Part shown: piece after piece, positions 1 through 64,000 of the stretch
Layout of the letters: each line of letters starts with the position of its first letter
How positions within the stretch are numbered: position 1 is the stretch's first letter
Assembly (NCBI GenBank): GCA_030427505.1
Contig: JAUICH010000001.1
Span: forward strand, 310,001-374,000
Length of the DNA stretch: 64,000 bases
Source: Verrucomicrobiia bacterium
GTDB lineage: Bacteria; Verrucomicrobiota; Verrucomicrobiia; Verrucomicrobiales; DEV007
Direction: 5' to 3'
Notes under the pieces: generated by a model
The model's database searches: none
What the model saw: only the letters and a program-made list of their open reading frames with translations
Told to the model about the DNA's origin: nothing
Program-made: the position numbers and the translations under genes

Positions 1-341
1 TCATCGGACTCCTCTTCGGAAGAGGCCGGTTGAATCTCTTCAAGAGTAAGTTCTCCATCGCCGTTGGTATCGAAGGTCAACAGTGCGTCTGAAGCGCGGC
101 GCAGCTCCCGTTTCGAGATCACGCCGTCATGGTCGGTATCCAGAACGGCCAGGAAGGCCGGCGGTCTCTGGGGTTGGGCGCCGCCGTCTTCGTTTTCCGT
201 ACTGGAAGAAGGTGAGGAGGAGGAAGCTCCTCCATTGTCTTGGGCCGGCAGCCACTGGCTGCTGACGGCCATCAGGCTGTTCAGAATCACTAGCGTTTTC
301 ATCCAGCGTTTCAGAGCCGTGGTGTTCATTTTACTATTCAT
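1..341 (-). CDS. Secreted EF-hand domain protein (C-terminus beyond window)
   Basis: The minus-strand frame is open from an ATG at 341 (a second ATG lies at 329) to the window edge, so the C-terminus is missing. The N-terminus has a basic stretch and a hydrophobic segment (KRWMKTLVILNSLMAVSSQW) that looks like a signal peptide, followed by a Ser/Gln-rich linker. Two EF-hand calcium loops follow, DTDHDGVISKREL and DTNGDGELTLEEI, both with correctly placed acidic ligands. It lies 112 bp downstream of the haem peroxidase on the same strand, so the two may be co-transcribed. I infer an extracytoplasmic calcium-binding protein. No more specific function can be read from the visible part. Confidence 0.75.
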   Translation of the reverse strand, partial: MNSKMNTTALKRWMKTLVILNSLMAVSSQWLPAQDNGGASSSSPSSSTENEDGGAQPQRPPAFLAVLDTDHDGVISKRELRRASDALLTFDTNGDGELTLEEIQPASSEEESD

Positions 342-453
342 GTCGGGTCGGGTCGGGTGCGGGGTGACGGTTTGGGTGAAAGCCCGTTCGCGGATCTTGG
401 TTTGGGTTGGCACGGATTCACGAACGAAGCGAAATGGGTTGGAGAGGCGAAGC

Positions 454-2247
454 TTACCGTCTGCGGTCTTCCGGTTTGGGGCGGGGTGGGCGCGGGCCTT
501 CCACGGAGGTCAGCATGCGCGTCCGGCGTTCCACTTCCGGAGGCACGATGAAGACGTTCTGTTGCAGTTCTCCGCCGATGTCCGTGTTGCGCCGGATGAT
601 GGTGGCCAGGGTCTGGCGCTCCAACAGATCCGCGAGTGACGGCGGGAGGTAGTTGCGGTAGAAAAAGCGGTCGCCGTCCCGCAGGCGGCGGAACTGATCG
701 CTGAGGATGCGATGGAAGGTTTCTCCCACCTGAGCGCGGGGCAGGTGATCTTCCGCCAGGCCGCCGACCCAGAGATCTATCTGGTCGACCGATTCGTAAA
801 CGGAGGCCAACGCTCCGGAAATGCTGGAGTCCGAGGAGATTTCGCTGAAGTCCGTGACGGGTTCCAAGCCCATCGCGACGCGCACCGTGTTGTAGTCCGG
901 CAGGCCGTGGTCCCGGCCGCGCTGAATGTTCAGTGCCGCGAGGTCGAAGCCGCCGGCGCCGGGAGGGCCGAAGAGAAAGTTCCGCACGTCATCCACGAGA
1001 AAGGGATCGATTTCCTGGCAGACTTGAGCCGCGAGGCCGCGCAAGACCGGGGCGATGCCGTTGTCCTCGACTTCCGAAGGCTGGAAGAAAGCTTCGGCAA
1101 GCGACAGATTGCCGGCGGCAATCGTATTACCGGAAGCGTCCAGCCGTAGCAGTTCCGTGGAAAGCATGCTGTGCCCCAACCGGTAAGAGGCCGTGGCGAA
1201 TTCATTGGAAATGCCAGGGTTCACCCCTTTCCGGTAGCCTTCATAGGGAGGCAGGGATTTGGGACCCAGGAGCAGCGGCAGAAACTCGTGGTAGGTGACG
1301 ATCTGCAACTCCGCCGCCACGATGGCCCGCGCCATTTCGTAGATCTCGTCCCCGCTCAGGCCAGGATTGGCTTCGCCCAGAATGCGAGCCATGAAGTTGT
1401 GCTCCCGCACGAACAGGGTGTGCATGCAGGTGAGGCCGACCTGCTCGTTCGCCCGGACATCTCCAGCCAGGAACCAGGTGTCGCTGCTGTCCGGCACGTT
1501 ATCGACACCCTCTTCGTTGTAGGGAAGCAGGCCACCCTCGCTGGTCTTCAGGCGGCCCGTTCCGTCCAGGGTGCGGAGGGCGTCGGCGCGTTCTTCATCG
1601 GACCCATATACATTTGAAGCATCGATGAACGCGGTGATGAGATTGAGCTGTTCCCGGACGCCGGTCTCCAAGGAGTAGAGCGAGCGGTTGAGCGGGATGA
1701 CTTCCTCCCCCGTACCGGTGGGGTCGAAGTAGGGGTCGCCCGCCGGGACTTCGATGTCGAAAGGCTCTTCCGGGCTGGCGACGGGCGTTTCAGTCAGATC
1801 GTGATCCAGGAACTGGCCCCATTGCCAGAGATAGTCCGAGGCCTTGTGAGAATTCGGAATGGAACCTTCCTGCGCCATGACCGCGTTGCTGATCTCGCGG
1901 GCATTGGGCCGGTCCAGGCCGGAGGGGAGTTCCACTCCGTCCGCGTAGGCCGCTGGCAGCAGGCGGAGAAAGGCGGTTTCGGCCGCGCCCCATTCGATGT
2001 GCTCGACGTTGTTGCTGGAGCCGTCGACCGTGCGGTGTTCGCCACCGAATTGGGGGGAGGGATCGCCGGGTTCTCCGGAGGAGTTGGAGTGTGCGGCGTC
2101 GCGCACCTCTTGCGGCACGTGCCGGCTGCGTTGATCCGGCGCGGGAGGGCGGCGGTTGTCCGAGGGGCCGTCGCGGCGTTCGGCCCGTGCCAAGGGTAGC
2201 AGAGACAGTAACGCGGCCGCCGCCAGCAGCCGGGCGGAAGCGTGCAT
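454..2247 (-). CDS. Animal-type (peroxidase-cyclooxygenase superfamily) haem peroxidase, secreted
   Basis: A 597-residue protein starting with a good signal peptide (MHASARLLAAAALLSLLPLARA). An in-frame ATG at 2280 adds 11 residues but spoils the signal, so I prefer 2247. It carries the animal haem peroxidase signature: distal WGQFLDHDLTETP (His about 149), the segment FIDASNVYGSDEE, the AGDVRANE...HTLFVREHN block with catalytic Arg and Glu, proximal His in YRLGHSM (about 359), and LNIQRGRDHGLPDYN near the C-terminus. Members of this family oxidise halides or organic substrates with hydrogen peroxide. The signal peptide places it outside the cytoplasm. An EF-hand protein lies downstream, and a two-component system is transcribed divergently upstream. 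The substrate is unknown. Confidence 0.9.
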   Translation of the reverse strand: MHASARLLAAAALLSLLPLARAERRDGPSDNRRPPAPDQRSRHVPQEVRDAAHSNSSGEPGDPSPQFGGEHRTVDGSSNNVEHIEWGAAETAFLRLLPAAYADGVELPSGLDRPNAREISNAVMAQEGSIPNSHKASDYLWQWGQFLDHDLTETPVASPEEPFDIEVPAGDPYFDPTGTGEEVIPLNRSLYSLETGVREQLNLITAFIDASNVYGSDEERADALRTLDGTGRLKTSEGGLLPYNEEGVDNVPDSSDTWFLAGDVRANEQVGLTCMHTLFVREHNFMARILGEANPGLSGDEIYEMARAIVAAELQIVTYHEFLPLLLGPKSLPPYEGYRKGVNPGISNEFATASYRLGHSMLSTELLRLDASGNTIAAGNLSLAEAFFQPSEVEDNGIAPVLRGLAAQVCQEIDPFLVDDVRNFLFGPPGAGGFDLAALNIQRGRDHGLPDYNTVRVAMGLEPVTDFSEISSDSSISGALASVYESVDQIDLWVGGLAEDHLPRAQVGETFHRILSDQFRRLRDGDRFFYRNYLPPSLADLLERQTLATIIRRNTDIGGELQQNVFIVPPEVERRTRMLTSVEGPRPPRPKPEDRRR

Positions 2248-2491
2248 GGAGCTTACGAGGAGGGTGGAGTGTGCAATCATTACCGGGGTTCTCGTTTCTG
2301 GGTTACAGGGGTTTCAGCATTGTGCGGTTTGGGCAGGGTCCTGGCTGCCGGGGTGCTCGTTTTTCACAGGGTCAGAAGACCACCCCTGTGTTAAGAAAGT
2401 ATGAGGACGGGGCCGAAAAATTGTTAAGGGATTGTAAAAGCAGGCCCGTTTCTGGCGGAATCTCCTTAAATTTGCCTTCCTCAACGGCCCC

Positions 2492-3229
2492 ATGAGCGTG
2501 GACTTCGAAAAACACCCCATCCTCGTCATCGACGATGACCGGAAACTTTGTGGCTTGGTGAAAGAGTATCTGGAGCCCTTAGGTTACCAGGTTAGTCTGG
2601 TTCACACGGGTCCCGAGGGATTGGAAGCCGCCCGGGATGGAGACTACGAAGCTATCCTGCTGGATGTGATGCTCCCAGGCATGGACGGTTTCGAGGTTTT
2701 GCGGCACTTGCGAGAGTATTGTGAAACTCCGGTTTTGATGCTGACGGCGCGGGGGGACGAGGCGGACCGCATCGTGGGCCTGGAAATTGGCGCGGACGAT
2801 TATCTGCCCAAGACTTTTTCCACCCGGGAACTTTTGGCCCGGCTCCGCGCCGTGACCCGGCGGTCCCGGATGACCACCAGCACGGCTCCAGTTTCGCGGG
2901 ACAGCGAGCTGCCTGACGAAGACCTGGCCGTCGGGCCGCTGACACTGAACCTGGCTACTCGAAGCGTTTTCCTGGATGCTCAGCCGCTCATTCTGACGCC
3001 AGTGGAGTTTGAGTTGCTCTCCTCTCTATTGCGCGCCAAGGGCCGGGTGAAGTCCCGGGAGCAACTCGTGGACGAGATCGCGGACCGGGAGTTTGACGTG
3101 TTTGACCGCAGCGTGGATGTGCACATTTCCGCCCTGCGCCGGAAACTGGGAGACGACCCGAAAGCGCCCCGCTTTATCCGTACCGTCCGGGCGGTTGGTT
3201 ACATGCTCATTGACCCTAACCGGTCCTGA
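2492..3229 (+). CDS. OmpR/PhoB-family response regulator
   Basis: A 245-residue two-domain regulator. The receiver domain has the acidic pocket D14-D16, phosphoacceptor D58 in LLDVMLPG, T85 and K107 (YLPK). A winged-helix DNA-binding domain follows, with the typical FDVFDRSVDVHISALRRKLG recognition helix and a VRAVGYML end. The histidine kinase gene begins 33 bp downstream on the same strand, so they form one two-component operon. The receiver and output domains resemble the CpxR group, so envelope stress is a reasonable guess. The target genes are not known. The divergently transcribed haem peroxidase is a candidate because both share the 244 bp intergenic region. Confidence 0.92.
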   Translation: MSVDFEKHPILVIDDDRKLCGLVKEYLEPLGYQVSLVHTGPEGLEAARDGDYEAILLDVMLPGMDGFEVLRHLREYCETPVLMLTARGDEADRIVGLEIGADDYLPKTFSTRELLARLRAVTRRSRMTTSTAPVSRDSELPDEDLAVGPLTLNLATRSVFLDAQPLILTPVEFELLSSLLRAKGRVKSREQLVDEIADREFDVFDRSVDVHISALRRKLGDDPKAPRFIRTVRAVGYMLIDPNRS

Positions 3230-3262
3230 TTTTTCTTTCTTCGTAAAGCTATCGGCTTGCCC

Positions 3263-5044
3263 ATGCGCCTTCCCTTTCCGCTCTATTCGAAGATTCTGTT
3301 CTGGTTTTTCGGGAACCTGGTTCTGCTGGGCGTCGTGTTGTATCTCATGCTCTTCGTGCAGTTTGACTTGGGTCTAAAGCAATTGGTTACCCGCTATTCG
3401 GGCCAAAGGCTTTTTGCCCTCAGGAAGTTGGTTGATACGGAATTCCGCTCGGCGGACGAGACTTGGCAACAGGAAGCCGTGCTTCGGCGTTTCACGCTTG
3501 CCTACGGGGTGGGTTTTCAAGTCGTGGACGCTTCCGGCAACACGGTGGTGGGAGAGGAGGCGGTGGTTCCCGCCTCGGTGGTTGAGGAGATTGAACAGGT
3601 TAGCCGGCAGATCAAAGAATCGGCGCCGGGAGCCCGTTCTCGTCCGGGAGAAGGCGCGAGAGACCCGGAAAGACGCCCTCCACGCGACGGCCAGGAAGGG
3701 GACCCGGAACGGAGTGGATCTCCACCACCGCGGCGGGGTGAAGAAAACGGAGAGACCATGGAGAACGCTGAAGGCGAACCCATGCCTCCGGAAGGCTCTC
3801 CGCGGCCCCGTCCGCCTCGTCCTCCGGGAGAGCGGCCGCGCGGGGAAGGTATACCGCCAAATCCCGGAGGTGGCCTGGGTCCGGGAGGAAATTGGGAGCC
3901 TGGAGGCCCGGACCGTTTGCCTCCAAGAGCGGGTGAGAGGGGCGGCGAACTTCGTTCCCAAGGACCGCCCCGCCGGGAAGGAGGACGGCCTGGTGGGCCG
4001 CAGGACAACTATTTTATCGTGCAAACAAAAGATCCCCGGGCCTACTGGATCGGCTTGCCCATGCTGGTCAATGACCTGGAGCGGCCGGGCGGCATGACCC
4101 ATGGCTTTCTTCTGGTCCGGTCGGAAACCCTTTCCGCAAACGGCCTGCTGTTCGATCCCGTTCCGTGGCTGATTGTGGGCGTTAGTGTATTGGCTCTTTG
4201 CGTCGTCTACTGGATGCCGTTTGTTCACGGCATCACGCGCTACCTCCGGCAGATGACGGCCGCCACGGAAGCGATTGCCAATGGCCGCTTTGGGAAGAAG
4301 GTGAACGAAAACCGGGGCGACGAGTTGGGCCGCCTGGGCACGGCCATCAACCGTCTTTCGACCCGGCTGGAGGGTTTCGTGACCGGACAGAAGCGCTTTC
4401 TGGGCGACATCGCTCACGAACTGTGCTCGCCGATTGCCCGCATTCAGATGTCTCTCGGCATCCTGGAACAGAAGACGCCGCCTGAGGCGCGAAAGTACAT
4501 TGATGGCGTGCACGAGGAAACCCAACACCTGTCGGAGATGGTGAATGAGTTGCTCTCTTTCTCCAAGGCCTCCCTGCTGCCGAAGGAGGTGAAGCTCGAG
4601 ACGCTGTCCGCAGGTGAGATTGTGGAGGAAGCCATCCATCGGGAGGGCGGCGGAGCGGAGATTGAGGTGAAATTGGAAGAAGAGCTGAGTGTTCTGGCCA
4701 GCCGCAACATGCTGCTGCGCTCGCTAACCAACCTCATCCGCAACGCGGTGCGCTACGCGGGAGACGCCGGACCCATTACGATCAGCGGAAAGCTGGCGGA
4801 TGATGGCGAGTGGGTCGAACTGGTAGTGTCCGATCATGGACCCGGCATCGCCCGGGAAGCCCTGGATTCGATCTTCGATCCCTTCTACCGGCCCGAAGCG
4901 GCGCGGGATCGGGAGTCCGGCGGCGTGGGCCTGGGGTTGGCGATTGTGAAGACCTGTATCGAAGCCTGTGGGGGCACGGTCACCTGCGCCAACCAGACGC
5001 CCCGCGGACTGGATGTGACGCTCCGTATCCCGGCGGCGAAGTGA
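3263..5044 (+). CDS. Sensor histidine kinase with proline/glycine-rich periplasmic insert
   Basis: A membrane sensor kinase of 593 residues from the ATG at 3263 (a TTG two codons earlier is also possible). Order: TM1 at about 8-31, a periplasmic region to about 295, TM2 (PWLIVGVSVLALCVVYW), HAMP linker, H-box with phosphoacceptor H385 in IAHELCSPIARI, N-box LIRNAVRYA, and G-boxes DHGPGIA and GVGLGLAIVKTC. The periplasmic domain is split by about 125 residues (roughly 122-246) very rich in Pro, Gly, Arg and Glu and predicted to be disordered. A short structured part (YFIVQTKDPRAYWIGLPM) follows before TM2. Partner of the regulator at 2492. The signal sensed is unknown. Overall architecture resembles CpxA-like kinases. 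Confidence 0.9.
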   Translation: MRLPFPLYSKILFWFFGNLVLLGVVLYLMLFVQFDLGLKQLVTRYSGQRLFALRKLVDTEFRSADETWQQEAVLRRFTLAYGVGFQVVDASGNTVVGEEAVVPASVVEEIEQVSRQIKESAPGARSRPGEGARDPERRPPRDGQEGDPERSGSPPPRRGEENGETMENAEGEPMPPEGSPRPRPPRPPGERPRGEGIPPNPGGGLGPGGNWEPGGPDRLPPRAGERGGELRSQGPPRREGGRPGGPQDNYFIVQTKDPRAYWIGLPMLVNDLERPGGMTHGFLLVRSETLSANGLLFDPVPWLIVGVSVLALCVVYWMPFVHGITRYLRQMTAATEAIANGRFGKKVNENRGDELGRLGTAINRLSTRLEGFVTGQKRFLGDIAHELCSPIARIQMSLGILEQKTPPEARKYIDGVHEETQHLSEMVNELLSFSKASLLPKEVKLETLSAGEIVEEAIHREGGGAEIEVKLEEELSVLASRNMLLRSLTNLIRNAVRYAGDAGPITISGKLADDGEWVELVVSDHGPGIAREALDSIFDPFYRPEAARDRESGGVGLGLAIVKTCIEACGGTVTCANQTPRGLDVTLRIPAAK

Positions 5045-5068
5045 GTTGCCAGCTCTGGACGCTTCGCT

Positions 5069-6310
5069 TCAGGAAGCCACGGCGACTTCGCCGGACAGGC
5101 CGAAGGCCTTGTGCATGACGCGGGCGGCTTCGTCGATCTGCGCTTCGCTGACGGTAACCGTGATCTTGATCTCGGAGGTGGAGATCATCTGAATGTTGAT
5201 CCCCGCGTCCGCCAGGGCGGCGAACATTTGGGCCGCCACGCCGGAGTGGGAACGCATGCCGATGCCCACCACGCTCAGCTTTGCGATGCCGCTTTCGGCT
5301 TCGATGCTGGCGTCCGGTCCGAGTTCCGCGAGCACCGGAGCCAGGACTTCTTTCGCCTTGCCGAGATCCGCTTCATTCACGGTAAAGGAGATGTCCGTGA
5401 TGCCGGTCTTGGAAACGTTCTGGACGATCATGTCCACGATCAGGTTCGCGTCCGATACCGCGCCAAAAATGCGGCCCGCCACGCCGGGTTCGTCGCGGAC
5501 GCCTTCGATGGTCACTTTGGCCTGTTTTTTCTCCAGGCTCACGCCTCGGATGACGACGGATTCCATGCTCATGTTTTCTTCGCAGACTAGGGTTCCCGGA
5601 TTGCGGTTCAGGCTGCTGCGCACCTCAAAGCGCACGCCGAATTTCTTGGCGAACTCCACCGCGCGGCTCTGCATTACCTTGGAGCCGGAACTGGCCATTT
5701 CCAGCATTTCATCGTAGCTGATTTCTTCGATTTTCTTCGCGTCCGGCACCACGCGTGGGTCGCAGGTGTAAACGCCGTCCACATCGGTGTAAATCTGGCA
5801 GAGATCCGCGTCCACGGCGGCGGCCATGGCGATGGCCGTCAGGTCCGAGCCGCCCCGGCCCAGGGTGGTAATGCGCCCTTCCGGGGTACGGCCCTGGAAG
5901 CCGGCCAGGATGACGATGTGTCCCTCGTCCAGCATGCGATGCACTTCGCTGGGGGTGATGTTGGAAATCCGTGCCTTGGTGTGCACGCCATCGGTCTCGA
6001 TGCCCGCCTGCGCGCCGGTCAGGGAAATGGCGCTGGCGCCCATGGAATTGAGCGCCATGGCGGTGAGGGCGATGGTGGTCTGTTCCCCGGTGGAAAGCAG
6101 CACGTCCATTTCCCGCTCGGTGGGGCGGCCGTCGCCCGTGACCTCGGCGGCCAGTTTCAGGAGGTTGTCCGTCACGCCCGCCATGGCGGAGACCACGGCT
6201 ACCACGCGGTGCCCGGCTTCCCTGGTTTCCAGGATGCGGCTGGCCACATTGCGAATGCGCTCCGGCGTGCCGACGGACGTGCCGCCGTATTTCTGGACGA
6301 TGAGGCTCAA
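5069..6310 (-). CDS. lysC: Aspartate kinase
   Basis: A 413-residue monofunctional aspartokinase: phosphorylates aspartate to aspartyl phosphate, the first step towards Lys, Thr and Met. It starts with [14 protein letters not shown], the amino acid kinase signature, and contains [11 protein letters not shown] and [13 protein letters not shown] in the catalytic domain. Two C-terminal ACT domains (from about residue 265) include [14 protein letters not shown] and [31 protein letters not shown]-type segments, the usual feedback-binding module. Third gene of the hom-thrC-lysC series on the minus strand, 82 bp after thrC. Length matches the alpha-subunit form; an internal start giving a separate beta subunit, as in some bacteria, was not evaluated. 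Confidence 0.96.
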
Positions 6311-6392
6311 CTGACTACGTAAATTTCCTGGGGTGAAATGGGGCGTTACTGGATAGCCACTTTTTCCGCGTTTTCAACCGGCAGCCGTGCCT

Positions 6393-7757
6393 TCAGGCGG
6401 CGTGATCGCGGATAAAGGCGCTGACGGCTTCCGCGGTGGCGGCCACTTCGTAGCGGACCTGCTCCTTCTGTTTCAGGGCTTCCAGCGCGGGATGGGTGGG
6501 GTGCTCGCCGATGGCTTCCTCGATGGTGTCCGGGAACTTCGCGGGATGGGCGGTGGAGAGCACGACCCGGTGGCCGGAACCCGCGCCGCCGCCGGTTTCG
6601 AAGCCGCAAGCCGTGTGGGGATCGATGACGTAACCGTATCGGTCCCAGGCATTTGCAATGTTTTCCAGGATGCCAGAGTCCACCGTGCGGGTGGCGGAAA
6701 AGGTGTCCGCGCGGAAGCCGGGAATCTCCAGTTCGCCCTGTGCCTTTACCGTGGCCATCATTTCGGAAACTTTCGCGCCGTCACCTTCCTGGAGGTAGTA
6801 GAGGAAGCGCTCGAAATTCGACGCCACCTGGATGTCCATGGACGGGGCCAGGCTGGGCTCCACGGCGCCGGTCTTGTAAATGCCGCTGTTGAACAGGCGA
6901 TAGAGAATGTCGTTCTGGTTCGTGGCGATAACGAAGCGCTTCGCGGGCAGGCCCATCCGCTGCGCCAGCCAGCCGGCGAAGACGTTGCCGAAATTCCCCG
7001 TCGGCACCACGAAGGTCAGGTCCTCCCGCTCCGCCGCGCTCAGTTGCAGCCAGGCATGCAGGTAGTAGATGGACTGCGCCAGGACTCGCGCCAGGTTGAT
7101 GGAGTTCACCGCCGAAAGCCGCGCCTCGTTCTTAAACGCCAAGTCGCCGAACAGCTCTTTCACGAGGCTCTGGGCGTCGTCGAAGGAACCTTCGATCGGC
7201 AGCGGAAAGATATTCGCCGCGCCCGTGCAGGTCATCTGGCGTTCCTGCAAAGGGGAGATGCGGCCCTTTGGATACAGGATGAAGACGTTCACGCCCTCCT
7301 TGTCCGCCAGTCCGTGGATGGCGGCGGAGCCGGTGTCGCCGGAAGTCGCGCCCAGGACGTTGATGGTCTGGCCGGTGCGGGCGATCTGGTCTTCGAAGAG
7401 ATTGCCCACCAGTTGCAGGCCGAAGTCTTTGAACGCCAGCGTCGGGCCGTGGAACAGCTCCAGCACGGAAAGCTGGTCGCTGAGGCGCCGGAGCGGCGCC
7501 GTCTTGGGATGGGCGAAGTTCGCATAGGACTTGTCCACCAGCGCGCGGAGGTCTTCCGGGGCGTGGTCCGTGTCGAAAAGCTTCAGGAACTCGAAGGCCA
7601 GGTCCGCGTAGGGCACCACCTCTCCCGCCGCCACGCAGTCCGGCAGACTGGGCAGGGCCTCCGGCACGTAGAGCCCTCCATCCGGCGCCAGCCCGTGGGC
7701 GAAGGCCTCGAAAAATCCCACCGGTTCGGACCGGCCTCTGGTGCTGACGAAACGCAT
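6393..7757 (-). CDS. thrC: Threonine synthase (PLP-dependent)
   Basis: A 454-residue fold-type II PLP enzyme converting O-phosphohomoserine to threonine. It begins MRFVSTRGRSEPVGFFEAFAHGLAPDGGLYVPE, typical of the E. coli/yeast-type class. The PLP lysine lies in GPTLAFKDFGLQ, and the glycine-rich phosphate loop is the GATSGDTGSAAIHG segment. Further conserved blocks include VPTGNFGNVFAGW and the C-terminal HTACGF. Only 5 bp separate it from the stop of hom upstream, so the two are very likely co-transcribed. Homoserine kinase (thrB) is not in the window and must lie elsewhere. Confidence 0.96.
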   Translation of the reverse strand: MRFVSTRGRSEPVGFFEAFAHGLAPDGGLYVPEALPSLPDCVAAGEVVPYADLAFEFLKLFDTDHAPEDLRALVDKSYANFAHPKTAPLRRLSDQLSVLELFHGPTLAFKDFGLQLVGNLFEDQIARTGQTINVLGATSGDTGSAAIHGLADKEGVNVFILYPKGRISPLQERQMTCTGAANIFPLPIEGSFDDAQSLVKELFGDLAFKNEARLSAVNSINLARVLAQSIYYLHAWLQLSAAEREDLTFVVPTGNFGNVFAGWLAQRMGLPAKRFVIATNQNDILYRLFNSGIYKTGAVEPSLAPSMDIQVASNFERFLYYLQEGDGAKVSEMMATVKAQGELEIPGFRADTFSATRTVDSGILENIANAWDRYGYVIDPHTACGFETGGGAGSGHRVVLSTAHPAKFPDTIEEAIGEHPTHPALEALKQKEQVRYEVAATAEAVSAFIRDHAA

Positions 7758-7762
7758 GGGAG

Positions 7763-9070
7763 TTACAGGCTTTCCACCCGCATCAGCACGGGCTGGGCGC
7801 GCACGCAGTCCAGGTCCGCGATCTGGCGCAGGGCTTCTTTCATCCGGCCAAAGGTGGCGTAGTGCAGCATCAGCACGATGGGGGCGATGCCTTCCTCGTG
7901 TTCCTCCGGCTGGATCATGGAGGAAATGCCGATGTCCAGGTTTCCGAGAACCGTGGCAATCTGAGCCAGCACACCGGGATTGTCCGCCACCTGGAGGCGC
8001 AGGTAGTATTCCGAGACCGTGTCATCGATGGCCACGGGTTGGCCATACAGGCCGTGGGGCACGAAGCCCGTGCGGCGTCCTCCGCAATCACCCAGGCGCG
8101 CGGCGGCGTCCGCCAGGTCGCTGATCACCGAGCTGGACGTGGGGTCCTGCCCCGCGCCGGAGCCGTAGAAGAGCGTCTCGCCCACCACGTCGCCATTTAC
8201 TAGGATGGCGTTGAAGACTCCGTTGACCGAGGCCAGAATGTGGCCATTCGAAATCAGGGACGGCTGCACCCGCACCTCGATGCCGCCGGACTCGTCCAGG
8301 CGGATCACCGCCAGCAGCTTGATCGTGTAGCCCAGGCTGTCCGCGAACAGGATGTCCACCAGCGAGACGTCCTGGATGCCTTCCACGTAAATGTCTTCCG
8401 CCCTCAGCCAGAAGCCGTAGGAGAGCGAGGCCAGGATGATGGCCTTGTGCGCCGCGTCCCAGCCATTCACGTCCAGCGCCGGGTCGGCCTCCGCGTAGCC
8501 CAGGTCTTGCGCTTCCTTTAGCGCCTCCGGGTAGTCCAGCCCTTCCTCCGCCATGCGGGTCAGGATGTAGTTGGACGTGCCGTTGATGATCCCGATCATG
8601 GAATCGATCCGGTTCCCCACCAAAGATTCCTGAACCGTCTTGATGATGGGGATGCCGCCGGCCACCGCCGCCTCGAAATAGATCGGCGTCTTCTGCTTCT
8701 CCGCCAGCGCGAAGAGTTCCTTCCCGTGCTCCGCCAGCAGCGCCTTGTTCCCCGTGACGACGATCTTCTTCCGCTCCAGCGCGGATTTCACCAGGGTAAA
8801 GGCCTGATCGATGCCCCCGATCAGTTCCACGATGATGTCGATCTCGCCGTCCTCGATCAGGTCGTCCAGATTTGCCGTCAGTAATTCGTCCGGCACCGCC
8901 ACCGTGCGTGGCTTCGAGGGGTTGCGCACCGCCACCTTGCGGATCTCCATGGCGCGGCCAGTTCGCTCCTGGAGCAGGGAGCGATTCTTCAAGAGATTCT
9001 TATAAACACCGGCGCCGACATTTCCGAGGCCGGCCAGTCCGATCCGCAAGGGCTTTGGTTGGTCCGCCAT
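7763..9070 (-). CDS. hom: Homoserine dehydrogenase
   Basis: A 435-residue NAD(P)-dependent enzyme that reduces aspartate semialdehyde to homoserine. It has the N-terminal Rossmann motif GLAGLGNVGAGVYKNL, the VVTGNKALLAEHG segment, the catalytic-domain stretch AAVAGGIPIIKTVQESLVGN with GIINGTSNYIL, and EADPALDVNGWDAAHKAIIL. A C-terminal ACT domain (about 355-435, beginning YYLRLQVADNPGVLAQIATVLG) suggests feedback regulation by threonine. It is the first gene of hom-thrC-lysC. The 783 bp upstream are non-coding; no attenuator or riboswitch was recognised there. Confidence 0.96.
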   Translation of the reverse strand: MADQPKPLRIGLAGLGNVGAGVYKNLLKNRSLLQERTGRAMEIRKVAVRNPSKPRTVAVPDELLTANLDDLIEDGEIDIIVELIGGIDQAFTLVKSALERKKIVVTGNKALLAEHGKELFALAEKQKTPIYFEAAVAGGIPIIKTVQESLVGNRIDSMIGIINGTSNYILTRMAEEGLDYPEALKEAQDLGYAEADPALDVNGWDAAHKAIILASLSYGFWLRAEDIYVEGIQDVSLVDILFADSLGYTIKLLAVIRLDESGGIEVRVQPSLISNGHILASVNGVFNAILVNGDVVGETLFYGSGAGQDPTSSSVISDLADAAARLGDCGGRRTGFVPHGLYGQPVAIDDTVSEYYLRLQVADNPGVLAQIATVLGNLDIGISSMIQPEEHEEGIAPIVLMLHYATFGRMKEALRQIADLDCVRAQPVLMRVESL

Positions 9071-9853
9071 AGTAAAAAAGGGACGCCACTATGCGTGCCG
9101 GGGTGGGACGGCGCAAGGGGGGATTGTGGGGCGTTTCGGACGGGTTGAGGCGGGAGGGGCGCGGCGAGGCGCTGCAGGGTGGTTGGTGAGGTTTGGGGCG
9201 GGGTGAGGCGGACAAGGAGACAAGGAGACAAGGAGACAAGGAATTGGAGCGAAGCGGAAATAGACGGAGCGTAGCGAAGTCAAACAAGGAATCGGAGTGA
9301 AGATAGACGACCGAAGGTAGCCGGAGCATAGCAAAGGCAAAACGCGGTGGAGTCAAACAAGGAGAAGTGCGCCCGCCGATTCTGACCTTTACCCACAAGT
9401 CCACATAGGCTCCGCGGTACCGGTTTCGCTTCTCACGAAGTCTTCCCGAACCCCAACGCTAGCAAGGACGCTGCGCTTCCCCGAAAGATAAGGGATTCGG
9501 CGGACAGTTTCGACTCAGTTGGGCTTGCTTTTTAGTCAATGTGACCTGTGGGAAAAGCTCAGCACCGATTCTCGGAAACCGGCCGGTTTCAACCCTGAAG
9601 CGCCGTCATCCCAAACCGCGAATTTGGGGTGCGCGTGGCAGAGGAAGGCGCGTTAGCGGCTTCCGGCGACACTGCTTTGGGAGCGGGCAAACGCTTTTCC
9701 ACGCGGGGTGAACGGCCGCAGGCCGCCAGAAAATTCTTCCGCCACCTTGCCTCCACTCTTCCTCTCCAGCAACCCACCGCCCAACTGTTCCGCCCCGTTT
9801 TCCGCCGGACTGTACCTGTCTCCTTCCCTCCTTCCGTGGCAAACTGAAGGGTC
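9071..9853. other. 783-bp intergenic region with short repeats
   Basis: No convincing gene is seen between hom and the reductase gene at 9854. The part near hom is low in complexity and contains four tandem copies of an 8-bp unit (ACAAGGAG, 9212-9243). It is followed by degenerate GGAGCGAAGCGGA/GGAGCGTAGCGAA-type motifs. A related motif (GACAAGGAATCAGAGCGCAGCGGA, with mismatches) occurs at about 59994-60017. The part near 9610-9630 has a small CCCAAA/TTTGGG hairpin. The short frames here are compositionally odd and match no family I know. Confidence 0.6.
9212..9243 (+). repeat. Tandem 8-bp repeat, four copies
   Basis: Unit ACAAGGAG repeated at 9212, 9220, 9228 and 9236, the last copy ending in A instead of G. 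It lies in non-coding DNA upstream of hom. Confidence 0.85.
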
Positions 9854-10837
9854 ATGCCGGACTCAGATTCAGAAACCATCTACGTCCTGGGCGCGGGGGC
9901 CGTCGGGATTGCCCTGGCCGCGAATCTTGCCGCGCGGGGGAGGAATGTCATCGCCGTGCGGACCAGCGGTCCGGACCGGGAGGAAACGGAAGTCACCCTT
10001 CGCGTCACCTCGCCGGAAGCAGAAGCGCCGGGCGAAACTGGCGGAGCCGGGGAGTCCGCCCCAGCTTCGCTGATCGTCCCCGTCCGCAGCGTTTCCCTTT
10101 CCCGGCTGAACAACCTCTCCGGCCTGGCCGCCGTGACCGCCAAGTCCATTGCGAACCCCGCCATCGCCGCGGCCCTTCGCGAAAAGGGCTTCACCGGCTC
10201 CGTGGTCCTCCTGCAAAACGGTCTCGGAGTGGAACGGGCGTTCGCCGCCGCCGGTTTCACGGAAATCTACCGCGCCGTCCTCTACCTGACCGGCGAGAAA
10301 ACCGCCGATCACGCCGTGCGCTTCCGTTCCCTGGGTTCCTGCCCCGTGGGAGTGGAACGCGGCGCCGCCGAAGGGCTGCAACACTGCGTCGCCGCTCTCC
10401 ACACCCCCGGCTTTCCCTTCCACGCCGATCCCGCCATCCAGACCAGCATCTGGAAAAAGGCCATCATCAACTGCGTCTTCAACACCCTCTGCCCTCTCCT
10501 GGAAACCGATAACGGCATCTTCATCCGCAACCCCGAAGTCACCGCCATCGCCGCCACCCTGGTCCGCGAATGCATGACCCTCGTCCACGCCAAAGGCATC
10601 CCCGGCCTCACCCAGGAAGCCATCATGGACCAGATCCTCACCATCAGCCGCGGCTCCAACGGCCAACTCATCTCCACCCTCCAAGACATCCGCCATGGAA
10701 GGGAGACCGAGATGGCTTATTTGAATTTGGAAATGGCGAGGGTGGCGGCGGAAATGACGCCTGAGGTGGAGTTACCGTTGACTCAGATGTTAGGCCGAAT
10801 GGTTGAGTTGAAGGCGGCTGAAAGCCATCGCGACTAG
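9854..10837 (+). CDS. Ketopantoate reductase (ApbA/PanE) family oxidoreductase
   Basis: A 327-residue NADPH-dependent reductase of the 2-dehydropantoate 2-reductase family. The N-terminal Rossmann motif is YVLGAGAVGIALAANLAARG (residues 10-29), and the middle has LLQNGLGVERAFAAAGF, matching the family QNG motif. The C-terminal helical domain has WKKAIINCVFNTLCPLLETDNG, the conserved catalytic Lys/Asn block. Family members make pantoate for coenzyme A, but many paralogues act on other 2-oxoacids, and nothing nearby (no panB or panC) fixes the role. The gene stands alone between non-coding regions. The start ATG at 9854 gives the usual spacing to the GxGxxG motif. Confidence 0.88.
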   Translation: MPDSDSETIYVLGAGAVGIALAANLAARGRNVIAVRTSGPDREETEVTLRVTSPEAEAPGETGGAGESAPASLIVPVRSVSLSRLNNLSGLAAVTAKSIANPAIAAALREKGFTGSVVLLQNGLGVERAFAAAGFTEIYRAVLYLTGEKTADHAVRFRSLGSCPVGVERGAAEGLQHCVAALHTPGFPFHADPAIQTSIWKKAIINCVFNTLCPLLETDNGIFIRNPEVTAIAATLVRECMTLVHAKGIPGLTQEAIMDQILTISRGSNGQLISTLQDIRHGRETEMAYLNLEMARVAAEMTPEVELPLTQMLGRMVELKAAESHRD

Positions 10838-10951
10838 ATCGAAAAGGAGGCGTAGCGATGACTAAAGTAGCGTTTCAAAGATCAGTGAACTTGATTGCTT
10901 ACCTTTACTGGGAGAATTGACCAGAAAAAATAAGCCGAAGCATGGCTTCCG

Positions 10952-11494
10952 ATGGGCCTTTACACCTCCATTGCCATTCACTCCTCCGACCAGCGCTTTG
11001 TTCCTGATGAAGCGTTTCTCTGGGATCTTTTGGGCTACTTTGATACGCCGAAGATCGAAATCGCATCAGGGGAACGAACCCGCATTTGGGGTGAGCCCAA
11101 AGAACTTTTCTTTCTGAACAACGTCAGTCTCGACTATGCCTTGGCTCAGTATCGGGAGAAACGCGCAAACTCCCTGCACCTGATGTTGCGCTGCGAGGGG
11201 AGACTCAAAGTCATGGCGGATTCCCTGATGAAAACTATTCCCGAGGCGACCTATGGAGACTTCTGGCCCTGGGATACGGGGATCACTTTGGGGAAATGGG
11301 CTCACCTCGGTTATGACACGGGAAAGAAAACTGCGTCCGGCAGATTTGCCATCTCTAAAAGTGCCAGCGGCTGTCCGCCCAGTTTAAACGACTACTTGGA
11401 GGCCTTTCTATCAGATCCCGAAGTCGAAGTCTTCCTGGAGTACCTGAAGACGAAGACAGGGAGAGTTTGGCGATGTTCCATCAATTTGACTTAG
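10952..11494 (+). CDS. Hypothetical protein, 180 aa, soluble
   Basis: I do not recognise this protein. It is predicted to be soluble with no signal peptide or membrane segment. It begins MGLYTSIAIHSSDQRFVPDEAFLWDLLGYF and is rich in aromatic residues, with WPWDTGITLGKW in the middle. The composition is balanced and the GC content is lower than in neighbouring genes, which may indicate an accessory or transferred gene. The next gene (11601) is similarly lower in GC. The best start is the ATG at 10952; the alternative frame beginning 10917 is a shadow. Function unknown. Confidence 0.6.
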   Translation: MGLYTSIAIHSSDQRFVPDEAFLWDLLGYFDTPKIEIASGERTRIWGEPKELFFLNNVSLDYALAQYREKRANSLHLMLRCEGRLKVMADSLMKTIPEATYGDFWPWDTGITLGKWAHLGYDTGKKTASGRFAISKSASGCPPSLNDYLEAFLSDPEVEVFLEYLKTKTGRVWRCSINLT

Positions 11495-11600
11495 TCTAAA
11501 TCTTCAGCGACGGGGGAGTCTGTTTAGAGGTTCGAGCGACAAAGAAGCTGGTATTCTTTGTTGACTAAGCATTGCCGTCCCTGCAGAACGGGTCCGGCCC

Positions 11601-12176
11601 ATGTCAGAGAATCCGTACAGCCCGCCCCGTGTAGAGATTGTTGCCCCGGTGGCGGCGGAAGATAGGGAGTCGCTCTTTGCTCTTCGACGTAAGTTCCTAT
11701 GGCGAGAATCCTTCGTCAAAGTGCTGGGCCTGTATCACCTGCTGTGGGGCTGCCTCATTCTCGTTTCCTCTGGTGGATTCTTCATAGGCGCAAGAGAAGC
11801 GGGAGAAGAGGCGCTGCCCATCATTATTGGAGGCCTTGTGATGGCCGCATTTGGGTTGGGACTCATTGTCATTGGGCTAGGAGTGCGGAGACTTAGCCCA
11901 GCCTTCCGTATTGTGGCCGCTGTCATTCAAGGCCTTAGTCTCCTGGCTATTCCCATAGGGACTTTGAGCGGGACCTTGTTTCTGATTCTCTTACTCAACA
12001 AGAAGGGCAAAGCTGTCTTCTCCGCAAACTATCATGAAGCGATCAAACATGAGCCTCGGGTGTCTCGATGGCTTCAGGATTTTGTATGGTTCATGGTATT
12101 GTTTTTTGTTTCTTTGGTGGAGTTCTTGTTTGTGCTGGCATGGTTTTCCAAGATGCCGGGTGCTTCTCAGAACTAA
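11601..12176 (+). CDS. Hypothetical multi-pass membrane protein with NPYSPP N-terminus
   Basis: A 191-residue integral membrane protein of unknown function. It begins MSENPYSPP, a short N-terminal motif common in membrane proteins of PVC bacteria. About four hydrophobic segments follow: FVKVLGLYHLLWGCLILVSSG, LPIIIGGLVMAAFGLGLIVIG, IVAAVIQGLSLLAIPIGTL and WFMVLFFVSLVEFLFVLAWF. No enzymatic motif is seen. It sits between another unknown gene and the HDAC-like gene on the same strand, with spacers over 100 bp, so an operon is not clear. Confidence 0.7.
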   Translation: MSENPYSPPRVEIVAPVAAEDRESLFALRRKFLWRESFVKVLGLYHLLWGCLILVSSGGFFIGAREAGEEALPIIIGGLVMAAFGLGLIVIGLGVRRLSPAFRIVAAVIQGLSLLAIPIGTLSGTLFLILLLNKKGKAVFSANYHEAIKHEPRVSRWLQDFVWFMVLFFVSLVEFLFVLAWFSKMPGASQN

Positions 12177-12324
12177 TAGGTCCGCCGCGGAAGAATCCAG
12201 CCGAACATCTCGAAATGGGGCATGGTCATGCTTTCTTTTTGATTCGTTTCCAGGCAAAGAACTCCTTGCTTCGACAATCGCGAGATAGCGAAGCCCGCAC
12301 CCCTCTGTTAAAGGTAAAAGGATC

Positions 12325-13266
12325 ATGAGAACCGCCCTCCTCCTTGACGACCTTTACACTCGCCACGATACCGGGCGGGGGCATCCGGAGACGGCGGGGC
12401 GGATTCAGGCGATCAGTGAACGGTTTCATAAGGACGACCTGACGACGTTTACGCATCCCTTGACGGCGCGGGAGGTGACGGATGACGAGGTCTTGCTGTG
12501 TCACACGCCGGCGTATTTGAAGACGGTGCTGGCGGAGATCGATGGGAAATCTTCGGGGATGCTCTCGACGGGGGACACGGTTTTCAGTCCGGATTCGCTG
12601 GAAGTGGCGCGGAAGGCGGCGGGCGGGCTGCTGGTGGCGGTGGATGCGGTGATGAAGGGGGAGCGAGACAATGCCTTCTGCGTGGTGCGGCCGCCGGGGC
12701 ATCACGCGACGCCGTCGAAGGGCATGGGGTTTTGCATTTTCAACAGCGTGGCCATCGCCGCCCGGTATGCGCAGAAGACCCATGGCGTGGAGCGAGTGGC
12801 CATCGTGGATTGGGACGTGCATCACGGGAACGGGACGCAGGACATTTTCTATGAGGACGGCAGCGTCTTCTTTTTCAGCACGCACCAGCATCCCTGGTAT
12901 CCGGGCACCGGCATGGCGGGCGAGACGGGCGAAGGCGCGGGCAAGAAGACGACGATGAATTTTCCTCTCCCGGCGGGGACGGGCATGGCGGACATCGGCG
13001 CGGCGTTCCGCAAAGGGCTGGCGCCGGCGATGAAGGACTACAAGCCGGACCTGATCCTGATTTCCGCCGGGTTCGATTCGCGGGTGGACGATCCGCTGGG
13101 GCAGTTTCTGTTGAGGGATGCGGATTTCGCGGAACTCACCCGCATCGTCCGGGACCTAGCGGAGGAGTATGCGGACGGGCGCCTGGTTTCGGTGTTGGAG
13201 GGGGGGTATAATTTGAGCGGCCTGCCCCTGGCGGCGGCGGCGCATTTGAAGGAATTGATGGCGTAG
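12325..13266 (+). CDS. Histone deacetylase-fold amidohydrolase (AcuC/APAH-like)
   Basis: A 313-residue zinc hydrolase of the HDAC/acetylpolyamine amidohydrolase superfamily. The active-site features are visible: HH dyad H126-H127 in VVRPPGHHATPS, zinc ligands D164 and H166 in VDWDVHHGNG, the third ligand Asp in ISAGFDSRVDDPLG, and the transition-state Tyr in VLEGGYN near the C-terminus. Bacterial relatives deacetylate acetyl-CoA synthetase, polyamines or other amides. The substrate here cannot be told from context, though an acs gene is in the window (22330) and could be a target of AcuC-type regulation. That link is inference only. A cytoplasmic protein with a complete domain. Confidence 0.92.
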   Translation: MRTALLLDDLYTRHDTGRGHPETAGRIQAISERFHKDDLTTFTHPLTAREVTDDEVLLCHTPAYLKTVLAEIDGKSSGMLSTGDTVFSPDSLEVARKAAGGLLVAVDAVMKGERDNAFCVVRPPGHHATPSKGMGFCIFNSVAIAARYAQKTHGVERVAIVDWDVHHGNGTQDIFYEDGSVFFFSTHQHPWYPGTGMAGETGEGAGKKTTMNFPLPAGTGMADIGAAFRKGLAPAMKDYKPDLILISAGFDSRVDDPLGQFLLRDADFAELTRIVRDLAEEYADGRLVSVLEGGYNLSGLPLAAAAHLKELMA

Positions 13267-13285
13267 AGGAGCGGAGCTGGATGGG

Positions 13286-13309
13286 AAAAGGTGGAACGCG
13301 ATCTCCGAG
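13286..13309 (+). repeat. 24-bp dispersed repeat, copy 1
   Basis: A stretch centred on GTGGAACGCGATCTCCGAG is identical over 24 bases to 54118-54141. Both copies are intergenic and in the same orientation on the plus strand. Confidence 0.85.
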
Positions 13310-13514
13310 GTTCGGGCCGGATGGGCGGGCAGTAGCACGACGCGGATCGGAAGTCCGAAGACAGCGGCTCATGGGGTATGGAGAGTTCCATGCCAGAGAT
13401 ACCGGCGTTTTTGTGGTTCCTTGGCGCGCCGGATTGATTGATGGCTTCAGGCTGGACTCCGAATCAATTGGCGGGACGGAACCGAAGGGCGGCCTCCAAA
13501 GAAGAGAAATCCGG

Positions 13515-13812
13515 ACTGGAGGTCCGGCCGCGCAAAGCGAAGCCCTTTAGGGCTGGTACGGCGGGAGGAAAGCCGGTTGCGGGCCGGAGGTCCGCTCGCG
13601 AACGGAATTTGCGGTTTGGCTGCCGGTCTATCCAGCGGGAGAGGGATGGATTGAGTATTTGGAAAGGACTCTCGCCATGGTCTGGCCGGTGGCGATATTC
13701 GGCCGGAACTGGTGAAAAGGGACGTTCGCGAGCGGACTTTCAGCCCGCTATTCATGGGCGCTGTAAATTACCAGCCCTAAAGGGCTTCGCTTTGTGCGTC
13801 CGGCCTTCCAGG
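13515..13812. repeat. REP/MITE-like compound inverted repeat
   Basis: The outer arms 13533-13558 and 13769-13794 are perfect 26-bp inverted copies, with imperfect extension to about 44 bp (13515 and 13812). Each arm itself contains a small hairpin, AGCCCT-TT-AGGGCT. A second, inner pair of 15-bp arms is nested within (13590-13604 and 13723-13737, core GTCCGCTCGCGAACG). No transposase is encoded in the roughly 210 bp between the outer arms. Confidence 0.85.
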
Positions 13813-13830
13813 CCGGGAAGTTAGGTGATC

Positions 13831-14018
13831 GGGTGGATCGGGTGGATCGGGTGGATCGGGTGGATCGGGTGGATCGGGTGGATCGGGTGGATCGGGTGGA
13901 TCGGGTGGATCGGGTGGATCGGGTGGATCGGGTGGATCGGGTGGACCGGGTGGACCGGGTGGACCGGGTGGACCGGGTGGACCGGGTGGACCGGGTGGAC
14001 CGGGTGGACCGGGTGGAC
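13831..14018 (+). repeat. 9-bp minisatellite in two homogenised blocks
   Basis: Twelve perfect copies of GGGTGGATC (13831-13938) are followed by eight copies of GGGTGGACC (13939-14010) and a final truncated unit. The single-base switch from T to C divides the array into two uniform blocks. A degenerate unit precedes the array. Confidence 0.95.
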
Positions 14019-14336
14019 GCCTACGAGCCTGGCGGCGGGTGAGAGTGGGGGGCGAAGCGGAAAAAGAAGAGGCGACGCCAGCAAACATGGAACCCAACAG
14101 CCACTGGCGCCGCCCCTAACCCCTCAACACATAAACAGATCTTCAACGATACCGCGGTGACGGCGTAAACTGAAGGCCTAGGTTCGTGTTAGACTATAAA
14201 AATCATAATTACAAGAATAAAAGGATTGTCCTTTCCGGAACCCATGTTTCAGAAATAGCCGTCATGAGCGGTGCATTCGAATGTTTGGCAACCCACTCTT
14301 CACGAGATTCTTATGGCATGACGCCTTCTGGTATGG

Positions 14337-15044
14337 ATGATGCCGTCAGCGGAAAGCCGGCGACTCGTGAAGGAATTGTTACATTGGAACGACCCAGTGC
14401 CGCGTGACGGGGCCCTGAATATGGCCATCGACGAATGTCTGGCCCGTCAGTTGGATCAGCCTCTGCTGCGGCTGTATCGCTGGGCGGAGCCGGTCTTCAG
14501 CATGGGGTATTTTTTCCCCTGGGAAGCCGCGGCCGCCGAAGTGCCTGGAGGCGTTTCCCTGGTCCGGCGCTGGACGGGTGGCGGGCTGGTGGACCATCGC
14601 CGTGACCGGACGTTTACGCTTTTTCTGCCCCGGCCGGGTTTCGAGCATCTAATGACGGCGGGTATGTCGTATAGATGGGTCCACGAGTGTCTGGCTGCCG
14701 CGCTGCGGCAGACCGGAGTGGAGGCAACGCTGGTGGCGGAATCCGTTTCCACCGGTGGGAATCGAGAAAATGGAAGCTGTTTTGAAAGACCTGTTACCTG
14801 GGATGTGGTGCTGGAGAACGGAGAAAAACTGGCCGGGGGCGCGCAGCGCCGCACCCGGAATGGCCTGCTGCACCAGGGCAGCGTTCAGGCGCCGGACAAC
14901 GGATGGGAGGACTTTTTTGTAAAGATGCTGGCGGAAGAGTCCGAATGCTTCAAATCTTGGGAACCTTCGGAGGAAATCCTGACGGAAGCCCAAATCCTGA
15001 CAGACACCCGGTACGGAACGGGTGAATGGCTCAGAAAGTTTTGA
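14337..15044 (+). CDS. Lipoate-protein ligase A family protein
   Basis: A 235-residue BPL/LplA/LipB-fold protein. It has the substrate-binding motif RRWTGGGLVDH (78-87) and the catalytic Lys region GEKLAGGAQRRTRNGLLHQG (K164), both as in lipoate-protein ligase A. An N-terminal segment like ALNMAIDECLA is also typical. Such enzymes attach lipoate or octanoate to E2 and H proteins. The only lipoyl protein in the window is SucB at 41108. It begins with tandem ATG codons at 14337 and 14340. The degenerate xanthine dehydrogenase-like pair starts 94 bp downstream on the same strand. The family also includes octanoyl transferases, so exact activity is uncertain. Confidence 0.85.
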   Translation: MMPSAESRRLVKELLHWNDPVPRDGALNMAIDECLARQLDQPLLRLYRWAEPVFSMGYFFPWEAAAAEVPGGVSLVRRWTGGGLVDHRRDRTFTLFLPRPGFEHLMTAGMSYRWVHECLAAALRQTGVEATLVAESVSTGGNRENGSCFERPVTWDVVLENGEKLAGGAQRRTRNGLLHQGSVQAPDNGWEDFFVKMLAEESECFKSWEPSEEILTEAQILTDTRYGTGEWLRKF

Positions 15045-15138
15045 GGCCCAGGGGGTTCGGGTCCTTCGCCCTTGTGAATCATTTGCGGTTTGATACGATC
15101 TCCGGCTTGGGCTCAGCGCTCCTTTACCAGTACGTTCT

Positions 15139-16692
15139 ATGCAGGGATGGTTTCGCCTTGAGGTTAATGGGCAGGATACTCGTGTCGAAGGAGTCGACGC
15201 AGGTCTCTCTCTGGGCAGGTATTTAAGAGAGCGCGGGTTGATCCCGGACTGGGTGCCGGGTCTGGCGAACAGTGGCCCCTTGGTGCTGATGGCGGACGCG
15301 GACGCGGGGGGATTGCTGACCTACCGCAGCGTGGATGGCGCCCGGTTGAAAATGCCTCAGCTGGCCGGGCGTTCGGTGCTGACGCCGGACTTCCTGTCGC
15401 AGGCCTTTCCGGATCACCCGGTGTCCAAGAGTCTCGCCCGCCTGCCCTGCATGGAGGCAACGGTGCTGGGCCGGTCCAATCTCGCCGCGCTGCTCTGGGA
15501 GGCCTACTACCGGCGCGATCTGCGGGCGGTAGGCCAGTTGGAAGAGCAGTTCGACGGCTGGATTTCGCGCAGCGCGGACTATTACTCCCTCCGCGCGGCG
15601 GGTTTGCAGGTTCTGTCCGTGGCGGCCCGCCGCCGCCAGGAGGCCGGCCAAATGGAGGCCCACTGGGAAGAGATATCCGAAGCCTGGCTGGTGAACCGCT
15701 TTGGGGAACGGTTTCGCGGACTGGACGAGATTCACTATGTCGACCCGGCAAAGCGCCGGTATTACCGTCCGCTGACGCTTTTTGAATGCCAGACCCTGCG
15801 CCGTCAATATACGGAGGCCGTGACGGTATCCGGCATTTCGCCGGGCATCGGAGACCGCGACTGCTGCATCAGCCTGGACGGCGTGGTGGAACTGCGGCAG
15901 ATCGTGGAGCGGGAGGAGGGCTACTGGGAGATCGGTGGCGCGGCGCCCCTGACGCAGGTGGCGGAGCGGCTGGCGGAGTCTCTGCCGGTTCTTTCCGAGG
16001 CGATTGTGAACCAGGATTTCCGTCCGGCGCGAAACCTCATATCCATGGGCGGTTTCCTGACTTCCGCGCCATCGTTTGGCGGACTGGTGCCCGCGTTGAT
16101 GGCTTTGGACGCCATTGTCCGCCTCCAGGCGGTCGACCGGAGCGAGCGGGATGTGCCGGTCAGCGCTTTTCTGGAGTTTCCGGCACGGCCCGAGATCCGG
16201 GAGGGTGAGTTTATCCGTAGTGTGCTGGTGCCCGACTTTTCCCAGGAAACCATCAAGCGCCGGGGCGCCCGCCGCCGGCTCTGCCGCGGCTACCGGATTT
16301 CCCGCCGCGCGGCATATCACCCCGGCAGGATCGACGCCGTCTTTGCGGTGGAGTTGACCGATCAGAACATCATCAGCGATGCCTGGCTGGCCTACTCAGG
16401 AGTGCTGGACCGTCCCGGCCGGGCTCGCCGGACGGAGCAAAAGCTGGAAGGGAAACCCTGGGGGGAAGATACCATCGTCAATGCCCTGGACACCCTGACC
16501 AACGACATGGCCTCGCGGGAGCTGAACCGGCCGGAGATGAACGCGGACTACCTGGGGCAGATGGCGACGACCTTGTTTCAGCGGTTTTTCTACGAACACC
16601 GGGAACCCAGGACGGGATGGCAGCCGCTCTCCATGACGGATGAGCTGCTGGCGGAAAAATCGCCTTTTATTGATACTGTGACCGGCGGTTGA
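15139..16692 (+). CDS. Degenerate xanthine dehydrogenase small-subunit-like protein (FeS/FAD region)
   Basis: A 517-residue protein co-linear with XdhA (2Fe-2S domain, linker, FAD-binding domain, CO-dehydrogenase flavoprotein C-terminal domain), but lacking key cofactor residues. HPVSKSLARLPCMEAT (93-108) sits where XDH has HPVQ...QCGFCTPG, and LEEQFDGWISRSADYY (134-149) where it has the NLCRCTGY block. Seven or all eight cluster cysteines are gone. The FAD pyrophosphate loop GGTD is replaced by ISPGIGD (232-239), and GTLGGNIA by ISMGGFLT (301-308). The C-terminal domain retains GYRISRRAAYHPGRIDAVFA, matching the family KxSKRxxxDIA block. I infer a non-enzymatic or re-purposed protein. The frame is intact, with the same codon style as its neighbours. 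Partner gene begins 48 bp downstream. Confidence 0.8.
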   Translation: MQGWFRLEVNGQDTRVEGVDAGLSLGRYLRERGLIPDWVPGLANSGPLVLMADADAGGLLTYRSVDGARLKMPQLAGRSVLTPDFLSQAFPDHPVSKSLARLPCMEATVLGRSNLAALLWEAYYRRDLRAVGQLEEQFDGWISRSADYYSLRAAGLQVLSVAARRRQEAGQMEAHWEEISEAWLVNRFGERFRGLDEIHYVDPAKRRYYRPLTLFECQTLRRQYTEAVTVSGISPGIGDRDCCISLDGVVELRQIVEREEGYWEIGGAAPLTQVAERLAESLPVLSEAIVNQDFRPARNLISMGGFLTSAPSFGGLVPALMALDAIVRLQAVDRSERDVPVSAFLEFPARPEIREGEFIRSVLVPDFSQETIKRRGARRRLCRGYRISRRAAYHPGRIDAVFAVELTDQNIISDAWLAYSGVLDRPGRARRTEQKLEGKPWGEDTIVNALDTLTNDMASRELNRPEMNADYLGQMATTLFQRFFYEHREPRTGWQPLSMTDELLAEKSPFIDTVTGG

Positions 16693-16740
16693 TTCCCTGA
16701 CCGGGAAGCTGGACCGCCAGCGGACATCGCGCATCCTATC

Positions 16741-19047
16741 ATGATGGACTGGAATGGAAGCACCCCGGCGAACCGGCAGCATTGCGTCTATGCGTTGCCG
16801 GTGGGGGCGCCGTGCGCCAGCGCCAACCTGGCCCAACTGGACTCCGGGCGTGCCCGGGACGTGGACGGCGTCCTGGGGGTGTTCTTCGCCTCGGACATTC
16901 CGGGGATCAATTCCATCCAGACCGAGCGTGGCAACGACCCCCTCTTGGCGGAGGGCGAGGTGACGTACGCGGGCCAGCCGGTCTGCGTGGTCCTGGGCCG
17001 TTCGCCGGAGGCCTGCCGGAACGGAGCGGAGGCGCTGAACATCGAGTTTCACCCTCTGGCCTCGATCCTGGATCTGGATCACGCCCGCGCCATGCAGACG
17101 TATGAAAAGGAGCCCCAGGTGCTAAGCCGTGGGGACATCCAGGAATGGCTCGGCCCAGGGGAGCCAGTCCTGACCGGCAGCGTCTCGCTGGAAACGCAGT
17201 TGCCCTTTCCCAGCACGGCGATTGTCGCGCGTTGCCGCCGCCGGCCCGATGGCCGGGTGGACCTGGAGGTGAACGGTGGCATTCCCTCCGACATCCGCTC
17301 CGTGGTCAGCCGCATCATGCGCATTCCCGAGTCCCGTGTGTTTGTGAACTACGAGCCCGTGGCCAGTTGCGCGGACGGCGGGGAGCGGGTGGCCCGGATG
17401 GCGGCGGGGCTGGTGGCCCTGGCGGCTACCCGGACGACCGACGAAGTCAGTCTGGTGGTGGACCGCGAATGGGATACCCTGCACCGGTCCAAACGCCGGG
17501 CCGTCTATGCCAAGTATGAGGTTAGCTGCGATGAGGAAGGGCGCCTCATGGCGGTGAATATTGACTACCTTCTGGAGGCGGGACACATCCTGGACGAATC
17601 TCAGCCCGCGCTGGACCGGCTGCTCCTCCACTCGGATGGCGCCTACTACATTCCGAATTTTTGCGCGAGCGCCCGGCTCTGCAAAACCAACTACGTAGCC
17701 GGTTCCGATCTCGCCGCCGAAGGCTCCGCTCAGGGTTCCTTTGTTATCGAAGAAATCCTGAGTCACGTGGCCCAACATCTAGGGTTGTCTCCGGAGCGGG
17801 TTCGCGCCGCAAATTTCTACCGGGAAGAGGAGGAGTATTCCAAGACCCCGTACGGCCAGCGGGCTCCCGCGGGGTTGATCTCCCGCATCTGGCGGGAGAC
17901 GCTGACGCTGGCCGAGCTGGAAGTGCGCCGGGAAGAGATCCGCAACTGGAACGCGGAGCATCCCTACTTCAAACGCGGAATCGGCATGATTCCAGTGAAG
18001 CTGGGCGTTGGCGATCCCCGGACCGAACGGAATCAAGCAACCGCGGGCCTTCAGATGTTGCCGGATGGCAGCGTGCGCGCCTGGGCGGGTCTGATTGACA
18101 ACGGAGAGCCCTGGCGGGTGCGCATTGCCGAAACGGTGTGCCGGAACCTGGGCCTGGAGCCGGACCGCGTCTGGGTCACCGCGCCGCACTCCGACTCCGG
18201 CATTCGGAACGCCGCCAGCCTGGGGGTGGACCCCGTTCACTTGGCGTCCCAAGCCGTCAGGGAGGCTTGCCGCCAGATCAAGCAGCGGCTCCGCACCGTG
18301 GCCGGGCAGATGCTGGCCGCCTCCGGCCAGTCCAGCTTCGAGGTGGAAGACATCCGCTTTGGAGACGGCTGGGTGTACGTGGGGCCGAACCCCTCCAGCG
18401 GTTTCCGGCTGGAGGAAGTGAGCGCGGAAGCGCGCCGCCGCCGCGTGGACCTGGGCGCCACCGGGCACTTCCGGACCCCGAATCTATTGTGGAACCCCGC
18501 TGCTGGCGAAGGGTCTCCATTCGAGGACTTTGCCGTGGGCGCCGCCGTCTGCGAAGTAGAGCTGGATGCCTTCTCCGGAGAGTGCCGCCTGTTGCGGACT
18601 GAGATCGTGCACGACGCCGGAGATTCGTCCAGCCCGGCCTGCGACCGTGGGGTGATCGCCCGCGGTTTCGCCTTTGGCTACGGGTGGCTGTTCTCCGAAT
18701 CCCTCGGATGGACGGCGGACGGCACCCTCACTCAGGATGCGCTGGACAGCTATGCCTTGCCCGGTTACTCAGACACGCCGCTGGCCTACCGGATTGCGTT
18801 GTTGAGAACCTCAGGTGTTTCCCCGGATGGCGGCGAAGGTGGCCGGGCGGCGCGTTCCCTGCGGGAGTCGCCCGTGGTCCTCTCTCTGGCCGCCCGGGAA
18901 GCGGTAAAAGACGCCCTGCGGTCCTTTGGCGCCCCCCCAGGGCTGGTGGTGAATCTCTCGTTTCCCTGTTCGCCCTCCGCGGTGATGAACGCGCTTCGCG
19001 ATCTCGCGCAGAGGGTGGTCAGCCACGGCAGGCCCCGAGCTTCCTGA
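16741..19047 (+). CDS. Degenerate xanthine dehydrogenase large-subunit-like protein (molybdopterin region)
   Basis: A 768-residue full-length homologue of XdhB. Matching blocks include DVDGVLGVFFASDIPGIN, AGQPVCVVLGRS, LDRLLLHSDGAYYIPNF, PYGQRAPAG, FKRGIGMIPVKLGVG (family KRGxxxxPVKFG), FRTPNLLWNP and EIVHDAGDSSSPACDRG. The molybdenum-cofactor signatures are lost: GGGFGGKE reads CADGGERV (210-217), the AFRGFGGPQG loop reads DLAAEGSAQG (323-332), and EMGQG reads IDNGEPWR. The GEPP segment reads RESP, where the catalytic Glu may survive. Known XDH hydroxylates purines using molybdopterin, and this protein is unlikely to bind it in the usual way. Probably co-transcribed with the gene at 15139. 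Confidence 0.8.
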   Translation: MMDWNGSTPANRQHCVYALPVGAPCASANLAQLDSGRARDVDGVLGVFFASDIPGINSIQTERGNDPLLAEGEVTYAGQPVCVVLGRSPEACRNGAEALNIEFHPLASILDLDHARAMQTYEKEPQVLSRGDIQEWLGPGEPVLTGSVSLETQLPFPSTAIVARCRRRPDGRVDLEVNGGIPSDIRSVVSRIMRIPESRVFVNYEPVASCADGGERVARMAAGLVALAATRTTDEVSLVVDREWDTLHRSKRRAVYAKYEVSCDEEGRLMAVNIDYLLEAGHILDESQPALDRLLLHSDGAYYIPNFCASARLCKTNYVAGSDLAAEGSAQGSFVIEEILSHVAQHLGLSPERVRAANFYREEEEYSKTPYGQRAPAGLISRIWRETLTLAELEVRREEIRNWNAEHPYFKRGIGMIPVKLGVGDPRTERNQATAGLQMLPDGSVRAWAGLIDNGEPWRVRIAETVCRNLGLEPDRVWVTAPHSDSGIRNAASLGVDPVHLASQAVREACRQIKQRLRTVAGQMLAASGQSSFEVEDIRFGDGWVYVGPNPSSGFRLEEVSAEARRRRVDLGATGHFRTPNLLWNPAAGEGSPFEDFAVGAAVCEVELDAFSGECRLLRTEIVHDAGDSSSPACDRGVIARGFAFGYGWLFSESLGWTADGTLTQDALDSYALPGYSDTPLAYRIALLRTSGVSPDGGEGGRAARSLRESPVVLSLAAREAVKDALRSFGAPPGLVVNLSFPCSPSAVMNALRDLAQRVVSHGRPRAS

Positions 19048-19161
19048 AGCCGGCAGCGAACTCCTTCCCCAGCCGGTACCTTTGATTGACCAGTCAGGCA
19101 GGGTTGCGGAGTAAAGACGGCTTGCCAAGAGTCTGGATACTTGCCGGAATCTTCTCCCCCC

Positions 19162-20355
19162 ATGAAAACCTCCTACCGTACTTCTCCGATTGCTATGTCC
19201 GCTGCCCGCCGGGCGGCCCCTTTTCTGGCTCTCTGGCTGGGACTCCTCCTGGCATGTGGCTCAGGTGACATTCTTCAGGCCGCCGAACCTGGGGTGGAGG
19301 AAGTGGAGTTGTGGAAACAGGGAGACAAGGGGTACCACACTTTTCGGATACCCTCTTTACTCGTTACCCCGAAGGGAACGGTTTTGGCTTTTGCCGAAGG
19401 CCGGAAGAACGATTCCAAAGACCACGGAAACCTGGACCTCGTCATGCGCCGCAGCACGGACGGTGGCAAGACTTGGTCGGATACCCAGGTTGTCTATGAG
19501 GAGGGCGGAGATGAAGAAATCACGATTGGCAACCCCTGTCCCGTGGTGGACGAGACCACGGGCGTTCTCTGGATGCCCTTTTGCAAGGACAACAAGGAAG
19601 TGCTTTTCACCACCAGCACTGATGAAGGACTGACCTGGACCGAGCCGCGCAACCTGACGGCGGACTTGGTGGAAAAGAACTGGTCCTGGGTGGCCACGGG
19701 ACCGGGCGTCGGCATTCAATTGCGGAAGGGACCCCACCAGGGACGGCTCGTCATTCCCAGCGATCACCGGGTCACGGGACCGGATGGCAAGGATTTGAAC
19801 TTCTCTCACATGATCCTGAGTGACGACCATGGTAAGACGTGGCGAAACAGTGGCCGCATCGGCGCCGGAGGAAACGAGTGCCAGGTGGTGGAACTCCAGG
19901 ACGGGACCCTGCTGGTAAACACGCGGATGCAGCAGGAGTTCCAGGGAATGCGCGGCATCGCGACAAGCTCGGACGGCGGAGAAACGTGGACGGAAATCAC
20001 ACACGATCCTCACTTGCCGGGGCCGCGCTGCCAGGCCAGCCTGATCCGGCTGGCGGGCACGGGCGAAGAAGGTCCGGCTCATCTGCTTTTCAGCAATCCC
20101 CAGGGTCAGGGCCCGGGGAAGAATTCAGGCAAGCTCCTGCGGCGGCGGAGCCAGATGACGGTCCAACTCAGCGAGGATGAAGGGAAGACCTGGAAGTACT
20201 CCCAGGTGTTGAACGAAGGTCCTTCGGCGTATTCCTGCTTGGCCGAGTTGGAGGACGGGACCATCCTTTGCCTCTACGAAGGGAGTGACGAAGGCGCCTA
20301 CTTCTCAAGCATTCGCCTGGCGCGGTTTCCTCTTTCCTGGGTGAAGGGAAATTAG
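19162..20355 (+). CDS. Secreted sialidase (BNR/Asp-box exo-alpha-sialidase family)
   Basis: A six-bladed beta-propeller glycosidase homologue of about 397 residues. After the N-terminal signal (hydrophobic FLALWLGLLLAC, a possible lipoprotein box) comes FRIPSLL with the first arginine of the substrate triad. Five Asp-boxes follow (STDGGKTW, STDEGLTW, SDDHGKTW, SSDGGETW, SEDEGKTW). A catalytic Asp candidate is in NDSKDHGN, and the Tyr/Glu region is PSAYSCLAELEDG. Family members remove terminal sialic acids or related sugars. It is predicted to be exported or membrane-anchored. Starts at 19141 (TTG), 19162 and 19195 (ATG) are all in frame; 19195 gives the tidiest signal peptide. Confidence 0.88.
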   Translation: MKTSYRTSPIAMSAARRAAPFLALWLGLLLACGSGDILQAAEPGVEEVELWKQGDKGYHTFRIPSLLVTPKGTVLAFAEGRKNDSKDHGNLDLVMRRSTDGGKTWSDTQVVYEEGGDEEITIGNPCPVVDETTGVLWMPFCKDNKEVLFTTSTDEGLTWTEPRNLTADLVEKNWSWVATGPGVGIQLRKGPHQGRLVIPSDHRVTGPDGKDLNFSHMILSDDHGKTWRNSGRIGAGGNECQVVELQDGTLLVNTRMQQEFQGMRGIATSSDGGETWTEITHDPHLPGPRCQASLIRLAGTGEEGPAHLLFSNPQGQGPGKNSGKLLRRRSQMTVQLSEDEGKTWKYSQVLNEGPSAYSCLAELEDGTILCLYEGSDEGAYFSSIRLARFPLSWVKGN

Positions 20356-20368
20356 CTGACGCAAATAG

Positions 20369-21772
20369 CTATGCCTTCGCTTCCTCCAGGCGGATGACCG
20401 TGCGAAATTTTCCCTGAGCGGACACCTCCGGGGGATCGGAGTCCAGTGTCACCGTGACATTGGAGAGATCGTGATCGATCAAGAGTTGTTCGATTTCGTT
20501 TCTCGCTTCGCGCCAGACCTCGCCGGCGTTGGCGTCCGTGGCGGTGCGCAGGCGCACCTGGATTTTGGTGGGGGAGGCTTGCACGATTTGAAATAGTTCG
20601 ACTCCCGGAATGTGGTCGACCTCGAAAGCGAGAGGGGGAATCGAGACAGGTTTTCCGCTCTGAGTGTGGAATTTCAGCATGTCGGCGGAGCGGCCTTGAA
20701 CGCGAATGGCGGGTAGGGGGTTACCGCAGGGACAGGGGCCGGGCTGCTGCACGACGCGGTCACCCAAATCATAGCGGAGCACAGGCTGAACACGGTTGGC
20801 TAGATTCGTCAGCAGCACGGTGTGGGAGGTCTCCCCTGGGGGGACGGGTTGGTAGTTCGCGTCCACGGGTTCCAGGATATACCAGTCGCTGTTCACATGG
20901 AGCCAGCGCTCGTCGCAGCCAGAGCTGAGAAAGGGGGCCTCTCCCGCCGCGTAGTTGTTGCCCACCTTCGCCTGAAACACGCGGGCCAGCCGGTCATACT
21001 CCGCTACCGGCAAGCCCTCCGCGATGGTGGCCACGAGAACGGGGTCCACGCACAAGCGCCCGGCTTCTTTCTCCGCGGCCAGCAGCTTGGCCACGCTGGC
21101 ATAGGCGATGAGGATGGAGGGCTTAAACTCATTCAGCTGGGCCACTAGTTCCGGCAGCGGCAGGTGAACCGAAAAAGTCCTGACATTGCAACCAACGACC
21201 GGAAAGTCTTGAAATCGTTTTGCCGAAACGGTGCTGGCCGCGTGGCCGCCCTGGGGAACGGTAATGGCGATCCCCCAGCCGCGCGCCACCACGCGGGCAA
21301 AATCTTTCAGGCTGAACCAGGCAAAGATATTCCTTAGAACGAGAAAATTAGCCACCCGCATGGCTTTGCGATCCTGCACGAAGATTCCAGGCGTTCCGGT
21401 CGTTCCCGAACTGGTGGCAATGGTGTATTTCTTGAGGAAATGACTGCCCACCAGGTTGGGTCCTTCCGCGAAGGCACGCGCTTTTTCATAGGTGACTTCC
21501 GGGTCCGTCACCCAGTCGTCGAAGCGTTCCATCAATTGGTTTTTATTTGTAATGGGCAACCGCGCGACGTCGGTGACTCGCTCGGGGAGATCGCGGAGGG
21601 ACTCTTTGTAAAAAGCCGAATGCTGGCGCGCGTGGGCAACCAGGCTGGCCAGGCGGGAACGTTGCTGTTTCGCGATGAATTGTGGCCCATGTCTCAGGCG
21701 CCGGTAGGCATAGAGCACCATGCCTCTTTTGAAGGCACTCTTGGCGGTAATCTCCGGACGGGGTGGTTCCAT
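20369..21772 (-). CDS. Phenylacetate-CoA ligase (PaaK/CapK)-like AMP-binding protein
   Basis: A 467-residue protein of the adenylate-forming superfamily, PaaK/CapK branch. It has the ATP-binding P-loop TIATSSGTTGTPGIF, the acceptor-like segment NNYAAGEAPFLSSGC, LRYDLGDRVV followed by CPCGNPLPAIRVQGRSADML, and a short C-terminal domain. The CPCG pair is seen in PaaK-type enzymes. Members activate aryl or acyl acids, or act in polysaccharide and coenzyme F390 pathways. The substrate cannot be told from the sequence. It converges on the sialidase gene with 13 bp between the ends. The next minus-strand gene (cupin) ends 157 bp upstream of its start. Confidence 0.8.
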   Translation of the reverse strand: MEPPRPEITAKSAFKRGMVLYAYRRLRHGPQFIAKQQRSRLASLVAHARQHSAFYKESLRDLPERVTDVARLPITNKNQLMERFDDWVTDPEVTYEKARAFAEGPNLVGSHFLKKYTIATSSGTTGTPGIFVQDRKAMRVANFLVLRNIFAWFSLKDFARVVARGWGIAITVPQGGHAASTVSAKRFQDFPVVGCNVRTFSVHLPLPELVAQLNEFKPSILIAYASVAKLLAAEKEAGRLCVDPVLVATIAEGLPVAEYDRLARVFQAKVGNNYAAGEAPFLSSGCDERWLHVNSDWYILEPVDANYQPVPPGETSHTVLLTNLANRVQPVLRYDLGDRVVQQPGPCPCGNPLPAIRVQGRSADMLKFHTQSGKPVSIPPLAFEVDHIPGVELFQIVQASPTKIQVRLRTATDANAGEVWREARNEIEQLLIDHDLSNVTVTLDSDPPEVSAQGKFRTVIRLEEAKA

Positions 21773-21929
21773 GGGGTGGATGGAAGAAGGGATTCAAGAT
21801 GAGACACCAGATTGAGCAGGGCCGTTGCGCTCAATTCGCTGAAGAGCCTTTCCAGCGTCTCTACAAATAGGAATACTCAGGCGCTGGCGCTTTGGATCAC
21901 CATCCAGAGGAGCCGGCTACCAAGGAAAT

Positions 21930-22298
21930 TCACACCGCGTCCCGGTGCACTGTATCCGGAGAAAAAGCGGGCAGACAGACCGCGAGGTATTCCGCTCCCT
22001 CGGCTCCGGGCGTGGAATAACGGATCCACTCGCCCGCGCGGCAGATCACGGCTTGTCCTGACGGAACCACCAGCGTTTCGCCGCTTTCCGTTTCCACATG
22101 GAGTTCGCCCTTCAGAACCAGGGTGAACTCATCGAACTTCGGCCGCTGCCCCGGTTCCTTCCAGCCTGAGGGCGAGGTCATCCGGGCCAGGGACAGCCTG
22201 GACTCGCCGTTGTTCACCCGGCCAATGAATTCCTCGATCCGCTTGGGCGGCGTTCCCGCCGCCTCAATGAGAGTCGCGGATGGAATGAGTTCGGGCAT
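21930..22298 (-). CDS. Small cupin-domain protein
   Basis: A 122-residue single-domain cupin beginning MPELIPSATLIEAAGTPPKRIEEFIGRVN. The beta-barrel core has GQRPKFDEFTLVLKGELHVETESGETLVVPSGQA, matching cupin motif 1 with weak metal ligands (the second His is replaced), then CRAGEWIRYSTP as motif 2. It lies 31 bp downstream of acs on the same strand and is probably co-transcribed. The function is unknown: small cupins often bind sugars or organic acids, or act as epimerases. The start at 22298 was chosen because the longer open frame above it runs inside acs. Confidence 0.78.
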   Translation of the reverse strand: MPELIPSATLIEAAGTPPKRIEEFIGRVNNGESRLSLARMTSPSGWKEPGQRPKFDEFTLVLKGELHVETESGETLVVPSGQAVICRAGEWIRYSTPGAEGAEYLAVCLPAFSPDTVHRDAV

Positions 22299-22329
22299 GG
22301 GCCGGGGGTATTGGGGAGAAGCGGACGAA

Positions 22330-24288
22330 TTACTCGTCGCTCTTACTCTGGCCTTCCTGGAGGGCGGCCACCACGGCGAAGTCTTCCAGCGTGGTGGTGT
22401 CCCCACTGATCTTGCCGCCGGCGCAGATTTCCTTGAGCAGGCGCCGCATGATCTTCCCGGAACGTGTCTTCGGCAAGGCATCCGTCAGGATGATGTCGTC
22501 CGGCTTGGCGATGGCGCCGATAACTTCGCCTACGTGGTTGCGAAGCGTTTTCTTCAATTCGTCCGTCTTCTCGTAGCCACCCTTGAGGATGACGAAGGCG
22601 ACCACGCCCTGGCCTTTGATCTCGTCCGGGCGGCCCACCACGGCGGCTTCCGCCACGGCTTCGTGAGCGACGAGAGCGCTTTCCACTTCGGCGGTGCCGA
22701 GGCGGTGACCGGAGACGTTCAACACATCGTCCAGACGGCCCACGATCCAGAAGTAACCGTCTTCATCGCGGCGCGCGCCATCCCCGGCCAGGTAGGTGTC
22801 TTGGTATTCGCTCCAGTAAACGTCTTTGAAGCGCTGGTCGTCGCCCCACAGGGTGCGGAGCATGGAAGGCCAGGGCTTGCGGATGACCAGCTTGCCGCCT
22901 TCGTTCGGGCCGCACTCGTGGCCCTGCTCGTCAAAGATCGCGGCATCCACGCCGAAGAACGGCAGGGTGGCCGTGCCGGGCTTTGTCGGCGTCACGCCCG
23001 GCAGCGGGGAGATCATGATGCCGCCGGTCTCCGTCTGCCACCAGGTATCCACGATGGGGCAGCGTTCCTTGCCGATGACGGTGTGGTACCACATCCAGGC
23101 CTCGGGGTTGATGGGTTCGCCCACGGTGCCTAGCAGGCGGAGCGAGCTGAGGTCGTGCTTTTCCGGCAGTTCGTTACCCGCCTTGATAAAGGCGCGGATG
23201 GCGGTCGGCGCGGTGTAGAAAATGGTCACCTTGTGATCTTCCACGATCTTCCAGAACCGGCCGAAATCGGGGAAGTTGGGCGCGCCTTCATACATCATGA
23301 TGGTGGCGCCGTTGGCCAGAGGGCCGTAAACGATGTAGCTGTGGCCGGTGATCCAGCCCACGTCCGCCGTGCACCAGTAAACGTCGTCTTCCTGGAGGTC
23401 GAAGATGTACTTGCTGGTCACATAAGTGCCCACCTGGTAGCCGCCCGTGGTGTGGAGAATGCCCTTCGGCTTTCCGGTGGAGCCGCTGGTGTAAAGAATG
23501 AAAAGCGGGTCTTCGCTGTCGTGACCTTCCGCCGGGCAATCCGCGCTGGCGTCCGCCACGTCGTCGTGCCACCAGGAGTCGCGGCCCTCCTTCATGGTGA
23601 TGTCGTTTTCGCAGCGCTTCAGCACGATGACATGTTTCACCTGGTCCAGACCATCCACCGCCTTATCCACATTGTCCTTCAGCGGTACCACGCCGCCCCG
23701 GCGCCAGCCGCCGTCCGCGGTGATGACCGCGACGGCGCCGCTGTCTTCCACCCGGTCCTTGATGCTTTCCGCGCTGAAGCCGCCGAACACCACGGAGTGC
23801 ACCGCGCCGATGCGGGCGCAGGACAGCATGGCAATGGCCGCCTCCGGCACCATGGGCATGTAGATGATGACGCGGTCACCCTTCTGGATGCCCTTGCCCA
23901 GGAGCGCGTTGGAGAATTTGCTGACCTCCTCGTGCAACTCGGCATAGGTCAGCTTGCGGATGTCGCCCGGCTCGCCTTCCCAGATGATGGCGGTCTTGTC
24001 CTTGCGGGGACCTTCCAGGTGCCGGTCCACACAGTTTTCAGCGATGTTCATTTTCCCGCCGGCGAACCACTTGGCGTGCGGCGGGGTCCATTCGAGTACG
24101 GAGTCCCAAGGCTTCTGCCACTTCAGTTCTCCGGCTTCACGCGCCCAGAAAGTCTCGGGGGAATCGATCGATTCGCGATAGAGCTCCTGGTACTGCTCCA
24201 TGCTGCTGACTCGCGCCTTGGCCTTAAACTCGTCCGAAGGCGGAAAGACGCGGTTTTCGATCAGGTGAGATTCGATGTTCGTGCTCAT
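22330..24288 (-). CDS. acs: Acetyl-CoA synthetase (AMP-forming)
   Basis: A 652-residue enzyme that makes acetyl-CoA from acetate, ATP and CoA. N-terminal [24 protein letters not shown] is characteristic. The AMP-binding motif [36 protein letters not shown] and the C-terminal YKTxSGK-like [15 protein letters not shown] (catalytic Lys about 612, the site acetylated in regulated Acs enzymes) are all present. Full length for the family. A cupin gene follows 31 bp downstream. The HDAC-like protein at 12325 could in principle regulate it by deacetylation, but nothing in the sequence shows that link. The start ATG at 24288 is the first in frame. Confidence 0.97.
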
Positions 24289-24355
24289 GGTGGTTTGGAA
24301 AAAAGTAAAAACTCGGGGAAAAGAAGGAGCACGCTAGCAACCATACCGGTTTGTC

Positions 24356-25096
24356 TCAACGCTTTTTCCGGGGCGGCTGAGACGGAGGATTGCTGAGCAG
24401 ACGAAGATCCGCGGCGTTCAGTATGCGCCATTCGCCGGGGGGGAGATCCGGGGCCATCAGTTGGCCGATGCGGATGCGCTCCAGCTTCTTTACCTCATAG
24501 CCCAGAGCGTGAAGCATTTGCCGGATCTGACGTTTCAGGCCCTGCGTCAGGACGATGCGCAGCCGGCGGCGGCTGATGGGCATGACGGACTCCGCCTTGG
24601 CCAGTCCTTCGGGGATCTGGATGCCCTCCAGCAGCCGCGCCGTGTGATCGAAATTGTAGAGCGGTGCGATGGTGACCACGTATTCCTTTTCCAGGCCGTG
24701 GCGCGGGTGGGTCAGCTTTTGGGTGACCTCGCCGGAATTGCTCATCAGGAGCAGCCCCTCACTTTCGCGGTCCAGGCGGCCCACATGGGAGAGGTGGTGA
24801 AACTTCGGCGGCAACAGGTCGTAGACCGTCTGGCGGTCATGGGTGTCGCCCCGGGAACAGAGGTAACCCTTGGGCTTGTGCAGGAGGAGAGTGGTCTCCC
24901 GCTTTTGCCGCAGTACCCGGCCGTCCACCCGCACGGAATCCTCTGGCGCGACCTTGGTGGCCAGCACCGTGCAGATCTCGCCATTGATTTCCACGCGGCC
25001 CTCGGAAATGAGGGTCTCGCATTTGCGGCGAGAGCCGAGCCCGCAGGAGGCGAGAAATTTGTTGAGACGTACGGCGCCTTCGGACGTTTCGCCCAT
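24356..25096 (-). CDS. RsuA/RluB-family 23S/16S rRNA pseudouridine synthase
   Basis: A 246-residue enzyme with an N-terminal S4 RNA-binding domain (VRLNKFLASCGLGSRRKCETLISEGRVEINGE, residues 9-40) and a catalytic domain with GRLDRESEGLLL (catalytic Asp D109). LLLHKPKGYLCS and QGLKRQIRQMLHALGYEVKKLERIRIG are also family-typical. It isomerises uridine to pseudouridine in rRNA. Which position (RsuA, RluB, RluE or RluF type) cannot be told here. Lies 80 bp downstream of the small basic protein on the same strand. Confidence 0.92.
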   Translation of the reverse strand: MGETSEGAVRLNKFLASCGLGSRRKCETLISEGRVEINGEICTVLATKVAPEDSVRVDGRVLRQKRETTLLLHKPKGYLCSRGDTHDRQTVYDLLPPKFHHLSHVGRLDRESEGLLLMSNSGEVTQKLTHPRHGLEKEYVVTIAPLYNFDHTARLLEGIQIPEGLAKAESVMPISRRRLRIVLTQGLKRQIRQMLHALGYEVKKLERIRIGQLMAPDLPPGEWRILNAADLRLLSNPPSQPPRKKR

Positions 25097-25175
25097 GGCA
25101 GGAGGGAGAGGGGAATGAGGCGGCTAAAACGCCAGCCCAGGCCCAGGCTCGGTGGGGAGCCGGGTAACCGGCGGA

Positions 25176-25331
25176 TTATTCCGCCGGTTTGGTCTTGCGC
25201 AGACCGATCGGGCTGGTGCCTTCTTTCCACTCGCCACGGGCGCGCATCAGCTTGATACGCTCAAAGCGCTTCAAGACGCTGCGCTTGGCGCCGACCGTCT
25301 TGGAAGATTTCAGGCTGGGATGCTGAGACAT
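25176..25331 (-). CDS. Chlamydia/Verrucomicrobia-type small basic protein
   Basis: A 51-residue, very basic protein, MSQHPSLKSS...VLKRFERIKLMRARGEWKEG...GLRKTKPAE. It matches my memory of the small basic protein family restricted to Chlamydiae and Verrucomicrobia, whose genes are often near translation genes. Its role is not known; the size, charge and distribution suggest ribosome association (inference). A well-formed sigma-70-like promoter lies at 25413-25441. It is a useful taxonomic marker for this window. Ends 79 bp before the pseudouridine synthase start. Confidence 0.82.
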   Translation of the reverse strand: MSQHPSLKSSKTVGAKRSVLKRFERIKLMRARGEWKEGTSPIGLRKTKPAE

Positions 25332-25412
25332 GGCTCGCGAAAGGTTGGGTTAAAAAGCGGTAAACGTTACGAAAATTGACCGGCACCAGGATGCTCCGGG
25401 TGTGGAGCGCGG

Positions 25413-25441
25413 AAGATAGGAGCAGTCAGGGCGATTTGCAA
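25413..25441 (-). promoter_or_regulatory. Sigma-70-like promoter for the small basic protein gene
   Basis: On the minus strand, -35 TTGCAA (25441-25436) and -10 TATCTT (25418-25413) are 17 bp apart. Initiation would fall about 75 nt before the start codon at 25331. Prediction by eye only. Confidence 0.45.
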
Positions 25442-25460
25442 ATGGCTTTTTCCGTTGCCG

Positions 25461-26378
25461 TCAGGCGGCGCTGGAATTTTCGCCCACGCCGGGAATGGGT
25501 TCGCCGGTGCGTTGGCGGAAGACTTCCGCTTTGGCGGCTTGGCCATTGGCTTCCAGGAGATCCGCGTAGTTGCTTGCCACCGCGTAGTAAGAGTCCGGAT
25601 CTTCATCGAAACTCTTCTTTAGGATACCCAGGGCCCGTTCGTAATTTTTTCCTGCTTTCTCGAAGTCGCCGAGGTCTTGGTACACCGCCGCGAGGTTGCA
25701 GGCGGACTGGCCGATGTCGTGGTGATCCTTTGGCAGTTGGTCCCGGCGGATCTTCAGGGCCCTGACGTGGTAGTCCCGCGCCATTTCCGGGTGTCCCCAG
25801 GCCCAGTAGAGGCTGCCCAGGTTGTTGCACACCGTGGCCACGTTGAGGGATTCTTCGCCGTCCAGGCGCTCGAAAATGTGGACCGCCTGCTGGTAGAAGC
25901 CTTCCGCCCGGTCGAAGGTGCCCTGGCGGCGGTAGATCATACCGAGGTTGTTAGCGATATTGGCGATGTCTTCTTCTGGCGCGGGTTCCAGCGATTCCAG
26001 GCGGGAGATAGCCTCTTCGTAGTGAGGGGCGGCTTCCGCTTCTTCGCCCTTTAGATCGAGGAGAACCGCGTAGGAATTGTGAAGCCGGGCCAGGTTCTCG
26101 GGGTCGAGATCGCCGGCATGCGCGCCAGCGTATTCCAGGGCTTCCCGGAACAGGGCCTCCGCCACCTCCATTTTACCCTCGTGGCGGTTGATCTCGGCGG
26201 TTTGGCGCAAGAGCGAGACATAGATGCCGAAGTGTTCCTGCTCTGGGTCCAGCGCCCGGCGGGCCGCTCCAACGGCTTTGCCAGCCATGCGGCGGGCCTC
26301 TTCGGTCTCCCCTTCCTGGAAGTGCGCTTCAATACGCCCCTGCAGCACCTCGAAGAGTTTGGCCTGCTCGGATGTCAT
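25461..26378 (-). CDS. TPR-repeat protein (kinesin light chain-like)
   Basis: A 305-residue soluble protein made almost entirely of tetratricopeptide repeats of the 42-residue type. Examples are ANIANNLGMIYRRQGTFDRAEGFYQQAVHIFERL, ATVCNNLGSLYWAWGHPEMARDYHVRALKIRR and SACNLAAVYQDLGDFEKAGKNYERALGILKK, with further degenerate repeats before them. TPR arrays act as protein-binding scaffolds; no partner is suggested by the neighbourhood. In-frame ATG codons also occur at 26405 and 26459. I prefer 26378 (MTSEQAKLFEVLQGRIEAHF), where the repeat-like sequence begins. Upstream on the same strand is recO. Confidence 0.8.
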   Translation of the reverse strand: MTSEQAKLFEVLQGRIEAHFQEGETEEARRMAGKAVGAARRALDPEQEHFGIYVSLLRQTAEINRHEGKMEVAEALFREALEYAGAHAGDLDPENLARLHNSYAVLLDLKGEEAEAAPHYEEAISRLESLEPAPEEDIANIANNLGMIYRRQGTFDRAEGFYQQAVHIFERLDGEESLNVATVCNNLGSLYWAWGHPEMARDYHVRALKIRRDQLPKDHHDIGQSACNLAAVYQDLGDFEKAGKNYERALGILKKSFDEDPDSYYAVASNYADLLEANGQAAKAEVFRQRTGEPIPGVGENSSAA

Positions 26379-26504
26379 GGCAAAGAAAGAGGGTGACGGC
26401 AACATGCTGAGACCCAGGGGGTTAAATTGGCAGGTCCCAATCTTGCCGGTACGGAGCAAATTATACCTGTTAAGTTCCGGAGCGGCAATGCCTATTCGCG
26501 TATA

Positions 26505-27035
26505 CTACGCAAGGCGGCCGATGAGCTCTTCCCGCTGCCGCGGAATCTGTCCGAAGGTGTCCGCGATGCAATTCACCGGCGGGCGGCCCTCTTCCGTCAG
26601 GCCCAGCAGCCGGGTGAGTTCTTTTTCAAAGTGAAGCAGCGCGCGGAGATCCGCCGGAGACTTGTCCAGGTAGTCCAGGGCCCGGTTCAGCAGGTCCCAG
26701 AGATCCATAATGGGTGTCTCCGGTTCGGCCACCAGGTCCAGCAGCTTCACGAAATAACTGGCTGCCAGGGTCTGGACATAGCTTTGGCGAAGGCCCAGGC
26801 GGGACTTCAGAATGGCCAGGTCTTTCAGGGTATGCAGGTCGCTCTTGCGGCTGCGGACCAGCTCGATTTCCGCCTCGTAAAACAGGTCCAGTTTCCCGGC
26901 AAAGGGGCTTCCGGGACGCCGGGCGCCTTTCGCCACGGTCTTGATCAAGCCGCACTCTTTCGAACACCAGTGCACGATGAGGCTGGTTTCCGTCAGGGCC
27001 GTGCGGCGGACCAGGGTGGCGGTCGTCTTTTCCAA
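26505..27035 (-). CDS. recO: DNA repair protein RecO, short form
   Basis: A 176-residue RecO homologue. The N-terminal OB-fold (MEKTTATLVRRTALTETSLIVHWCSKECGLIKTVAKGARR) and the following helical part (GKLDLFYEAEIELVRSRKSDLHTLKDLAILKS) are clear. RecO helps load RecA at gaps as part of RecFOR. Family members are usually about 230-250 residues with a C-terminal zinc-finger-containing region. This protein ends about 60 residues early and lacks the CxxC pairs. The same short form may be normal in this lineage. Divergent from prfB with 97 bp between the starts. Confidence 0.85.
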   Translation of the reverse strand: MEKTTATLVRRTALTETSLIVHWCSKECGLIKTVAKGARRPGSPFAGKLDLFYEAEIELVRSRKSDLHTLKDLAILKSRLGLRQSYVQTLAASYFVKLLDLVAEPETPIMDLWDLLNRALDYLDKSPADLRALLHFEKELTRLLGLTEEGRPPVNCIADTFGQIPRQREELIGRLA

Positions 27036-27087
27036 GTTCGAAGAAGTCGAGTTACGGGCAAAGGAGGCAGGATTCGGGCGCCTTACC

Positions 27088-27115
27088 TTGACGGCTCCTG
27101 AATCAGCAGTATTTA
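27088..27115 (+). promoter_or_regulatory. Sigma-70-like promoter for prfB
   Basis: -35 TTGACG (27088-27093) and -10 TATTTA (27110-27115) separated by 16 bp. Transcription would begin about 10 nt before the prfB ATG at 27133, giving a very short leader. There is no Shine-Dalgarno sequence before the start codon. Predicted by eye. Confidence 0.5.
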
Positions 27116-27132
27116 ACTAACCCCTCCCGAAT

Positions 27133-28279
27133 ATGGAAAACAACAAGGACTCCGGACTCATCGATCTCCAGGCTTACGACACCGAGTCGCTCAAAGCCCG
27201 GCTCGGCGAACTCCGGAGGTATCTTTGACTTCTCCAGTAAAGAAGAACGCCTCAGCGAGCTCGAGGCCGATATGAGCACGCCCGGTTTCTGGGACGACAA
27301 GGAAACCGCTCAGAAGACCGTCGATGAAGTGTCCAAGCTGAAGGGGGCCATTGTGCCCGTGCGGGAGTTGCAGCAAAAAGTGGACGACTTGGCGGTGCTC
27401 CACGAATTGGCGGTGGAAGAAGAGGACGCCTCGGCCAGTCAGGAGTTTGCCTCAGAGTTCGAGGCTGTGGAACGCGAATTCGAAGCCCTGGAATTGCAGA
27501 CCCTGCTCAGCGGTCCGCACGACAGCGATAACGCCTTCCTGACCATTCACTCCGGCGCCGGCGGTACCGAGGCCTGCGACTGGGCGGACATGCTTTACCG
27601 CATGTATCAGCGCTGGGCGGAGAAACGCGGCTTTGGGGCAGAGATCGTGGACATTCAGCAGGGGGAAGAAGTGGGCATTCGTTCCGTCACCCTGCTTATT
27701 TCCGGAGAGAACGCCTTTGGTTACCTGAATACGGAACGCGGCGTGCACCGGCTGGTGCGGATCTCTCCGTTCGACGCGGCCAAGAAACGCCACACCTCCT
27801 TCGCCAGTGTGGATATTTCTCCCGAGCTGGATGAGGATGACGACGTCGAGATCGACGAGAATGACCTGAAGATTCACACCGCGCGCAGCGGCGGCAAGGG
27901 TGGTCAGAACGTGAACAAGGTGGAGACCGCCGTGCACCTGACCCACGTGCCCACCGGCATCATCATCCGGTGCAGCGTGGAACGCAGCCAGCACAAAAAC
28001 CGGCAACTGGCCATGAAGCTTCTTCAGGCCAAGCTCTACCAGCTCGAAGAAGACCGGAAGCGCTCGGAAATGGAGCGGCAGTATGGTGAGAAGGGCGACG
28101 TCGCCTGGGGCAGCCAGATCCGGTCCTACGTTTTTCAACCCTATCAGATGGTGAAAGACCACCGGACCGGGTATGAGGTAGGGAATATTCAGGATGTCAT
28201 GGACGGAAACATCGACGGCTTCATCGAAGCCAAGCTGCGCGGCCAGAAAGCGGACAAGGGCCAGTCCAAGCAGTCCTAA
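27133..28279 (+). CDS. prfB: Peptide chain release factor 2 (programmed +1 frameshift)
   Basis: A 381-residue class I release factor that ends translation at UGA and UAA. The start ATG at 27133 opens a 31-codon frame ending at TGA 27226-27228. Reading resumes in the +1 frame from GAC at 27227 and continues to 28279. The second frame contains the GGQ motif ([13 protein letters not shown]), the RF2 tripeptide SPF ([19 protein letters not shown]) and the usual N-terminal helices. A frame annotated only from the ATG at 27272 would be truncated. Divergent from recO; followed by a C39-like peptidase gene and trmD on the same strand. Confidence 0.97.
27212..27229 (+). promoter_or_regulatory. RF2 programmed frameshift site
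   Basis: The classical arrangement is visible: an SD-like CCGGAGG, then TAT CTT TGA C. The CTT codon is at 27223-27225 and the in-frame TGA at 27226-27228. It is the same architecture as the E. coli site, in which slow UGA reading by scarce RF2 lets the ribosome slip one base forward. This forms an autoregulatory loop. Confidence 0.95.
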
Positions 28280-28298
28280 CCGCCTCCTGCGGGTTTTG

Positions 28299-29174
28299 GT
28301 GGGTTTGTCAGGGCTGGCGCTGTCGCAGGCGGTACTCGCGGATCCGCCGGGCATCGATCCAGACCTGGGAGTGGCTTTTGTGCGGGCGGGCGCGGACTTG
28401 CCGCCAAACACGCGGCCCATGAATCAGAGGCTTTACGAAACGCCGGACATTGCCTGCGGGCCGGCTTCCGCCATCAATTTCCTGCGCTTCGGCACGCCCC
28501 CCATGCGCGCGGCGGAGGCCGGGCTGATGGGCACGGACGACGGCGAGCGGCTTCGCTACGTGATCCACCGCTATTTCCTGGGCCGGAAATCCGTGGATGT
28601 GCCGGGGGCGAAACGGCTCGAATTTGGCGGCGTCACGGTGAACGACTTGACCGCCGCGATAGCGGAAGTCTTCGCGGACCACCATCTGGGGACGGTCAGG
28701 GGACGTTTTCTGGACCGGAGGCTTCGCGAGAAAGACGGAGAATTCGTGCACCGCGTTCATGGCTTGCTGAAAGATTCGCTGGAGCAGGGCCGGCCCGTGC
28801 TGGTCAGCCTGCGTTCCTTTGTGGCCAGTTACCACGAAGACCACGAAAAGATCCTGTGGGACCGGGGGGAGCATCACTACATGGTGGTCACCGGAGTGCC
28901 CGCCGTGTTGGGAGAAGGCGAGCGGGGTTTCACCTTCGAGTTCATCGACTCCGATGGAGCGGAGCGGAGATCGGGCTTTGTCCATGCGGAAAGCCGCCAG
29001 CCATTCAGCGCGTTCAAGGGCAGCACGGAAGAGGGGGAGTGGCTGAACGGCAGTCCCTTCCTGTTGGTCACCGCTCCCACGGTGGGCGCCGTCCGGCCGC
29101 GTGATCTGGAGTGGAGCGATCGCTGGCTGATCACGCTGAACTATGCCATCTGTGCCCAACCCGCACAGCCATGA
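28299..29174 (+). CDS. Secreted C39-like cysteine peptidase-fold protein
   Basis: A protein of about 291 residues whose core resembles peptidase C39-like domains. A catalytic Cys candidate lies in DIACGPASAINFLRFG and a His in EHHYMVVTGVP, with an Asp region FEFIDSDGAE after it. A signal-peptide-like segment VLVGLSGLALSQAVLA comes first. The frame is open upstream to an ATG at 28194 inside prfB. Because that overlaps prfB by 86 bp, a TTG or GTG at 28296-28299 is preferred, but the start is uncertain. Its stop overlaps the trmD start (ATGA), so translation is probably coupled. The substrate is unknown. Confidence 0.72.
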   Translation: MGLSGLALSQAVLADPPGIDPDLGVAFVRAGADLPPNTRPMNQRLYETPDIACGPASAINFLRFGTPPMRAAEAGLMGTDDGERLRYVIHRYFLGRKSVDVPGAKRLEFGGVTVNDLTAAIAEVFADHHLGTVRGRFLDRRLREKDGEFVHRVHGLLKDSLEQGRPVLVSLRSFVASYHEDHEKILWDRGEHHYMVVTGVPAVLGEGERGFTFEFIDSDGAERRSGFVHAESRQPFSAFKGSTEEGEWLNGSPFLLVTAPTVGAVRPRDLEWSDRWLITLNYAICAQPAQP

Positions 29175-29905
29175 TCGTCGATATCGTCACCATCTTTCCG
29201 GAAATGTGCCGCGCGCCCCTGGCGGAAAGCATCATGAAGCGGGCCCAGGAAAGCGGCCTGCTCACGCTGCGGATTCACGACCTGCGCGACTACACCACGG
29301 ACAAGCACCGCAGAGTCGATGACGAGCCCTACGGCGGGGGACAGGGCATGGTCATGAAACCGGAGCCCTTTTTCGCGGCTGTCCGGGACCTGAGAACGCC
29401 GGGCAGCCGGGTGGTTCTGATGACTCCCCAGGGCCGGACGCTGAATCAGGCCATGGCGCGGGAGTTTTCTGGGGCGGAACACCTCATCGTGCTTTGCGGC
29501 CATTACGAAGGGGTCGATCACCGCGTGGTGGAGACCCTGGTGGACGATGAAATTTCCATCGGCGACTACATCCTGACCAATGGCGCCGTGGCGGCCGTGG
29601 TCTTGGTGGATGCCGTGGTCCGCCTCATTCCCGGCGCCTTGGGGGACGAGCGGTCTTCGGAAGAAGAGAGCTTTTCCGAGGCTGGCTCCGGAATTCTGGA
29701 AGGCCCGTGCTACACCCGGCCCGCGGAATTTGAAGGAATGAGCGTGCCGGAAGTGCTTCTCTCCGGGCACCACGGAAATATCGCGGAATGGAAGCGGGAA
29801 CAGGCCGTGGAACGAACCCGGAAGAACCGGCCGGATTTGCTCGCAGATCCTCCCGGGATGGGCCCCGCGCGAGAAGACGGCGCCACGCCCGCCGAGGCAG
29901 AGTAG
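29171..29905 (+). CDS. trmD: tRNA (guanine-N1-)-methyltransferase
   Basis: A 244-residue SPOUT-class methyltransferase making m1G37 in tRNA to prevent frameshifting. MIVDIVTIFPEMC at the N-terminus, DDEPYGGGQGMVMKPEPFF, LCGHYEGVDHRV, and the knot region IGDYILTNGAVAAVVLVDAVVRLIPGALG are all family signatures. The SAM-knot reads LTNG where many proteobacterial TrmD have LTGGE. It is followed by GPCYTRPAEFEGMSVPEVLLSGHH. The start ATG at 29171 overlaps the preceding stop codon (ATGA). Full family length, with about 20 extra acidic residues at the C-terminus. Confidence 0.97.
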   Translation: MIVDIVTIFPEMCRAPLAESIMKRAQESGLLTLRIHDLRDYTTDKHRRVDDEPYGGGQGMVMKPEPFFAAVRDLRTPGSRVVLMTPQGRTLNQAMAREFSGAEHLIVLCGHYEGVDHRVVETLVDDEISIGDYILTNGAVAAVVLVDAVVRLIPGALGDERSSEEESFSEAGSGILEGPCYTRPAEFEGMSVPEVLLSGHHGNIAEWKREQAVERTRKNRPDLLADPPGMGPAREDGATPAEAE

Positions 29906-29979
29906 GGGGAGATCAGTTGCGCTGGGGCAGGGGTAGGCACCTTTTTCCTTGAGCCACCAAGCGTTCCACCACGGGAGCG

Positions 29980-30198
29980 TCAGTGCGGGTGTAGTACACC
30001 GGTCACCGGAGCGCCTTGGTTGATGGTTTCCACGGAGATCAATTCGCCGTTGGCGTCGTAGTAGCGGACGCTCTTGCTCAGCGGATAGGCCACGGGCTTC
30101 GTGGTGGTTTCCGTGCGGACGAGCATGCGGGTACCAGGCTCATCGGTGGTCAGCGTACCGGTGGTGGTTTGGTATTCGCTGACAATCACTTTGTCCAC
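29980..30198 (-). CDS. Small hypothetical protein, possibly frameshifted
   Basis: A 72-residue frame with a GTG start, MDKVIVSEYQTTTGTLTTDEPGTR...GAPVTGVLHPH, rich in Thr and Val. I do not recognise it. In the neighbouring frame, the sequence beyond its stop continues as VYYTRTDAPVVERLVAQGKR. This resembles the end of the next gene product, ...ETAEAPLVERHVIYREQ (30335). That suggests a one-base frameshift near 29995-30010 that truncated a longer paralogue, or a sequencing error. The frame is also open upstream of the GTG without an ATG, back to the terminator at 30244. Coding is plausible but not certain. Confidence 0.45.
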   Translation of the reverse strand: MDKVIVSEYQTTTGTLTTDEPGTRMLVRTETTTKPVAYPLSKSVRYYDANGELISVETINQGAPVTGVLHPH

Positions 30199-30243
30199 GA
30201 CGCGTCTGTCGCCCTGGAAGGAGGGTTCCGCCAGTCGAGGACA

Positions 30244-30276
30244 AGAAAAACGCCGCCCGGAATTGTCCGGGCGGCG
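30244..30276 (-). terminator. Intrinsic terminator after the gene at 30335
   Basis: An 11-bp perfect stem (30251-30261 with 30266-30276, CGCCGCCCGGA pairing) around a four-base loop. It is followed on the minus strand by a run of five T. It lies just downstream of the small secreted protein gene. Confidence 0.85.
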
Positions 30277-30334
30277 CCGAGGTCGAATAGGTGTTTCGAG
30301 GGGGAGTGAAGATTGGGGAGACTTCCCCGCGCGT

Positions 30335-30661
30335 TTACTGCTCCCGATAGATCACGTGGCGTTCCACCAGCGGCGCTTCCGCGGTTTCAACCACATGCAC
30401 GGGAGTGGCGGAGCGTTCGTAGACCACGGTCTGTTGCGGTTGGGCCACATAGACGTTCCGCTTCTTGTTGTAGGTATGGGTGTCCGCGGTTCCGAAGGTG
30501 ATGATTTCGACGGCGGTATCCGGGACGAGCGAAATGGTGTCACCCGCTATCTGCAGCAGGGCAGTGACTGGATTGTTCGGATTTTCGTCCGCCTTCGCCG
30601 GAACGGCCGTGAAGGCCAACGCGAACGCACCGATTGCGAGGGTAGTGATTATGGTTTTCAT
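30335..30661 (-). CDS. Small secreted hypothetical protein
   Basis: A 108-residue protein starting MKTIITTLAIGAFALAFTAVPAKADE, an excellent signal peptide with an AKA cleavage site. The mature part has NPVTALLQIAGDTISLVPDTAVEIITFG, then a Val/Tyr/Gln-rich C-terminus (YVAQPQQTVVYERSATPVHVVETAEAPLVERHVIYREQ). I do not recognise a family. The C-terminal part resembles the out-of-frame continuation of the gene at 29980. An intrinsic terminator at 30244-30276 ends its transcript. The start at 30661 was preferred over the much longer open frame because it places the signal peptide at the N-terminus. Confidence 0.75.
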   Translation of the reverse strand: MKTIITTLAIGAFALAFTAVPAKADENPNNPVTALLQIAGDTISLVPDTAVEIITFGTADTHTYNKKRNVYVAQPQQTVVYERSATPVHVVETAEAPLVERHVIYREQ

Positions 30662-31015
30662 GGTATTATTGGGTTCGATTAGAAGGGGCTCCTGGAAAGA
30701 GCCGGGGGAATGAAAAAGCAGAATGTCTGTTCCATGCTGCTTTGGCGGGAAGCACCCGCCTTTGTGAATGGTTACGAGCCGGGCCGGCAGAGGGTGGCGG
30801 GAGAGACTTTTACAACGGGGAAACGCTTCCCGGCTGATAAGAAAACCGGGCCAGAAAATGGGGGGCGGAAAACCGCCATCCGGTGAACCTTTGGCCGCTT
30901 CCGGGCATGAGATGCCGTCACACAATCCCTGTTGACCTAGTTCGTATTTCTTAATATTATTGATTTAGGTAAATCTCGTATTTGTTAGAGTACAACCCGC
31001 AATATTGGAGTCCCT
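30662..31015. other. 354-bp divergent intergenic region
   Basis: Non-coding region between the secreted protein (minus) and the zinc-ribbon protein (plus). The last 90 bases are markedly AT-rich and hold a good promoter at 30932-30960. The remaining part is GC-rich with no further feature recognised. Confidence 0.65.
30932..30960 (+). promoter_or_regulatory. Sigma-70-like promoter for the zinc-ribbon protein gene
   Basis: -35 TTGACC (30932-30937), spacer 17 bp, -10 TATTAT (30955-30960). Transcription would start near 30967, giving a leader of about 50 nt before the ATG at 31016. This is the best promoter match seen in the window. Confidence 0.6.
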
Positions 31016-31681
31016 ATGAAATGTCCCCGCTGTTCCAAGTCCGTTACTCACCGCAGCACGGCGTGTGAGGCCTGCGGGTACACGCTGGCCGACGTCCAGA
31101 GTCTCTACGGTTCCAATCACGTCCAGATGGACCGCCTTCACGACGCCGCACACTGCCTGCTGAAGGGTGAGCGGGATAAACTGGACGAGTTGTTCGACAA
31201 ACTGGAACGCCGCTTCCCGCAGTTGTGCTTCTTTGCCTATCTGGGCGCGCTTCCCGAAGGGACTCGTCTGAATGAGCTGAGCTTCTGGCTCATGAATCAC
31301 GCGACCATCCAGACATCGGACGTCGCCCGTCCCAGGGAAAACGGGATCTTGTTGCTCCTGGATACGAATTCCCAGTGGGCCGGTCTGACCTTGGGCTATT
31401 TTGTGGAGCATTACTTGAGGGATGAAGACCTTTCCGTCTGTCTTCGGGCGGGTCAGGGCCAACTGGCGGCTGGCAATTACGGCGAAGGGTTGCGCCTGCT
31501 TTTCAATAAGATGGGCAAAGTGCTGGCCCGCAGATCCCGCCACATCAAGCGTCTGCCCCAGCCAGCGGAACCCTCCTTGCTCAATCCCTTCGGCGCCGAT
31601 GTCACGGGTCTTCCTTCCCTGCGGTCCACCCGCCGGGTCAGTCCTCTGATGCCGGAGGGTGGGGACCGGGTGTATTCCTGA
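31016..31681 (+). CDS. Zinc-ribbon protein with TPM-like domain
   Basis: A 221-residue cytoplasmic protein. The N-terminus is a zinc ribbon with C3, C6, C17 and C20 (CPRC...CEACG). After a linker comes a segment (DKLDELFDKLERRFPQLCFFAYLG...NGILLLLDTNSQWAGLTLGYFVEHYL...) that looks like a TPM domain, the fold of the YgcG/PsbP-associated family. A similar domain is present in the next gene at 31722. The C-terminal 40 residues are Pro/Arg-rich and probably disordered. Function unknown; the pair may be related by duplication. The promoter at 30932-30960 fits this gene. Confidence 0.7.
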   Translation: MKCPRCSKSVTHRSTACEACGYTLADVQSLYGSNHVQMDRLHDAAHCLLKGERDKLDELFDKLERRFPQLCFFAYLGALPEGTRLNELSFWLMNHATIQTSDVARPRENGILLLLDTNSQWAGLTLGYFVEHYLRDEDLSVCLRAGQGQLAAGNYGEGLRLLFNKMGKVLARRSRHIKRLPQPAEPSLLNPFGADVTGLPSLRSTRRVSPLMPEGGDRVYS

Positions 31682-31721
31682 CCGGGCCCCGTTGGCCTGC
31701 CTGTTTCTCTACTAAACAAAG

Positions 31722-32843
31722 ATGAAGTGGTTCTGGGTCTTGCCGGCAGTGTCATGGGGGCTTCTGCCGGCCCAGGTTTCCGCGATCGATCTGCCTGAGT
31801 GGAACGCGGATGATGAAAGGCAACTGGCCCGGCAAGCGCCCGTTTCCCTGGGGGGGGGGTTGTTGCCTAACCCGAACGGAGAGCCGTCCGCCTCAGTCAA
31901 AGACGAAGGAAAGGCCGCGCCCCCGGGCCAGACAAGCTCCGGCGGAAAGCCGGACACGCCGTCTCCCGGTAATCAGGGGGAATCCACCTTGCCCAAGGCT
32001 CCGGACTTTCATCTCAAGACGCCGGAGCTCAACGTGGGGCCGGCTCCTTTCACGGAAGAGATGACGGAACGCGGTCCGCTGACCCCGGAACTCATCAAGG
32101 AATATTTTGCCCGGCGTCCTCCCCAGTTCCTGGTGGACCCCCAGCACCTGCTGACCGAGCAGAAGATCAACGACTTGGAGCGATTCCTGGAATATCACTC
32201 CGAGGAGTCGCCCTTTGACATTTACCTGATGGTCTTCGGTCCCAACCAGACAGTACCGGATGAAATTTCGCTGGCCGCGAAACATCAGGAATGGTTCGGG
32301 GGAAAAGAGAACGCCGTCCTGGTTGCTTACCGGATGATGGAGCCGGACAAGACCGCCATTGAGATGGGCAGCAAGGTGCGGTCGTCGCTGCCGGAGTCCG
32401 CCTTCCAGAAAGTTTTCGACCATTGCGTCGGCGAAGCGACAGTGGCCTCCATTCCCGCGGATCAGTTGGAACGTCTCGCGATCGAGCTTTCCATCCGCCT
32501 CTATTGGGTTTCCGATGTACTGGAGCAGCAATCCCAGGGAGCCAAGTTGACGGAGACCCAGGTGGTAGAGGCCGTCACGACCGTCACGGCTGTCGCTCCC
32601 GGGGAAGAAGCGCCGCCAGCCAAGCAGGATGGTGGTTTCTCCTGGCTCCCCGCAATCATCGCCACGGGTGCGGCTCTGGGCGTATTGGCCTTGATCGTTT
32701 TGTTGGTACGAATGGTCCTGGGAGAGAACCGGATCTACCTGTTCCCCGAGCGGCGAAGCGACGTTCGCCTGGGAGCCCGGTATTCGGGAGGTTCTTGTGT
32801 GTCGATGTCGTTTGGCGCGCCTGCTCCGGAGTCCGGAGCGTGA
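31722..32843 (+). CDS. Membrane-anchored TPM-domain protein with a 10-G tract
   Basis: A 373-residue protein with a signal peptide (MKWFWVLPAVSWGLLPAQVSA), a disordered Pro/Gly/Ser-rich linker to about 115, a TPM domain (about 125-275, including LTEQKINDLERFLEYHSEESPFDIYLMVFG and ENAVLVAYRMMEPDKTAIEMG), a C-terminal TM at about 309-332, and a short cytoplasmic tail. TPM proteins of this layout (YgcG-like) are membrane-associated with unclear activity. At 31850-31859 the coding sequence has a run of ten G (codons 43-46), which could slip and change the frame. Probably co-transcribed with 31016, 40 bp upstream. Confidence 0.8.
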   Translation: MKWFWVLPAVSWGLLPAQVSAIDLPEWNADDERQLARQAPVSLGGGLLPNPNGEPSASVKDEGKAAPPGQTSSGGKPDTPSPGNQGESTLPKAPDFHLKTPELNVGPAPFTEEMTERGPLTPELIKEYFARRPPQFLVDPQHLLTEQKINDLERFLEYHSEESPFDIYLMVFGPNQTVPDEISLAAKHQEWFGGKENAVLVAYRMMEPDKTAIEMGSKVRSSLPESAFQKVFDHCVGEATVASIPADQLERLAIELSIRLYWVSDVLEQQSQGAKLTETQVVEAVTTVTAVAPGEEAPPAKQDGGFSWLPAIIATGAALGVLALIVLLVRMVLGENRIYLFPERRSDVRLGARYSGGSCVSMSFGAPAPESGA

Positions 32844-32850
32844 GGGGTTC

Positions 32851-34803
32851 TTACCGCGCCGCCGCCGGGGGTTGAGCGCTGACCTTGGTGATGGGGCGAA
32901 TCAGTTGCCCGAAAGTTTCCCAGGAAATAAGGAACACATCTGGGGAGCCGTCGATCTGGCCGTAGTAGTTGGAGCGCGTCGCGGTGCCGGTTCCGGCGGG
33001 GGCAAAGCGCAGTGTGTGGGTGACCGGCCGGGGTTCGTTGATGGCGGGATCGATCTCTTCCAGCGTCACGTCTATCTCCAGGGCGGGCGTGGTCAGGCTC
33101 TGCATCGCTTCGCCATCTGACAGTACCCAGTCTTCGATGGTGAAGGATCCCAGCAGCCGGCTCAGTTCGGAGAGAGCGCGCCCGTCCAGGCGGGAGGAAA
33201 TGTCTTCGTCTCCCTGGCGGCCTTCCCAGGAGTTCCGGGTGTAGTCGTACACCAGATCCACATTTGGAGTGTCCGGCCTGCGCCTTGCCATGCCGCGCAG
33301 GCTGAATTCATTGAAGTTGAGTATTCTAAGGCTCTTCCACTTCAGGGGGTGGGTCGGTACGTTGGTGTTCAGGAAGGTGGGATCCAGAGAATAGACATAG
33401 GGTTGCCCCACGTAGTTGACATAGAGGTCGGTAACTTCTTTTCGTCCGAATTGGAGAACCGATTGGACCTCTCCCGCGCCCGGCGTGGTCTGCGATGGTT
33501 CCTCGGCCTTTTTGCTTTCCGGTTGAGGGGTATCCGAGATGAATGCCAGTTTCAGGAAAGGTTGGTCCAAGCCAAAGGGCTCCAGATCCGAAACGCTGTC
33601 GGAAACAAAGCTGAGGATCTTCTCTTCATTAAACGCCCGGATCAGCCGTTCCACCCGTTCCAGATTGGCGTTTTCCTTTTTGGCGTTGCGGTGGGAATAC
33701 CAGCGCTGGCCGTCCTGCACGAGTACCACGCGAGGATGGACGCGGCTCTCAATGATGATGCTCTTCAGCCACTGCGGCTCGATCCGCGCCAGGTAGGGAT
33801 CGCGAAACAGATTGGGTCCGGAGGGCAGACTTTCGAGCAATGCCGAGCGCACGCGGAACACTCCTTCGCGGTCTGACAATTCCGCGGTCAGCAGGGGCGC
33901 GTCCGGAACGGCGTCGTCCGTTCCGGGAGCCTCTTCCGGGGCGGGACTGAGGATGAGCTGAAGGGGCTTCTCCACGCCGAAGAGCTGAATGTCGATGACC
34001 GCGCCCTTTTCGGGGATCTCCTGTTTCCGGACCGGGCCCGCGCTCCGGTCGAGGAATTCCTCCACCTTCAGGGACTTCAAGCGGGAGATCAGGTTGTCTA
34101 CCAGGTCCGCGTTGGCGCGTGTCTGCAAGGGCTTGGTCAGGGTCCACCCAGTCACCGGAGGAGTGATCTTGCGGCGCAGTTCGATTTCGCTGTCCGCGGT
34201 GCGGATCCCGATCCGTACGATGAGTTCCGCTGGGGAATCCAGCAGGTTCCGGTCGCGCAGGCTGGCAATGGGGTCTTCCAGATACTGACGTGGATTGCCG
34301 TCCACCACGTAGGTGGACTTGTCCTTGTTGTCCGTGCCCGAGGGCCGGGCATAGATGGTATTGGACAGGGGCGCCGTGGTTCCCACCCTAAGCTCCACCG
34401 GTGGCAGTTCCCCGGCTCCGCTCAATTTGACGGAAAGGGCATGTCTGCCGTCAAACCCAAGCGCTTTGTCGTTCAGGTCCTCTCCGCCCAGTTCGGAGGC
34501 TTTGATCTCATCGCGAACCGTCAGGTGGCTGAGCAGGTCCAGCAGCGTGTTGATCGCTTTCGGGTCCGCCCGGTCGGTGATGGGGTCTTCGAATCGCCAG
34601 GATGTCTCTGTCCGATTCAGCGTCACGTTCCAGGATTTGTGCCGGATCTCGATTTGCGAGATGTCCGCCGGATCGAACCGCGCCAGGACCCGGGCCGTGT
34701 CTGTTTGGGTGACCTGGGTGCTCTGGTTTCGCTCGAAAAACGAGATGTAGATTCCCAATGAAAGGGAAATAACGAAAAGAACCAATGTCGTGCGAAGACT
34801 CAT
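32851..34803 (-). CDS. DUF4340-domain membrane protein of a Gld-type ABC system
   Basis: A 650-residue protein with one N-terminal membrane segment (LRTTLVLFVISLSLGIYISFF) and a large extracytoplasmic part with repeated DUF4340 modules, including VLARFDPADISQIEIRHKSWNVTLNRTETSWRFEDP and INTLLDLLSHLTVRDEI. It is the fourth minus-strand gene of the ABC cluster (38037 to 32851), 21 bp after the GldG-like gene. DUF4340 proteins commonly accompany GldF/GldG-type transporters, so it is probably an accessory component. No enzymatic motif is seen. It converges on the TPM gene with 7 bp between ends. Confidence 0.85.
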   Translation of the reverse strand: MSLRTTLVLFVISLSLGIYISFFERNQSTQVTQTDTARVLARFDPADISQIEIRHKSWNVTLNRTETSWRFEDPITDRADPKAINTLLDLLSHLTVRDEIKASELGGEDLNDKALGFDGRHALSVKLSGAGELPPVELRVGTTAPLSNTIYARPSGTDNKDKSTYVVDGNPRQYLEDPIASLRDRNLLDSPAELIVRIGIRTADSEIELRRKITPPVTGWTLTKPLQTRANADLVDNLISRLKSLKVEEFLDRSAGPVRKQEIPEKGAVIDIQLFGVEKPLQLILSPAPEEAPGTDDAVPDAPLLTAELSDREGVFRVRSALLESLPSGPNLFRDPYLARIEPQWLKSIIIESRVHPRVVLVQDGQRWYSHRNAKKENANLERVERLIRAFNEEKILSFVSDSVSDLEPFGLDQPFLKLAFISDTPQPESKKAEEPSQTTPGAGEVQSVLQFGRKEVTDLYVNYVGQPYVYSLDPTFLNTNVPTHPLKWKSLRILNFNEFSLRGMARRRPDTPNVDLVYDYTRNSWEGRQGDEDISSRLDGRALSELSRLLGSFTIEDWVLSDGEAMQSLTTPALEIDVTLEEIDPAINEPRPVTHTLRFAPAGTGTATRSNYYGQIDGSPDVFLISWETFGQLIRPITKVSAQPPAAAR

Positions 34804-34824
34804 GGGGACTGCCAGGGGGCTTCT

Positions 34825-36309
34825 TTAACGGCGCCGGAGAACCCAGACCGTGGTTCCCCCGGCCACGGCCAGGAGCGGCAGGACCAGGATGAACAGGATC
34901 TGAACGACGCCGAACTGCGTGCCGGTAATGCTCAGGGTGTAGATGGAAGGTTTACGCGGAGAAATGCCGATCAACTCGGAACGTCCGATCATCCAGTTCA
35001 GCGACGCCATGACGAAGTCGGCATTCGCTTTCCGGGTGTTCCCGGCGGGATCGATCAGATTGGGGTTGCTCACCACCACCATGCGCGAAGTGCGGTTCTT
35101 CCCTTCGCCCCCGGTCCCGCTTTTTTCAATCGATGCCGCCGTGAAGAGGGGAGGCAAATGATCCTGAGCCTCGGAGGCGGACACGGCGTCTTCCTGGTAA
35201 TTGGTCTCACCCCAGAAACGCGGGTCCGTCGCGACCAGCGGGGTGGCGTCTATGTTCCGGGCCTTCATCTCGTCGGTAAACACGGCCAGGGACTGGGTCT
35301 GTCCGGTGAGCAGGGTCTGAATGCCCGCCAATTCTCCAGTGATGGGTGAGGTTTGGAGGAAGACTGCCGGGACGTCGTACGTTTTGCGCGAGGCCACGCC
35401 CGGAATGGTGGCGACGGACAAGATCCGGTCGTCGCGGGGCGCCACCCCGTGTTCCCGGAAAAAGGAGGAAAGGTTCGGCGAGTCCGCGGCGGGATTCAGC
35501 AGGATGAAAAGGCCGCCTTTGCGCTCTTCCCAGTAAGTGCGCAGCATGGCTACTTCGCGCTCGTTCAGGTCGCCATCCGTTCCGGCCAGGACCACGGCAT
35601 CCGCGTCTTGTGGGATTTCCGTGATGTTGCCCAGGCCCAGGGTTTCCAGCCGCGCGTTCTGGGCGGAAGCCAGGGGATTCAATTGTTCGTAGATGCCCCC
35701 CAACTCCTCAGCCTTCCGTTTACCGGTTACAAAGTAGATGCGCTTCTGCTGCTTCTCGGACACTTCCAGAAGCGACGAGGTGAGCACTTCTTCGCCGCGA
35801 AACTCCATGACGCGCCGGAAGCGGTCGTTGCTGCGGGTCACCAGGTCTTCTTCACCGATGATCTTCACCCGGCCGCCCGCCAGCAGGACGATGGCGTTGC
35901 GGGAGAAGGTCAGGTTATGCTGGTTGGCGAGGTCGGTCAGCCGGCCGCGGTCGCGGCTGGGATCGACGAATTCCACCTGGATGTGGTCTCCTCCGTTCCG
36001 GCCGTACTCCGTCAGCAGGCCGCTCAGGTCTCCGTAGATGTCGGAGTTCCGGAGGAAGGCCATCACGATGTGGATGTCAGAGTCCAGGCTGTCCAGGAAG
36101 TTCAGGCTCTGCGTGGAGAGGGTGAACTTCCGGTTCTGTGTCAGGTCCAGCCGGTCGTAGTGCCGGCAGCCCAGGTAGTTCACCTGGAAAAAGATGATGA
36201 ATACCAGCAGGATCTGAAGCGCCACGTGGGCGGCAATAGTCAGGCGGCGCACCTGGTAGGGGTGGCTTTCTGAGATCCGGTTCAGTTTCCAAAAGGAAGG
36301 CAATCGCAT
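34825..36309 (-). CDS. GldG-like ABC transporter auxiliary protein
   Basis: A 494-residue protein of the GldG/ABC-type uncharacterised transport family. Membrane segments lie near both ends (about 25-48, TIAAHVALQILLVFIIFFQVNYL, and about 465-487, VVQILFILVLPLLAVAGGTTVWVL). Between them is an extracytoplasmic domain with KFTLSTQSLNFLDSLDSDIHIVMAFLRNSDIYGDLSGLLTEYG-type start and DADAVVLAGTDGDLNE. GldG acts with GldF and GldA in an ABC exporter needed for gliding in Bacteroidetes; in other phyla the role is unclear. 13 bp downstream of the permease gene and 21 bp upstream of the DUF4340 gene. Confidence 0.88.
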   Translation of the reverse strand: MRLPSFWKLNRISESHPYQVRRLTIAAHVALQILLVFIIFFQVNYLGCRHYDRLDLTQNRKFTLSTQSLNFLDSLDSDIHIVMAFLRNSDIYGDLSGLLTEYGRNGGDHIQVEFVDPSRDRGRLTDLANQHNLTFSRNAIVLLAGGRVKIIGEEDLVTRSNDRFRRVMEFRGEEVLTSSLLEVSEKQQKRIYFVTGKRKAEELGGIYEQLNPLASAQNARLETLGLGNITEIPQDADAVVLAGTDGDLNEREVAMLRTYWEERKGGLFILLNPAADSPNLSSFFREHGVAPRDDRILSVATIPGVASRKTYDVPAVFLQTSPITGELAGIQTLLTGQTQSLAVFTDEMKARNIDATPLVATDPRFWGETNYQEDAVSASEAQDHLPPLFTAASIEKSGTGGEGKNRTSRMVVVSNPNLIDPAGNTRKANADFVMASLNWMIGRSELIGISPRKPSIYTLSITGTQFGVVQILFILVLPLLAVAGGTTVWVLRRR

Positions 36310-36322
36310 GGGGTTCGGGTGG

Positions 36323-37078
36323 TCAGACTTTCCACTTGCGATGTTCCAGGACGTGATGCGTCAGCACCAGGATCACGGCGGAAAAACTGACGTAGTAAAC
36401 AATCGGCCGGGAATCGATGAGGCCGTCACTGTAGGCCCGCATGTGTTCCACCGTGGAGAAGTAGCTCAGTTTCTCGGCCAGCAGGGAAGACGTTCCCGCG
36501 CCGAAGTACTGGAGGAAGCCCAGGAAGTAATGAATCAGGACTCCCACGAAGGCCAGCATGGCGGCGATCAACTGGTTTGACGTTAGCGACGAGGCAAAGC
36601 AGCCGATGGCGGTATTGAACATGCCGATCAGGACGAGGGCCAGCGTGGTGCCCAGCAGCGAGCCCGGAGTGAAGGCGGCGGTTTCTCCCGTGATGGCTTG
36701 GAAGAGCAGAAAGTAAAGAATGACCGGCGCCAGCACGATCAGGTAGAGCGTCAGCGTGGCGAAGTACTTTCCCAGCACGACCTGAGAGGTGCGGACGGGG
36801 GCGGTAAAGAGCGTCTCCAAGGTGCCCAGTTTCCGCTCTTCGGCAAAGAGCCGCATGGTCAGGAGCGGGAAGAGGAAAAAGTAGCCCATCCAGAACCAGC
36901 CCGGCTCGAACATCAGGTAGAGCAGGCTGTGCTGACTGGCCTGCACCCGTAAGGCTTCCACGAACCGCGCCAGGAACCAGCCGTTCATGAACATGAAGAG
37001 GGCCATTACCACATAGGCCAACGGGGACAAAAAGAAGGCGCGCAGCTCTTTGAGGAACAGTATGAAAAACGGTCGCAT
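36323..37078 (-). CDS. ABC-2 type permease (GldF-like)
   Basis: A 251-residue membrane protein with six hydrophobic segments, including FFLSPLAYVVMALFMFMNGWFLARFV, LTLYLIVLAPVILYFLLFQAI and a final IVYYVSFSAVILVLTHHVLEHR. MRLFAEERKLGTLETLFTAPVRTSQVVLGKYFATL is the conserved ABC-2/GldF cytoplasmic segment. It forms the membrane channel of the exporter together with the ATPase encoded 17 bp upstream. The gene sits within the tight four-gene minus-strand operon. Transported substrate unknown. Confidence 0.9.
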   Translation of the reverse strand: MRPFFILFLKELRAFFLSPLAYVVMALFMFMNGWFLARFVEALRVQASQHSLLYLMFEPGWFWMGYFFLFPLLTMRLFAEERKLGTLETLFTAPVRTSQVVLGKYFATLTLYLIVLAPVILYFLLFQAITGETAAFTPGSLLGTTLALVLIGMFNTAIGCFASSLTSNQLIAAMLAFVGVLIHYFLGFLQYFGAGTSSLLAEKLSYFSTVEHMRAYSDGLIDSRPIVYYVSFSAVILVLTHHVLEHRKWKV

Positions 37079-37095
37079 TCCAGAGGGTGGGGGGC

Positions 37096-38037
37096 TCAGT
37101 CAGCGGTAGGGGTTTGGGTCAGGTTGACGAAGGCGTCTTCCAGAGAAGCGGCTTTCCGGTACAACTCGCGGAGTGGCCACTTCCGCCTCAGCACCAGGGC
37201 ATGAATGTCTTCGCGGACGTCCGTGTTGGATTCGGTGGTGACTTCCAAAGTGTACCAGTCTTGCCGGGTTTCCAGAAGCACGGCATCTTTCACTCCGGGC
37301 AGACGCTTCAGCGCGTCGCGGGCCTTGTCCGGAGGGGCCTGAAGCTCCACCCGCACATTGCCGGAGGCGCGGAGGCGGCGTACCAGGTTCTGGGGCGTGT
37401 CGGAAGCTTTGATGTGACCGCCGTCGATGATGATGACCCGTCCGCAGGTCATCTCCACCTCTGGCAGGATGTGGGTGGAAATAAGGATGGTGTGCTTCTC
37501 GCCCAACTGCGTGATCAGGTCGCGCACCTGGCGGATCTGGTTTGGGTCCAGGCCGCTGGTCGGTTCGTCCAGGATGAGCAGGTCGGGCTTGTTGATCAGC
37601 GCGTCCGCCAGCCCGACCCGTTGGCGGAAGCCTTTGGAAAGAGTGCCGATCATGGACCGCCCGACTTCCTTCAGGCCACAGACGTCCATGACCTCTTCGG
37701 AGTTCCGCTTCACGTCCTGTCCGCGCAAGCCTTTCAAGCGGGCCCGGAACAGGATGTATTCGCTCACCCTCATGTCGGTGTAGAGCGGCACGCTTTCCGG
37801 CATGTAGCCCACTCGCCGCCGGACCTCGATGGACTCGCGGAAGATGTCATGCCCCGCGACTTTGGCGGAACCGGAGGTGGCGGAGAGGTAGCAGGTCAGG
37901 ATGCGCAGCGTCGTGCTTTTCCCCGCGCCATTGGGTCCGAGAAATCCCACGATCTCTCCTTTGCCCACCTCGAACGAAATCTGATCGATCGCGGTACGTC
38001 CCGGGTAACGTTTGGTGAGTTTGTTGACTTCTATCAT
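37096..38037 (-). CDS. ABC transporter ATP-binding protein (GldA-like)
   Basis: A 313-residue nucleotide-binding protein starting MIEVNKLTKRYPGRTAIDQ. Walker A GPNGAGKSTT, signature LSKGFRQRVGLADAL, Walker B LLILDEPTSGLDP and the H-loop ISTHILPEVE are all present. A C-terminal extension of about 90 residues is typical of GldA-type exporters. First gene of the ABC operon, divergent from sucA across 235 bp. A longer in-frame ATG at 38073 adds a non-conserved GRRHPAR stretch and was not preferred. Confidence 0.93.
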   Translation of the reverse strand: MIEVNKLTKRYPGRTAIDQISFEVGKGEIVGFLGPNGAGKSTTLRILTCYLSATSGSAKVAGHDIFRESIEVRRRVGYMPESVPLYTDMRVSEYILFRARLKGLRGQDVKRNSEEVMDVCGLKEVGRSMIGTLSKGFRQRVGLADALINKPDLLILDEPTSGLDPNQIRQVRDLITQLGEKHTILISTHILPEVEMTCGRVIIIDGGHIKASDTPQNLVRRLRASGNVRVELQAPPDKARDALKRLPGVKDAVLLETRQDWYTLEVTTESNTDVREDIHALVLRRKWPLRELYRKAASLEDAFVNLTQTPTAD

Positions 38038-38272
38038 GCGGGCTGGGTGGCGGCGGCCGCCCCTGCGGACCAAGGCAGGGCAAGGTTATGAGGATAATGA
38101 AGCCACGATGAAAGGCAAATGTTGCACCGTTTGCGGGAACCGGCCCCGAGCCGGGCTATTCAGGGGTTTCTTCGCAAAGAGTTTATAAATTAATGCTCGA
38201 TTTGAGCGGGAGTCGAAGAATAGTGAAAGGGTTTAGGCTGCCCATTCGCGATCCGCAACGCCACCCATCCAA

Positions 38273-41038
38273 ATGAGTTCGTCCGTCTCCGCCCGACTGA
38301 ATGCAGATCTTCTAGACGAGAAGTATGCGCAATGGAAAGAGGACAAAAAGTCCGTGGAACCCACCTGGTCCGCTTTCTTCGAAGGGTTCGAACTGGGGAT
38401 GACTCAGCCCAAGCCGAAAAAGTCCGGGGCCGCCGTGGCCGAAACCGGCGGGCTTCCCATGGCCGTTCGCGCCCGGGTGGTGAGCGCGGTTTATGCCTTC
38501 CGGACCCTGGGTCACACCGCCGCCTGGACGGATCCGCTCAGCACCGAAGCGCCAGAGCAGCCGAAGCTGCGGCTCAAAGAGTTAGGCTTCAAAAAGGAAC
38601 ATCTGGACGAAGAGGTCTCCACGTCCTTTTTCGAAAATGGCCGCAGCATGAAGTTGCGGGAAATGCTGGACCTGCTGCGCAAGATCTACTGCGGGCGCAT
38701 CGGGTTCGAGTTCATGCACATCCACAACACGGAGCCGCGGAACTGGTTGCTGGACCGCATCGAAAACCGGCCGCGTACCGTGGAGCGTTCCACCGCCACG
38801 AAGCGGAACGTGTTCACCTGGCTGTCCCATGCCGAGCTGTTCGAACGCTTCCTGCACCGGAAGTACGTGGGCCAGAAACGCTTCTCCCTGGAGGGGGGCG
38901 AGTCTCTTCTCGTGGCCTTGAACGCTATCCTGGAACGCTGTCCCGAAAGCGAAGTGAAGGAGATCGTCATGGGCATGGCGCACCGCGGCCGTTTGAACGT
39001 GCTGGCGAATTTCCTGCACAAGCCGCTCCAGGTCCTGCTCTACGAATTTTCGGAAAACTACGTGCCCAACATGGTGGCTGGTGATGGGGACGTGAAATAC
39101 CACCTGGGTTTCGAAACCACCCGCCAAACCCTGGGTGGTGAAGAGGTGAAAGTCTTCCTGGCCGCCAATCCCAGCCACCTGGAAGCCGTCAATCCCGTGG
39201 TGGAAGGTAAGGCCCGTTCCCGGCAGCGCCTGCTGGGTGAAAATCTGGACCAAGGCGTGGTGCGGAAACCCGTGCTGCCCATCCTGATTCATGGAGACGC
39301 GGCCTTTGCCGGTCAGGGCAGCGTGGCGGAAGTGCTGAACCTTTCCCAGCTTCCAGGTTACCGCACCGGCGGCACCATCCACATCGTGGTGAACAACCAG
39401 ATCGGTTTCACCACCATGCCGGCGGACGCGCGTTCCTCCAACTACTGCACGGACGTGGCGAAGATGATCGAGGCGCCGGTCATCCATGTGAACGGGGACG
39501 AACCGCTGGAGGTGCTCTACGCCGCCCAGTTGGCCCTCGATTACCGCAATCTGTTCAAGCGCGACGTCGTCATCGACATTGTCTGCTATCGCCGCCACGG
39601 GCACAACGAGGGGGATGAACCCGCCTTCACTCAGCCCCAGGAATATCGCGAGATTCGCAGCCACGCCTCCACCGCCGAGCTGTACCGCAAGGAACTCCTC
39701 GAAACCAACGGCTTGCCGGAGGAGGAGATCGAGAAGATCGAGAACGAATACACCGACCGGCTGGACCGGGAACTGGAAGAACTGCGGTCCCTGGAGCAAC
39801 AGGGCGCGGGCCATGCCTTCATGGGCGCCAAGTCGGAGATCCAGCCCACCTACTCTCACGATCCCGTGATGACGGGCATCCCGGTGGAGCGGCTACGGGA
39901 ACTCGGTCAGAAAATCGCCAGTATTCCGGAGGATTTCAAAGCGAACGAAAAGATCCTGAAACGCTTTCTGGAGCCGCGCCGGAGGGCGGTGGAAAAAGGC
40001 GGCCCCTACAACTGGGCCTTCGCGGAGTCCCTGGCCTTTGGGACGCTGTTGACTGAGGGTAAGTCGGTTCGTCTTTCCGGACAGGACGTGCGCCGCGGCA
40101 CCTTCAGCCAGCGTCATGTGGTGGTGTACGACAGCCGCACCCGCGAGCGCTACATTCCCTTGAGAAATCTGGCGGAAGACCAGGCCACCTTCTGGGTTTA
40201 TAACAGCCTCCTCTCAGAGTTTGCCGTGCTCGGCTTCGAATACGGTTACTCCCTGGTCGCCAATGACATGCTCATCATGTGGGAAGCCCAGTTTGGAGAC
40301 TTCGCCAATGGCGCCCAGGTTATTGTGGACCAGTTCATCGCTTCCGCCGAGTCCAAATGGCAGCAGCCCAGCCACCTGGTCATGCTGCTTCCCCATGGTT
40401 ATGAGGGCCAGGGGCCGGAACACTCCAGCGCCCGCATGGAGCGGTTTCTTCAGCTTTGCGCGGACTCCAACATGCAGGTGTGCAACCTCACCAAGCCCGC
40501 GCAGTATTTCCACCTGCTGCGCCGCCAGATGATGCGCCCCTTCCGGAAGCCGCTCGTCCTCATGACGCCGAAGAGCCTCCTCAACCATCCGGGCTGCGTT
40601 TCCTTTGAGAACGATTTCGCGGAAGGCACGAGTTTCCAGGAGATCATCGATGACGACCAGTTCCAGGATAATCCGCAGCGGGTCAACCGGCTGATTTTCT
40701 GCTCCGGGAAGGTTTACTACGACCTGCTGGAGTTCCGGAAGGAGAACGACATCAGGAACGCCGCCATCATCCGGGTCGAGCAGCTCTACCCCTTCCACGA
40801 TGCCCGCATCGACGAGATTGTGAGCCGCTACCCCAACGCGAACACCAAGTGGGTCTGGTGTCAGGAGGAACCCCTGAACATGGGCGGTTGGACCTTCATT
40901 GGGCCCCGGCTCCAGAAACAGACCCTGGGCCGCGTCCGCTACGCGGGCCGGGACCGGGCCGCCAGCACCGCCGCCGGCGCCAAGGCCATTCACGTCCGGG
41001 AGCAGAAAATGCTGGTGGAAATGGCGTTCTCCGTTTGA
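38273..41038 (+). CDS. sucA: 2-oxoglutarate dehydrogenase E1 component
   Basis: A 921-residue thiamine-diphosphate decarboxylase of the oxoglutarate dehydrogenase complex. The N-terminal segment LNADLLDEKYAQWKEDKKSVEPTWSAFFEGFELG is the E2-binding helix. The catalytic region includes MGMAHRGRLNVLANFLHKPL and the ThDP block HGDAAFAGQGSVAEVLNLSQL followed by NNQIGFTT. Further conserved parts are RRHGHNEGDEPAFTQP and LPHGYEGQGPEHSSARMERFLQLC. It converts 2-oxoglutarate, the end product of the aldonate cluster at 54243-59963, towards succinyl-CoA. sucB follows 69 bp downstream; the E3 gene (lpd) is not in the window. Confidence 0.97.
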   Translation: MSSSVSARLNADLLDEKYAQWKEDKKSVEPTWSAFFEGFELGMTQPKPKKSGAAVAETGGLPMAVRARVVSAVYAFRTLGHTAAWTDPLSTEAPEQPKLRLKELGFKKEHLDEEVSTSFFENGRSMKLREMLDLLRKIYCGRIGFEFMHIHNTEPRNWLLDRIENRPRTVERSTATKRNVFTWLSHAELFERFLHRKYVGQKRFSLEGGESLLVALNAILERCPESEVKEIVMGMAHRGRLNVLANFLHKPLQVLLYEFSENYVPNMVAGDGDVKYHLGFETTRQTLGGEEVKVFLAANPSHLEAVNPVVEGKARSRQRLLGENLDQGVVRKPVLPILIHGDAAFAGQGSVAEVLNLSQLPGYRTGGTIHIVVNNQIGFTTMPADARSSNYCTDVAKMIEAPVIHVNGDEPLEVLYAAQLALDYRNLFKRDVVIDIVCYRRHGHNEGDEPAFTQPQEYREIRSHASTAELYRKELLETNGLPEEEIEKIENEYTDRLDRELEELRSLEQQGAGHAFMGAKSEIQPTYSHDPVMTGIPVERLRELGQKIASIPEDFKANEKILKRFLEPRRRAVEKGGPYNWAFAESLAFGTLLTEGKSVRLSGQDVRRGTFSQRHVVVYDSRTRERYIPLRNLAEDQATFWVYNSLLSEFAVLGFEYGYSLVANDMLIMWEAQFGDFANGAQVIVDQFIASAESKWQQPSHLVMLLPHGYEGQGPEHSSARMERFLQLCADSNMQVCNLTKPAQYFHLLRRQMMRPFRKPLVLMTPKSLLNHPGCVSFENDFAEGTSFQEIIDDDQFQDNPQRVNRLIFCSGKVYYDLLEFRKENDIRNAAIIRVEQLYPFHDARIDEIVSRYPNANTKWVWCQEEPLNMGGWTFIGPRLQKQTLGRVRYAGRDRAASTAAGAKAIHVREQKMLVEMAFSV

Positions 41039-41107
41039 AGTCTTTCCGCCGCGTTCGAATAGTCGAAAGGTACATTTTCGTTTTCCCGCCCACGCTCCCA
41101 CCTATCC

Positions 41108-42370
41108 ATGGCCCACGAAGTTAAGATCCCGACCGTAGGAGAATCCATCACCAGCGCCTCCATCGGCGAGTGGCACAAGAAAGATGGGGAGGCCGTCAAA
41201 GCCGGCGACGTCATTCTGACGATTGAGACCGATAAGATTTCGACCGAGATCGAAGCTGGCGCCGATGGCGTGCTGCATCACCAAGCCGCCGAAGGCGACG
41301 AGGTGGATATCGGCGCCGTGGTGGCGACTATCGACGAAAGTGGCGCCCCGGCCTCCGGCGGCGGTGATAGCGAAGCCAAGGACGAGCCGAAGGCGGAAGA
41401 CAAACCGGAAGCCGAGGCTGGTGACGATGACGAAGCCAAGAAGTCCGCGCCTGTTTCCCCCTCCGTCCGCAAGATCGCGGAAGAAATGAATGTGGACCTT
41501 TCCAGCGTGGAAGGTTCTGGCAAGGAAGGCGCCATTACGAAAGCCGACATCGAGTCAGTGGCGAAACAACAGGAAGACAGCGGCGCCGAAGCCAAGGCGG
41601 AGAAAGAAGAGCCCAGCCTGAGCGTGGTGCCCGCCCCGGCGGAGAAAGAAAAGCCCAAGGTGGATGACTCGGGCCGGGTCACCCGGAAGAAGCTTTCCCC
41701 TCTGCGGAAAAAGATCGCCACGCACCTGGTCAATGCCCAGAACGACGCGGCTCATCTCACCACCTTTAACGAGTGTGACATGGGCGAGGTCATGTCGCTG
41801 CGGAAACAGATTCAGGACAGCTTTGTCCAGAAACATGGCGTGAAGCTGGGCTTCATGTCCTTCTTCATCAAAGCAGTGGTGGATGGCCTGAAAGCGGTTC
41901 CCCAAATCAATGCCCGGCTGGAGGGAGACGAACTGGTCACCAACCACTTCTACGATATTGGCGTGGCCGTCGGAACGGAGAAAGGGCTGATCGTCCCGGT
42001 CATTCGCGACTGCGACAAGAAGAGCTTCGCCGAGATCGAAAAGGACATCATCGACTACGCCACCAAGGCCCGCGAAGGGAAGATTCAGTTCGAAGACCTT
42101 CAGGGTGGCGTGTTCACCATTTCCAATGGCGGCATCTACGGCTCCCTGCTCAGCACGCCCATCCTGAACCCGCCCCAATCCGGCATCCTGGGAATGCATT
42201 CCATTCAGCAGCGGCCCATGGCGGTGAATGGCCAGGTGGTCATCCGGCCCATGATGTATCTCGCGCTGAGCTACGATCACCGCATTGTGGATGGCAAAGA
42301 AGCCGTGACCTTCCTGGTGCGGGTGAAAGACTGCATCGAGCAGCCGACCCGGCTTTTGGTGGGTGCCTGA
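41108..42370 (+). CDS. sucB: Dihydrolipoamide succinyltransferase (E2 of 2-oxoglutarate dehydrogenase)
   Basis: A 420-residue protein with the N-terminal lipoyl domain (lipoyl Lys K43 in ETDKISTEI), an Ala/Glu/Lys-rich linker, a peripheral-subunit binding domain ([33 protein letters not shown]), a second linker and the catalytic acyltransferase domain ending in [15 protein letters not shown] (active-site H391 and D395). It accepts succinyl from SucA and transfers it to CoA. Lipoylation would need the lipoate ligase-like protein or other lip genes. Cotranscribed with sucA by orientation and spacing. Confidence 0.97.
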
Positions 42371-42448
42371 ACCATTGGGGGTCGTTGCCGCTGGCTGTCA
42401 CTCGAATCCTCTTGCGGCCCTCAGGGGCGTGACCGACAGATTCGCCCT

Positions 42449-43381
42449 ATGAACTGGCTTTGGGTTTTTCTGAAGGGTGTGGCCATGGGGGCGGCCAACG
42501 TGATCCCCGGCGTCTCGGGCGGGTCGATCGCCTTCATTACCGGCATCTACGAACGCCTCATCAATGCCCTCAAGAACCTGAACCTCAAGGCCCTGAAGCT
42601 GCTTCTGGCGCGGGACTTCGGCGGTTTCGCCCGGCACATCGATCTCTTTTTCCTGATGACCCTGGGGGTGGGCGTGGTGGCCGGACTGGTCGGCCTGTCC
42701 AAGATCCTCGGGTTCATGTTCGAGAAGAATGCCGTGCTGGTTTGGGCCTTCTTCTTCGGACTGATCCTGGCCTCGATTTACTTCGTGGGAAAGACCGTGG
42801 GTCGCTGGGGTTTGGGAGCCGTGTTTGCCCTGGTAGTGGGAGTGGCCGTGGCGGCGGGCGTGGCCTTTCTCACCCCGGCTTCCGAAAACGCCAGTCCGCT
42901 CTATCTCGTTCTTTGTGGTGTCATCGCCATGGCCAGCATGATTATTCCGGGCATTTCCGGTTCTTTCGTCCTGCTTCTCTTGGGCAACTACAAGCTGATC
43001 ATGATCGACAGTGTCGGCAAACTGCCCACGATTGAGTGGCACATTTTCATTCCCGTGGGCATTGGAGCCGTAATTGGGTTGCTGACGCTGGCGCACGTCC
43101 TGGCGTGGATTTTCAAGAAGTACCATGATCTGGCCGTGTCGCTCATGACTGGGTTCGTGGCGGGTTCTCTGGTGGTCATTTGGCCCTGGAAGACGGAAAT
43201 CCAGGAATCCTTTACCCTGGCGGACGGAACGGAGAAGGTGAAAACTGTTGCCTACGACTGGCATTTTCCAGCGGCCAACGGGGAAACTCTGCTGGCGGTG
43301 GGAGTCATGGTGGCAGGCATTCTGCTCGTGTGGTTAATTGAAGTGATGGCCCGTAAGTTTGAATCTGCGAAAAGCGTCTGA
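42449..43381 (+). CDS. DUF368-family membrane protein
   Basis: A 310-residue polytopic membrane protein of the DUF368 family, recognised by the N-terminal block FLKGVAMGAANVIPGVSGGSIAFITGIYERLINAL and the repeat-related MIIPGISGSFVLLLLGNY about two thirds along. About eight hydrophobic segments are seen. In other bacteria and archaea, DUF368 members have been proposed to move polyprenyl phosphate lipids across the membrane; I treat that as family knowledge, not proved here. 78 bp downstream of sucB and 112 bp upstream of the DUF502 gene. Confidence 0.9.
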   Translation: MNWLWVFLKGVAMGAANVIPGVSGGSIAFITGIYERLINALKNLNLKALKLLLARDFGGFARHIDLFFLMTLGVGVVAGLVGLSKILGFMFEKNAVLVWAFFFGLILASIYFVGKTVGRWGLGAVFALVVGVAVAAGVAFLTPASENASPLYLVLCGVIAMASMIIPGISGSFVLLLLGNYKLIMIDSVGKLPTIEWHIFIPVGIGAVIGLLTLAHVLAWIFKKYHDLAVSLMTGFVAGSLVVIWPWKTEIQESFTLADGTEKVKTVAYDWHFPAANGETLLAVGVMVAGILLVWLIEVMARKFESAKSV

Positions 43382-43493
43382 CTCGACCGGGTGCTCCGCA
43401 CCGCTTGCTCCTCCCCCAAGTAGCGGTCCAAACCAAATTTGGGACGGCTGACGGTGTGCGAATCGCTGTCTAAAACCCGTTTCAAATTTTCCC

Positions 43494-44342
43494 ATGTCCG
43501 CGCAAGACTCATCCGCCACACGTTCCACCAAGAAAGGGGGGAACGGCCATCGATGGTCGCTCCTCGCCGCGTTGCGGAATCGCTTTCTGGCGGGACTTGC
43601 CGTGGCCATTCCGTTGATCGTTTCCATCTGGATCCTGATCCTCACCTACCAGTTCATCCTCACGGTGGGGAAGCCGGTTATCGCGTTTGTCTTTCACCTC
43701 ATCGAACTCGAACCGCCGGACTGGGTCATCAATCTCTTCGGCATTGTCGCGCCCATTGTGCTGCTGGTGGCTCTCGGATTCATGGCCACCAACGTGATTG
43801 GCAAGCGCATCATTGCGGTGGTGGACCGGGTGTTGAGCCGCTTCCCCATGGTGTCTTTCATCTACACGGGGCTGAAGCAGGTGATCGATTCCTTCAAAGG
43901 CTTCGGCGCGGGGCGAAGCTTTAAGCGCGTCGTTTACGTCGAGTATCCGGCGCCCGGTTGCCGGCTGATTGCTTTCGTTACCGGCCAGTATTTCGATCAC
44001 CAGTTGAATACCTCGGTCACCAGCGTCTTTATTCCCACGTCGCCCAACCCCATGACCGGCTTCGTCGTGGTGGTGGACAGCGACAAGCTGATGGACGCCG
44101 CGCTGACCATCGAGGAAGCCACCAAGGTCATCCTCTCCGCCGGTCTCGTTTCGCCGGAAGATTCCCACATGCCGCACCGGGAACTGGTGGCTTCGCTGGC
44201 CAAGAACCCGGGCTCTCTAAATTCACCGGGCGCTTCGCCCAAGAAGCGGAAGGCCGCTCAGGCTTCCGGTGGGAAGAAGGAAGACAACACCGGCCCGGAA
44301 GAGAAAAAGAAAACTTCACCCGAGTGGGCGGACACGCTTTGA
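43494..44342 (+). CDS. DUF502-family membrane protein
   Basis: A 282-residue protein with two long membrane segments (LAGLAVAIPLIVSIWILILTYQF and IVAPIVLLVALGFMATNVIG) and the DUF502 signature RFPMVSFIYTGLKQVIDSFKGFG followed by FKRVVYVEYPAPGCRLIAFVTG. The C-terminal 60 residues are rich in Ser, Lys and Pro and are likely disordered. Function unknown. It ends 8 bp before the ABC transporter substrate-binding protein gene. Confidence 0.9.
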   Translation: MSAQDSSATRSTKKGGNGHRWSLLAALRNRFLAGLAVAIPLIVSIWILILTYQFILTVGKPVIAFVFHLIELEPPDWVINLFGIVAPIVLLVALGFMATNVIGKRIIAVVDRVLSRFPMVSFIYTGLKQVIDSFKGFGAGRSFKRVVYVEYPAPGCRLIAFVTGQYFDHQLNTSVTSVFIPTSPNPMTGFVVVVDSDKLMDAALTIEEATKVILSAGLVSPEDSHMPHRELVASLAKNPGSLNSPGASPKKRKAAQASGGKKEDNTGPEEKKKTSPEWADTL

Positions 44343-44350
44343 TCACGCGC

Positions 44351-45169
44351 ATGAGTTTTTCCTGGCTGTTCCGTTGCTTCGCGCGCCTGTCCACCGGTGG
44401 CTGCGCCTTGCTTTTTGCGATGGTCCTGACCGGATGTGGCAAAGGCGACGGACCGGGACCGCTGGTGGTGGGCATGGAGCTGGCCTATCCGCCTTTTGAG
44501 ATGCGCGGTCCGGACAACGAGCCGGACGGAATCAGCGTCCGCATGGCGGAAGACCTGGCCGCCTACCTCGGCCGGCCCCTGGAGATTCGGGACACCCAGT
44601 GGGATGGCATCATTCCAGCCCTGACCTCAGGGAATATCGATCTCATCATCTCCTCGCTGTCCGTCACGCCGGAAAGGGCGGAAGTCATCGACTATTCCGA
44701 CCCCTACGTGACCAATGGGCTCTGCATGCTGGTGGCGAAGGAGTCCGATATTCAGAGCGTGGATGACATTCAGGAGAGCGGGCTCAAGATCGCCGTGAAG
44801 CTCGGCACCACGGGACACACGTATGCGCAGGCCCACTTGGAAGGCGTGACGCTCACGGTGTTGGACGACGCCCCCACCTGCGCCATGGAAGTGGCCCAGG
44901 GAAAGGCTGATGCCTTTATCTATGACCAGGTCTCCATCTATCAGCTGTGGCAGCGGTTCGGTGACGAAACCCGGCCGATTCTGAACCCCATCCGCAGCGA
45001 GTCCTGGGCCGTGGGCATCCGGAAAGGAAATGACGAACTGCGGGAAAAGGTAAATGCTTTCCTGGCCGAGTACCGGGCCCAAGGAAAATTCGAAGAACTG
45101 GCCGAACGCTACATGTCGGAGCAGCGAAAGGCCTTCCAGGAGATGGGGGTCCCGTTCATTTTTCATTAA
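44351..45169 (+). CDS. Polar amino acid ABC transporter substrate-binding lipoprotein
   Basis: A 272-residue family-3 extracellular solute-binding protein. Lipobox LTGC with Cys29 marks it as a lipoprotein. The fold blocks are typical: VGMELAYPPFEMRGPDNEPDGISVRMAEDLAAYLGRPLEI, WDGIIPALTSGNIDLIISSLSVTPERAEVIDYSDPY and VKLGTTGHTY. It delivers polar amino acids to the permease encoded 12 bp downstream. The longer open frame from 43958 overlaps the DUF502 gene and was rejected as the start. Confidence 0.93.
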   Translation: MSFSWLFRCFARLSTGGCALLFAMVLTGCGKGDGPGPLVVGMELAYPPFEMRGPDNEPDGISVRMAEDLAAYLGRPLEIRDTQWDGIIPALTSGNIDLIISSLSVTPERAEVIDYSDPYVTNGLCMLVAKESDIQSVDDIQESGLKIAVKLGTTGHTYAQAHLEGVTLTVLDDAPTCAMEVAQGKADAFIYDQVSIYQLWQRFGDETRPILNPIRSESWAVGIRKGNDELREKVNAFLAEYRAQGKFEELAERYMSEQRKAFQEMGVPFIFH

Positions 45170-45181
45170 CACGCCTCTGGC

Positions 45182-45967
45182 GTGGCTGTAGAGATAGCCT
45201 GTCTCGTGACCCATTTTTTTGACAGGCCCCTGGTAAAGAAAGCTCTTCCCTGGCTTTTGGTGTTTTTGTTGGGAGTAAGTTTCAGCTTCTTCCTTTTTGT
45301 GCTTTTGACACACGACTACCATTGGTCGCGGGTAGGAAAATATTGGGGCAATCTGGTTCGGGGCTGGGGTCTCACCATTGGTTTATCCGCCGTGGCCTTG
45401 CTGTTGAGCACCCTCTTTGCGGCTATACTAACCGCGGGCCAACTGTCCCGGCTGGCTCCGGCTCGCTGGTTGTCCAGGTGCTATGTGGAAGTCATTCGCG
45501 GCACGCCGTTACTCGTGCAGATCATGATCGGGTCCTACATGATGGCGAATGCCTTGGGAATCGACAACAAGCTGGGTGAAGGCATGGTCATTCTCTCTGC
45601 ATTTTCGGCTGCCTATTTGAGTGAGATTTTTCGAGCCGGGATCGAATCGATCCCTCTGTCCCAGCGGATTTCGGCGATGGCGGTGGGGTTCACACCCACT
45701 CAGACGTATCGCTATGTCATCATTCCGCAAACCATCCGCCGCATTCTTCCCGCTACGGCGGGGCAGTTCGCCAATCTTGTCAAAGACTCTTCGCTCTTAT
45801 ACGTCATCGGTTTGCCGGAGTTCACCAGCCAGGCCCGTGAAGTTCACAGCAACAGTTACGCAGGTTTCGCCGTCTATCTTCCTCTGGCGATCGGTTACTT
45901 GATCCTGACCATTCCGATCTCTCTCTGGACACGGCGTATGGAGGAGCGTTTCCGGTATGAACATTGA
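45182..45967 (+). CDS. Polar amino acid ABC transporter permease
   Basis: A 261-residue inner-membrane permease of the HisM/GlnP type, with about five to six hydrophobic segments and the conserved EAA-like loop (AFSAAYLSEIFRAGIESIPLSQRISAMAVGFTPTQTYRYVIIPQTIRRILPATAGQFANLVKDSSL). It begins with GTG at 45182; a GTG at 45206-45208 is a reasonable alternative. Its 3' end overlaps the ATPase gene by 11 bp, indicating translational coupling. Partner to the SBP upstream. Confidence 0.93.
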   Translation: MAVEIACLVTHFFDRPLVKKALPWLLVFLLGVSFSFFLFVLLTHDYHWSRVGKYWGNLVRGWGLTIGLSAVALLLSTLFAAILTAGQLSRLAPARWLSRCYVEVIRGTPLLVQIMIGSYMMANALGIDNKLGEGMVILSAFSAAYLSEIFRAGIESIPLSQRISAMAVGFTPTQTYRYVIIPQTIRRILPATAGQFANLVKDSSLLYVIGLPEFTSQAREVHSNSYAGFAVYLPLAIGYLILTIPISLWTRRMEERFRYEH

Positions 45968-46691
45968 ACTGCACGACATTTCCCGAGTTTATGGAGAGAG
46001 CCGTGCGCTTCATTCGCTGAACCTTTCGATTGGCGAGAGCGTTCGTGTGCTGGCGCTCATCGGACCTTCGGGGGGTGGAAAGTCTACCTTGCTTCGGCTC
46101 CTGGGTGGCCTGGAGGTGCCGGATACCGGAGAGATCCGGATCGGAGGAAAGAACCTGCCAAAGGACGAAGCAGGCCTGCTGGCCCATCGCCGAGCCAACG
46201 GCTATGTGTTTCAGAGCTTTAACCTGTTTCCTCACCTGGATGCGTCTTCCAACGTGGCGCTGCCCCTCATAAAGGTGCACGGCCGTGGGGAGAGTGAAGC
46301 CCGTTCCCTGGCTCAAGCCAGCCTAGAGCGATTCGGCTTGGGGGCTCACGCCCGCAAGTTTCCCGCTGAGCTTTCCGGCGGTCAGCAGCAGCGGGTCGCG
46401 CTGGCCCGCGCCATTGTCTCGAAGCCAAAGCTGCTGCTCTTGGACGAGCCGACCTCCGCGCTGGATCCCGAGATGACCAGCGAAGTGCTGGAAGTCGTCG
46501 CCGAACTGTGCCGGGACGGCCAGGAGATCATCCTCGCCACGCACGAGATGGGCTTTGCCCGGGCCGTGGCGGATCAGATTGTCTTCCTGGATGAGGGAAG
46601 CATTTCCGAAACCGGTCCGCCGGATCAGCTCTTCGACCGCCCCACCCACGAAGTGGTGAAGCGGTTCCTCGGAAAAGTCATGCGCTGGTGA
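45957..46691 (+). CDS. Polar amino acid ABC transporter ATP-binding protein
   Basis: A 244-residue GlnQ/HisP-type ATPase. Walker A GPSGGGKSTLLR, signature LSGGQQQRVALARAI, Walker B LLLDEPTSALDPEM and ATHEMGFARAVADQIVFLDEG are complete. It energises uptake by the SBP and permease encoded upstream. The start overlaps the end of the permease gene. Converges on the cytochrome/WD40 gene with 25 bp between the ends. Confidence 0.95.
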   Translation: MNIELHDISRVYGESRALHSLNLSIGESVRVLALIGPSGGGKSTLLRLLGGLEVPDTGEIRIGGKNLPKDEAGLLAHRRANGYVFQSFNLFPHLDASSNVALPLIKVHGRGESEARSLAQASLERFGLGAHARKFPAELSGGQQQRVALARAIVSKPKLLLLDEPTSALDPEMTSEVLEVVAELCRDGQEIILATHEMGFARAVADQIVFLDEGSISETGPPDQLFDRPTHEVVKRFLGKVMRW

Positions 46692-46716
46692 CGCAGGCCG
46701 GGAGCGAAAAAGCTTC

Positions 46717-49700
46717 TTACTGCTTCTTCGCTTCCTCCGCGGCGGCTTTTTCCGCGTCGCCACTTTCCTGTTTCGGAAGCATGGCCAGATACTGGGCCTT
46801 CAGTTCCTCAATCTTCTTCTGCTGGGCGGCCAGTTCCGCCTCGTGCTTCTTGAGAACTTCTTCCGCCTTCTTGCGGTCGGCTTCTTTCTGGTCCTCCGTC
46901 TTGGAACGCTCGTTGATTACCGCCGGAGTGGTCTTGGCCACTTCGCTGGCTTCCGCGATCGCTTTCTCCCGGTCCGCGGCTTCTTTGTATGCCTGCTGGA
47001 TAAAGGACTGTAGCTTGCCAAGCCGTTCTTCCATGGCGGCCACCTGTCCGGAAATGGAGTCGGCGTTGGCCTGGTCCGCCTTGGCGGCTTTTTCCTGGGC
47101 CAGTTTCAGCGCGGTTTCCAGGACTTCCGTGGTCTTGGACGCAAGCGCCTTCTCATTGTCTTCGATGGTCTTCTGAGCCTTCTGCAAGGTGGCTTTGGCA
47201 TCGGCCAGGTCTTTCTCCGCCGCCTGATGGGCCGCCAGCGCGTCGGTGGCGGTTTGCTTGGCGGATTCGAGTTCCATCTCCATCTGCTCCAGGGCTTCCG
47301 AGGACTGGTGAGCTTCCAGGTTCAGAGCCTCAGCCTTGTACTTCTTCACCCGGTATTCGTTCCAGGCCAGGTCCTGCTGAGCTTTATCCAGGGCCTTCTT
47401 GGCTTCGGCGGCCTTGGAGGCCATGTTCTGGTAGTTCTTCTCGGCGGCTTCCTTTTCCTTGGCCATCTTGTCTGCGTCGGAAGCGGCGTTCTGCGCTTGT
47501 TTCTCAGCGGCGGCCAGCTTCGGCTTCATGTCGTCCATGGCCTTGTTCTGCTGAGCGACCAGACCCTGAGCTTTGCCCAGTTCCGCCTTGGCGACGGCTT
47601 CGGCGTCCTGCGCGGCCTTCATCTGAGCCTCACCGGTTTGAATGGCCTTGGTGGCGGCGGCGAGCTTGTCTTGAGCTTCTTTCAGGGCCTTGGCGCCGGC
47701 CTGTTGATCCGCGGTCTGCTTGGCGAGCGCGGCCTGGGCTGCTTTTTCCTTCGCCACGGCATCGGCTTCCGCTTTCTGCAGGGGCTGCAACTGGGCGGCC
47801 ACTTCACTCAGGCGTTTACTAGTGGCTGCCAGTTGGGCATCCGCTTCTTTCAGTTCCTGTGCCGCCGCCTTGTGCGCGGCCACCAGTTCCGCCGCGTTCG
47901 CGGCTTTGGCTTCGGTGGCGGCCTTGGCCTTGGCTTCCGCGTCTTGGACCTTTTTCTTCAGCGCGTTCACTTGCTGTTGCGCCTGGCCGTGCGCGCTCTT
48001 CACGCTCTGGTGCGCCGTGGTGGCGTCCGCCAGGGACTTCTTGAGCTGCTCGTCCACCTTCGCGCCGGCGGCGGCTTTCTTCGCGGCTTCCAGGGCGGCA
48101 GCCAGCTTATTGGCGGCGTCCTGACGCTTCGGCAGTTCGGCCTGCCACTTTTTCATTTCCGCCTGAGCGGCCTGCACGGCCTGGCTGGCGGCTTGCACCG
48201 CGGCGGTGCGCTTCGCGAGTTCGCCCTGCTTGGCGGCCAAGGTCTGCTGCGCCTGCTTTTGAGCGGCGGCGATCTGGTCCGCCTGGCTCTTCACCGCGCC
48301 CAGTTCCTTTTCCATTTCCGCCTGGCGGGCTGCAGCGGCGGCGGCGGCCTTGCGGGCTTCTTCCATGGCGGAACGCGCGGAATCGGTCTGGGTGGAGGCG
48401 ACCTTGATGCTCTCCTGAAGTTTCGGGAACGTGCCGTTCAGCTCGCTGATCCGCTTTTCGGAGTAGACAATCTGTTCCGAAATGGGGCGCGGATTGACTT
48501 CGATGGAGGCCAGTTCTTCACCGTTGGCCGCGTTCCAGATTTTCACCTTCCCATTGTAGTCGCCGCTGATCACGCGCTGGCTGTCATTGGAAAACACCGC
48601 GCTCATCACGATGTCATCAGAGGCATTGATGGTCCGCTCTGCATTTCCGTCTGCTTTCCAAATCTTCACCGTTTTATCCCGGCCACAGGAAACCAGGCGG
48701 CCGTCGGGAGCGAAGTCCACGCTCATCACGCCTCCGGCGTGGGCGGTCCATTTTTTGACCTGCTTGCCCTCCTTCATCTCCCACATGATGATGGAGCCAT
48801 CTTCACTGGCAGAAGCCAGGACATTGGAGTCCGCCCGCCAGGAGATATCCGTGACGGCGGCGGTGTGGCCTTTCAGGTTCCAGAATTCCATGCCGGTGGG
48901 ACCTTCCCAGACGTAGAGGTCCGCGTTCCGTCCCCCGGTGGCGAAAAGCACGCCATCCGGGCTGAAGTCCGCCGTCAGCATCCAGTCCGGATGCTTCTTG
49001 ATGGTGTCGGTCTGTTCGCCCGTGGTGGTGTCCCACAGCTTTATGTTCTTTCCGGGACCACCCAGCACGACCTTGCGGTGGTCCGGGCTGATGTCCGCGC
49101 CCAGCACGGTGTCGAACTCTTTTCCGACTTCGATCACCCGCTGGCCCGTCTTGACGTCCCAGGCCACGGCGTTGCCGTTCTTGCCGCCCCGGCCCCCGCC
49201 GCAGAGCAGCAGGCTGCCGTTTTGGCTGAAGTTCAGGACTTCCGGAAACCCTTCCGGGTAGGGCAGCACGCCGAGCAGTTCACCCGTTGCGCTATGGAAG
49301 AGCAGCACCTGCTTCTGACCGCCCACCGCCACGATCGGCGCCCAGGGACTGTGTGCCATGGCCACGACCGTGTCTGGCCGGTCTGTGACGACTTCGGGTT
49401 CCAGGAGGAGATGCTGAGGCATCGGCGGCGCCCCTTCGGGTTTGAACGAGTTCGCGTTCGTCAAACTCATGTCCAGCTTCGGCTTGTCGCTCTTTTTCGC
49501 GGTGGAGCCGTCGTGCTCCAGGATGCCTCCCAGAATCCACTTCTTGATGATTTCCAGCTCCGCTTCCGGACGGACCGGTTTTTCCGGCGGCATGTGGGGC
49601 TCTTCCTTGTGGGTCATCAAGGTGAAGAGCCGGCTGCCGTCCGGGTTTTCCGGGTCGATGATGCTGCCGCCGCTACCGCCTGTCAGGGTGGCGCCATAGG

Positions 49701-49908
49701 TGGAAAGATCCAGACCGCCCTTTGCCTCGTCGGGGTTGTGACAGTTCAAACAGTTGTTCTCAAAAATGGGCATCACATGGTCACGGTAGGTGACCTTGTC
49801 TTCCTTCTTGGCGTCGGCGGCGAAGGAGGTCGCTCCGGACGTGGCCAGAATGGCGGCGCCTGACACGGCGAGCCGGAAGAATGAGGAGGCGAGGGTACTC
49901 TTGCTCAT
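46717..49908 (-). CDS. Secreted c-type cytochrome with WD40 propeller and long coiled coil
   Basis: A 1063-residue exported protein (signal MSKSTLASSFFRLAVSGAAILATSGATSFA). The N-terminal cytochrome domain of the planctomycete PSCyt1 type has one CXXCH (C53LNCH57) with a typical NPDEAKGGLDLST and MPP..EKPVRPEAELEIIKKWI. About residues 180-475 form WD40 repeats (for example VAMAHSPWAPIVAVGGQ, VTDISWRADSNVLASASEDGSIIMWEMKEGK). The last 580 residues are an Ala/Lys/Glu/Gln-rich coiled coil with almost no interruptions. Such architectures are common in PVC bacteria and their function is not established. Function here unknown. Confidence 0.88.
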   Translation of the reverse strand: MSKSTLASSFFRLAVSGAAILATSGATSFAADAKKEDKVTYRDHVMPIFENNCLNCHNPDEAKGGLDLSTYGATLTGGSGGSIIDPENPDGSRLFTLMTHKEEPHMPPEKPVRPEAELEIIKKWILGGILEHDGSTAKKSDKPKLDMSLTNANSFKPEGAPPMPQHLLLEPEVVTDRPDTVVAMAHSPWAPIVAVGGQKQVLLFHSATGELLGVLPYPEGFPEVLNFSQNGSLLLCGGGRGGKNGNAVAWDVKTGQRVIEVGKEFDTVLGADISPDHRKVVLGGPGKNIKLWDTTTGEQTDTIKKHPDWMLTADFSPDGVLFATGGRNADLYVWEGPTGMEFWNLKGHTAAVTDISWRADSNVLASASEDGSIIMWEMKEGKQVKKWTAHAGGVMSVDFAPDGRLVSCGRDKTVKIWKADGNAERTINASDDIVMSAVFSNDSQRVISGDYNGKVKIWNAANGEELASIEVNPRPISEQIVYSEKRISELNGTFPKLQESIKVASTQTDSARSAMEEARKAAAAAAARQAEMEKELGAVKSQADQIAAAQKQAQQTLAAKQGELAKRTAAVQAASQAVQAAQAEMKKWQAELPKRQDAANKLAAALEAAKKAAAGAKVDEQLKKSLADATTAHQSVKSAHGQAQQQVNALKKKVQDAEAKAKAATEAKAANAAELVAAHKAAAQELKEADAQLAATSKRLSEVAAQLQPLQKAEADAVAKEKAAQAALAKQTADQQAGAKALKEAQDKLAAATKAIQTGEAQMKAAQDAEAVAKAELGKAQGLVAQQNKAMDDMKPKLAAAEKQAQNAASDADKMAKEKEAAEKNYQNMASKAAEAKKALDKAQQDLAWNEYRVKKYKAEALNLEAHQSSEALEQMEMELESAKQTATDALAAHQAAEKDLADAKATLQKAQKTIEDNEKALASKTTEVLETALKLAQEKAAKADQANADSISGQVAAMEERLGKLQSFIQQAYKEAADREKAIAEASEVAKTTPAVINERSKTEDQKEADRKKAEEVLKKHEAELAAQQKKIEELKAQYLAMLPKQESGDAEKAAAEEAKKQ

Positions 49909-50246
49909 TGGATTGTGGTGGCTGGATGGCTATTGGAAAAATATCCCGAGGCGTGAAAGCGTCCGAAAGGTGACGATCGGCTCGTTTGGCGGCGCAAAGG
50001 ATCCGCAAAGGGCGGAGTTGCCGAACAACAGGGCCGAACCGGAATCCGGACGATATTCCGTCAGTGCCGGGTGTTCTGTTCAGATGATTCCATGAAAATT
50101 ACCAGAATTTCCCAGGATTTTCACTAAGAAAGCGGCCTTCCGCCAGTTGCCCAGCGGGCCAAACGGAGAGACCGGTCAACGTTTGGAAAAGCCGCCGGGT
50201 AATTTGTTCAAAATCCGGATTGCCGCAATCGGGGAAATTCCCCTCC
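49909..50246. other. 338-bp intergenic region
   Basis: Region upstream of the cytochrome/WD40 gene and downstream of the AsmA-like gene, both on the minus strand. It should contain the promoter of the cytochrome gene, but no convincing -35/-10 pair or hairpin was found. The short open frames here are shadows with unusual composition. Confidence 0.6.
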
Positions 50247-52766
50247 TTATTCACTGTCGCCGTTGTCTGGATTCGCCGGGACAATTTGCGGCTGGCCCTG
50301 GCCCTGAAGCTTGGGCAGAGACATGTCCCGGATGCTGGGGAGATGTTTGGGCCGCCACTCGGGTTCGGACACCTTTCCGGAGGCGTGAAATTCGAAGATC
50401 TTGCTGATCATCTTTCCCACGGGTCCCAGTAGAACGCCCGCGGTGCCGCGAATCTGGATCTTCGCGTCGAAATCGATCCAGTTATCGACGAAGCCCAACT
50501 CGCCGTTTCCCACCAAGCGGAACGCCCGGGTCAGGGCCTCGAAGTCGTCCGTTTTCAAAACGCCGTCTTTCATGGTGAAAGACATGGAAGCTTCCCTCGC
50601 CACGGAATAGCCCGCCCTGGGCTGGGGCAGCACGTCGCTCATCAGCTTGGAGAGGGGTCCGAAAATGGGGATTGCGAAGACGTCACCGTTTTGAATCTTC
50701 GCCAGACCATTTCCGTTGATGGTCCGGGGATCGTTCAGGCTGCCCCTCATCTGGACCTGCCCGGACAGGCTGCCCTCGCTACTCTGGTAGTCGCTGTAAA
50801 GTCCGGTCAGCTCGCGAAAGTCCAGGTTGTCCACGGACACGATGGCATTGTACTGCTTGGTATTCTTCAGGTCGCGGGCGTGGAACGATGCATTCAGGGT
50901 GCCATCCAGGACCCCGGCTTGAAACTGTTCGAGGTGTAAGTCGTCACCGAAGAACTTCACGAGTCCCCGCGGCCTCTCGAGGTCCAGTGTCTGGCCCAGG
51001 AAGTCGTATTTAGCGGGATAGTCGCTTTCAAAAGTGACGATGAAATTGTGGTTTCGCGGCTTGCCGCCCAGTTGCCCGTCGGAGCGTTCGTCAATCACGC
51101 CGGACAGGCCCAGCACGGGGGGCTGTTCGAAGCGGTAGGGCTTGACGAGATCGGACAGCTCCTGGTTTACGCAGCGGCAACCCGCCACGGGGTCGATGGT
51201 GGACAGGGCGTTTTCCACGATCAGCTTCCGGGCGTCCAGATCCTTGAACACCAGTCCGGTTGTCACTTCGCCCTCCGGCCGGACCAGCCGGACATCCCGG
51301 AAGTACTGGAGCCGCTTGTTGGTTTCGAAATCCATCCGCAGTTGATCGATGGGCACGCTGTTGAACTCGAAGTCCCGCAGATCAATCTCTCCAGTGGTCT
51401 TCCACGTGTTCACATCCAGATTAGGGCCGCCGCCCTCCGTGGCTACGTAGATGGAAGATTCGTCATCGAAATTAAAGGACGACACCAGGTGCTGCATGCC
51501 TTCGTCGTTGAAGAAGGGCAGGAAGGCGCGGGGGTCCATTTTGATAATGGATTGATACTGAAAGTGTTCGGGGTCGTAGAGGGCGTTGGCCAGGAGCACG
51601 CCCGTCTTGTGCCCTAGCCGGACGTTCCGGAAATAGGAGCGGCTGCCATCCACGCTGAAATCCGTCTCGAAGGAGTCGAAGACCTCTCCCTGGGAAACGA
51701 AGCGGTCCGTGGCGATCCGGCCCACGCCTTGGACCGGCAACGACGGCGGGGCCACGGGCTGATCCAGGTTCCACACGCCTTCCAGAGTCACGCGGGGTGG
51801 ATTGAAAAAGACCACTTCCCGCAGGACGGACTGGGGAACGATGGAGGCGATCAGCCGGGGCAGGTCCAGATTGGATTCCAGGTCGAACTCAATCTGGCTG
51901 CGTTCCAGCGGCCAGTCGGCCCGCAGCCGGAAGGCGCCCCGGGTGTCGCGCATCACAAATTCCCGCACGGAGATGAGTTTCCGCTCGGGATCGTACTCCA
52001 CATAGGCCTTCAGGTCCTCGCAGCGGTAACCCTGGTGGGTGAGGGGACCGGCGCTGATCGCCATGGTGGCGCGCAGGGTGTCCAGGTCCGACAGGTCCCC
52101 GTGAATTTCCAGTTCCACCCGGGGCCGGTCTTCCGCTTTGAACTCCAGGCGGCCGGCCTGCTCCAGCACCTCGCTGATGAGGTGCCGCCGTTCCCGCAGG
52201 AGGTCGAGCTGTTCCTTTCGCTTCTGTTCGCGGTCCTCCTTGTTCTCATCTGAGTCTTCCGGACTTTCCTGGGCTTTCAGAAGCGATCCCGTGACGGTAA
52301 TACGGATGCCCTGGACGTCGGCCTGGGCATTGACGATGTCGATCCGCTGCTCCGGCATCAGGATGCGGGCACTGCAGCGCCGCAGTTCCAGCCGTCCGGC
52401 CTTCTTGTCCTTCGGATCGATCGGCAGCGAGAGATCCGCGTCCTTGAAGTCGATCGTGTTTAAAGAGATCTCCTTGTCAAAAACCTGGCTGAGGTCCAGG
52501 TCCAGCGTCGCCGCGCTGATCCGGGCCAGTTCCACTTTGTGGTCCGGCTCCTGGTAAAACACGACGTCCCGCGCCGTCAGCCCGCGAAACGGGTCCAGCG
52601 TCAGCTTGTCCATCCGCACGTAAAACCCGCGCTTCGCGAACTCCTCCGTCACCAGGTTCCGCCACGTTTTGGTGAATCCCCGCTTCCGGACATACACCGC
52701 CCCCCAAGCCGCGCTGCCTAACAGTAGCAGAATGAGGATGATTGAAATGACGCGCCGGATACGCAT
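50247..52766 (-). CDS. AsmA-like outer-membrane biogenesis protein
   Basis: An 839-residue protein with one N-terminal membrane segment (VISIILILLLLGSAAWGAVYV) and a long beta-rich periplasmic part. The C-terminal region (SGQVQMRGSLNDPRTINGNGLAKIQNGDVFAIPIFG to LKTDDFEALTRAFRLVGNGELGFVDNWIDFDAKIQIRG) is the AsmA-like C-terminal signature. AsmA/TamB/YhdP-type proteins are thought to help lipid transport or outer membrane assembly in diderms. The charged stretch ESPEDSDENKEDREQKRKEQ at about 165-184 is an unusual insertion. Stands alone on the minus strand. Confidence 0.85.
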   Translation of the reverse strand: MRIRRVISIILILLLLGSAAWGAVYVRKRGFTKTWRNLVTEEFAKRGFYVRMDKLTLDPFRGLTARDVVFYQEPDHKVELARISAATLDLDLSQVFDKEISLNTIDFKDADLSLPIDPKDKKAGRLELRRCSARILMPEQRIDIVNAQADVQGIRITVTGSLLKAQESPEDSDENKEDREQKRKEQLDLLRERRHLISEVLEQAGRLEFKAEDRPRVELEIHGDLSDLDTLRATMAISAGPLTHQGYRCEDLKAYVEYDPERKLISVREFVMRDTRGAFRLRADWPLERSQIEFDLESNLDLPRLIASIVPQSVLREVVFFNPPRVTLEGVWNLDQPVAPPSLPVQGVGRIATDRFVSQGEVFDSFETDFSVDGSRSYFRNVRLGHKTGVLLANALYDPEHFQYQSIIKMDPRAFLPFFNDEGMQHLVSSFNFDDESSIYVATEGGGPNLDVNTWKTTGEIDLRDFEFNSVPIDQLRMDFETNKRLQYFRDVRLVRPEGEVTTGLVFKDLDARKLIVENALSTIDPVAGCRCVNQELSDLVKPYRFEQPPVLGLSGVIDERSDGQLGGKPRNHNFIVTFESDYPAKYDFLGQTLDLERPRGLVKFFGDDLHLEQFQAGVLDGTLNASFHARDLKNTKQYNAIVSVDNLDFRELTGLYSDYQSSEGSLSGQVQMRGSLNDPRTINGNGLAKIQNGDVFAIPIFGPLSKLMSDVLPQPRAGYSVAREASMSFTMKDGVLKTDDFEALTRAFRLVGNGELGFVDNWIDFDAKIQIRGTAGVLLGPVGKMISKIFEFHASGKVSEPEWRPKHLPSIRDMSLPKLQGQGQPQIVPANPDNGDSE

Positions 52767-52933
52767 GGAAATCTCACAGAAAACCGGTCATGAAAGCACC
52801 GGCTGCCGAAGGGTAATGCAAAGCCCCAAGGGCGAAAAACAGAATCTTTTTTTCCGGTCACTTCCCGGGGTCGAAGACGGCTGTCACCGAAAAACGGTTG
52901 TTTAACGGGGCTTAAGTAATTAAGCTCGACCCT

Positions 52934-53980
52934 ATGCTTCGATTCTCCGTCCTGGGCAGTGGCAGCGCTGGAAACAGCGCGGTGGCGTGCTCGGGACAGA
53001 CCCGGATCTTGATCGACGCGGGGCTCAGCGCGCGGCAGCTTTGCCTGCGGCTGGAGACGGTGGGAATCGATCCTAATTCATTGAGCGCCATTGTGTTGAC
53101 GCACGAGCATGGCGATCACGTGCGCGGGTTGGACGTGTTTCTGCGGAAGTGCCAGGTGCCGGTGTATGCCACCAGTCATACCTGTCAGGTGGTGCGGGAA
53201 GGCCTGCGGACCCAGCCGGAATGGCGGTTGTTTGAGGCCGGGGACTCCTTTGCCGTGAACGACGTCCAGATCGAAACGTTCTCCGTGCCGCACGATGCGG
53301 TGGACCCGGTGGGCTTCGTCCTGGAATGCGCCCGGACCCGGGTGGGGGTGCTGAGCGACATCGGCCACGTCACCAACCTGGTCCGCGCCCGGTTGGCCGG
53401 GGTGCACACGCTCTTCGTGGAGTCCAACTACGACGAGGTGATGCTGCAAAATGATGTGAAACGCCCCTGGTCCACCAAGCAGCGCATTTCCTCCCGGCAC
53501 GGTCATCTTTCCAACGATCAAGCGGCGGAACTCGTGGCCGCCATGGCGAGCGCTGAGCTGCACCGCGTGGTGCTGGGTCACCTGAGCCGGGACTGCAACG
53601 CGCCCAAGGTGGCGGCGGAGACGGTTTCCGCCGGTCTCCGGAAGCTGGGTTTTTCCGAGGTGGACGTGATTTGCGCCGGGCAAAATGAGCCGCTGCCGCT
53701 GAGGGACGCGGCGTTACTCATGGCTGAAGCGGTGGTGGCGGAGACTCTGGAGACAGTAGATGCAGCCGCCGCGGATGGGGCTGCTGCTGGTGGAGCTTCG
53801 GCTCGTATGCGCGAGGAGGAAGAACCGGTGGACTCTTCTGAAACTAAGACCAAGCCTCAGGCGAAAGCGAAGGGGAAGAGCGACGCGGCGAGTTCCCGTT
53901 CCGAAAAGGCTTCAGCCCGCCACCAGAGCCAACCTCACCAGCCCGATCTATTTGGGGCCTGGTCCGCTCAGGCGGGGTAG
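52934..53980 (+). CDS. WalJ/YycJ-type metallo-beta-lactamase-fold hydrolase with extended tail
   Basis: A 348-residue protein. Residues 1-270 form an MBL-fold domain of the YycJ/WalJ group: VLGSGSAGNSAVACSGQTRILIDAGLSARQL, metal-binding LTHEHGDHVRGL (H57, H59, D61, H62), GVLSDIGHVTNL, and HLSNDQAAELVAAM with VVLGHLSRDCNAP. Relatives have been linked to DNA repair exonuclease activity. From about residue 275 a disordered tail rich in Ala, Glu, Lys and Ser ends in QPHQPDLFGAW. The pentapeptide QPDLF (336-340, bases 53939-53953) matches sliding-clamp binding motifs. This tail is not standard for the family. Confidence 0.85.
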   Translation: MLRFSVLGSGSAGNSAVACSGQTRILIDAGLSARQLCLRLETVGIDPNSLSAIVLTHEHGDHVRGLDVFLRKCQVPVYATSHTCQVVREGLRTQPEWRLFEAGDSFAVNDVQIETFSVPHDAVDPVGFVLECARTRVGVLSDIGHVTNLVRARLAGVHTLFVESNYDEVMLQNDVKRPWSTKQRISSRHGHLSNDQAAELVAAMASAELHRVVLGHLSRDCNAPKVAAETVSAGLRKLGFSEVDVICAGQNEPLPLRDAALLMAEAVVAETLETVDAAAADGAAAGGASARMREEEEPVDSSETKTKPQAKAKGKSDAASSRSEKASARHQSQPHQPDLFGAWSAQAG

Positions 53981-54117
53981 GAATTCCGCAGCACGCTGCG
54001 GGGGCGGAGAGAAGGGAGGGCATCAGAGCTTCCGGACCGCCGTTTTGGAGGCGTGAGCCCGGTTCGCGAGTTCCTCGCCCGGAGTTCGAGGACCACCTGT
54101 CTGAAGCGTTCGATTCA

Positions 54118-54149
54118 AAAAGGTGGAACGCGATCTCCGAGCGCGTTCT
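54118..54149 (+). repeat. 24-bp dispersed repeat (copy 2) with hairpin
   Basis: Positions 54118-54141 are identical to 13286-13309. Together with the next bases it forms a small hairpin, GAACGCG (54127-) pairing with CGCGTTC (ending 54149) around a nine-base loop. No gene lies in 53981-54242. Confidence 0.75.
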
Positions 54150-54242
54150 CGAGTGGCCTTGAAGCTTGCCTGATGGCTTTGCTAGGAGAAATCGCTTTTT
54201 TCGCAAAGTCTCCGATGCCACCCCTCTCCGCCAGCCAGCGCC

Positions 54243-55103
54243 TCAGAGCCCCAGCACCTTATCCATTCGCTGGGCTATGTCCGCCAGCCGGTCCCGGTTG
54301 CCACCGCCCACTTCCGCCGTGGCCCAGCCCTGGTAGCCGATGTCTTTCAGGGCCTGACGCACGGCGGCCCAGTCGATGGTGCCTTCACCCAGTTCGGAAC
54401 TGAACCCGGCCCGGAGACCCTCGTCGCGGTGCTTCTTTTCGTCCCATTCCTTAATATCCAGTTTGCCGATGCGTGAGCCGAGCAACTGGATCCAGTGCTC
54501 CGGCACGCCCCAGCGCACGTTGTTGCCAACGTCGAAGTAAGAGCCGAACCATGGGTGATCGATCTCATCCACGTAGCGCACCGTATCCAGCGCGCTAATG
54601 AGGAACCCGGCCCAGACGTTTTCCACCAGCACCTTGATCTGGTGCTTTTCCGCCGCGGGCAGGGCTTGGCGAATGGTCTCCTGGGTGCTCTTCCAGCTTT
54701 CCATGAACGGCACTTTGCGGTCGTAACGCGCTACGAACAGCACGCTGGTGCCGCCGACGGCCTTGGCGAATTCGATAGCCGCCGTGATGTCGGGATTCGA
54801 GCTGTTCACCACGCCGTGTACCGGCAGGCCGGTTTTCTCGATGGCCTTGATGAACTCGGCCTGTTTCTCCACATCCCCGGCTCTCAGTTCCGTGCCGTCG
54901 TAGCCAATGTCCTTCAGCATGCGGAACTTGTCTTCGATGGACAGATCCGGCTCGTTCACCATGGAAAACTTGCAGGCTTTTCTGATGACGCCGGTGAACT
55001 CGCCCGCCGAAGCCTTGGGAGCGGAGGAAGTCAGGGCAAGTCCAGAAGCGGAAGCGGCCAGCGCCGCTGAAGTGGAGGTTTCGAGAAAGGCGCGCCGTTT
55101 CAT
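54243..55103 (-). CDS. Tat-exported TIM-barrel sugar isomerase/epimerase-like protein
   Basis: A 286-residue xylose-isomerase-like TIM-barrel protein. The N-terminus MKRRAFLETSTSAALAASASGLAL is a twin-arginine-type signal, so it is probably exported folded. The barrel core includes FRMLKDIGYDGTELRAGDV, EIDHPWFGSYFDVGNNVRWG, IGKLDIKEWDEKKHRDEGLRAGFSSELGEGTIDW and YQGWATAEVGGG, as in hydroxypyruvate isomerase-like enzymes. Metal ligands Glu/Asp/His are plausible. The substrate is unknown. It lies downstream of the aldonate genes on the same strand, across a repeat-containing spacer of about 300 bp, so operon membership is unclear. Confidence 0.82.
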   Translation of the reverse strand: MKRRAFLETSTSAALAASASGLALTSSAPKASAGEFTGVIRKACKFSMVNEPDLSIEDKFRMLKDIGYDGTELRAGDVEKQAEFIKAIEKTGLPVHGVVNSSNPDITAAIEFAKAVGGTSVLFVARYDRKVPFMESWKSTQETIRQALPAAEKHQIKVLVENVWAGFLISALDTVRYVDEIDHPWFGSYFDVGNNVRWGVPEHWIQLLGSRIGKLDIKEWDEKKHRDEGLRAGFSSELGEGTIDWAAVRQALKDIGYQGWATAEVGGGNRDRLADIAQRMDKVLGL

Positions 55104-55148
55104 TGGGGGGGATTTGGGGGGTGGTTGGGGTTGAGGCTCAGGGAGTTA

Positions 55149-55378
55149 AACCACAGAGAGCACGGAGGACACAGAGATTTTGACCACGGATGGCGCAGAC
55201 AAGATGAACAAGGGCGTAGGCTGGATGATTTGGGGTTGTGTTCAAGTCTATTGGCGCCAACGGGAGCATTCAAGATGAGCGCCCAAGAACACAAACACTC
55301 TGTGTCCTCTGGGCTCTCTGTGGTTCAAAAAATTTGCAGCGTTCCCCGATGCCACAAATATCTGTGCCATCCGTGTCA
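55149..55378. repeat. Interleaved inverted-repeat intergenic element
   Basis: A 28-bp arm (55149-55176, ACCACAGAGAGCACGG...) has an inverted copy at 55298-55325 with two mismatches. A second pair, 55181-55200 and 55360-55378 (core ACGGATGG), is also inverted. The arms alternate L1, L2, R1, R2. The 298-bp spacer 55104-55401 holds no gene. Similar CTCTGTG...CTCTCTGTGGTT sequences are, to my knowledge, common in PVC genomes. Confidence 0.82.
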
Positions 55379-55401
55379 TCAGCGGTTGCAGACGGCTTGG
55401 C

Positions 55402-56997
55402 CTAAGCCACCGGATCCTTGGTCATCTTTCCATCGACCATCCGCCAGATCTTGCGGGGGTTGTCGTTTCTTAGTTCTTCGGGCAGGCTCTCCTGTGGCCA
55501 GCCCTGGTAGCAGACGGGCCGGACGAAGCGGTAGATGCAGCGGGTGCCGATGGAGGTGAAATAACTGTGCGTGGTGGCGGGGTAGGGGCCGCCGTGGTGC
55601 ATGCCGTGGCAGACTTCGATGCCGGTGGGGTAGCCGTTGAAGATCAACCTTCCGACCTTGGTTTCCAGGATCTCGATCAAGCCCTTGTGGCTTTCCAAGT
55701 CCTCCGGGGTGCCGTGTAAGGTGGCGGTCAGGGAGCCTTCCAACTTGTTGGCGAATTCTTCCAGCTCGCCGGCGTCCTGGCAGTTCACCGCCGTGGAGAC
55801 GGGACCGAAGACTTCTTCAAAGAGGGCGGGATTCTGGCGCAGGGTCTCGCTGTCTGTCTCCAGGAGATAGACGGCGGCCTGGGCCTTGGCGGCATCCGCC
55901 TCCGTGCTGCTCTGACCGGCTACTTTCACCCCGGCGATGTCGCGCAGGCGAACCACTCCGGCGTTGTAGGCTTGATGGATGCCGGGGTGCAGCATGGTGG
56001 AGGGAGCGGCCGCGGCCGCGTTTTCCGCCGAGGCGGAGATAAAGGCGCCAAAGGACTCGCTCTTCATTCCGAAGACAAGACCGGGGTTGGTGCAGAACTG
56101 GCCCGTGCCCAAAGTGAGTGACTGCACAAACCCACTAGCCAGGGCGTCGGCGCCGTTGGCCAGGGCCCCGGGCAGGACGAAGACCGGATTCACGCTGCCC
56201 ATTTCCGCGTAGAAGGGAATGGGATGAGGGCGGGAGCAGGCCACGTCATACAAGGCGCGGCCGCCCCGGAGGGAACCGGTAAAGGCTACGGCCTGGGTCT
56301 TCGGGTGTTCCACCAGAGCCATGCCCACCGCGTTGGTCTTGCCCTGGACCAGGGAAAAGACGCCTTCCGGCAGGCCGCAGTCCTCCGCCGCTTTCACCAC
56401 GGCCTGGGCCACGGCTTCGCAGGTGCCGGGGTGGCCGGGGTGCGACTTGATGACTACCGGGCATCCCGCCGCCAGGGCGGAAACCGTGTCCGCGCCGATT
56501 ACGGAGATGGCCAGGGGGAAATTACTCGCGCCAAACACCACCACGGGGCCCACTGGCTGCATGAGGCTGCGCACGTCCGGTTTCGGCAGCGGCTGGCGGT
56601 CCGGCTGGGGAAGGTCGATTCTCGCGTCCACCCAGGAGCCTTCTCGCGCCAGTTCCGCGAAAAGCCGGGCCTGGCTGGTGGCGCGGCCGCGTTCGCCGGT
56701 CAGCCGGGGCATGGGCAGGCCGGTTTCCGCGTGGGTCAACTCCAGCAGGGCATCTCCCAGGGCCTCGACCTCATGGGCGATGGCTTCCAGAAAAGCCGCC
56801 CGGCGCTCAGCGGAAGTGTGGCGGAATTCGTTGAAAGCGTGGGCCGCCAGGCTCATGGCGCGGTCGATCTCACCCGAGGTGGCTTCATGAAACGCGGTGG
56901 GCAAGTCCTCGCCGGTGGCGGGATTCTTAGCGTGGAAGGTATCGGAAGAATCCGCGCTGACGGCATGGCCGATGTAGTGTTTTCCGGTGAGGTTCAT
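55402..56997 (-). CDS. 2,5-dioxovalerate (ketoglutarate semialdehyde) dehydrogenase, ALDH superfamily
   Basis: A 531-residue aldehyde dehydrogenase of the ketoglutarate semialdehyde type. It has VVFGASNFPLAISVIGADTVSALAAGCPVVIK (catalytic N159), the catalytic E265 in PFYAEMGSVNPVF and the nucleophile C302 in GTGQFCTNPG, as in this subfamily. Oxidation of 2-oxoglutarate semialdehyde to 2-oxoglutarate is the last step of Weimberg-type pathways. Its neighbours upstream (DHDPS-family dehydratase and IlvD/EDD dehydratase) supply exactly that substrate, supporting the assignment. A longer C-terminus than usual for ALDH is typical of the KGSADH group. Confidence 0.9.
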   Translation of the reverse strand: MNLTGKHYIGHAVSADSSDTFHAKNPATGEDLPTAFHEATSGEIDRAMSLAAHAFNEFRHTSAERRAAFLEAIAHEVEALGDALLELTHAETGLPMPRLTGERGRATSQARLFAELAREGSWVDARIDLPQPDRQPLPKPDVRSLMQPVGPVVVFGASNFPLAISVIGADTVSALAAGCPVVIKSHPGHPGTCEAVAQAVVKAAEDCGLPEGVFSLVQGKTNAVGMALVEHPKTQAVAFTGSLRGGRALYDVACSRPHPIPFYAEMGSVNPVFVLPGALANGADALASGFVQSLTLGTGQFCTNPGLVFGMKSESFGAFISASAENAAAAAPSTMLHPGIHQAYNAGVVRLRDIAGVKVAGQSSTEADAAKAQAAVYLLETDSETLRQNPALFEEVFGPVSTAVNCQDAGELEEFANKLEGSLTATLHGTPEDLESHKGLIEILETKVGRLIFNGYPTGIEVCHGMHHGGPYPATTHSYFTSIGTRCIYRFVRPVCYQGWPQESLPEELRNDNPRKIWRMVDGKMTKDPVA

Positions 56998-57191
56998 GGA
57001 TGAAAAAGAGGTGAAAAAGGTGGGGCGGTATTCAAGTGGAGCCGCGGCGTGTTGCCGCCTGGCCTTGAAAATTCATAGATCCAATCCCGGACGGACAAAA
57101 ACCAAAAAATCCGGGGCTTTCCGTGTCCGTCAATCTTCCAGAGCCACCAAAGAGGGCGAAAGGCGTTGGTCCAAGGCGAACGAGACTCGCG

Positions 57192-58100
57192 TCACGCCGC
57201 CAACAAATCCTTCACGGCTTCACTGACTTTCTCTTCTTGAATGGAAGTAAGAGACGAGAACAAAGGCAGGTGGGGCCCCGTTTTGGCGATCCCGGCCAGG
57301 CTTACGGCTTCATGCAGCACCCGGACTGGACTAACGGCGTTCCGGTGATCTTCCAGGGGCCGGAAAATGGCGCGAATCTCTTCGGCCGTGTGCCAGTCTT
57401 CCGCCTGAATGGCTTTCAGCATTTTCATACTGAGGTCCGGCCGCACGCAAACGCAGCCGGAGGTGAATCCCATCAGGCCAAAATCGCGCAGGTGAATGAT
57501 GGCGGGCTGTTCGCCGATGCCGGAGACAATCATTTGCGGGTCCACCAGGTTGACCAGGCGCCGCAGGTAGGGATCGTCGCCGGGGGAATCGCGCACGATG
57601 GCGTATTTGATCCAGGAGATCAGTCCGTCGTCCACCAGCTGGCGGACATTTTCGGGTTCGATGTAGGGCAGGTCCTTGATGTAAAGCACCGCGGGTTTGC
57701 CCATGGCTTCCACGAAATGGCGGATGCCGGTTTCCACACCGTCGGGAGTGGTCATGCCCCGGCTGGGCAGCACCATCGCGGTCGGAAACTGGGTTTCCTT
57801 CAGAGCCTTCGCCTGATCCATCATGGTTCCGTAGGCGGGCCCGGCGGAGGGAACCACCAGCGTGTCTTCTCCCGCCGCTTCGGCCAGGAATTCCAGCAGG
57901 GGCATGTACTCCGAGGGCCGGACGTGGTAAAGATTCGCGTTGCCGCCATAGAGTAGGGTCGAGACGCCTCCCGCTTCAATGTGCCGGATGATCTTAAAAT
58001 TTTCTTCCGCGTTCAGGGAAAGGTCTTCGTTCCGGGCCAGGGGCGGGACGGCGATAATGCTGGAAGCGAGACGTTCCGATGTGATCTCGGTGGTTTGCAT
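57192..58100 (-). CDS. DHDPS-family 2-keto-3-deoxy-acid dehydratase
   Basis: A 302-residue member of the dihydrodipicolinate synthase/N-acetylneuraminate lyase family. The Schiff-base Lys is K165 in SWIKYAIVRDSPGD, with the catalytic Tyr Y140 in AVLYIKDLP; GGNANLYHVRPSEY is the family loop. In this setting it most likely dehydrates a 2-keto-3-deoxy-pentonate to 2-oxoglutarate semialdehyde, for the aldehyde dehydrogenase 195 bp downstream. Other DHDPS-family reactions (aldolase, hydroxyproline deaminase) are possible from sequence alone. The IlvD/EDD gene lies 90 bp upstream. Confidence 0.82.
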   Translation of the reverse strand: MQTTEITSERLASSIIAVPPLARNEDLSLNAEENFKIIRHIEAGGVSTLLYGGNANLYHVRPSEYMPLLEFLAEAAGEDTLVVPSAGPAYGTMMDQAKALKETQFPTAMVLPSRGMTTPDGVETGIRHFVEAMGKPAVLYIKDLPYIEPENVRQLVDDGLISWIKYAIVRDSPGDDPYLRRLVNLVDPQMIVSGIGEQPAIIHLRDFGLMGFTSGCVCVRPDLSMKMLKAIQAEDWHTAEEIRAIFRPLEDHRNAVSPVRVLHEAVSLAGIAKTGPHLPLFSSLTSIQEEKVSEAVKDLLAA

Positions 58101-58190
58101 GGATGCTGGTCGGGTTTGAATGCTGGGGTCGCCAGGTGGGGTGCCAGAGGGCTTGGTTTGCGTCAGACTAACATGACCCGTGGCAATTTG

Positions 58191-59963
58191 TTAATAAATG
58201 TCGGGTTCAGGCGTTTCGGGACCGCCGCCGGGTTCGTGATGGAGAAAGCGGAAGTCGCAGCCCTCATGGGCCTGGGTGATTTCTTCACTGTAGAGGCGCC
58301 CGTAGCCGCGGGCGTAGCGAGGTTCCGGCGGCGACCAGTCCGCACGCCGGGCGGCGAGTTCTTCGTCGCTGACTTTCAGGTTCAGCGTGCGGCCATCGAC
58401 ATCGAGTTCGATCAGGTCTCCATCTTTCACCAAGGCGAGCGGGCCGCCCACGGCGGACTCCGGGGAAACGTGAAGGACGCAGGTGCCGTAGCTGGTGCCG
58501 CTCATGCGGGCATCCGAGATGCGCACCATGTCGCGGACTCCAGTCTTCAGGATGTGGTCCGGTAAAGGGAGCATGCCCCACTCCGGAATGCCGGGCGCGC
58601 CGATGGGACCCGCGCTCTGGAGAACGATGACGTGGTCCGCCGTGATGCCCAGGCCCGGGTCGTTCAGGCGGTTCTTGAGGTCCGTGTAGTCCTTGAACAC
58701 CACGGCAGGGCCGGTGTGCTGGCGCAGGCGCGGATCGGAGGCGGTGGGTTTGATGACGCAACCGTCGGGCGCCAGGTTGCCCCGCAGGACGAAGGTGCCG
58801 CCTTGGGGCGCGATGGCCTGGTCCGCGCTCCGTATGACGTCGTCGTTGAACACCTGGGCGCCCGCGATGGCGTCGCGCAGCGTGCCGCCGCCGACCGTGA
58901 GACAGTCGAGGTGAAGCCGGTCGCCGCCGAGCTGGGCCAGCAAAGCAAGCAAGCCCCCGGCGTCGTAAAAGTCCTCCATCAGGTATTTTCCGGAGGGTCG
59001 AATATTAGCCAGGAAGGGGGTGACTTTCGAAAGCTCGTCAAAGCGGCCGATGCTCAGCTTCACGCCTGCCCGGCCCGCCATGGCGATGAGGTGGATGATG
59101 GCGTTTGTGGAACCGCCCAGCGCCATGTCCGCCACGATGGCGTTGTCGAACGCTTCCGCGGTGAGCAGGTCGCGCGGCTTCAGGTCTTCCCAGACCAGGT
59201 CCACGATGCGCCGGCCGCATTGCGTGGCCATGCGGGCGTGGGTGGAGTGAACGGCGGGAATGGAGGACGCGCCCGGTAGGCAGAGACCCAGCACCTCCGC
59301 CAGGGCCGTCATGGTGGAGGCCGTGCCCATGGTCATGCAGTGGCCGGGGGAGCGGGCGATGCCGTCTTCCAGTTCCATCCAGGCATCGCAGCCCAGGTTT
59401 CCGGCGCGGCGTTCGGCCCAGTATTTCCACATATCGCTGCCGGAGCCCAGAGTCTCCCCACGCCAGAAGCCTTTCAGCATGGGCCCGGCGGGCATGAAAA
59501 TGCTGGGCAGGTTTGCCGAGGTGGCGCCCATGATGAGGGAGGGCACCGTCTTGTCGCAGCCGCCCATCAGCACCGCGCCGTCCAGCGGGTAGCAGCGCAG
59601 CGTTTCCTCCACCTCCAGCGCCACCAAGTTCCGGTAGAACATGGAGGTGGGCTTCATGTAGGTTTCGCTGAGCGTCATGATGGGGATCTCCAGTGGAAAT
59701 CCCCCGGCCTGCCAGACGCCGCGTTTCACCTCCTCCGCCCGCTGGCGGAAATGGGTGTGGCAGTTGTTCAGGTCGCTCCAGGTATTGAGAATGCCAATGA
59801 CGGGCTTGCCCTCCCAGTCCGGCGTGTCGAAGCCCATCTGCTTGGCGCGGGCCCGGTGACCGAAGGACCGCAGATCGTCCGGCGCGAACCAGCGGGCGGA
59901 ACGGAGCCGGGAGGGGTCGCGGTCTGCGGAGGAAGAGGATGGGGAAGGGGGGGCGCTACTCAC
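58191..59963 (-). CDS. IlvD/EDD-family aldonate dehydratase
   Basis: A 590-residue iron-sulfur dehydratase of the IlvD/EDD family. The three cluster cysteines are C68 (NNCHTH), C136 (MGGCDKTVPS) and C209 (SPGHCMTMGTAS), the last two matching the conserved signatures; K138 follows. The C-terminal segment with LPDHILKTGVRDMVRISDARMSGTSYGTCVLHVSPE is also typical. Given the two downstream genes, it probably dehydrates a pentonate such as L-arabonate or D-xylonate, rather than acting in branched-chain amino acid synthesis. The divergent TRAP genes start 170 bp away. The upstream dehydrogenase and lactonase genes are not in the window. Confidence 0.88.
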   Translation of the reverse strand: MSSAPPSPSSSSADRDPSRLRSARWFAPDDLRSFGHRARAKQMGFDTPDWEGKPVIGILNTWSDLNNCHTHFRQRAEEVKRGVWQAGGFPLEIPIMTLSETYMKPTSMFYRNLVALEVEETLRCYPLDGAVLMGGCDKTVPSLIMGATSANLPSIFMPAGPMLKGFWRGETLGSGSDMWKYWAERRAGNLGCDAWMELEDGIARSPGHCMTMGTASTMTALAEVLGLCLPGASSIPAVHSTHARMATQCGRRIVDLVWEDLKPRDLLTAEAFDNAIVADMALGGSTNAIIHLIAMAGRAGVKLSIGRFDELSKVTPFLANIRPSGKYLMEDFYDAGGLLALLAQLGGDRLHLDCLTVGGGTLRDAIAGAQVFNDDVIRSADQAIAPQGGTFVLRGNLAPDGCVIKPTASDPRLRQHTGPAVVFKDYTDLKNRLNDPGLGITADHVIVLQSAGPIGAPGIPEWGMLPLPDHILKTGVRDMVRISDARMSGTSYGTCVLHVSPESAVGGPLALVKDGDLIELDVDGRTLNLKVSDEELAARRADWSPPEPRYARGYGRLYSEEITQAHEGCDFRFLHHEPGGGPETPEPDIY

Positions 59964-60133
59964 TCGCGGTATTTAGAATGGAAACGGCTCGAAGACAAGG
60001 AATCAGAGCGCAGCGGAGCAAAGCCCGATAAGGCAAAGAGGTATTCAGGGCCGGTCGTGGTGTGCTTTTCGGAAAAGCGTTAGATCCGGGCTTCCCTCTC
60101 TAATACCTCCGTGTTATCTGCCGGGGTTCATCC

Positions 60134-60658
60134 ATGAGTCTGTCCCGCATCTGTGAAAAAATCATCCGGCACATCGGCGCAGTCTGTGCCTGGTCGCTGG
60201 CGTTGCTGGTTGTGACGATCCTGGCAAACGTGGCGGCGCGGTACGCGTTCAACCGGCCGGTCACGGTTTTTGCGGAGTTGCAGTGGCATCTCTACGGACT
60301 GGCGGGGATGCTGGGCATGGCCTACACCCTGGCGGAAGACGGGCACGTCCGGGTGGACCTGTTTCACATGAAGTTTCCGGATGCGGTGAAGCGCTGGCTG
60401 GAGGCGGGGATTCTTTTGTTCCTGGTGATGCCCTTCAGCGCCTACCTGGCGTGGACCGGCTGGGACTTCGCGGCGGGCGCCTTTCGCATTGGCGAGCGTT
60501 CCGCCCTGCCGGGAGGCCTGCCGGCGCGGTGGATCGTGAAAGGGCTCATCCCGCTGGGGGCCGCTATTCTGTTCGTGGAGGCGCTGGCGAAATTGGTGCT
60601 GGTCGTCACCGGAAAATGGCCGGTCGAAAAGTCGGACGAAGTCACCTCGCTGGACTGA
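60134..60658 (+). CDS. TRAP transporter small permease (DctQ)
   Basis: A 174-residue DctQ-type membrane protein with four hydrophobic segments, from the N-terminal SLALLVVTILANVAARYAF to the final one near ILFVEALAKLVLVVTG. The family motif region YAFNRPVTVFAELQWHLYGLAGMLGMAYTLAEDGHVRVDL is clear. It forms a complex with the large permease DctM encoded 42 bp downstream. Probably imports the acid metabolised by the divergent aldonate genes; that is inference from position. No DctP solute receptor gene is seen nearby. Confidence 0.9.
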   Translation: MSLSRICEKIIRHIGAVCAWSLALLVVTILANVAARYAFNRPVTVFAELQWHLYGLAGMLGMAYTLAEDGHVRVDLFHMKFPDAVKRWLEAGILLFLVMPFSAYLAWTGWDFAAGAFRIGERSALPGGLPARWIVKGLIPLGAAILFVEALAKLVLVVTGKWPVEKSDEVTSLD

Positions 60659-60700
60659 GGCGCTGGGCCTGAAGACTCTCTCTTGGTTATCTGAGGAAAA

Positions 60701-62116
60701 ATGGATGCGCACCCCGTGATGATCGCCTGCCTGTTCGGCGCCTTCGTGGGCCTGCTGATGGCGGGGGTGCCGGTGGCCTGGGCCATGGGCGGCTCCGCCC
60801 TGCTCTTTACCGCCATCTGCGCGGGGGCAAACGCCTGGGGCGGGGCCGACTTCGATCTGGACTTCAATACCTTTTCCCTGGTGGCGGAGCGTCTTTACGG
60901 GCTGGTGGAAAACGAACTGCTCGTGGCCTTGCCGATGTTTATTCTCATGGGGCACCTGCTGGACCGTTCCGGCGTGGCGGAGCGGCTGATGACCTCGCTG
61001 CAATCCCTGCTGGGAAATTTGCGGGGCGGGTTGGCGCTGAGCGTCACGCTTATCGGCGTGCTGTTGGCGGCCTCCACGGGTATCATTGGGGCTTCGGTGG
61101 TTCTGCTAGGTTTGCTGGCCTTGCCCACCATGCTCGCTCAGGGCTACAAGAAAGAGCTGGCCGTGGGCACGGTCTGCGGCGCGGGCACCCTGGGTATCCT
61201 CATTCCGCCCAGCATCATGCTCGTTCTCATGGCCGACCGGCTCCAACTTTCCGCCGGGGCGCTTTTCATGGGGGCGATGCTGCCGGGTATCCTGCTGGGA
61301 GCGCTTTATGCGATCTACATTTTGGTGTATGCCGCGCTGAAACCGGCGGTCGCGCCGCTGCCATCGGAAGGCAAGATTCCGGACGCTGAAAGCGGTCCGG
61401 CCGGCGCGAAGGCGGATAAGCCAAAATGGGGGGCGCTGATCCTGGCCATCTTGCCCACCATGGGGCTTATCCTGCTGGTGCTCGGCTCCATCTTTTTCGG
61501 GATCGCCACTCCCACGGAGGCCAGTGGCCTGGGCGCGGCGGGCGGCGCGGTGTTGGCCGCCCTGAACCGGCGGCTGAGCTGGGGCGTCATGACCGATGCG
61601 CTGAAAGCCACTCTGAATACTCTGGGCTTCCTTTTCGCCATTTTCGTGGGCGCCACCTGTTTCTCCCTGGCGCTGCGCCTTCTGGGCGGCGACGAAATGA
61701 TCGCGGGATTTCTAAACAGCCTGAACCTGTCGCCCCACGGTCTCGTGGTGCTGATCCTGGTGGTGGTGTTTCTGTTAGGGTTTTTCCTGGACTGGATCGA
61801 GGTCACCATCATCATCCTGCCACTGGTTTCAAGCGTGGTGGGAAATCTGGACTTCGCCTGGGCGGCGGACGCCGGTTTGGAAAAGGCGCCGCAGGTCTGG
61901 TTCGCCATTCTCTGCGCGGTCACTCTCCAGACCTCCTTCCTGACACCCCCGGTCGGCTTCGCGCTTTTTTACATCAAGGGAGTCTGCCCGCCCGAGATTG
62001 GGTTACCCCACATCTACCGCGGCGTGGTGCCCTTCATCCTGCTGCAACTCATCGCCCTCGGGCTGACGGTGCTGTTTCCCCAGTTGGTGACTTGGCTGCC
62101 GGGGCTGCGGTATTAA
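60701..62116 (+). CDS. TRAP transporter large permease (DctM)
   Basis: A 471-residue polytopic permease of the TRAP DctM family with about twelve hydrophobic segments. Recognisable blocks: GVPVAWAMGGSALLFT, ALPMFILMGHLLDRSGVAERLMTSLQSLLG, AASTGIIGASVVLLGLLALPTMLAQGYKKELAVGTVCGAGTLGILIPPSIMLVLMADRLQLSAGALFMGAMLPGILLG, and a C-terminal FLDWIEVTIIILPLV. A hydrophilic loop of about 30 residues (PSEGKIPDAESGPAGAKADKP) sits mid-protein. Couples substrate uptake to Na+ or H+ in this family. Partner DctQ is upstream. Confidence 0.93.
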   Translation: MDAHPVMIACLFGAFVGLLMAGVPVAWAMGGSALLFTAICAGANAWGGADFDLDFNTFSLVAERLYGLVENELLVALPMFILMGHLLDRSGVAERLMTSLQSLLGNLRGGLALSVTLIGVLLAASTGIIGASVVLLGLLALPTMLAQGYKKELAVGTVCGAGTLGILIPPSIMLVLMADRLQLSAGALFMGAMLPGILLGALYAIYILVYAALKPAVAPLPSEGKIPDAESGPAGAKADKPKWGALILAILPTMGLILLVLGSIFFGIATPTEASGLGAAGGAVLAALNRRLSWGVMTDALKATLNTLGFLFAIFVGATCFSLALRLLGGDEMIAGFLNSLNLSPHGLVVLILVVVFLLGFFLDWIEVTIIILPLVSSVVGNLDFAWAADAGLEKAPQVWFAILCAVTLQTSFLTPPVGFALFYIKGVCPPEIGLPHIYRGVVPFILLQLIALGLTVLFPQLVTWLPGLRY

Positions 62117-62162
62117 ATGGTAGCCAAAGGAGTAAAACTTACAGAATCACCGGAAACCTAAC

Positions 62163-62181
62163 GGGGAAGCGAAGCTTCCCC
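62163..62181. other. Small hairpin between convergent genes
   Basis: GGGGAAGC and GCTTCCCC form an 8-bp stem with a three-base loop between the dctM-like gene and the minus-strand cytochrome gene. There is no T-run on either side, so it is not clearly an intrinsic terminator. Confidence 0.5.
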
Positions 62182-62218
62182 GAGCCCATAGAGATAGAAG
62201 AAAACCAAAAAGCGAATG

Positions 62219-64000
62219 CTACTTCTCAAAATTCGGCGCTCCCGGGCTTCCGCCCGCCTCAATAAACGCCAGCAGATTCAGGATGTCTTCCTGGCTGAGG
62301 GTGTTGAGCAGGCCGGGCGGCATGGGGGAGATTTTGCTGGGCTGACGGGACTGGATGTTGGCTAGGGGGACTTCGGTTCGTTGCTGGGTGGCGGCGTCGG
62401 TGATGAGGGTCAGGTGATCGTCTGTTTCCTCAATCAGGCGGCCGTTGAGGGTGGTGCCGTCTTTCAGGGTGACGGAGGTGTTGTGATACTGCTCCATGAC
62501 GGTTTTCGAGGGATCGAGAATGGCCTCCAAAATGTCGCGGCGGCTGAAGCGGCTGGCCACGGCGGAGAGATCGGGACCGATGGCGCCGCCTTCGTTGAAC
62601 ATGCGGTGACAGGTCAGGCACATGGCATCCCGGAAAGCGGCTTTGCCTTGGGAATAGTCCCGGCCACGGGCGACTTCCTCCAGGTGAGGTTCCAACTCGG
62701 CGAGGGTCCACGCTTTCACGAAGGGCCGGATCTGCGGTGCGGCGGGCGGGGCGGTTTCGAAGTTGGCGATGATGGCCTCGCCCAAGGCGGCGCGTTCCGC
62801 TTCGGTGAGGGTGGCGACGGCGTCTTCTTTGAAGTTGGCGAGGTACTTGTAGAAGCTGACCCCGCCACGGTAGTTCGCGGCGGCGTGGTCGAACCAGGCG
62901 AAGTACTGTTTCCGCTGTTCGAGAGTCCAGCCGAATTTCATGTTCCGCAGCACGGTAATGTAGTGAATCTCCTCTTCCTGGGTCTTCGCGTTTTCGACTA
63001 AGGCCAGGCACTTGGCAATGGTGTCAGGGTGTTCCAGGAAGACCAGGAGGCGGGCGAGTTCCCGGTTGAGATCAAAGGCATCGTCCGGCGCGGGGAAGCG
63101 GGCGTTTAACTCGTTGCCCAAAGCGGTTCGAGTTTTCGCATCCGGCGGCCCGAGACGGCTAAAGGCGACCTGGTAGGTGCGGAGGAGCGAGAGCTTTTGG
63201 GGCTTGGACAAAGCGGGCCAATCCAATCGAGAAAGCAGGGTTAACAATTCGGGCAGATCTTCCCCACTGCCCAGGCGGGCCAGGGCGAGCATGGCGGTCA
63301 GGGTGGCGTCCGGTTCTTTTGGGTCCTGCGCCAGGGCGCGTGCTTTCCATTCCTCTACCGGCCGGGTTTCGAGAGCCACGCGGGAGGCGTAGCGGAGCCA
63401 GCGGTCGCCGTCGCCTAGGTGATCCCAGGCGGTTTCGTACGTCATTTCCCGGCGCCGTTTGCGGGCTGCCGCGCCTTCGGATTCTTCAGAAGTTGAAAGA
63501 GTGGGCTCGGTCTTGTCCTTCCCGGTGTAGGTCACGCGGTAAAGGGCGGACTGGGTGTCGTTTCCGCCGGTGATGAATATCAAGGCGCCGTCGTCCGCGA
63601 AGGCGAGGTCCATGGCGTTGAGCGGTTTGCCCTCGGCGAAGATCTTAAAGTCCCCCCGGTAAGTGGCGCCGTCGGGTTCGGTGAAGACCGCGTAAATCTT
63701 CCCGTATGCCCAGTCGCACATGAGGAGGGCGTCTTTCCAGGGCTGAGGGAAGTGGCTGGCATAGGCGAACTTCACGCCGCAGGGCGAGCCGAGGCCAATG
63801 TCCGTGATCGGGGGCAGGGAGTCCGGGTAGTAGTAAGGCCACTTGCCGGTGCCTTCGCGGTGGCCGTAGTCGCCCCCTGGCACCAGGTGATAGACGCGGG
63901 TGGGGCGGTACCAGGGCAGGCCGATGTCGTACTCCATATCCGCGTCGTAGGTGAAAAGCTCGGCGTCGCGGTTGAAGGCCAGGCCGTAGGGATTTCGGAG
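62219..64000 (-). CDS. PVC-type membrane-bound dehydrogenase/haem-binding protein, C-terminal part (partial)
   Basis: The minus-strand frame is open to the window edge and continues beyond it, so the N-terminus (and any signal peptide) is missing. At least 594 residues are visible. The first part reads as a beta-propeller of the sugar-dehydrogenase type (NPYGLAFNRDAELFTYDADMEYDIGLPWYRPTRVYHLVPGGDYG, DLAFADDGALIFITGG). A HEAT-like helical middle follows, then a C-terminal single-haem cytochrome domain with CXXCH (CLTCHRMFNEGGAIGPDLSAV) and a DPSKTVMEQYHNTSVTLKDG segment. This is the architecture annotated in PVC bacteria as membrane-bound dehydrogenase or haem-binding protein; activity unproven. 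An internal ATG at 63937 is not the true start. Confidence 0.85.
   Translation of the reverse strand, partial: LRNPYGLAFNRDAELFTYDADMEYDIGLPWYRPTRVYHLVPGGDYGHREGTGKWPYYYPDSLPPITDIGLGSPCGVKFAYASHFPQPWKDALLMCDWAYGKIYAVFTEPDGATYRGDFKIFAEGKPLNAMDLAFADDGALIFITGGNDTQSALYRVTYTGKDKTEPTLSTSEESEGAAARKRRREMTYETAWDHLGDGDRWLRYASRVALETRPVEEWKARALAQDPKEPDATLTAMLALARLGSGEDLPELLTLLSRLDWPALSKPQKLSLLRTYQVAFSRLGPPDAKTRTALGNELNARFPAPDDAFDLNRELARLLVFLEHPDTIAKCLALVENAKTQEEEIHYITVLRNMKFGWTLEQRKQYFAWFDHAAANYRGGVSFYKYLANFKEDAVATLTEAERAALGEAIIANFETAPPAAPQIRPFVKAWTLAELEPHLEEVARGRDYSQGKAAFRDAMCLTCHRMFNEGGAIGPDLSAVASRFSRRDILEAILDPSKTVMEQYHNTSVTLKDGTTLNGRLIEETDDHLTLITDAATQQRTEVPLANIQSRQPSKISPMPPGLLNTLSQEDILNLLAFIEAGGSPGAPNFEK

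Follow-up and report, generated by a model that had tools for sequence, protein, structure and literature searches.

Two adjacent genes in the window (the whole 64,000-nucleotide stretch analysed) encode full-length homologues of the split xanthine dehydrogenase (XDH) subunits XdhA and XdhB that have lost the ligands of the [2Fe-2S] clusters and the loops that bind the molybdenum cofactor (Moco), and this stripped pair is conserved in one family of uncultured Verrucomicrobiales. In the reading we prefer, and to which we give roughly even credence, the pair is a pseudo-XDH without molybdenum or Fe-S clusters that is maintained by selection and has a repurposed, charged pocket. XDH is the textbook multi-cofactor, purine-oxidising enzyme, and a lineage that discarded its Fe-S and Moco ligands while keeping the fold under selection would represent an unusual and large pseudoenzyme. 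Annotation by homology would name such pairs xanthine dehydrogenases and credit purine oxidation to the genomes that carry them; the window genome is at risk of this, since the pair provides its only MoCoBD_1 match. No published description of a pseudo-XDH was found among the titles and opening lines of abstracts in the open-licence PMC literature.

Gene organisation and predicted fold

As the preliminary description had stated, two long, intact frames of normal composition lie next to each other; all features given here are on the + strand. The XdhA-like gene (15139..16692, 517 aa) encodes a former Fe-S domain followed by FAD_binding_5 and CO_deh_flav_C, and the XdhB-like gene (16741..19047, 768 aa) a hammerhead and two MoCoBD domains without Moco motifs, matched in Pfam as Ald_Xan_dh_C, MoCoBD_1 and MoCoBD_2. 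The NCBIfam models xdhA and xdhB matched over nearly the whole lengths, at 111.8 bits vs an equivalog cut-off of 467 and at 438.5 bits vs 849.5, respectively. GC content at codon position 3 (0.78 and 0.80) is within the range of five neighbouring genes (0.67–0.84). Structural alignment with XdhAB of Rhodobacter capsulatus was run with predicted folds: the XdhA-like model (pLDDT 82.9) aligned with 1jro_A at a VIA-align Z score of 34.6 (rmsd 3.0, 439 residues) and the XdhB-like model (pLDDT 82.4) with 1jro_B at 45.7 (rmsd 3.3, 728 residues). The pair thus resembles the R. capsulatus system in domain order, predicted near-whole fold and adjacency of its genes.

Loss of the Fe-S and Moco ligands

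The former two-[2Fe-2S] domain (residues 1–145, 15139..15573) has no cysteine in any of the nine canonical cysteine columns, and neither Fer2 nor Fer2_2 matched the window pair in Pfam up to E = 1. The Fe-S ligand sets are absent from all 31 full-length pairs of the core type (window included) and kept in 22/22 canonical XDHs, in agreement with the early claim that these cysteines are missing; one isolated cysteine of the region remains in 24/31 core rows. Behind this domain, the model shows a helical linker to the FAD domain (residues about 148–188, 15580..15702), partly at low confidence, and then a clade-specific YVDxxKxR motif (residues 200–207, 15736..15759). Y200, V201, D202, K205 and R207 are each present in 31/31 core rows, while at these columns fewer than 70% of the 22 canonical rows agree on one residue.

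In the XdhB-like subunit of the window, other sequence stands in place of the five loops GGGFGGKE, FRGFGGPQG, GISFT, MGQG and TSATAASSGSD, and FG in place of QG; all five loops are absent in 31/31 core rows and kept, with small variants, in 22/22 canonical ones. The former GGGFGGKE loop (residues 207–217, 17359..17391) retains E215, at the position of R. capsulatus residue 232 (bovine Glu802). The former FRGFGGPQG loop reads AAEGSAQG (17713..17736) and places E327 at the Phe914 position, which is Glu in 31/31 core and Phe in 22/22 canonical rows. The former GISFT loop reads GVGDPRTERN (18004..18033), with D425 at the Phe1009 position (Asp in 30/31 core, Phe in 22/22 canonical rows) and with R427 and R430 each in 28/31 core rows. 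The former EMGQG loop (18097..18111) has E456 at the Gln1040 position (Asp or Glu in 30/31 core, Gln in 22/22 canonical rows), and the former TSATAASSGSD loop (18205..18240) reads RNAASLGVDPVH in the window and is often ATPVIGTDAAG-like in relatives. We take Phe914 and Phe1009 to be the aromatic clamp of XDH and the FRGFGG loop to hold Arg912 and Phe914; the bovine numbering of Phe1009, Arg912, Gln1040 and Gln1194 and the places of these residues are likewise our assumption. The claim that the molybdopterin motifs are missing stood for the pterin loops, GGGFGG included, but not for the glutamate of the GEPP motif: this residue is kept as E709 in RESP (18865..18867), the equivalent of the bovine catalytic Glu1261, present in 31/31 core and 22/22 canonical rows. 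With the [2Fe-2S] and Moco residues missing, the XDH electron chain should therefore not run.

A proposed charged pocket in place of the Moco site

The polar substrate contacts of the bovine enzyme, Gln767, Glu802, Arg880 and Glu1261, correspond to Q153, E215, R293 and E709 and are mostly kept, another likeness to R. capsulatus XdhAB. R293 was assigned by its spacing, 78 residues after the Glu802 equivalent. Across the core, the Glu802 and Arg880 equivalents are retained in 25/31 and 27/31 rows, and chance retention of the four contacts is only mildly improbable (p = 0.02 in the core and 0.06 when the window copy is taken by itself). The pair differs from R. capsulatus XdhAB in its missing [2Fe-2S] ligands, its replaced Moco loops and its two acidic clamp positions. 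Among 229 XdhB columns invariant in canonical rows, the core keeps 88, has switched 23 to another conserved residue, and has lost or varied 92. Five of seven newly fixed acids (p = 5e-4) and three of five newly fixed basic residues (p = 0.017) fall inside the old Moco and substrate loops, which were defined post hoc on the seen alignment and rank among the best-conserved segments of canonical XDH. No such enrichment was seen for newly fixed glycine, hydrophobic or polar residues of XdhB. The full pocket pattern is not found in the five sister rows (L055, L057, L059, L060 and L125). The carboxylates E215, E327, D425, E429, D/E456, D497 and E709 would make a rebuilt site carboxylate-rich, with R293, R427 and R430 in the same loops.

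In the preferred reading, the two proteins would form an XdhAB-like complex that works through the vacated Moco/substrate cavity. This cavity would keep Q153, E215, R293 and E709, have its two aromatic clamps swapped for the acids E327 and D425, and gain E429, D/E456 and D497 together with R427, R430 and R641. The simplest account would be that the cavity now binds something new, perhaps a metal ion or a charged metabolite, and serves as a sensor, a carrier or a non-redox catalyst; the kept catalytic glutamate leaves a new reaction possible. A bolder version, which we hold to be rather improbable, is that the emptied molybdenum site was rebuilt as a pterin-free, carboxylate-rich site that binds a metal ion or cationic metabolite for a new non-redox reaction or for sensing; if true, this would be an XDH-fold enzyme that has swapped its cofactor class. 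The conserved replacement motifs supply precise residues for testing.

The strongest competitor, possible but well short of an even chance, is a pure scaffold or regulatory complex that needs only the shape and surfaces of the XDH fold and makes no use of the old pocket. The predicted fold is intact despite the lost cofactor ligands, and invariant residues occur outside the pocket, e.g. YVDxxKxR in the XdhA-like subunit. A suggested precedent is cofactor-poor mammalian milk xanthine oxidoreductase (XOR), for which a non-molybdenum role in milk fat secretion has been suggested (PMC3909206). The pair is like this demolybdo form in combining the XDH fold with a role suggested to need no molybdenum catalysis; unlike in the pair, whose ligands are lost from the sequence family-wide, the milk XOR gene keeps its active-site residues and the protein is low in cofactor content. 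CO dehydrogenase 1ffu, known to us by its title and among the structural matches, likewise has an XDH-family fold without Mo-pyranopterin, but by that title it is one form of CO dehydrogenase and not a lineage losing its binding residues. Against a scaffold, an unused cavity should drift, yet its loops are where the newly fixed charged residues cluster, and most polar substrate contacts are retained. Binding of a ligand or metal would fit the conserved charged pocket better than a pure scaffold role.

The FAD domain

The FAD_binding_5 domain (residues 207–366, 15757..16236) scored 70.4 bits against a cut-off of 27, and its FAD loops are partly eroded: the window copy retains the second-loop GG and one first-loop glycine but lacks the Asn and the SPIGD portion. 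That the FAD loops are missing, as first proposed, was therefore overstated, and the domain could have either kept or lost its flavin. We regard it as unlikely that the pair is a residual flavoprotein with FAD alone left for flavin-based redox or flavin binding. FAD_binding_5 scores of 70–129 bits in the window and the core relatives L034 and L044, the GG in all 31 core rows and first-loop glycines in most are consistent with such a protein; however, the second-loop Asn is replaced in 30/31 core rows (the exception is L037), SPIGD is lost, the stretch after the first FAD loop is shorter than in canonical rows, and electrons would have no Fe-S path.

Cofactor machinery across genomes

The Moco chaperone domain XdhC_C was found in 11/11 tested canonical-XDH genomes, with best matches of 99–130 bits. 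Unlike XdhAB genomes, the 27 tested genomes with a stripped or sister pair gave no strong XdhC_C match: 25 had none and two reached 21–22 bits, and the 22-bit match of G089 exceeds the cut-off once summed with its neighbours in frame. The window genome (96.5% complete) had no XdhC_C match. Fer2_2, the [2Fe-2S] domain, was detected in 0/23 core-type genomes vs 11/11 canonical ones; these 23 (22 with an aligned pair and G047 without one) cover the core-type set incompletely. We consider it very improbable that the pair is a true but divergent molybdenum hydroxylase binding Moco via other residues: the catalytic Glu is kept and the window genome has MoaC, MoeA and molybdopterin-oxidoreductase-type proteins, but the pterin loops are replaced, that genome has no XdhC match and the Fe-S ligands are gone. 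The stripped pair does not replace canonical XDH as a strict rule, since a canonical-looking Mo-hydroxylase is also present in two family genomes, G151 and G167 (with 5% and 4% listed contamination).

Distribution, phylogeny and selection

A search for orthologues found copies across the family: the XdhA-like profile matches 49/74 family genomes (36 of core type and 13 of sister type), with no internal stops in the listed matches. The other 25 have no match, and some of them are incomplete. In the tree, a single branch sets the 36 pseudo rows apart, and among them the 31 core rows form one clade (SH-aLRT 100 each). Loci on identical contigs were entered once; ten canonical loci from other phyla were used and ten further ones left out. 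Fragments (L120, L122, L127, L131 and L132), a truncated locus (L110) and distant loci (L073, L126, L128, L130 and L133) were dropped or left unaligned. L116, whose XdhB is truncated, stands outside the tree and the 31-row counts, and its XdhA is likewise without the cysteines.

Among core species pairs, dN/dS is 0.045–0.189 (11 pairs gave 22 estimates, 17 of them finite; dS > 1 in many pairs), similar to 0.082–0.200 in five canonical XDH pairs. These values come from other species and test the window copy indirectly, because the data hold no close relative of it (best relative 41% identity). Of the columns that do not vary among the remaining 30 core rows, the window copy keeps 50/54 in XdhB and 38/44 in XdhA. 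Cofactor-ligand loss combined with purifying selection across species, here measured on relatives' copies, is the mark of a pseudoenzyme. Family-wide orthologues, low dN/dS between these copies and conserved replacement motifs bear out the early view that the genes are under selection; decay after cofactor loss, which the long branch of the window copy (1.14 changes per column) and the much shortened XdhB of sister rows L060 and L125 might suggest, is scarcely credible and largely contradicted by the absence of stops in listed matches, the low core dN/dS and the 88/98 invariant columns kept in the window.

Two other sister rows, L055 and L057, keep eight Fe-S cysteines and have already lost most Moco loops; the Moco side was therefore lost first in that branch, suggesting an order in which Fe-S loss came later. 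The proposed coordinated change of function is supported as regards function, whereas joint loss in one step is weakened by these rows.

Neighbouring genes

The pair is indeed preceded by a lipoate ligase-like gene, encoding an LplA/LipM-type ligase or transferase with conserved motif residues (14337..15044), and followed by a BNR sialidase-like protein (Pfam). No relative of the sialidase occurred among 40 fetched regions, and its link to the pair was dropped. Other recurrent neighbours (a Na/H exchanger, a UbiE-like methyltransferase, a phosphodiesterase and an ABC ATPase) form no coherent pathway, and Rfam gave nothing at gathering scores over 12000–21000. The LplA/LipM-type gene adjoins the pair in 13/27 fetched family regions, some of which stop at contig ends, and is often on a different contig; its link is positional and not exclusive. 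Its profile gave a single match in each of 26/32 tested genomes. Among these are seven family genomes that lack an XdhA-like match (G019, G031, G051, G054, G095, G098 and G127) and three canonical-XDH genomes (G064, G091 and G100). Modification of the pair by this protein, e.g. at the invariant K205, was rejected, as the profile is widespread and also occurs without the pair. In addition, the window genome encodes an octanoyltransferase assigned by eye to the LipB type. Spread beyond the genomes with the pair, the LplA/LipM-type gene therefore appears to be a general gene located in the same neighbourhood.

Identification of the XdhA/XdhB-like pair and its relatives

The window contains an XdhA-like gene (15139–16692, + strand) and an XdhB-like gene (16741–19047, + strand); the preliminary description had placed both reading frames exactly, as the same coordinates were recovered. 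The XdhA-like protein (517 aa) carries the Pfam domains FAD_binding_5 and CO_deh_flav_C, and the XdhB-like protein (768 aa) a hammerhead domain and both MoCoBD domains. Residues 9–486 of the former matched NCBIfam xdhA at 111.8 bits and residues 23–755 of the latter matched xdhB at 438.5 bits, below the respective cut-offs of 467 and 849.5. Single-chain AlphaFold2 models (pLDDT 82.9 for XdhA-like and 82.4 for XdhB-like) resembled the R. capsulatus XDH subunits, with Z scores of 34.6 (rmsd 3.0 over 439 residues) and 45.7 (rmsd 3.3 over 728 residues), respectively. The XdhB-like gene is the sole MoCoBD_1 match in this 6.4 Mb genome.

A large-subunit search of the order gave matches, some of them weak, in 54 of 141 genomes. 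Strong matches in the window's family were mostly split pairs (~500 and ~800 aa), and many matches in other families were fused proteins of ~1250 aa. The same kind of pair was found on Verrucomicrobiota MAG contigs, mostly labelled Verrucomicrobiales, Verrucomicrobiaceae or Akkermansiaceae. The XdhA profile matched in 49 of 74 family genomes (30 of 41 among the better genomes), and no stops were detected inside the listed matches. Divided by genus and score, with only some of them aligned, the 49 comprise 36 genomes of the core type, to which the window pair belongs, and 13 of a sister type (genera g7, g11, g13 and g41). One XDH match, in the single-contig genome G100, contains an in-frame TAG, and a canonical-looking Mo-hydroxylase accompanies the stripped pair in two genomes of the family. 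In many relatives (loci L038–L052) the XdhB-like protein is extended at its N-terminus by a segment with a basic motif, ETFGERLRRRR, that is missing from the window copy.

Loss of the Fe-S and Moco motifs

Family pairs were aligned against a reference set of 22 canonical XDHs, of which 12 came from the order and the remaining 10 from other phyla. None of the 31 full-length core pairs, among them that of the window, has the Fe-S ligand sets: at the nine cysteine columns core rows show at most two Cys (the window none), and one isolated Cys remains in 24 of the 31. Each of the 22 canonical rows has Cys at eight or nine of these columns. Likewise, every core row (31/31) has other sequence in place of GGGFGGKE, FRGFGGPQG, GISFT, MGQG and TSATAASSGSD, and the canonical rows (22/22) carry these loops with minor variation; the Gln of QG persists in two core rows. 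The cofactor-motif loss at the heart of the preliminary description thus holds, once its statements on the FAD and GEPP motifs are corrected.

Of the five sister rows, two (L055 and L057) retain eight cysteines with most Moco loops gone, although GGSFGGK and QG are still present in L055. The Moco loops are gone in L059, L060 and L125, which retain four, none and none of the nine cysteine columns. L060 and L125 represent a more degraded sister lineage with XdhB-like proteins of 582 and 569 aa, the MoCoBD_2 match of L060 being reduced to a remnant.

In an XdhB tree of 58 rows, all 36 core and sister rows fell on one side of one branch and the 31 core rows formed one clade (SH-aLRT 100 for each); the window row, which sits on a long branch, is placed without confidence within the core. 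The simplest history would be a single origin, with the Moco loops lost first and the Fe-S ligands later and more than once.

Purifying selection on the stripped pair

Nei–Gojobori dN/dS, with several dS values above 1, ranged from 0.045 to 0.189 in 17 finite estimates of 22 from 11 core species pairs (five were saturated), compared with 0.082–0.200 for five canonical pairs and 0.148–0.273 for two sister pairs. L060 versus L125 gave 0.15 (XdhA) and 0.23 (XdhB) despite their degradation. The data searched contained no close relative of the window copy, which was therefore judged by column conservation: of the columns that do not vary among the other 30 core rows it keeps 50/54 (XdhB) and 38/44 (XdhA), although it agrees with the consensus at only 298/758 and 194/507 compared columns overall.

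The former substrate and Moco pocket

In bovine XOR, passages of the literature give Glu1261 as the base and Glu802 and Arg880 as binding the purine (PMC3624778, PMC4334109), and include Gln767 and Phe914 among the active-site residues (PMC3909206). Window residues were matched to bovine ones by alignment and spacing. Polar contacts are kept in the core at Q153 (30/31), E215 (25/31; aligned with R. capsulatus residue 232), R293 (27/31) and E709 (31/31). Phe914 is replaced by an acid, E327, in 31/31 core rows. The same aromatic-to-acid change occurs in 30/31 at D425, which we take to correspond to bovine Phe1009, and the position presumed to be Gln1040 is an acid in 30/31.

Of 229 canonical-invariant XdhB columns, 88 are kept in the core, 23 switched to another conserved residue, 26 relaxed and 92 lost. 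Newly fixed acids (5/7, p = 5e-4) and basic residues (3/5, p = 0.017) concentrate in the old Moco/substrate loops (96/753 columns), these p values being indicative only because the loops were picked with the alignment in view; gains of glycine (1/4), hydrophobic (2/9) and polar (0/3) residues showed no loop enrichment. A new XdhA motif, YVDxxKxR, is fixed in 31/31 core rows. The best reading is that the pair may be a pseudo-XDH at the level of the family, its charged pocket having been repurposed; the main rival is that the pair serves as a scaffold.

Genome-wide corroboration

XdhC_C was detected in 11/11 tested canonical-XDH genomes (best hits 99–130 bits), with no match in 25 of 27 genomes with stripped or sister pairs. 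The other two, G089 (488-aa frame) and G081 (472-aa frame), have matches of 21–22 bits, and that of G089 passed the cut-off only by summing with neighbouring matches in the same frame. These probably belong to another family, because similar weak matches occur in the canonical genomes G091 and G077. Fer2_2 was absent from all 23 core-type genomes tested and present in 11/11 canonical ones; the sister genomes G101 and G092, which keep the cysteines, have one each, and G121 and G027 none. Lost Moco supply is an unlikely reason for the stripped pair, because the window genome encodes MoaC, MoeA and molybdopterin-oxidoreductase-type proteins.

Genomic neighbourhood

Conserved motif residues are present in the upstream LplA/LipM-type gene, where C148 and K164 do not vary across 16 rows. 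The gene is common throughout the order, though, and frequently lies in another part of the genome than the pair. The sialidase-like gene that follows the pair in the window has no relative among the neighbours in the 40 regions compared. Upstream of the LplA/LipM-type gene lies a near-perfect 9-bp tandem repeat, GATCGGGTG (13827–14017; 21.2 copies, 99% match), whose open frames read WIGWIG or PPDPPD-like. Judged by eye, a 1063-aa protein encoded at 46717–49908 (− strand) combines a haem-like CxxCH motif with WD40-like repeats and a long stretch, rich in Ala and Lys, that resembles a coiled coil; its gene coincides with a strong AT skew at 46–50 kb.
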